The notes under the pieces are model-generated. The model searched no databases and had not been told where the DNA came from. It worked only from the letters and a program-made list of their open reading frames with translations. From contig JAHKZT010000005.1 in NCBI GenBank assembly GCA_020626475.1, positions 1 through 18,608 on the forward strand: a DNA stretch of 18,608 nt, in the 5' to 3' direction. The position numbers and the translations under genes are program-made. The DNA comes from a bacterium. Its GTDB lineage: Bacteria > Patescibacteriota > Saccharimonadia > Saccharimonadales > Saccharimonadaceae. Each line of letters opens with the position of its first letter. The first letter of the stretch is position 1. Below are positions 1-18,608 of this stretch, piece by piece.

Positions 1-39
1 TCGGCAATATCTGCCATATTCGAACTGTATTAATACTGT

Positions 40-420
40 CTAATCGATTAAGACCGTCTCGACTTTACTAAAATCAGCGTTATTATTCCATTCAATTATG
101 TCATTACAGCGATTCACCACACTTGCTGCGCGAACCGTATCAAAAGTGTCTGCAATAATCCTCAGCGCAAATATATCGAATACATCAATTCAGCGATACA
201 CTTGACGGCCGCCCTCCCTGCGCACGCAGGCCGCGCGAGTGCGCATTTGTGGCGTAATTCCGCCAAATAGCTCCAGTCTTTTTATATGATAAGCGATGCT
301 CGGACGAATTTCGCCAACAAGGCGCTCGACCGCCCTTCTAGAAAACCAGTATTTTTTATATGATTTTTTATTCATATATCTATTAATGCTCATGAAATAT
401 ATCATGACAAGCATAATCAA
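40..420 (-). pseudogene. Broken HTH-like (RhuM-like?) open frame with in-frame TGA
   Basis: A minus-strand frame starting near 420 (TTG at 418-420, or an ATG further in) runs 76 codons to a TGA at 190-192. The same frame then stays open for 49 more codons to a TAG at 40-42. The first part contains a helix-turn-helix-like stretch (WFSRRAVERLVG followed by RPSIAYHIKRL) and ends at GGRQVYR. The second part begins IDVFDIFALRI and continues DTFDTVRAASVVNR. This order faintly recalls the N-terminal region of RhuM-family proteins, but I can only judge by eye. Every intact gene here uses TGA as a stop, so a decayed gene is the simplest reading. There is no clear Shine-Dalgarno sequence, and stops lie just upstream of 420. 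It could also be a chance open frame. Confidence 0.33.
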
Positions 421-529
421 GTTGTACGGTCTTTAGACGGTTCAAAATTGACCGATTCAAGAATATTTTTCTTTATACAGTTCAACCTATCGAAAATAAC
501 AACAATAGACAAGGAGGTAGCCGACGAAC
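421..529. other. Intergenic stretch upstream of the rplK promoter
   Basis: No gene is convincing here. A plus-strand frame without an ATG is open from 364 to a TGA at 550-552 and ends IDKEVADELGKCRAK. It could be the tail of a lost gene or chance. An AAGGAGG-like run at about 512-518 has no properly spaced start codon followed by a long frame. Confidence 0.4.
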
Positions 530-558
530 TTGGCAAATGCCGCGCAAAGTGATATAAT
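530..558 (+). promoter_or_regulatory. rplK promoter, extended -10
   Basis: TTGGCA (530-535), a 17-nt spacer and a perfect TATAAT (553-558) preceded by TGA form a strong vegetative promoter with an extended -10. The predicted start near 565 gives a structured leader of about 70 nt before rplK. Confidence 0.88.
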
Positions 559-564
559 ACATGG

Positions 565-626
565 CGTTACGCACGATTATTAATCGTAATATGCCGGTGA
601 AGCGCTTCATAAAACCGGCAAAAGGA
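565..626 (+). promoter_or_regulatory. rplK mRNA leader with probable ribosomal protein L1 binding site
   Basis: The leader has two stems. The first is ACGATT-ATT-AATCGT (573-587). The second, 592-620, has an outer helix TGCCGG/CCGGCA and an inner short helix GAA-GCGC-TTC. They are separated by a lopsided internal loop, a single U on the 5' side and AUAAAA on the 3' side. This arrangement (GGU-GAAG ... CUUC-AUAAAACC) resembles the L1-stalk helix of 23S rRNA, the kind of mimic by which L1 represses L11 operons. The AAAGGA ribosome-binding site (621-626) follows the stem immediately, so bound L1 would block initiation. The mimicry is judged from memory of the rRNA motif. Confidence 0.68.
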
Positions 627-637
627 AAATTAATAAA

Positions 638-1063
638 ATGGCAAAAAAGGTAATTGGCAACTTGAAGTTGCGTATTCCTGGCGGCAAGGCAACTGCTGGA
701 CCTCCAGTAGGTAGCACGCTTGGTCAGTGGGGTCTCAACATGATGGACTTCATTAACCCATTCAACGAAGCTACTAAGGAATACATGGGTAAGAACGTTA
801 TCGTTCATATCGCTGTCTACGAAGATCACACTTTCGATTGGAAGTGTCTTGGTCAGCCAGTCGATGATTTGATCCGTGAAAAGATCAAACTCGAAAAAGG
901 TAGCGGTCGCCCTAACACCGAAAAAGTCGGCAAGATCACTATGGATCAGATCAAAGAGATCGCAGCCGTCAAGAAAGACCAGCTCAATGCTATCGACGAA
1001 GCTGGCGCTTGCAAGGTTATCGCAGGCACCGCACGCTCGATGGGTGTAGAGGTCGTAGAGTAA
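638..1063 (+). CDS. rplK: 50S ribosomal protein L11
   Basis: At 141 aa this is the usual L11 length. It starts MAKKVIGNLKLRIPGGKATA, followed by GPPVGSTLGQWGLNMMDF, the N-terminal domain that binds the GTPase-associated region of 23S rRNA. The C-terminal half has KGSGRPNTEKVGKITMDQ and ends GTARSMGVEVVE, the conserved rRNA-binding domain. L11 supports factor-dependent GTP hydrolysis and the stringent response. The middle (about residues 52-75, with WKCLGQPVDD) is unusually divergent. The gene stands alone between its own promoter and a terminator, whereas rplK and rplA are normally adjacent and co-transcribed. A weak AAAGGA site lies 11 nt before the ATG. Identification is secure. Confidence 0.98.
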   Translation: MAKKVIGNLKLRIPGGKATAGPPVGSTLGQWGLNMMDFINPFNEATKEYMGKNVIVHIAVYEDHTFDWKCLGQPVDDLIREKIKLEKGSGRPNTEKVGKITMDQIKEIAAVKKDQLNAIDEAGACKVIAGTARSMGVEVVE

Positions 1064-1073
1064 TCTACCTAGA

Positions 1074-1104
1074 AAGAATCTCCCGAAAACGGAGATTCTT
1101 TTTT
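1074..1104 (+). terminator. rplK intrinsic terminator
   Basis: A perfect 10-bp stem, AAGAATCTCC (1074-1083) with GGAGATTCTT (1091-1100), has a CGAAAAC loop and is followed by a T-run to 1104. It ends the rplK transcript 11 nt after the stop codon. Confidence 0.92.
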
Positions 1105-1105
1105 A

Positions 1106-1114
1106 TGCTAAAAT
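1106..1114 (+). promoter_or_regulatory. Extended -10 promoter of the 1140-1805 gene
   Basis: TGC-TAAAAT sits directly after the U-tract of the rplK terminator. No good -35 is visible at 17 nt (it would fall in the terminator loop), so the extended -10 would carry recognition. A GGAG ribosome-binding site follows just before the ATG at 1140. Confidence 0.6.
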
Positions 1115-1139
1115 TTACTTAAGCATAATAGGAGCTTTT

Positions 1140-1805
1140 ATGGAAACCATCGAACAGGATCCGAATGACGAAGTACTGCGCGAGCCAATTCGCGAAAGCA
1201 GCGGCATGATTTGGAAGATTCTAACTTGCGTATTTCTCGCAACAACAATCATTGCCGGCGTCATCGTACTAACAAGCAAAAAAGACGATCCAACCAACTG
1301 CGCCAAGGTCGACGAAAAGACACAAGCCACAGCAGACGGGCAAACAAGCGAAGACGCCGATATAAATTCGGAAGATAGCCTCGCGCTCAAGAATTTTGAC
1401 GTCAATATCAGCAAACTCGTTGGCGCCGCCGGCTTCAACTTCGGCTCTATTTTATCTATCAAGACCAACGCAGACGGAACATACATGCTAGGTGAAGTTA
1501 AGAATGGAGAAAAATACGGTTTTGCATATCGCAAACTCCCTAAAGGCGACTGGGAATCCACGAAGCTAAAAATTGGGCCAACCGATAAAGAGTCTAACGC
1601 TCTCGTAGAATGCGCAACAGAAATCAGTAAAACTGAGCTCGAGCTATTTTCGAACTATAAATCTAGCACTGGCAAAGATCTTCTTTGCCTGGACGATTCA
1701 GTTCCTGAAGATACGGAAGACGCCGAAAACGTTGGCTATGATCCAATCGTCATAACGGCGGCCGAAGCTCTCAAAAAGGGCTTATACAAAGAATCAGAAC
1801 AATAA
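1140..1805 (+). CDS. Membrane-anchored orphan protein (N-terminal TM, exported domain)
   Basis: This 221-aa protein is not recognised. It has a short acidic cytosolic N-terminus, one hydrophobic segment at about residues 23-44 (MIWKILTCVFLATTIIAGVI), then an acidic low-complexity linker (about 48-80) and a soluble region. The likely topology is a single-pass protein with its C-terminal domain outside. Two or three Cys residues lie in the exported part (in NCAKV, VECAT and LLCLD), which could form disulfides. The start is supported by GGAG eight nucleotides upstream. It is a single-gene unit between two terminators. Several other genes in the window share the pattern of one TM plus a small exported domain, which suggests lineage-specific surface proteins, but no function can be assigned. 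Confidence 0.85.
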   Translation: METIEQDPNDEVLREPIRESSGMIWKILTCVFLATTIIAGVIVLTSKKDDPTNCAKVDEKTQATADGQTSEDADINSEDSLALKNFDVNISKLVGAAGFNFGSILSIKTNADGTYMLGEVKNGEKYGFAYRKLPKGDWESTKLKIGPTDKESNALVECATEISKTELELFSNYKSSTGKDLLCLDDSVPEDTEDAENVGYDPIVITAAEALKKGLYKESEQ

Positions 1806-1815
1806 ACAGATACTA

Positions 1816-1845
1816 AAGCGCTCATTGACAAAATGGGCGCTTTTT
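1816..1845 (+). terminator. Intrinsic terminator after the 1140-1805 gene
   Basis: An 11-bp stem, AAGCGCTCATT (1816-1826) with AATGGGCGCTT (1832-1842) and one G-U pair, has a GACAA loop and is followed by T to 1845. Its loop region carries the TTGACA that serves as the -35 of the next promoter. Confidence 0.9.
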
Positions 1846-1853
1846 GTTGTAAT
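1825..1853 (+). promoter_or_regulatory. cdsA promoter embedded in the upstream terminator
   Basis: A perfect TTGACA (1825-1830) lies across the top of the terminator hairpin. A 17-nt spacer leads to TGTAAT (1848-1853), preceded by TGT as in an extended -10. The predicted start at about 1860 leaves a 40-nt leader with an AAAGGGG site before the ATG at 1902. Confidence 0.72.
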
Positions 1854-1901
1854 TTGAATTATCGAATTGTCTACAAATCCATAAGAAAGGGGTGGTTTCA
1901 A

Positions 1902-2585
1902 ATGAAAGGTAGACTAATTGGCGCACTTTGGATTTTGGGAGCGTTAGTATTGTTCTATTTTGCTTTCGATGGCTCTGAATTCTCGACGCTATTTATCTTT
2001 TGCCTACTTATGTGCGCAGCTGAGATAATGAGCATCGCCGAATGGCAGCCATACAGATTAAGACCAGACGCCTGCAAACCAAACTATATCTGGAACGCAG
2101 AAATCTGCATTGTCTGTTTTGCGGCAATCTGCTGCATGATGCTAACGAGAGAACAGATTCTATTCATTGTCATCGTCTCTGCGCTATCCGACGTCGGCGC
2201 CTTCACTTTCGGCAAGCTCCTTGGTAGACACAAGGCGAAGTTTTCGGCGTCAATCTCACCAAATAAAACCATTGAAGGCTACATAGGAGGGATAATATGC
2301 ACCGCAATTATCATTCCATTCATGCCGCTTCTTGGCATAGAGTTTAGCCCGCAATCAATTAGCTATTTGGCCATTGGCGGAGCTGTAGCGGAGATCGGAG
2401 ATTTAATTGGCTCCGCAACGAAGCGACAACTCGGAATTAAAGACTCGGGAGACGGATTGCGTCATTTTCCAGTATTCAGAATAATTGAATACCCTTTACG
2501 TGGCCATGGCGGCTATCTCGACAGATTAGATTCAGTGTCTCTAGGAATACTATTCTTCTCCCTACTAAACGTGCCTCAGTCTTGA
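1902..2585 (+). CDS. cdsA: Phosphatidate cytidylyltransferase (CdsA family) with an inserted loop
   Basis: This 227-aa polytopic membrane protein would make CDP-diacylglycerol from phosphatidic acid and CTP, the entry point to phospholipid synthesis. The C-terminal CDP-alcohol signature is present: SATKRQLGIKDSG (about 171-183) and GHGGYLDRLDS (201-211). DVGAFTFGKLLGRHK and SPNKTIEGYIGG upstream are also typical. Between KDSG and GHGG there are 17 residues where the family usually has about four, so roughly 13 are inserted. The ATG at 1902 is chosen because AAAGGGG precedes it; the longer upstream frame would start inside the terminator. The protein is shorter than most CdsA (about 260-300 aa). 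The TGA stop lies inside its own terminator hairpin. Confidence 0.88.
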   Translation: MKGRLIGALWILGALVLFYFAFDGSEFSTLFIFCLLMCAAEIMSIAEWQPYRLRPDACKPNYIWNAEICIVCFAAICCMMLTREQILFIVIVSALSDVGAFTFGKLLGRHKAKFSASISPNKTIEGYIGGIICTAIIIPFMPLLGIEFSPQSISYLAIGGAVAEIGDLIGSATKRQLGIKDSGDGLRHFPVFRIIEYPLRGHGGYLDRLDSVSLGILFFSLLNVPQS

Positions 2586-2600
2586 ACTGGGGCACTTTTT
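2571..2600 (+). terminator. cdsA terminator overlapping its stop codon
   Basis: GTGCCTCAGT (2571-2580) pairs with ACTGGGGCAC (2586-2595) in a 10-bp stem with one G-U pair, followed by TTTTT. The last coding triplets and the TGA of cdsA are part of the hairpin. Confidence 0.9.
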
Positions 2601-2610
2601 ATGCTATACT
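2582..2610 (+). promoter_or_regulatory. rplA promoter embedded in the cdsA terminator
   Basis: TTGAAC (2582-2587) occupies the loop of the cdsA terminator. A 17-nt spacer leads to TATACT (2605-2610), preceded by TGC, an extended -10. The predicted start is near 2617 and the leader is about 57 nt. That leader shows only a weak hairpin and no copy of the L1-site motif found before rplK. Confidence 0.8.
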
Positions 2611-2673
2611 TATATGAGTTAAATTTAATGTCGGGAGAGAGAAAATCTCGTTTGTACCGCGAAAGGATTTCAA

Positions 2674-3576
2674 ATGGCAGAAGAAGAAGCCAAAAATCTT
2701 GAGACTCCTGTAGAAGCAGTAGTCGAAGAAACTCCAGCTGAAGAAGAAAAATTTGCTAAAGCTGGCAAAAAATCTAAGAAGCACGTAGAAGAAGTAAAAG
2801 CTGAAGAAGAGCGCCAGGCTCGCAAAGCTGAAGCTGCCGCAGAGCCAGAAAAGAAAGCTGGTCCAAAGCCAGTTACTCGCAGCCGCCTCGAACGCCGTGG
2901 CAAAAACTACCGCAAGGCAGTCGAAAAGCTCGAGAAAGGTAAAGTCTACAACCTTACCGATGCTATCAAGCTCGCTCTCGAGACTAGCCCAGTTAAGTTC
3001 GATGCTACCGTTGAGATGCATTTCCGTCTCGGCGTAGATCCACGTCAGGCAGATCAGAATATCCGCGCAACTGTTACCCTACCTGCTGGTACCGGTAAAG
3101 AGGTTCGCGTCGCCGTATTTGCCCCACTCGATCTCGCAAAGGCAGCAAAGGCAGCTGGCGCAGATATCGCCGAAGACGAAGAATTCACCAAGCGCCTCGA
3201 TAAAGAACAGCTCGATTTCGATGTTCTTATCTCTACTCCACAGTACATGCCAAAGCTTGGTAAGTACGCTCGTCTCCTTGGTCCTAAAGGTCTCATGCCA
3301 AATCCAAAGGCTGGTACCGTTACCACCGATATCGAGAAGGCAGTTAAGGAAGCTAAGGCTGGCAAGATTGAATACCGCGTCGATAAGCAGGCTATCATTC
3401 ACGTTGGTCTCGGTAAAGTTAGCTTCGGTGCTGACAAGATCGCAGAAAACATCAACGCTTTCGTCGAGAGTCTTAAGGCTCAGAAACCTGCATCCATCAA
3501 GGGTCAGTACGTCAAGAGCGTCTTCATTTCTACTACCATGGGCCCAAGCATCCAGGTAGAAAATCTCTACAACTAA
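2674..3576 (+). CDS. rplA: 50S ribosomal protein L1 with long acidic/basic N-terminal extension
   Basis: The L1 core begins around residue 75 (RGKNYRKAVEKLEKGKVYNL) and runs to the end with the family landmarks TVTLPAGTGKEVRVAVFA, the signature STPQYMPKLGKYARLLGPKG followed by LMPNPKAGTV, and FISTTMGPSIQV. L1 forms the L1 stalk, which guides E-site tRNA, and is also an mRNA-binding autorepressor. The protein is 300 aa against about 230 normally. The excess is an N-terminal low-complexity segment of about 70 residues rich in Glu, Ala and Lys, without hydrophobic or zinc motifs. AAAGG precedes the ATG at 2674 and no in-frame start with a better site lies nearer the core. It is transcribed alone, unlinked from rplK. 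Confidence 0.97.
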   Translation: MAEEEAKNLETPVEAVVEETPAEEEKFAKAGKKSKKHVEEVKAEEERQARKAEAAAEPEKKAGPKPVTRSRLERRGKNYRKAVEKLEKGKVYNLTDAIKLALETSPVKFDATVEMHFRLGVDPRQADQNIRATVTLPAGTGKEVRVAVFAPLDLAKAAKAAGADIAEDEEFTKRLDKEQLDFDVLISTPQYMPKLGKYARLLGPKGLMPNPKAGTVTTDIEKAVKEAKAGKIEYRVDKQAIIHVGLGKVSFGADKIAENINAFVESLKAQKPASIKGQYVKSVFISTTMGPSIQVENLYN

Positions 3577-3591
3577 TCTTTTAGAGACAAC

Positions 3592-3622
3592 AAAAAAGTT
3601 CCGGCCAGACCGGAACTTTTTT
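3592..3622. terminator. Bidirectional terminator between rplA and the convergent gene
   Basis: A perfect 13-bp inverted repeat, AAAAAAGTTCCGG (3592-3604) with CCGGAACTTTTTT (3610-3622) around a CCAGA loop, has an A-run on one side and a T-run on the other. It can terminate both converging transcripts. Confidence 0.93.
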
Positions 3623-3630
3623 ATGAGATA

Positions 3631-4665
3631 TTAGTTTAGCTTAATGTAATTTTTCTCATCTTCGAGCCAAGCTTCAATGGCGTCAATCGTCTCCATCTCC
3701 CACTTCTGCTCTAGTGGATCCTCGCTGATTGCATGCTGCGGATGATAGTAATAAACATAATACTTGTTATCGAGTTTGAATGCTAAATCTGGAGCAGAGC
3801 CAAGATCGCCCTTCCATTCGCTATTGGCGATCGAGATGCCGCCAAGGTTCTGGAAATTGCCGCTCAAATCATTACCTACGAACGCTGGCGTAGCCTGTGC
3901 GCCCTCTTTCTTAGTGGATGCATTAGTGTATAGATTGCTATAATTAGCATCGAAGCTATTACTAAAATTGAACCTATCGTAGCGGAAACTGACGTTCGTT
4001 AATGTATCTGGGATTTTAAGAGCATAATCATAGCCATCTAAGTAGATATAACGAGAACCTGCTGTTTTATCAGCGATCTCTGCGTTATTCGGATCCTTGG
4101 CAGTATTCTCAACCTTAGCCTCTTCTTTACTCTGAGACACAACAGTACGGCCCATGAATTCAGTTTTGCCATCGTTAAAGAATAGGTACGCTGCAGCACC
4201 GCAGCCTGCGACAGCAAGAAGCAAGAAGAAGACAGTAGCAAACTTCCAGCCTGCGCCACCTTTTTTCTTTGCCTTTGGCTCTTCGACGGTATCAATTGTC
4301 ATGTATGGTTGATTCTCCGCTTTGGTTTTCCAGCTGTTTTCCGGCTCAGCAGCATGCTCTTTGAGCACTTCGGCGACCTTTTCGTCAATCTCCTCATCAC
4401 TCATTTGCCGACTAGGTGTCTCTACGGCCGGTTCAGATACTTTTTCATCGATTTCTTCAATATCTTCGGTTTCAATTTCGCCGCCCATATCTTTTTCGAT
4501 TTTCTCAAGATTTTCGGTTTCTTCAGAATCGTTCAATTCCTCGATAGCCTCCTCGAGACTTTCGCGTTCCGTCTTTTCTTCGTGAGCTCCATCTAGCCCA
4601 CCATGCTTATGTAGATCATTGGCATCGTGGCCAATTTCGCTACGTTTAAATTTTTCGTCGCTCAT
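3631..4665 (-). CDS. Acidic single-pass membrane orphan protein
   Basis: This 344-aa protein is not recognised. The first ~150 residues are extremely acidic, with Glu-rich runs of likely coiled-coil or disordered character (EEIDEKV occurs in this part). They are followed by a basic KAKKKGG stop, a hydrophobic segment (FATVFFLLLAVAGCGAAAYL, about residues 162-181) and a C-terminal exported domain rich in Tyr and Asn (SNSFDANYSNLYTNAS, then KYYVYYYHPQHA). The predicted topology is cytosolic acidic tail, one TM, external domain. The start at 4665 is chosen because AAAGGAG lies 10 nt upstream; the longer frame to 4698 would run across the promoter. It has its own promoter and converges on rplA. 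No function is proposed. Confidence 0.85.
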   Translation of the reverse strand: MSDEKFKRSEIGHDANDLHKHGGLDGAHEEKTERESLEEAIEELNDSEETENLEKIEKDMGGEIETEDIEEIDEKVSEPAVETPSRQMSDEEIDEKVAEVLKEHAAEPENSWKTKAENQPYMTIDTVEEPKAKKKGGAGWKFATVFFLLLAVAGCGAAAYLFFNDGKTEFMGRTVVSQSKEEAKVENTAKDPNNAEIADKTAGSRYIYLDGYDYALKIPDTLTNVSFRYDRFNFSNSFDANYSNLYTNASTKKEGAQATPAFVGNDLSGNFQNLGGISIANSEWKGDLGSAPDLAFKLDNKYYVYYYHPQHAISEDPLEQKWEMETIDAIEAWLEDEKNYIKLN

Positions 4666-4688
4666 TAAAAAAGTTCTCCTTTGAGTAT

Positions 4689-4717
4689 ATTTTACCATAA
4701 GCGATATTTTTTAACAA
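4689..4717 (-). promoter_or_regulatory. Promoter of the 3631-4665 gene, starting in the rpmG terminator U-tract
   Basis: Read on the minus strand: TTGTTA (4717-4712), a 17-nt spacer and TAAAAT (4694-4689) with TGG before it. The -35 begins in the U-tract of the rpmG terminator. Confidence 0.72.
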
Positions 4718-4750
4718 AAAAATACGCCCCGCAGGGCGGAAGGCGTATTT
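4714..4750 (-). terminator. rpmG intrinsic terminator
   Basis: On the minus strand AAATACGCC pairs with GGCGTATTT (9 bp), with an inner CCGC/GCGG stem and a CCT loop, followed by a run of seven T. The stem's first bases overlap the TAA stop codon of rpmG. Confidence 0.88.
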
Positions 4751-4958
4751 AACGTTTCTTTTCCTTGACTTCGTTGCGGCCGAGGTTCTTTTTGGTCTCG
4801 GTGAAGACAACGTGCTTGCGAAGTACTGGATCGTACTTGCGAAGACTAAGTTTGTCAGGAGTATTCATGGTATTCTTCTTCGTATAGTAAAGACGAATGC
4901 CAGATTCCTCAGAAACTAAACCAACAAGCTTGCGCTTGGTATTACTTTTCTTTGCCAT
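4749..4958 (-). CDS. rpmG: 50S ribosomal protein L33, cysteine-free form
   Basis: This 69-aa protein starts [18 protein letters not shown] and continues with the L33 hallmark [20 protein letters not shown], then [11 protein letters not shown]. The two CxxC zinc pairs of the C+ form are replaced (SEES in the first, DPVL in the second), so this is a C-minus L33 that would not bind zinc. It exceeds the usual 50-56 aa by a basic tail ([12 protein letters not shown]). It sits in the large-subunit E-site region. No Shine-Dalgarno sequence is present. The promoter -10 ends only 10 nt before the ATG, so the mRNA should be nearly leaderless. It is a single-gene unit with its own terminator. Confidence 0.96.
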
Positions 4959-4968
4959 ATTGCGTATT

Positions 4969-4997
4969 ATTTTAGCACAAATCTTTTACTGGCGCAA
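4969..4997 (-). promoter_or_regulatory. rpmG promoter giving a near-leaderless mRNA
   Basis: Minus strand: TTGCGC (4997-4992), 17-nt spacer, TAAAAT (4974-4969) with TGC before it. Transcription should begin about 3-5 nt before the ATG at 4958, leaving no room for a ribosome-binding site. Confidence 0.8.
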
Positions 4998-5010
4998 GAT
5001 ATAAGCCCAT

Positions 5011-5040
5011 TTGACAAAAATACATCGTGCGCGATATATT
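5011..5040 (+). promoter_or_regulatory. Redox operon promoter with palindromic operator
   Basis: A perfect TTGACA (5011-5016) is followed at 18 nt by TATATT (5035-5040). A 20-nt imperfect palindrome, ATACATCG-TGCG-CGATATAT (5020-5039, 7 of 8 arm positions complementary), fills the spacer and overlaps the -10. This is where a MarR-type repressor would block RNA polymerase, and the operon encodes one (5174-5608). The region is back to back with the rpmG promoter, so rpmG could be affected as well. Confidence 0.68.
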
Positions 5041-5060
5041 CTAAACAGAAAGGAGTTTTT

Positions 5061-5174
5061 ATGAGCGAAATATACAATTTCTCAGTAAAGGCCCGCAAAT
5101 GCAATATCGTAAAGCACTTTGAACCAATGACTAAGCCAGAAAAAATTGAACAAGATATCAAAGGTCTAATCTAA
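5061..5174 (+). CDS. 37-aa small protein, first gene of the redox operon
   Basis: ATG at 5061 follows AAAGGAG with 6 nt spacing, a strong site, and the frame runs 37 codons to TAA at 5172-5174. That stop shares its last base with the ATG of the ohrR-like gene (TAATG), so the two are translationally coupled. The product is basic, has one Cys (residue 14, in RKCNIVKHF), no signal peptide and no recognised domain. The strong ribosome-binding site, the coupling and the promoter directly upstream argue for a real small protein or a translated leader controlling the regulator. I do not recognise a family. Confidence 0.72.
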   Translation: MSEIYNFSVKARKCNIVKHFEPMTKPEKIEQDIKGLI

Positions 5175-5608
5175 TGGACGTTTTAAGTTTAGATCGCCAA
5201 ATCTGCTTCCCGCTCTGGCTCTGCGCTAAGGAAATTACGCGCGCTTACGGGCCGCTCCTCGAAGAGTTCGATTTAACCTATACGCAATACATCGCCATGC
5301 TCTATTTCTGGCAACACAGCGAGTCGACCGCCTCGGAACTTGGGCAAGCAATGCATCTCGGGCCAAATACAACCACACCAGTCATCGAAAGATTACTAGA
5401 AAAAGGCTATATAGAGCGCAAAAAATCAAAAGACGACGCGCGTCGCCAAATTATTTCAGTTACGCCAAAAGGCGAAGAATTAAAAGTATCCGCCGTAAAG
5501 ATTCCGCAAGAGATGGGCGCCTGCATTGCGTTGGAGCCCGAAGAAGCAATGACTTTACATCGTTTATTGTATAAAATAGTATCAAGACTAGATAAGGAGA
5601 AAGCATGA
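5174..5608 (+). CDS. ohrR: MarR-family regulator, OhrR type (one-Cys peroxide sensor)
   Basis: The 144-aa winged-helix protein matches OhrR-like MarR regulators. It has LDRQICFPLW with Cys11, the position of the peroxidatic Cys15 in Bacillus OhrR. Tyr25 (TRAYGPLL) and Tyr36 (LTYTQY) keep the same +14 and +25 spacing as the two Tyr that hydrogen-bond that Cys. The recognition helix region NTTTPVIERLLEKGYIERKK and wing SKDDARRQIISVTPKGE follow. A second Cys (17) lies close by and a third near the C-terminus (GACIALEP). OhrR represses until organic peroxide oxidises its Cys. Here it lies inside the operon it presumably controls: it overlaps the 37-aa gene by 1 nt and trxA by 4 nt (ATGA). The partner gene ohr is not in the window. 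Confidence 0.88.
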   Translation: MDVLSLDRQICFPLWLCAKEITRAYGPLLEEFDLTYTQYIAMLYFWQHSESTASELGQAMHLGPNTTTPVIERLLEKGYIERKKSKDDARRQIISVTPKGEELKVSAVKIPQEMGACIALEPEEAMTLHRLLYKIVSRLDKEKA

Positions 5609-5919
5609 GCATCATTGAAGGCACGAGCGAGAATTTCGAAAAAGAAGTATTGAAGTCCGATAAACCAGTTTTAGTAGATTTTAACGCAAGCTGGTGCCCT
5701 CCCTGCCAAGCTCTGCATCCTACCCTAGAGGCAATGGCCGACGAATCTAATGATTATAAAATCGTTACCGTCGACGTCGACGACGAAGCTGCACTTGCTG
5801 AAGAATATGACGTCAGTAGCATTCCGTGCCTTATTGCTTTTATCGATGGCAAAGAGGCTGATCGCCGCGTTGGCTTACAGCCGCGCAAAAGACTAGAAAA
5901 AATGTTAGGAGTTAAGTAA
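5605..5919 (+). CDS. trxA: Thioredoxin with WCPPC active site
   Basis: This 104-aa single-domain thioredoxin would be a cytosolic dithiol reductant recharged by the TrxB encoded next. PVLVDFNASWCPPC places the redox pair at Cys31 and Cys34. The usual WCGPC has become WCPPC, which should alter the redox potential and pKa. The cis-Pro loop is SSIPCLIAF, with Cys directly after the proline where Thr is common. The rest of the fold is normal (VTVDVDDEAALAEEYDV, then GLQPRKRLEKML). AAGGAG precedes the start. It overlaps ohrR by ATGA and trxB by TAATG, so the three are tightly co-translated. Confidence 0.95.
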   Translation: MSIIEGTSENFEKEVLKSDKPVLVDFNASWCPPCQALHPTLEAMADESNDYKIVTVDVDDEAALAEEYDVSSIPCLIAFIDGKEADRRVGLQPRKRLEKMLGVK

Positions 5920-6818
5920 TGTACGATGTAATTATTATCGGCGGCGGTCCGGCAGGTCTCACGGCCGCAATTTATGCTCGTAGAGCGAATCTTAAAACCT
6001 TAGTCCTCGAGGCAACTGCTTGCGGTGGCCAAATTATTATCACGCCAGATATCGAGAACTACCCTGCAGCAATGCATATCTCTGGCCTAGATTTTGCTAG
6101 TCGCCTCGAATCGCAGGCAAACGAGCTTGGTGCAGAGATTAAGTTTGAAGAAGTTACAGGCTTAAATGACCGCGGCGTCGAAAAAGAAGTCTATACCGAT
6201 AGCGGCTCCTATACCGGAAAGGCAGTCATTATCGCAACTGGCACCAAGCCACGTAAACTTGGTCTCATTGGCGAGGATGAATTAATTGGCCATGGCGTAT
6301 CCTACTGTGCAACTTGCGACGGTTCATTCTATCGTGGCCGTGTCGTTGCGGTAAATGGCGGCGGAAATACCGCACTCGATGATGCGCTCTTTCTTTCGAA
6401 TATTGCCGAAAAAGTATATCTCATTCACCGTCGCGACGAATTCCGTGGCGACGCCGAAACGGTCGAAAAGCTCAAAGCAAAAGAAAATGTCGAGCTGGTC
6501 CTCAACTCAAATGTAACAAAACTCGATTACGACAAAAAGCTAAACAGCATCGAGGTAACCGACGTGAATGGCGCGACAAGAAAATTAGATGTAGCAGCGC
6601 TCTTTATCGCAATTGGCCGTATGCCGGCCACTGAGGCCTTCGCTGATAAGATTACAATGCTCGATGGTGGTTATATTGATGGCGAGTATTGTCATACAAA
6701 CATGCCTGGTATATTTGTTGCAGGTGACTGCCGTAATAAAGAAGTTCGCCAGCTCGTTACTGCAACTGCAGACGGCGCCGTAGCTGTTCATGAAGTACTA
6801 AAACTACTAAATAAATAG
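5919..6818 (+). CDS. trxB: Thioredoxin reductase (NADPH)
   Basis: This 299-aa FAD/NADPH flavoprotein moves electrons from NADPH to thioredoxin. Residues 8-13 (GGGPAG) bind FAD, and the redox disulfide is Cys130-Cys133 in SYCATCDGSF. The NADPH domain has NGGGNTALDDALFLSN (about 146-161) and HRRDEFR (170-176), the Arg residues that contact the NADP 2'-phosphate. The C-terminal FAD motif is FVAGDCRNKEVRQLVTATAD. It is slightly shorter than the usual 310-330 aa. It overlaps trxA by 1 nt (TAATG), so the enzyme and its substrate are made together. Confidence 0.96.
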   Translation: MYDVIIIGGGPAGLTAAIYARRANLKTLVLEATACGGQIIITPDIENYPAAMHISGLDFASRLESQANELGAEIKFEEVTGLNDRGVEKEVYTDSGSYTGKAVIIATGTKPRKLGLIGEDELIGHGVSYCATCDGSFYRGRVVAVNGGGNTALDDALFLSNIAEKVYLIHRRDEFRGDAETVEKLKAKENVELVLNSNVTKLDYDKKLNSIEVTDVNGATRKLDVAALFIAIGRMPATEAFADKITMLDGGYIDGEYCHTNMPGIFVAGDCRNKEVRQLVTATADGAVAVHEVLKLLNK

Positions 6819-6825
6819 GAGGAAT

Positions 6826-7503
6826 ATGCGCAACAAGGAAACAATTGGACTAATTATCGCCGTCGTAGCTCTAATTGGCGGCTTAGCGCTTGGCACATTC
6901 TTAACTCAGAGATCTAATGTCTTACCAGAGCTACCAAAGCCGGAGCTTAGCGAAGGACAGCGCGGGCAACTAGGCATTGATAAAAATATCAACGAATCAA
7001 CAATTGATAAATATCTCTATCGCGATGATAGCGTCTATTACGACGTACGCATGCTCGAAGACCCAGCCAACTACGAAGAAATTGGCGGCGACCGTTATCT
7101 ATCCGGCCTTGTCGACGGCTTCGAGGTCGTATCATATCCATATCTCGTTAACGTAGAGGGACTACCGGAGGCGGTTGGCAGTACTTATACCGGTAAGACC
7201 TTGTTCACGCAAAAAGATGGCAAATATACGGCAAACTACGAAGAATCGCAAAAAATTCTCGAAGATCTATTTCCGAAGGATAAAAATATCTTCCTAATGT
7301 GTGGTGGCGGCGGCTATTCTGGCATGACTAAGAATATGCTTACTTCGCTCGGTTGGAACGGCGACAAGATTTATGTCGTTGGCGGTTACTGGTACTATGA
7401 GGGCGAGCATGACGTAAAAATTAAACAAGACGACGGAAGCTATGCCTTTTGGAAGATCGCCTATCATGACATCGACTTCGATAAATTGACTGAGAAAAAA
7501 TGA
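6826..7503 (+). CDS. Membrane-anchored rhodanese-like protein
   Basis: The 225-aa protein has an N-terminal hydrophobic anchor (about residues 7-26) and an exported domain that looks rhodanese-like. The sequence SVYYDVRMLEDPANYEEI is followed after an insertion by DKNIFLMCGGGGYSGMTKNM. Cys159 lies at the start of the loop where the persulfide-bearing Cys of rhodaneses sits, and LGWNGDKIYVVGGYWYYEG gives the usual GF/GW...V..LxGG ending. Rhodaneses carry sulfane sulfur or act in thiol redox relays. AGGAGG seven nucleotides after trxB gives independent strong initiation. Its position behind trxA-trxB and before a thioredoxin-like protein suggests extracytoplasmic sulfur or disulfide handling. 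The fold call is by eye. Confidence 0.78.
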   Translation: MRNKETIGLIIAVVALIGGLALGTFLTQRSNVLPELPKPELSEGQRGQLGIDKNINESTIDKYLYRDDSVYYDVRMLEDPANYEEIGGDRYLSGLVDGFEVVSYPYLVNVEGLPEAVGSTYTGKTLFTQKDGKYTANYEESQKILEDLFPKDKNIFLMCGGGGYSGMTKNMLTSLGWNGDKIYVVGGYWYYEGEHDVKIKQDDGSYAFWKIAYHDIDFDKLTEKK

Positions 7504-7970
7504 AAAAGTCAGTAAAAATTACAGTTGCGAGCATTGTCGGCGCAGCCATAATCTGCGCCGGTGGCTTTGCGGCCTGGAAAATCCTTGATAACCAAAGTTT
7601 TCGGCTCGATGATGAATACTATGCCAAGAGCGAAGCGATCGATATCAATAAAGACGAATACGAGAAGCTAATCTCAGAGAATAAGTCTTTCGTCATTATG
7701 ATTGATAAGCCTGGCTGTATCACAACGCCAAAGATGCGCGAGAATATGGCAAACTTCCCTGATGATACGCAGTTCAAATACTATCGTATGATGTGGGATG
7801 AAGTGAAAGAATCTAGCCTTCATGATTACGTGAAGTTTACTCCCTCTGTAGCAATCATTAAGAAGGGGCAAGTAAAAGCCTGGCTACAAGCCGATCGCGA
7901 CGAAGATACGGAATACTTCGAGAGTGGCGATGCGCTAAGAAGCTGGATAAGAAAATATATCGTCTTTTAA
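7500..7970 (+). CDS. Membrane-anchored thioredoxin-like protein with a single active-site Cys
   Basis: The 156-aa protein has an N-terminal hydrophobic anchor (about residues 7-28) and then a small thioredoxin-like domain. SFVIMIDKPGCITTPKM places Cys73 after the second beta strand, where the CxxC of thioredoxins lies, but the second Cys is Thr (CITT). VKFTPSVAIIKKGQ gives the cis-Pro loop and following strand. The only other Cys (19) is in the membrane segment. It overlaps the rhodanese-like gene by ATGA, so the two are probably made in equal amounts. A monothiol domain could form mixed disulfides or persulfides with the rhodanese partner (inference). It is the last gene of the operon. Confidence 0.72.
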   Translation: MKKSVKITVASIVGAAIICAGGFAAWKILDNQSFRLDDEYYAKSEAIDINKDEYEKLISENKSFVIMIDKPGCITTPKMRENMANFPDDTQFKYYRMMWDEVKESSLHDYVKFTPSVAIIKKGQVKAWLQADRDEDTEYFESGDALRSWIRKYIVF

Positions 7971-7971
7971 C

Positions 7972-8005
7972 AAAAAATATCCCCCTTCTCTAGGGGATAT
8001 TTTTT
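7972..8005. terminator. Bidirectional terminator between two convergent operons
   Basis: A perfect 13-bp inverted repeat, AAAAAATATCCCC (7972-7984) with GGGGATATTTTTT (7993-8005), has an 8-nt loop. It can stop both the plus-strand redox operon and the long minus-strand operon. Confidence 0.93.
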
Positions 8006-8010
8006 ATATG

Positions 8011-8442
8011 TTATTTTTGTTCTGTAACTCGAGATTCGAGTTTTTCGTTAACTTCGATAAGGTAGGTATGTTCTTCTTCGACTGAGCCATCCGCAAAGCT
8101 GCCGTAGCGAAGTGTGATTTTCGTTCTACCAGCTTTATTGCCCTTAATAATGAACTGCTCTACTGGTCTACCGCCATCGTCGGCTGGATTTTCATAGTCG
8201 ATAGACGAAGTCTTATCCGTTACATCGGCAATAGTCGTATCTTCGACTGTATAACTCCATTCGTAGATGCCGCCACTAGTCTTATTAAGAATAATCACGC
8301 TATATTCACTACCATCATCGAACTGCGGAATGCTGCTGCGACTAACAGCCACAAATACGCCGAAGACAACAAGCGCTAAAATCGCTAATACTACAACTAC
8401 GGTAATTGCTTTACGGGTTTTTGGCGCTTTAATGTCTACCAT
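8011..8442 (-). CDS. Membrane-anchored chagasin-like (I42) domain protein
   Basis: This 143-aa protein has a TM anchor at about residues 12-33 and an exported beta-rich domain. The domain follows the chagasin/I42 cysteine-protease inhibitor layout: NKTSGGIYEW (53-61) sits where the NPTTGY loop is expected, ADDGGRPVEQFIIKG (87-101) where the GxGG loop and next strand are, then AGRTKITLRYGSF, and THTYLIEV-like closing strand (HTYLIEVNE). The third inhibitory loop, normally RPW, is not conserved (YGSF). It may therefore be an inhibitor, a structural relative or a general Ig-like fold. It starts inside the stop of the preceding gene (TAATG) and is the last gene of the minus operon, ending at a bidirectional terminator. 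Confidence 0.6.
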   Translation of the reverse strand: MVDIKAPKTRKAITVVVVLAILALVVFGVFVAVSRSSIPQFDDGSEYSVIILNKTSGGIYEWSYTVEDTTIADVTDKTSSIDYENPADDGGRPVEQFIIKGNKAGRTKITLRYGSFADGSVEEEHTYLIEVNEKLESRVTEQK

Positions 8443-9053
8443 TATTCTTCCTTTTCAATCTTTACTTCAATGTCTTTTGGCTGGATATTGCTGATTTTAA
8501 CAAATACTGCGCGGCCATCGATGGTGTCGAGATTGCTGTCGTCGTATTTTGCGACCGCATCAATCTGAAGATTATAATCGGCATCACGCGTGACGGTATT
8601 TACCTTAAAATCGCTCAATCTTGCAGCCTCGTGCGTAACTAATACGACCGAACCAGAATTGAAGAAGTCCTTGTCGACGCTATAGCTAATGTTATTATCG
8701 CCGGATGCACCGCGAAGAGCATTTAGGACATCCTCGAGCATAGAATTACTATTAATAACTACATAGTCATCCTTAGATTCCTTATTAATAAGGTTCACGA
8801 GATAGTTCTCTACCTCATTTTTACCGGACGGTACTTTATAGGCGAAGCCGTCCGTCTTAAAATCAACACTATTAATCGTAACAATCTCTTCAGAACGCTT
8901 CTTTTCTTCGGCCTTGGCGTCTAAATTGGTCTGAAAACGCATGCCAAATAAGATTAGAGCCATAATAAAGGCTGCGCCAAGTAATACGCTCATTACTGCA
9001 GTAACGGCGATCTTGATATTATTTGATTTTACGTCTTGTTCTTCTCCTGACAT
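8442..9053 (-). CDS. Membrane-anchored orphan protein
   Basis: This 203-aa protein is not recognised. A short charged N-terminus is followed by one long hydrophobic segment at about residues 14-38 and then an exported domain of about 150 residues, with no Cys. The domain alternates strands and helices (VTINSVDFKTDGFAYKVP, SGSVVLVTHEAARL, AVFVKISNIQP). GGGAGG lies 5 nt before the ATG. It is coupled to the chagasin-like gene by TAATG, which suggests the two exported proteins work together. It lies 26 nt behind frr. Confidence 0.82.
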   Translation of the reverse strand: MSGEEQDVKSNNIKIAVTAVMSVLLGAAFIMALILFGMRFQTNLDAKAEEKKRSEEIVTINSVDFKTDGFAYKVPSGKNEVENYLVNLINKESKDDYVVINSNSMLEDVLNALRGASGDNNISYSVDKDFFNSGSVVLVTHEAARLSDFKVNTVTRDADYNLQIDAVAKYDDSNLDTIDGRAVFVKISNIQPKDIEVKIEKEE

Positions 9054-9079
9054 TTTTGCCTCCCTTTTTTCTAGTATTA

Positions 9080-9622
9080 TTAAATCTTCATGATGTCAGC
9101 TTCTTTTTCTGAGAAGAGCTGGTCAATCTGAGAGTTGAAATCTTTAATCATATCGTCAACGGCTTTTTCAGCGCGCTTCTTTGCGTCATCTGGAAGCTCG
9201 AGATTCTTGATTTCTTTGCGAGCATCATCACGCGCTTGGCGGAGAGAAATCTTTGCTTCTTCAACCTTACCACTAGCAGTCTTTACGATTTCCTTGCGGC
9301 GCTCCTCGGTGAGTGGAGGAATTGGCACGCGAATAACGCGACCATCGTCAGATGGATTGAGGCCAAGAGCCTGGTCGGCGCGAATAGCGCTAGAAATCTT
9401 GTCGATATTCGACATGTCATAAGGAGTAATTAGGAGCATAGTTGCACCAGAGACCGTAATATTTGCAATCTGATTGAGCGGAGTATACTGGCCATAAACT
9501 TCGGCTTTTACGTTTGCGAGCATATCAGGATGCGCACGACCAGTGCGAACCTTCTTCATTTCTTCTTTGAAACGCTCTACAGTAGCGGTCATCTTGGCTT
9601 TTACGCCGTTAGTATCGAACAT
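9080..9622 (-). CDS. frr: Ribosome recycling factor
   Basis: At 180 aa this is near the standard RRF length (about 185). RRF splits post-termination ribosomes together with EF-G. Landmarks are KVRTGRAHPDMLANVKAEVYG, LNQIANITVSG, LGLNPSDDGRVIRVPIPPL followed by TEERRKE, and the C-terminal helix of domain I (DDMIKDFNSQIDQLFSEKEA). The start overlaps the end of parB by 22 nt in another frame, with a GAGGAG site inside parB, so its translation is probably coupled to parB. RRF usually sits with pyrH or tsf; its place behind parAB is unusual. Confidence 0.97.
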   Translation of the reverse strand: MFDTNGVKAKMTATVERFKEEMKKVRTGRAHPDMLANVKAEVYGQYTPLNQIANITVSGATMLLITPYDMSNIDKISSAIRADQALGLNPSDDGRVIRVPIPPLTEERRKEIVKTASGKVEEAKISLRQARDDARKEIKNLELPDDAKKRAEKAVDDMIKDFNSQIDQLFSEKEADIMKI

Positions 9623-10482
9623 ATCTTTTCTAGCTCCTCTTTATTCTTAAATTTTAACACGATTTTCCCTGTACCGCGAGCGCTCGTCTCTATAGAAGCC
9701 TTAATACCAAGACGATCGCGAATGCTATCAACATAAGCATCAGTTTCCTGCTGTGTACGTGGCGCAGCGGTGCTCTTTGGGGCTTTCTTGAGGTTATTGA
9801 GATTTACTTTATATTGCTCGACTTTGCGTGCCGACCAGCCTTCTTCGATAATCTTCGGAAGAATTCCGTCAATTTGCTCTGGCGTGAGCGTGACGAGCGG
9901 GCGCATCTGACCTTCAGAAAGTTTATGCTCGACCATCGCATGCTTTGCACTATCCGGGAGATTAAGTAAGCGAGTAGTATTGATGATTGCAGATTCGCTC
10001 TTACCAACGCGTTTTGCGATTTCGGCGTTCGAAAGATTGAATTGGCTACGGAACTTAGCGTAGACGGTCGCGATTTCAATCGGATTCAAATCCTCGCGCT
10101 GAACGTTCTCAATTAAGGAAATCTCGAGGCGCTTCTGCGCATCAAGCGTACGGACAATAGCTGGAATCTTATCTAGATTCGCCATACGGCTAGCACGCCA
10201 ACGGCGCTCACCGGCGACAATCTGGTATTTTTTGCCCTCTTTTACAACAACAATCGGCTGAACGACGCCATTTTCCTTAATGGAATTCGAGAGTGCCTCT
10301 AGCTGTTTCTCGTCAAATTCGCGACGAGGCTGATTTGGGTCTGGAATAATATCGTCAATAGCAATCTCTACGAGCTTGCTATTTTTTTCATCCTCTTCTG
10401 CAGTAGGATCAAAAAAATCATCAATAGTATCAGTTGGAATTAGCGTATCGAAACCGCGGCCTAGACCTCGTTTCGCACTCAT
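9601..10482 (-). CDS. parB: Chromosome partitioning protein ParB
   Basis: The 293-aa protein starts with the short basic ParA-contacting peptide (KRGLGRGFDTLI), followed by an acidic linker. It has the ParB/Srx CTPase fold (about 37-130) with the CTP-binding GERRWRASR at 91-99 and LIENVQREDLNPIEIA. A helix-turn-helix domain follows (SNAEIAKRVGKSESAIINTTRL, given here as its two halves SNAEIAKRVG and KSESAIINT), and then a short C-terminal dimerisation region. It loads onto parS sites and works with ParA to segregate origins. It overlaps parA by ATGA. No match to the classical parS palindrome (TGTTTCACGTGAAACA) was seen in the window. Confidence 0.96.
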   Translation of the reverse strand: MSAKRGLGRGFDTLIPTDTIDDFFDPTAEEDEKNSKLVEIAIDDIIPDPNQPRREFDEKQLEALSNSIKENGVVQPIVVVKEGKKYQIVAGERRWRASRMANLDKIPAIVRTLDAQKRLEISLIENVQREDLNPIEIATVYAKFRSQFNLSNAEIAKRVGKSESAIINTTRLLNLPDSAKHAMVEHKLSEGQMRPLVTLTPEQIDGILPKIIEEGWSARKVEQYKVNLNNLKKAPKSTAAPRTQQETDAYVDSIRDRLGIKASIETSARGTGKIVLKFKNKEELEKICSILTA

Positions 10483-11306
10483 TTAACACGCTCCATTACT
10501 TCTTCGGCGAGAGCCTTGTAGGACTTTGCACCCTTCGAGAAGCGGTCATATTGGCCGATAGCTACACCGTGGCTTGGCGCCTCTGCGAGACGCACATTGC
10601 GCGGAATAGTAACGTCAAATACTTTGTCTTTGAAATAGCGTTTAACTTCTGCAAGAACCTGAGAGCTAAGCGAAGTACGCTTGTCATACATCGTAGCGAG
10701 AACACCGAGAAGTTTAAGCTTTGGGTTAATGCCTTTTTTGATATCATTGACCGTCTTGAGGAGATCAGCAACGCCCTCGAGCGCATAGTATTCAGTCTGA
10801 ACTGGAAGCAAAAGATAATTTGCTGCCGCCATACCATTAACCGTCAACAACGAAAGGCTTGGCTGGCTGTCGATGATAATGAAATCATAATCTTTAGCCA
10901 CCGTAGCGATTGCCTTTTTGAGAATAAAGAATTTCTCTGGGCTAACTTTTGCGTTCATATTAACTTCCGCATCAGCAAGCTCAACATTCGTAGGGGCAAG
11001 ATAGAGATTCTTGCACTTCTTTTTGTCTGGCTGAACAATAATATCTTTTAGCTCAACTTTTTCTGGAACCTCTTCGCCTTCTTCTAGATCTTCTTCATTA
11101 ATAGCACCACTAAGCATTACGGCACTAATAGTCTTTGAAGCGTCTTTTTCTTTGATGCCAAGACCGGAGCTAGCATTACCCTGAGGATCAAAATCGATAA
11201 GCAGAGTTTTCTTACCTGCCTTTGCGAGATAGAAAGCCAAGTTGACAGACGTTGTAGTCTTGCCAACACCTCCTTTTTGATTGGTAATCGTAATCACCTT
11301 TGCCAT
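10479..11306 (-). CDS. parA: Chromosome partitioning ATPase ParA (Soj type)
   Basis: This 275-aa MinD/ParA-family ATPase has the deviant Walker A KGGVGKTT at residues 11-18 (signature Lys11, catalytic Lys16), LLIDFDPQGNASSGLGI, and DYDFIIIDSQPSLSLLTVNG as Walker B. It forms the moving DNA-bound gradient that pulls ParB-parS complexes. Compared with typical Soj it carries an acidic insertion after the Walker A' region (NEEDLEEGEEVPEKVELKD, about residues 70-90). There is no Shine-Dalgarno sequence. An extended -10 ends 6 nt before the ATG, so a leaderless transcript can start here as well as readthrough from the genes before it. The ATGA overlap couples it to parB. Confidence 0.96.
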   Translation of the reverse strand: MAKVITITNQKGGVGKTTTSVNLAFYLAKAGKKTLLIDFDPQGNASSGLGIKEKDASKTISAVMLSGAINEEDLEEGEEVPEKVELKDIIVQPDKKKCKNLYLAPTNVELADAEVNMNAKVSPEKFFILKKAIATVAKDYDFIIIDSQPSLSLLTVNGMAAANYLLLPVQTEYYALEGVADLLKTVNDIKKGINPKLKLLGVLATMYDKRTSLSSQVLAEVKRYFKDKVFDVTIPRNVRLAEAPSHGVAIGQYDRFSKGAKSYKALAEEVMERVK

Positions 11307-11312
11307 AATACT

Positions 11313-11321
11313 ATTCTACCA
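11313..11321 (-). promoter_or_regulatory. Internal extended -10 promoter for leaderless parA mRNA
   Basis: Minus strand: TGG-TAGAAT ends 6 nt before the parA ATG at 11306, so the predicted start falls on or beside the start codon. No convincing -35 lies at 17 nt. The element overlaps the last codons of the preceding gene. Confidence 0.55.
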
Positions 11322-12263
11322 CAAGTAAGAGTCAATTATCTCTGGAAGTGGGATTTCTAGTAAAACTAGGCAATTTTCATCAAGGCGTTCGCCAAGGTGA
11401 CTAATCAAATCGAGCTCGTCCGTAAAGAAGAGAACCTTCTTATTGCTATTGTTTACTGGCTTCTGGCCAAGAATCAATACCTCTGATACCATGTCGTAAT
11501 CGAGCTTGGCTAGCTTACGTACGTCATCAGTAACCAAGATGCGGTCCGGGGCCTGTATGTTATAGAGAGCTTGCATGCCATATTTCAGCGAAGTCGCAGA
11601 GGTAGATGCGGAATCATCGAGAATAACGCTATTGTGCAAACCTTTTGCTGGCGACATGCGGCCATGAACTGGACGAATCGCACTTACGCCGGCAAGAATC
11701 TTCTCGCGATCGATCTGAAACATCTTTGCGATGGCGCATGCCATAACGACTGGGCGCATATTATGTTCGCCGATAAGTCTAACGACGACTGGAATATGCT
11801 CGCGCTCAGGATTAACAATATCGCCCGCCTGACCGTCGAGGCCAGAATCATGATTTTCGAAGTAGAAATCAGCCGGTAGTTCATCGCCATAAGTGGTGAT
11901 TTCTGGGTTTCTTAAGTATTTCGCAAACTGCTGAGGGACGTCATTATAATTGACTAATACATGCTTAGCACGGTTTGCCAGCGCGAAGAAACGCTGCGCC
12001 TCTTCGTCGGTCTCACAACTTGTAATAACGACGATATCTGGATTGATATCCGGAAATACTGCCATCGAATTGTAGTCCAATAGTACCACATCCGGATCAG
12101 CAGCCTTATTGACACCCATCGTGACAGTTAAAGCCTGACCGAGAATCATGCCGATGCAACGAATAGCAGATTTGCGACCAAAAGAACCGGCGACAACAAT
12201 TGTCTTTACTTGAGGATTATGACGGAAATAGCGCTCAATTTTGCTTTTTGCGTCAAAAATCAT
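11316..12263 (-). CDS. Degenerate Mur-ligase-like protein
   Basis: The 315-aa protein resembles Mur ligases (MurE/MurF group) lacking the N-terminal UDP-binding domain. Its phosphate loop is TIVVAGSFGRKSAIRCI (about residues 21-37). Aligned with the family GTxGKT[ST], the key Lys is Arg30 and the Thr is Lys31. Later landmarks remain: LIGEHNMRPVVMACAIAK (like GxHNxxNxxAA), AIRPVHGRMSPAKG and VILDDSASTSATSLKYG, equivalent to the MurF DDSYNANP region but with YNANP lost. The loop changes argue against ordinary ATP-dependent ligation. A scaffolding or regulatory role near cell-wall and segregation genes is possible (inference). TAATG overlap couples it to the gene before; parA follows after 9 nt. 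Confidence 0.75.
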   Translation of the reverse strand: MIFDAKSKIERYFRHNPQVKTIVVAGSFGRKSAIRCIGMILGQALTVTMGVNKAADPDVVLLDYNSMAVFPDINPDIVVITSCETDEEAQRFFALANRAKHVLVNYNDVPQQFAKYLRNPEITTYGDELPADFYFENHDSGLDGQAGDIVNPEREHIPVVVRLIGEHNMRPVVMACAIAKMFQIDREKILAGVSAIRPVHGRMSPAKGLHNSVILDDSASTSATSLKYGMQALYNIQAPDRILVTDDVRKLAKLDYDMVSEVLILGQKPVNNSNKKVLFFTDELDLISHLGERLDENCLVLLEIPLPEIIDSYLW

Positions 12264-12892
12264 TATTTCTTGCCCTTCTTCGAAGTCTTAGCTACAACCT
12301 TTTTTGCGGCCGGTTTGCGATTAAAGGAGGCTAGCATTTCTTCCTTAGAATGAATGCCGAAGAACAAATCAGTAAGACCATTGACCATGAGATAAGTGCC
12401 AAAAATGCCGATATGCGCAGCTGCGCCGAGGGTAGTACCACCAAACATCATGAATGCAAGGATAGAACCAATCATACCGTTGACGACCCACATAAAACGG
12501 TCAGTAATGTTATCGAAGCTCGCAAAGCCCATCACGATAGTTACAATCGAAGCAAATACTACGTATGCTGACAAATAAGTAATACGAAGCCAGGTTAGCT
12601 CGTCGGCAGAGCTATTCGGATTAATTGTGTACAGCAAAGCAACCGCGATGAACATCTCGATTGCACCAAGTGCTAGCGGAAAGCCCCAGTTGTGCGAGCG
12701 GCGCGTGCGATAGAGTACGTTCGCAATCTCGATAAAAGCAAGACCAAACATCGTCCAGCCAACAATCTGGGTAAGAACTGATAAATCATTTTTAGGAGCG
12801 AACATCAGGCAGAGACCTGCAACAACCGAAATCGCACCCTTCATGGCAAATGTTAGCCAATGACTTTCGACAAATTTACTCTTTTTATTCAC
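12263..12892 (-). CDS. HdeD/DUF308-like multi-pass membrane protein
   Basis: The 209-aa protein has about six hydrophobic segments, including FAMKGAISVVAGLCLMFAP, TQIVGWTMFGLAFIEIANVL, LALGAIEMFIAVALLYTI and YLMVNGLTDLFFGIH. They are arranged in repeated pairs with the GxxxxxxGxxxl pattern typical of HdeD/DUF308 proteins. The C-terminus is a basic Lys/Ala tail (KPAAKKVVAKTSKKGKK) that may be cytosolic and could touch nucleic acid or phospholipid. The start is GTG at 12890-12892 with GGAG 9 nt upstream. A promoter lies before it, and TAATG couples it to the Mur-like gene. HdeD-type proteins are linked to acid or envelope stress in enterobacteria; that role is not established here. Confidence 0.74.
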   Translation of the reverse strand: MNKKSKFVESHWLTFAMKGAISVVAGLCLMFAPKNDLSVLTQIVGWTMFGLAFIEIANVLYRTRRSHNWGFPLALGAIEMFIAVALLYTINPNSSADELTWLRITYLSAYVVFASIVTIVMGFASFDNITDRFMWVVNGMIGSILAFMMFGGTTLGAAAHIGIFGTYLMVNGLTDLFFGIHSKEEMLASFNRKPAAKKVVAKTSKKGKK

Positions 12893-12919
12893 TTGAAAAA
12901 GCTCCTTAAATCTAATTTA

Positions 12920-12948
12920 AGAATACAACACGCTTATGCTTTTTGCAA
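12920..12948 (-). promoter_or_regulatory. Promoter for the HdeD-like/Mur-like/parAB segment
   Basis: Minus strand: TTGCAA (12948-12943), 17-nt spacer, TATTCT (12925-12920). TG stands directly before the -10 without the intervening base. No clear terminator separates it from the upstream fem genes, so readthrough from 16974 is also likely. Confidence 0.58.
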
Positions 12949-12959
12949 GTTATTTACCC

Positions 12960-13979
12960 CTAGACGTGGCGGATTTTTGCGCGTGTTTTTTCGATAATAT
13001 AGTCGAGCTTGTATTTTGCCGGGCTAATAATCATATCGTGCGCGTGGAGATATTTGAGCTCCTCTACGCCAAAGCTACGCTTGAATTGGCTCACGCCATA
13101 AAAACGATGCTTAGTCTCGTCGAGGCCGGTAATACCCCAGAAATTGTAACGTTTAATGCCGCGTTCGCGCGCATCACGCATCGCCTGCATATGAAGAAGC
13201 GGCGCACCGGAATACTTAGTACCAAGCGCCGTCGAGACGCCATAGTGATAGCTTGCCTCGTTGCCATAGAAAATCATAAAGTTCTGTGCAAGAATTTCGT
13301 CACCTAACTTCGCAGTATAGAGTTTTACTTCATCATATTTCGCGAATGCCTCGAATTGCTTAGTCAAAAAGCTCTCCGAGAATTCTACGAAACCATGGCG
13401 TTTTGCCGTCTCAAGCTCAATCTGATAGAACTCATGGATATCTTTCGGATCCGTGCTAGTCGAGACGGTAATTCCATTCTTTTCGGCCTTACGAATTTTA
13501 CGACGTAGCCCCTGTGCGGCACCAGCGAGAATTTCCTCTTCAGTCTTATTCAAATCAAGAATACCAGCATATTCAACCGAGAGATAAATCGGTGCCGGCT
13601 TTAGACCGAGGTTTTTGAATAGCTCACGGTTTTTTGGCGTTTCTTCGATTTGCGGACGAATACGAACAAATACACATTTGGCCGCCTCTGCTTGCTCGCG
13701 AATGTCGTTAAAAATCGCATCGCGGAGCGTCTTTTTACTCCAATCCATAATTGGACCACCGGCAATTGCCATATAAGTACCACGCTTGGCAGTTTCTACC
13801 TGTCCGACATAAGCTGCTACAATCTCGCCGTCTTTATCTGTAGCAACGCGACGAACTACCTTTTTGCCGCGAGCTTCATGAAAATCACCCCAGGCCCAAG
13901 AATGCAAAAAGTTCGCATCGGCGTGACTGGTTACGAATTTGTCCCATTTTTTCTGATTCTCTGCGTTAATTATTTGCAT
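12960..13979 (-). CDS. FemAB-family peptidyltransferase (lipid II/interpeptide bridge), copy 1
   Basis: This 339-aa protein belongs to the FemABX group with two GNAT-like lobes. These enzymes transfer an amino acid from aminoacyl-tRNA to the peptidoglycan stem peptide, building the cross-bridge. Landmarks are NFLHSWAWGDFHEARGKKV, TYMAIAGGPIMDW, CVFVRIRPQI, the basic LRRKIRKAEKNGI, and RYNFWGITG with FKRSFGVEELKYL at the C-terminus. FemABX proteins are about 330-450 aa, and the central coiled-coil arm of FemA is missing here, so it is closer to compact FemX-like forms. The SD (AGGAG) overlaps the stop of copy 2 located 9 nt upstream. The amino acid used cannot be read from sequence. Confidence 0.9.
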   Translation of the reverse strand: MQIINAENQKKWDKFVTSHADANFLHSWAWGDFHEARGKKVVRRVATDKDGEIVAAYVGQVETAKRGTYMAIAGGPIMDWSKKTLRDAIFNDIREQAEAAKCVFVRIRPQIEETPKNRELFKNLGLKPAPIYLSVEYAGILDLNKTEEEILAGAAQGLRRKIRKAEKNGITVSTSTDPKDIHEFYQIELETAKRHGFVEFSESFLTKQFEAFAKYDEVKLYTAKLGDEILAQNFMIFYGNEASYHYGVSTALGTKYSGAPLLHMQAMRDARERGIKRYNFWGITGLDETKHRFYGVSQFKRSFGVEELKYLHAHDMIISPAKYKLDYIIEKTRAKIRHV

Positions 13980-13988
13980 TCTGTTCTC

Positions 13989-15005
13989 CTATAAGTGGCG
14001 TTTCTTTTTACGGATAGTTTCAAGCATATGAACGAGTCGATAGTGGAATGGCTTGATTACGAGGTCGTGCGCCGAGAGATAAGCAAGCTGTTCGCCGCCA
14101 AAACCAGTTTTGAAGGTAGTCACGCCAGCATAGCGATGATGTGGCGAATTTGGCGGCGCGATGCCAAATAGATTGTAGCGCTTCAAGCCAAGCGCCTTGG
14201 CGTCCTGAATAATTTGCCATTGGAGTGCATATGCACCTGGAAGCTTGCGCCCATCAAGCGTTGACGCAGCTTCATGATAGACAGCCTCTGGAGCCTGCAA
14301 TAGAATCTCGCCTTTCGCGAGGACCTTGCCGTCTAGCGTTGCAGTGTAAATGCGCGCCTTATCTCCAAATACTTCGTGTTGAGCCATAATCAGATGGCGA
14401 GTTGATGGGATGAAGCCCTGACGCTCGGCGGTTTCAAGTTGAAGATCATAAAAATCATTGAAGGCTTTTTCGCTAGTTTCATAACTAACCTTAATGCCGA
14501 GTTTCTGCGCGCGGCGAACTTCATAGCGCGTCTGACGGCGCATTTCAGTCATAAGTTCTTCTTCGGATTTTGTAATATCAAGCATTACGGTATGCTCAGC
14601 ATGTAGATGCATCGGCGACTTGATGAGCTTTAGGCGCTCGGCGAGCTTTTGATGCTGCTCGGTATCTGGAATATTCGGGCGCATACGCACAAAAACACAT
14701 TTTTCACGCTCTGCGAGTTTTGCGATTTCTTTCAAAAAGAATCTCAGCGCCTTAATATCGCCATCCCAATCCAATAATGGACCGCCCGGAATCTCTAGAT
14801 AGCGTCCACGCTTTGCTGGTTTCAAAATGACAACACTAGAGCCAATAAGCTTTTTACCTTCGAAGAGGCCAAGATAGAAAACTTTTTTGCCGTCTTTTTC
14901 GTAAACTTTGCCCCATGTCGAAGTCTGTAGGAAGTTCGCCTCTGGATGCTCCTTGGAGACATAAATATCAAGCGCCTCGGGCTCAATTTCTTTCAACTGC
15001 ATCAT
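13989..15005 (-). CDS. FemAB-family peptidyltransferase, copy 2
   Basis: This 338-aa paralogue of the neighbouring gene shares nearly every landmark in the same order: NFLQTSTWGKVYEKDGKKV, RYLEIPGGPLLDW, CVFVRMRPNI, YEVRRAQKLGI, RYNLFGIAP, FKTGFGGEQLAYL and a basic C-terminus. The two probably arose by tandem duplication and may add successive residues of an interpeptide bridge, as FemA and FemB do in Staphylococcus (inference). The start used (ATG at 15005) forms an ATGA overlap with the end of the hydrolase gene; the next ATG is three bases later. The protein is cytosolic and would act at the membrane on lipid-linked precursors. Confidence 0.9.
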   Translation of the reverse strand: MMQLKEIEPEALDIYVSKEHPEANFLQTSTWGKVYEKDGKKVFYLGLFEGKKLIGSSVVILKPAKRGRYLEIPGGPLLDWDGDIKALRFFLKEIAKLAEREKCVFVRMRPNIPDTEQHQKLAERLKLIKSPMHLHAEHTVMLDITKSEEELMTEMRRQTRYEVRRAQKLGIKVSYETSEKAFNDFYDLQLETAERQGFIPSTRHLIMAQHEVFGDKARIYTATLDGKVLAKGEILLQAPEAVYHEAASTLDGRKLPGAYALQWQIIQDAKALGLKRYNLFGIAPPNSPHHRYAGVTTFKTGFGGEQLAYLSAHDLVIKPFHYRLVHMLETIRKKKRHL

Positions 15006-15706
15006 TTAGTGCGCTCCGTTAGGCGAACAAGCTGGGCTTTAATTTCTTCTGCGAGCTCGCTCGTAGACACAAGATAATGCGAATGACGCCAGCCCGGCTT
15101 CGTCGTTAGTTCGGAATTCGGCAGCAATTCATGCATCTTCTTGCCTTGGCGAAGCGGCGTCGTGCGATCATCTTCACCCCAGATGATTTGCGTAGGAGTA
15201 GTAACCTTCGTAATATCGAGGGTCTTATCGGAATTTATCATATTGTCGAGCGTCTTTTTCATGTTCTCTGGCGCGTTTTCGTAGTCGTTAGCGCCAATTA
15301 CACGATGGACAGCTTTACGAATAAACTTCGATTTTTTGAGCGGAGCAAAGGCTTTAGAGAGCGCCTTTAGGACCATGCGGCGGTTTTCCTTTTCCCAGAC
15401 GCCAGCAGCATCAAGCAAAATAATTCCTTTTAGATAGTCTGGTTCGGTTTCGAGCAAATTGAGTAAAATGCGGCCACCATTACTATGGCCAAGCGCAATA
15501 CTGTCTTTTGGAAGCTTTTCGCGTGCCCATTTAGCATAATCCTCAATCGTGAATACTTTCTCGGATTTCGTACCGAGGCCAGGAACTTTGAGCAATTCAG
15601 CTTCAACGCCAAGCTTTTTTAGCTCGGCAATTACTTCATGCCACGGTTCTGGCCTATAGGTCCAACCATGGATAATATATAGTTTTGGAAGTTTTTTCTC
15701 TGTCAT
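15002..15706 (-). CDS. Alpha/beta hydrolase
   Basis: The 234-aa protein has the full alpha/beta hydrolase plan: KLYIIHGWTYRPEPW near the N-terminus (HG oxyanion motif), nucleophile elbow LGHSNGGRI with Ser75, acid IIWGEDDRTTP (Asp179 or 180) and a late His in GWRHSHYLVS (208 or 210). A lid region lies between about 105 and 160. The family covers esterases, lipases and amidases, and no substrate can be deduced. Its place between a MurF-like ligase and Fem transferases suggests an envelope-related substrate (inference). The ATG at 15706 is chosen because it overlaps the preceding stop (TAATG); a TTG five codons earlier is less likely. Confidence 0.88.
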   Translation of the reverse strand: MTEKKLPKLYIIHGWTYRPEPWHEVIAELKKLGVEAELLKVPGLGTKSEKVFTIEDYAKWAREKLPKDSIALGHSNGGRILLNLLETEPDYLKGIILLDAAGVWEKENRRMVLKALSKAFAPLKKSKFIRKAVHRVIGANDYENAPENMKKTLDNMINSDKTLDITKVTTPTQIIWGEDDRTTPLRQGKKMHELLPNSELTTKPGWRHSHYLVSTSELAEEIKAQLVRLTERTK

Positions 15707-16974
15707 TAGTTTAATCCCCAACTTGCGCGACGTTTTTTATGAGCGGCGTCTTGGCGCGCAAGCTTCTCGACGTCCTCTGGATTTTCGAGCAATTTTTCAA
15801 CTATCCATTCTAGGTACTGGCTACCTTTGAAGATTACCGTTTCTTTGCCGGTGAGATTTGCCTCTAGGAATTTAAGCGCCTGCTGCGGCTTATCGAAGGA
15901 TTCGAAGTCACACTTTCCTTCGAGAAGCGGTGCCGTATATTTCTTTGTACGGCGACCAATCATTACAATCTTCTCAACTTTCGTGTCGAGCAGAAGCTGA
16001 GCGAGTTTCTTGTGTTCTTCCCCCTCCAGATTGCCTTGGTCGATGATGTCGCCAATTACAAGCCATTTATGCGTAGTTTTGAGTTCGCGCACCATTTCGA
16101 GGACCGTAGTCATGCTGATAATGTGAGCATTATAGCTAGAATCGATGATTTTAATGCCTTTTTTGCCATGCAAGAAATTGCTGCGAGCAGGCGGCATCCT
16201 GAAATTTGAGAGATCGGTGGAGATTTTTTCACCAAGATAATCCATAAGTTTGTCGAGCATTAAAATCTGCGTTGTAACGTCGCGCGGCATCGGCTCGCTA
16301 AATTCAAACTTGCGGCGACCAATCTCAAAGATTGCTTTCTCTGGATAAACTTCGTAACTCTTGAGCTGCTCTTTCTTAACGGCTTCAACTTTTGCCTTGA
16401 GATTCGCGGTCTTTTCAACCATCGTCTCATTGTCGCCGTCGATTAAAACGAGTTTCTTCGTATTTTCTGGGATGGTAGCGAATTCATGCGCGATTGCTTC
16501 ATCGATATTCATAAAGCGGCCAGACGTAACCTCTTTTTCATAGAAAACGGCGTGTGAACGACCGAGACTAACCCAACAGCTAACCTCCGGCTTGAGCCAC
16601 TTCGCAACAAATTCCGCCTCATGCGGGCGCTCACCGTCACATTCGACGACATAGAATTTTTCATGACGCTTGTAGGTAAAAGCTAAGAATGGCGTCTTGA
16701 GAATGAGACTAATCCAGTGTGCGCGACTGCCCGTAACACCTTTCTGACCAAGAATATCAAAGGCGATACCAAAGGCCGAATTCGCATTATGCGAATAATG
16801 GGCCTTGTTGCCGAGTTGACTCTCGACAAGATTGAGCATCGTAGTCTTGCCGGCGGAACCAGTAATAATGATTACGCGCGGATGCCAGCGCTTTAGCGAG
16901 ATGTTAGCAAAAAATTTGAAGTAGCCAGCGGCCACAAAATAGAATTTCTTCTTGAGATTAGCGATCATTGCCAT
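15706..16974 (-). CDS. MurF-like Mur ligase without the N-terminal UDP-binding domain
   Basis: This 422-aa Mur ligase family protein has an intact P-loop IIITGSAGKTTML (about 35-47), HSHNANSAFGIAFDILG-like region (61-75), acid cluster VVECDGERPHEAE (109-121) and the MurF-type SYNAHIISMTTVLEM (280-294) with GDIIDQGNLEGEEHKKLA (308-325) near the end. MurF adds D-Ala-D-Ala to the UDP-MurNAc-peptide. Here the P-loop is at residue ~39, not ~107, because the usual substrate-binding first domain is replaced by a short basic/hydrophobic segment (FYFVAAGYFKFFANISL) that may touch the membrane. Family membership is firm; the substrate is not. An extended -10 TATAAT ends 7 nt before the ATG with no Shine-Dalgarno sequence, so the operon mRNA should be leaderless. 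Confidence 0.85.
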   Translation of the reverse strand: MAMIANLKKKFYFVAAGYFKFFANISLKRWHPRVIIITGSAGKTTMLNLVESQLGNKAHYSHNANSAFGIAFDILGQKGVTGSRAHWISLILKTPFLAFTYKRHEKFYVVECDGERPHEAEFVAKWLKPEVSCWVSLGRSHAVFYEKEVTSGRFMNIDEAIAHEFATIPENTKKLVLIDGDNETMVEKTANLKAKVEAVKKEQLKSYEVYPEKAIFEIGRRKFEFSEPMPRDVTTQILMLDKLMDYLGEKISTDLSNFRMPPARSNFLHGKKGIKIIDSSYNAHIISMTTVLEMVRELKTTHKWLVIGDIIDQGNLEGEEHKKLAQLLLDTKVEKIVMIGRRTKKYTAPLLEGKCDFESFDKPQQALKFLEANLTGKETVIFKGSQYLEWIVEKLLENPEDVEKLARQDAAHKKRRASWGLN

Positions 16975-16981
16975 TTACCCT

Positions 16982-16990
16982 ATTATAACA
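16982..16990 (-). promoter_or_regulatory. Extended -10 promoter of the minus-strand envelope operon
   Basis: Minus strand: TGT-TATAAT, a perfect -10, ends 7 nt before the ATG at 16974, putting the transcription start at or within 1-2 nt of the start codon. No -35 match is seen at 17 nt. Confidence 0.75.
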
Positions 16991-17006
16991 TCCGTTGAAA
17001 CCGGGC

Positions 17007-17054
17007 GCATCCTCAAAAAGCAAAAACACAAGTGTTCCGCTTTTACTCGGATGC
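17007..17054. repeat. Interrupted inverted repeat between divergent promoters
   Basis: Three nested pairs share one centre: GCATCC/GGATGC (17007-17012, 17049-17054), AAAAGC/GCTTTT (17016-17021, 17039-17044) and AACAC/GTGTT (17025-17029, 17032-17036). The element lies upstream of both the minus promoter at 16982-16990 and the plus promoter at 17079-17107. It is not followed by a T-run on either side, so a protein-binding site is more likely than a terminator. Confidence 0.6.
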
Positions 17055-17078
17055 TACGGTTATATCATAGACGTTTTA

Positions 17079-17107
17079 TTGACTTTTTGGCGTTTTTGTG
17101 CTATAAT
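17079..17107 (+). promoter_or_regulatory. Promoter of the 17115 gene giving leaderless mRNA
   Basis: TTGACT (17079-17084), 17-nt spacer and a perfect TATAAT (17102-17107) preceded by TGC. The -10 ends 7 nt before the ATG at 17115. Confidence 0.88.
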
Positions 17108-17114
17108 TGAAGGT

Positions 17115-17393
17115 ATGAAAAGTGTGTTTGATTATTTTATTGACCTCTATAAGCAGAACAAGCAAATCGTTTTGCTGACTTGGTGTTATTCGATTATTGC
17201 GATTGTTTTTGTCGTGATTGCTGGCCTTATTGCCCTTATCAATCAATCACTTGGCGTAGCAATCTTAATCGTTCCGCTCGTAGCAGTCATTGCGCTTTGT
17301 ATGAATATCGTCTTTTGGGCACTCATTCACCTTGCAATCAGCGAAAAAAGCAAAAAGAAAACCGAAAAGCCTGCTTCCAAATCCAAGAAGTAG
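17115..17393 (+). CDS. Small two-TM membrane protein
   Basis: This 92-aa protein is not recognised. A short amphipathic N-terminus (MKSVFDYFIDLYKQNKQ) is followed by two hydrophobic segments, at about residues 19-41 and 46-74, and a strongly basic tail (KSKKKTEKPASKSKK). Both ends are probably cytosolic. The ATG at 17115 is used because a near-consensus promoter ends 7 nt before it; the longer upstream frame opens only with TTG and would cross the promoter. No Shine-Dalgarno sequence is present, consistent with leaderless translation. It precedes two RNA-modification genes on the same strand without a clear terminator, so it may head that operon. Confidence 0.8.
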   Translation: MKSVFDYFIDLYKQNKQIVLLTWCYSIIAIVFVVIAGLIALINQSLGVAILIVPLVAVIALCMNIVFWALIHLAISEKSKKKTEKPASKSKK

Positions 17394-17406
17394 TTGCTAG
17401 ACTACT
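17389..17406 (+). promoter_or_regulatory. Hairpin just before the trmH-type start codon
   Basis: AGTAGT (17389-17394) pairs with ACTACT (17401-17406) across TGCTAG. The stem contains the TAG stop of the upstream gene and ends 3 nt before the ATG at 17410, where a Shine-Dalgarno sequence would be expected but is missing. Ribosomes finishing the upstream gene would melt it, so coupled translation is plausible. Confidence 0.42.
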
Positions 17407-17409
17407 CTT

Positions 17410-17958
17410 ATGGACGCGAGCACAGACACACGCAATCTTGTAGACAAATTCAAAGGCCTCCCAAACGAGGAGATTGTTGCCGAGCTCGATAAATCGCGCA
17501 TTCCACTCGAAGTCGCGATAGAAAACCTGGCGCATGATTTTAATATTGGTACTGTCGTACGCAATGCAAATGCATTCAATGTTTCGCGCGTACATATTAT
17601 CGGCAAGCGCAAGTATAATCGTCGTGGCGCAATGGTGACGGACAAATATCTCCATATCGATCATTTTCCGACCGTAGAAGAGTTCATTGCCGATGCCCAT
17701 GCGCGCGGCATGAAAGTTGTCGCCGTCGATAACAATCGTCCGGAGTCTAAAGCCCTAGCCAGCACTGAACTCGTGCCAAATTCCATCTTAGTATTCGGCT
17801 CCGAATCGGATGGAATTTCGCAGGAGCTGCTCGATGCGGCCGACCAGGCGTTTTATATTGAACAGCTTGGCTCCACGCGCTCAATTAATGTTGGTTGTGC
17901 TTCCGCCATTGCAATGTATGAGGCGGTGCGCCGCTTGGGGCTTTTGCCAGATGCGTAA
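17410..17958 (+). CDS. SpoU/TrmH-family RNA 2'-O-methyltransferase
   Basis: The 182-aa protein carries the three SpoU motifs of the knotted SAM-binding domain: AHDFNIGTVVRNANAF (41-56) with the catalytic Arg51, ILVFGSESDGIS (126-137), and EQLGSTRSINVGCASAIAMY (151-170), which forms the knot. There is no N-terminal substrate-binding L30e-like domain, only about 35 extra residues. The target could be tRNA or rRNA, and TrmH, TrmL and RlmB-like proteins cannot be separated by eye. It starts 16 nt after the upstream stop without a Shine-Dalgarno sequence and overlaps the following methyltransferase gene by 8 nt, so the two RNA modifiers are probably co-expressed. Confidence 0.92.
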   Translation: MDASTDTRNLVDKFKGLPNEEIVAELDKSRIPLEVAIENLAHDFNIGTVVRNANAFNVSRVHIIGKRKYNRRGAMVTDKYLHIDHFPTVEEFIADAHARGMKVVAVDNNRPESKALASTELVPNSILVFGSESDGISQELLDAADQAFYIEQLGSTRSINVGCASAIAMYEAVRRLGLLPDA

Positions 17959-18520
17959 ATATCAACTTTCTCAGCATTTCTTGCGCGGGCCAAAACTCGC
18001 AGGTTTTTTGATTGGTCACAGCAATATCAAGAAGCGCGACATCGTCTTAGATATTGGCGCCGGCTCTGGGGTAATTACCGCTGCACTTAGTCACCGTTGC
18101 AAGCAAGTAATCGCAATCGAGCCAGACCGTGAAACTGCCGAAAAGCTCCGCAGAAACGTCAGCAAATATGAGAACGTTACGGTAGTTGAGCAGGACTTTA
18201 TGGAATATGAATTGCCAGAGGGCGACTATAAGGTTTTTGCTAATCCGCCTTTTCATCTCAGCTCCGCAATCCTTCATAAACTTGACGAGGCGCCGAATCC
18301 ACCAAAAGCAATTTATCTAATTTTGCAGAAGCAGTTCGCCTTAAAACTGCTAAATACCGACCGCCATTATACTTCGCAGCTCGGGAAACAGCTTTTCGTG
18401 CATTACGAGCCGCGCATTCGCTTGCCGATGAAACCAGATTACTTCACGCCTCCGCCAGCCGTGCCAACAGTTTTACTCGAGCTAAAACGCCGCGATAATG
18501 ATATAATTAAAACGCAGTAG
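17951..18520 (+). CDS. KsgA/Erm-family rRNA adenine methyltransferase, short form
   Basis: The 189-aa protein has the KsgA/Erm N6-adenine methyltransferase fold: SQHFLRGPKLAGFLI at the start, SAM motif I VLDIGAGSGVIT (32-43), acid EPDRETA, QDFMEYELP (motif III region) and catalytic motif IV ANPPFHL (97-103), then LILQKQFALKLL and DYFTPPPAVPTVLLEL. KsgA is about 270 aa and most Erm about 245; this protein ends after the Rossmann-type core and lacks the C-terminal helical domain. NPPF instead of the NLPY of KsgA points toward an Erm-like enzyme (23S A2058-type target) rather than the 16S dimethylase, but this is inference. The ATG at 17951 overlaps the trmH-type gene by 8 nt; the longer frame to 17810 would overlap it far more. 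Confidence 0.88.
   Translation: MRKYQLSQHFLRGPKLAGFLIGHSNIKKRDIVLDIGAGSGVITAALSHRCKQVIAIEPDRETAEKLRRNVSKYENVTVVEQDFMEYELPEGDYKVFANPPFHLSSAILHKLDEAPNPPKAIYLILQKQFALKLLNTDRHYTSQLGKQLFVHYEPRIRLPMKPDYFTPPPAVPTVLLELKRRDNDIIKTQ
18499..18507 (+). promoter_or_regulatory. Extended -10 at the 3' end of the KsgA/Erm-like gene
   Basis: TGA-TATAAT lies inside the last codons of the gene. No good -35 is seen. The predicted start near 18514 would yield a short RNA ending at the terminator at 18589. Confidence 0.42.
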
Positions 18521-18589
18521 CCAGTTTAACTAGAACACTGGCTTGTGCTGATGTTTTCACCCGAGACTAGCGTCTACGGGTGATTTTTT
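18514..18589 (+). ncRNA. Possible ~75-nt structured RNA
   Basis: Downstream of the extended -10 at 18499 the sequence folds into GCCAGT/ACTGGC (about 18520-18525 with 18537-18542) and the terminator hairpin at 18558. Promoter, two stems and terminator in 90 nt look like a small RNA unit. I do not recognise a known RNA family. It could equally be the 3' untranslated tail of the methyltransferase operon. Confidence 0.33.
18558..18589 (+). terminator. Intrinsic terminator after the KsgA/Erm-like gene
   Basis: CACCCG (18558-18563) pairs with CGGGTG (18577-18582), extended inward by AGAC/GTCT around a TAGC loop with one bulged A, followed by A and six T. Confidence 0.88.
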
Positions 18590-18608
18590 GAGCTTTGGAT
18601 TTCCAAAT

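Follow-up and report, generated by a model that had tools for sequence, protein, structure and literature searches.

Two OhrR-type switches are among the known systems closest to the locus described here. In Pseudomonas aeruginosa, gpx responds to organic hydroperoxides under the control of OspR, a homologue of OhrR that uses two cysteines at the gpx promoter, OhrR operators being described as having an AATT-N-AATT core (excerpts of PMC4999210). In Chromobacterium violaceum, a two-Cys OhrR has ohrA as its target, and thioredoxin, thioredoxin reductase and NADPH restore its DNA binding in vitro; whether thioredoxin also reduces OhrR in vivo is called an open question (excerpts of PMC3469484). 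A third relevant system is the bacterial glutathione peroxidase–thioredoxin system (PF00255 plus trxAB).

We analysed a stretch of 18,608 nt (hereafter the window) from a genome of the Saccharimonadaceae (G000). It resembles the P. aeruginosa system in placing an OhrR-family regulator with a gpx gene, but its gpx is a stub whereas that of P. aeruginosa is intact, its candidate operator lacks the AATT-N-AATT core, and it includes trxA–trxB, which the excerpts of PMC4999210 do not describe. Its OhrR may be of the two-Cys type, as in C. violaceum, but here trxAB lie inside the ohrR operon, and Ohr/OsmC (PF02566) was found in 0 of 45 genomes of the genus, including the incomplete G000 (control, 12/14). 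The gpx–trxA–trxB order of the third system occurs in relatives, whereas the window keeps the gpx ends alone. A literature search, judged mostly from titles and the openings of abstracts and covering subscription journals thinly, returned nothing on a gpx–ohrR–trxA–trxB operon or on the downstream gene pair RHO–TLP.

Layout of the unit and its sensor and thioredoxin genes

The preliminary description had drawn six genes together into one unit. All six ORFs were confirmed on the forward strand: a 37-codon gpx stub (5061–5174), ohrR (5174–5608), trxA (5605–5919), trxB (5919–6818), RHO (6826–7503) and TLP (7500–7970). The stub overlaps ohrR by 1 nt (TAATG), ohrR overlaps trxA by 4 nt and trxA overlaps trxB by 1 nt; a gap of 7 nt separates trxB from RHO, which overlaps TLP by 4 nt (ATGA). 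Upstream lies a σ70-like promoter, TTGACA-18-TATATT (5011–5040, forward strand; 11/12 matches), assigned by consensus match alone, and a terminator-like hairpin with a T tail (7972–8005, forward strand; 13 pairs, 4 of them G–C) closes the unit. Between positions 4940 and 8060 there are 12 promoter-like pairs (shuffle mean 5.7), among which 5011–5040 scores best, and nine terminator-like hairpins (shuffle mean 3.3), among which 7972–8005 is the longest. Coordinates, junctions, promoter-like pair and hairpin bear out a transcription-unit-like layout, and the six genes are probably co-transcribed.

The ohrR product is a predicted MarR-family organic peroxide sensor. OhrR was its best NCBIfam family (133.4 bits, below the cut-off of 200), Pfam MarR (PF01047) matched above cut-off (45.9 versus 24.6 bits), and its best solved relatives were 1z91, an organic hydroperoxide resistance regulator (E = 1.2e-25), followed by 2pfb and 2pex, both named OhrR. 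In the alignment with these structures, Cys11 lies opposite the Cys with which 2pfb senses peroxide, and both Tyr25 and Tyr36 are retained, positions that we take to form the sensing site; Trp15 occupies the place of a Tyr in 1z91. Cys117 is one residue off the Cys of 2pfb and 2pex, and both Cys11 and Cys117 are conserved in G110, a genome of the same genus. The proposal of an OhrR-type sensor with its Cys and two Tyr in register is upheld by these alignments and profiles, as is that of a WCPPC thioredoxin and its reductase by the profile scores of TrxA (TIGR01068, 100.2 bits; cut-off 96.8) and TrxB (TIGR01292, 334.5; slightly below the cut-off of 343.45).

The gpx stub and the intact operon of a relative

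The first ORF had been described as a 37-aa protein, a name that does not hold. It consists of the N-terminal and C-terminal ends of glutathione peroxidase (GPx) joined in frame, and the middle, with the catalytic domain and its active-site Cys, is missing. Its score against GPx ends was 111, compared with a maximum of 51 in 5000 shuffles, and none of the window's other small ATG ORFs, 65 in all, exceeded 24; on these grounds we rejected an unrelated small protein. G110 carries an intact gpx–ohrR–trxA–trxB operon adjoining rpmG, the ribosomal gene that also stands beside the window unit, and its gpx/ohrR junction has the identical TAATG overlap. The motif CGCAAA, found at each end of the gpx of G110, recurs at the junction within the stub, where the repeat at the join measures 6–7 nt. 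By its score and by comparison with G110, the ORF is a gpx remnant.

The stub could instead be an assembly or strain-mixture artefact, in an organism that owns an intact gpx, and it comes from a single fragmented assembly (265 contigs, 81.6% complete). We nevertheless consider such an origin quite improbable: the repeat at the join is presumably too short for the usual assembler misjoin, the stub preserves start, frame, stop and the 1-nt ohrR overlap, no GPx (PF00255) match was found elsewhere in this 81.6% complete assembly, and the stub's ends were seen in none of the GPx relatives among the 120 matches listed of 8000 scored.

The candidate operator and a proposed decay of the operon

Within the promoter lies a candidate OhrR operator, TACATCGTGCGCGATATA (5021–5038, forward strand), palindromic at 14 of 18 positions. 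It is common to the two ohrR operons, those of the window and G110, and to locus L029, where it stands upstream of trxA. Its core is ATCG-N4-CGAT. The best 22-mer shared by window, G110 and L029 was matched by 2/500 shuffles, and sharing combined with palindromy by 0/300; taken by itself, the shared 18-mer was reached by 84/500 shuffles and the 16-mer by 16/500. In the comparison of palindromes among loci, the upstream coordinates of L140 and L144 are approximate. A wider OhrR regulon in G000 was rejected, as matches to the palindrome with ≤ 3 mismatches numbered 10 against 9 for a reversed control; the second-best site lies between the convergent groEL and another ORF.

Few relatives keep the sensor: ohrR is present in 2/45 genomes of the genus, and the second of these, G110, has no RHO gene. 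A gpx gene lies immediately 5′ of trxA in L138, L140 and L144, and in L147 as a 63-aa open frame. L029 retains the palindrome before trxA, with neither gpx nor ohrR found in that relative, and five close relatives (L027, L028, L030, L031 and L032) have trxAB without ohrR and without the palindrome. By comparison, these loci would form a decay series from the complete operon, through loss of the peroxidase, to a state in which sensor and peroxidase are not found and the operator-like palindrome is left.

We infer that OhrR binds the palindrome and that peroxide induces the unit. Alternatively, OhrR could be idle or act elsewhere, with trxAB–RHO–TLP expressed free of peroxide control. The non-canonical palindrome and the five relatives that manage trxAB with neither ohrR nor palindrome speak for this; the overlap of the palindrome with the promoter, its recurrence in the other ohrR operon and the retention of both OhrR cysteines make it unlikely.

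With moderate confidence, we favour an OhrR/thioredoxin sensor-and-reset operon that has lost its peroxidase and has a one-cysteine envelope cassette downstream. Because the 37-aa ORF is by comparison a gpx remnant, the coherent ancestral circuit would be gpx–ohrR–trxA–trxB, not an Ohr circuit. In such a peroxide-inducible ancestor, organic peroxide would oxidize OhrR and derepress the operon, electrons would pass from NADPH through TrxB and TrxA to GPx, which would reduce the peroxide, and thioredoxin would then re-reduce OhrR and close the operon again. In the window genome, the middle of gpx would have been deleted between short direct repeats (CGCAAA), leaving the 37-codon stub and a sensor transcribed alongside its own likely reset system. 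By analogy with C. violaceum, thioredoxin may likewise reset OhrR in this organism.

The RHO–TLP cassette

Structure prediction gave the folds that the preliminary description had expected of the last two genes, a rhodanese fold for RHO (pLDDT 90.0) and a thioredoxin fold for TLP (pLDDT 89.2). Both proteins are membrane anchored, probably with their domains outside. Neither of the window proteins was recognized by curated families. The RHO model had no Foldseek match at E ≤ 0.001 (best 5.7e-3); PF00581 matched neither the window RHO nor anything else in G000, and matched 10/30 members of the RHO family weakly (best E = 0.0031). With the rhodanese sulfurtransferases GlpE, PspE and YibN of E. 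coli as yardsticks, RHO is alike in fold and in the Cys that heads a six-residue loop: Cys159 (in CGGGGYSG) aligns with the GlpE cysteine in a rhodanese-sized loop, CGGGGY[AS]G is found in 108/110 loci, and 103 of the 105 parsed RHO domains have a single Cys. It differs in the loop itself (CGGGGY), in an additional stretch of 35 residues that precedes the active-site strand and in its obligate partner TLP; rhodanese loops follow an Arg, Thr or Ser pattern, which the RHO loop lacks. TLP shares with thioredoxins and monothiol thioredoxin-like proteins the fold, one active-site Cys (Cys73) and a cis-Pro-like Pro115, but has CxxT (CITT in the window) instead of CxxC, is membrane anchored and adjoins RHO or is fused with it in one ORF. 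Saccharibacteria TLPs had no significant match to a thioredoxin profile (0.14), and a profile including Bacillota TLPs matched thioredoxin mainly through a CPxC domain.

The preliminary description had made conserved adjacency of this pair to trxAB the measure of its proposal. Among 80 named loci (by title, 51 Saccharibacteria and 29 Bacillota or Tenericutes), RHO and TLP are together in 79, adjacent in 73 and as one ORF in 6, across two phyla. They lie directly 3′ of trxB in only 6/80, with trxB–RHO gaps of 364–375 nt in five (L027–L031; ∼364 nt in L031) and of 7 nt in L032, and their combination with OhrR was seen in the window alone. On this linkage, RHO–TLP is a separate envelope cassette, distinct from the trxAB unit, and OhrR may have come to control it by chance in this strain, since RHO accompanies trxAB in few loci.

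RHO is sparse in the phylum, occurring in 5/379 sampled genomes, all within two genera of the window's family. This count follows rejection of a distant match in another family (G183, E = 1.4e-4), the position of which holds a 458-aa ORF of another kind. In the family sample, RHO and TLP were found in the same 5/101 genomes. Plasmids gave no match, and 22 pattern stretches in viral_contigs held no relatives, so that a plasmid gene and a phage gene were both rejected. The window RHO is 61–72% identical to Bacillota relatives over the best segment. In a quick RHO tree without bootstrap (77 of the 80 named loci plus the window; 24/78 rows in no group), the groups are not clean clades, the Saccharimonadota requiring 3 changes and the Bacillota 4, of which starred branches force 1 and 2. 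Transfer between the phyla is therefore likely from the sequences, neither proven nor given a direction. L087, a record titled Saccharibacteria, was placed among Bacillota and may be mis-binned. An animal or gut site is named in just 26/80 titles, too few for us to describe the cassette as restricted to guts.

The most likely partner of each cassette protein is the other: reactive sulfur on Cys159 of RHO, as persulfide or oxidized thiol, would be accepted by Cys73 of TLP. The cassette might instead perform thiol–disulfide chemistry, reducing or rearranging exported disulfides, with RHO as scaffold or oxidized-thiol carrier. A further CPxC-bearing domain in 21 of the 99 RHO-adjacent TLPs and a CSSC at the TLP site of the fused form L106 fit this possibility, which deserves serious consideration although we rate it below an even chance: Cys159 matches the GlpE cysteine in a loop of rhodanese size, and most TLPs lack the second Cys (CxxT, CxxS or CxxA in 89/106).

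A broader circuit had also been proposed, in which peroxide would lift repression of the reductant pair in the cytosol, and this pair would feed a persulfide or disulfide relay formed outside the cytoplasm by the anchored proteins. Its components stood, namely OhrR, TrxA/TrxB, the two anchored folds, the unit-like layout and an operator-like palindrome, and all the genes lie in one unit-like stretch; trxB and RHO are 7 nt apart in L032 as well, though without ohrR. We found no support for a connection between thioredoxin in the cytosol and the pair in the envelope: the searched carriers DsbD_TM (PF02683) and VKOR (PF07884) were each found in 0/45 genus genomes (controls, 10/14 and 3/14 respectively). 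With RHO–TLP not generally next to trxAB and RHO absent from the only other ohrR-bearing genome of the genus, we do not support this circuit and regard it as very improbable.

For the sensor-and-reset operon that we favour, the formerly unexplained 37-aa ORF becomes a readable deletion, and the relatives would show how, in small genomes, a redox operon decays. A single operon unites an OhrR, in which two Cys are conserved, with a thioredoxin system able to reset such sensors; because the reaction in vivo is regarded as open (excerpts of PMC3469484), it would offer a natural and direct test bed. RHO–TLP adds a strongly conserved envelope protein pair that, in the window, no curated family recognizes. 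A bolder reading, in our estimate a long shot, is that these two one-cysteine proteins form a relay of a new kind, which carries sulfane sulfur outside the cytoplasm, has passed between Saccharibacteria and Bacillota and has been captured here by a peroxide sensor devoid of its peroxidase; if true, peroxide stress would call up envelope sulfur chemistry rather than peroxide removal.

A peroxidase remnant at the head of the thioredoxin operon

All six ORFs of the unit lie where the preliminary description put them, with the same overlaps and 7-nt gap, between a promoter-like pair (5011-5040, 11/12 matches) and a terminator-like hairpin of 13 pairs (7972-8005). Family and structure-sequence searches back the identities of OhrR, TrxA and TrxB. 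No Pfam family matched the membrane-anchored rhodanese-fold protein (RHO, 6826-7503) at E 1 or lower, and both it and the membrane-anchored thioredoxin-fold protein (TLP, 7500-7970) fall short of the cut-off of every curated family.

The 37-aa ORF (5061-5174) reads MSEIYNFSVKARK-C-NIVKHFEPMTKPEKIEQDIKGLI. In G110, a genome of the same genus, a 16 kb locus (L108) carries gpx-ohrR-trxA-trxB adjoining rpmG, and its glutathione peroxidase starts with MSTIYDLKIKTRK and ends with GNVVKRFAPTTKPEDIEKDLKELM. BLASTP against this protein, as a single comparison, matched the C-terminal part of the window ORF with E 7e-10; the N-terminal part alone had no significance. When its two ends were scored against four intact GPx, a single free gap being allowed between them, the stub reached 111, compared with a maximum of 51 in 5000 shuffles and at most 24 for 65 other window ORFs of 30-60 aa that start with ATG; the score of each end alone was reached by 0/20000 shuffles. 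The TAATG overlap of gpx and ohrR is identical in G110 and the window. We infer that the stub arose by deletion between short direct repeats: as expected for such an event, TCGCAAA is the longest word common to both ends of G110 gpx, and CGCAAA lies at the stub junction. In a search with an intact relative as query, the stub's ends occurred in none of the 120 listed out of 8000 scored; the best agreement among those listed was 11/13 at the N end and 14/23 at the C end.

Across 45 genomes of the genus, GPx was found in 13 (14 matches), OhrR in 2, RHO in 29, and OsmC, VKOR and DsbD_TM in none. At the 14 GPx loci, gpx lies directly 5' of trxA in three (L138, L140, L144), precedes ohrR-trxA-trxB in L146 and is a 63-aa open frame 5' of trxA in L147; trxAB was not seen within the fetched flank of the remaining nine. 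Because of this gene order and these counts, gpx-trxAB is recurrent in the genus and ohrR an occasional member.

RHO-TLP in other genomes

Candidatus Saccharibacteria is the title of the nearest named loci, in which the gene order around trxAB-RHO-TLP is retained, and the window genome is therefore taken to be related to them. Of 254 relatives confirmed in genome_contigs, the best 80 were kept; 51 of them carry Saccharibacteria titles, and the titles of the other 29 name Bacillota or Tenericutes (23 Bacilli, 2 Tenericutes, 1 each Clostridia, Coprosoma, Solobacterium and Bacillota). In 73 of these 80, TLP adjoins RHO and has its orientation; in six (L060, L065, L084, L088, L094, L106) the two share one ORF, and in one (L102) no TLP was found. 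A wider set of 110 loci, some genomes counted twice, gave 99 adjacent, seven in the same ORF and four not found; P0095 is a further natural fusion. Within the best 80, trxB is directly upstream of RHO only in L027-L032, and trxAB lies elsewhere within L033, L034 and L044. RHO was called as an ORF in 77 loci, six of which have less than 1.5 kb upstream, so that absence there says little. None of the 80 was found to carry ohrR. Other neighbours differ between lineages, and RHO-TLP joined to ohrR was seen only in the window genome.

The proposed circuit, in which peroxide derepresses both cytosolic TrxA/TrxB and an extracytoplasmic persulfide or disulfide relay, is partly right. Two points, different from that first proposal, are worth keeping: the likely peroxidase deletion inside the OhrR-thioredoxin operon, and RHO-TLP as an envelope cassette in two phyla, independent of this operon.

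Several features of these loci were seen in passing. An opposite-strand ORF of 94-95 aa separates trxB from RHO in L029 (5238-5522, minus strand), L028 and L031; the whole stretch is missing from the window and L032. Beyond TLP, on the minus strand, the window encodes a chagasin-like I42 peptidase inhibitor domain (8011-8442; PF09394, 28.6 bits, cut-off 27.2) and a 203-aa anchored protein (8442-9053), both conserved in position in L027-L032. A second Saccharibacteria group (L053-L055, L063, L064 and similar) has RHO-TLP after a gene of ~230-255 aa (cluster C1, 20 loci), often 5' of three exported, surface-protein-like genes (C4, C5, C3). One 522-aa ORF of a Bacilli record (L065, 1441-3009) joins RHO to an Ig-like Big_2 domain and a domain resembling TLP, and in the Solobacterium-titled fusion L106 the TLP site is a full CSSC.

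A candidate operator and a proposed decay series

Inside the window promoter lies TACATCGTGCGCGATATA (5021-5038), palindromic at 14/18. Its G110 counterpart, TGTATCGCATGCGATATA, is palindromic at 16/18 and lies 35 nt 5' of gpx; since the pattern was built from these two, their matches are not independent. A third copy, TACATCGCGCACGATATA, occurs 42 nt 5' of trxA in L029, within a near-copy of the window promoter; by position L029 is the same record as G130 (81% complete), in which neither ohrR nor gpx was found. Upstream regions of L027, L028, L030, L031, L032, L138, L140 and L144 had best matches with 6 or 7 mismatches. Between the window and G110 upstream regions, the best shared 22-mer was equalled in 2/500 shuffles, the 18-mer in 84/500 and the 16-mer in 16/500, and sharing combined with palindromy in 0/300; longer upstream regions picked up the conserved rpmG promoter instead. 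The core is unlike the AATT-N-AATT of OhrR operators, and genome-wide match counts showed no excess over control. From position and co-occurrence, which are not proof, we read the palindrome as a candidate OhrR site.

Arranged by gene content, the loci would form a decay series: operator-gpx-ohrR-trxA-trxB in G110; operator-stub-ohrR-trxA-trxB-RHO-TLP in the window; operator-trxA-trxB in L029, with RHO-TLP farther along and gpx and ohrR not found; and trxA-trxB without the operator in L027, L028, L030, L031 and L032.

Regulatory logic

A two-Cys OhrR (Cys21, Cys126) is re-reduced in vitro by thioredoxin, whereas the other systems tested there did not re-reduce it (PMC3469484). Pseudomonas aeruginosa gpx is controlled by the OhrR homologue OspR, which needs two Cys at this target (PMC4999210). 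Window and G110 OhrR have Cys11 and Cys117 in common; in the alignment with 2pfb and 2pex, Cys117 is displaced by one residue from their second Cys. The peroxidases looked for in the window genome were GPx and OsmC, and no GPx match was found in this 81.6% complete assembly. Because thioredoxin re-reduces a two-Cys OhrR and OspR controls gpx, the ancestral operon would make sense as a sensor and a peroxidase combined with the reductants that serve each of them; with gpx now a stub, the sensor and its reset system would be what is left over.
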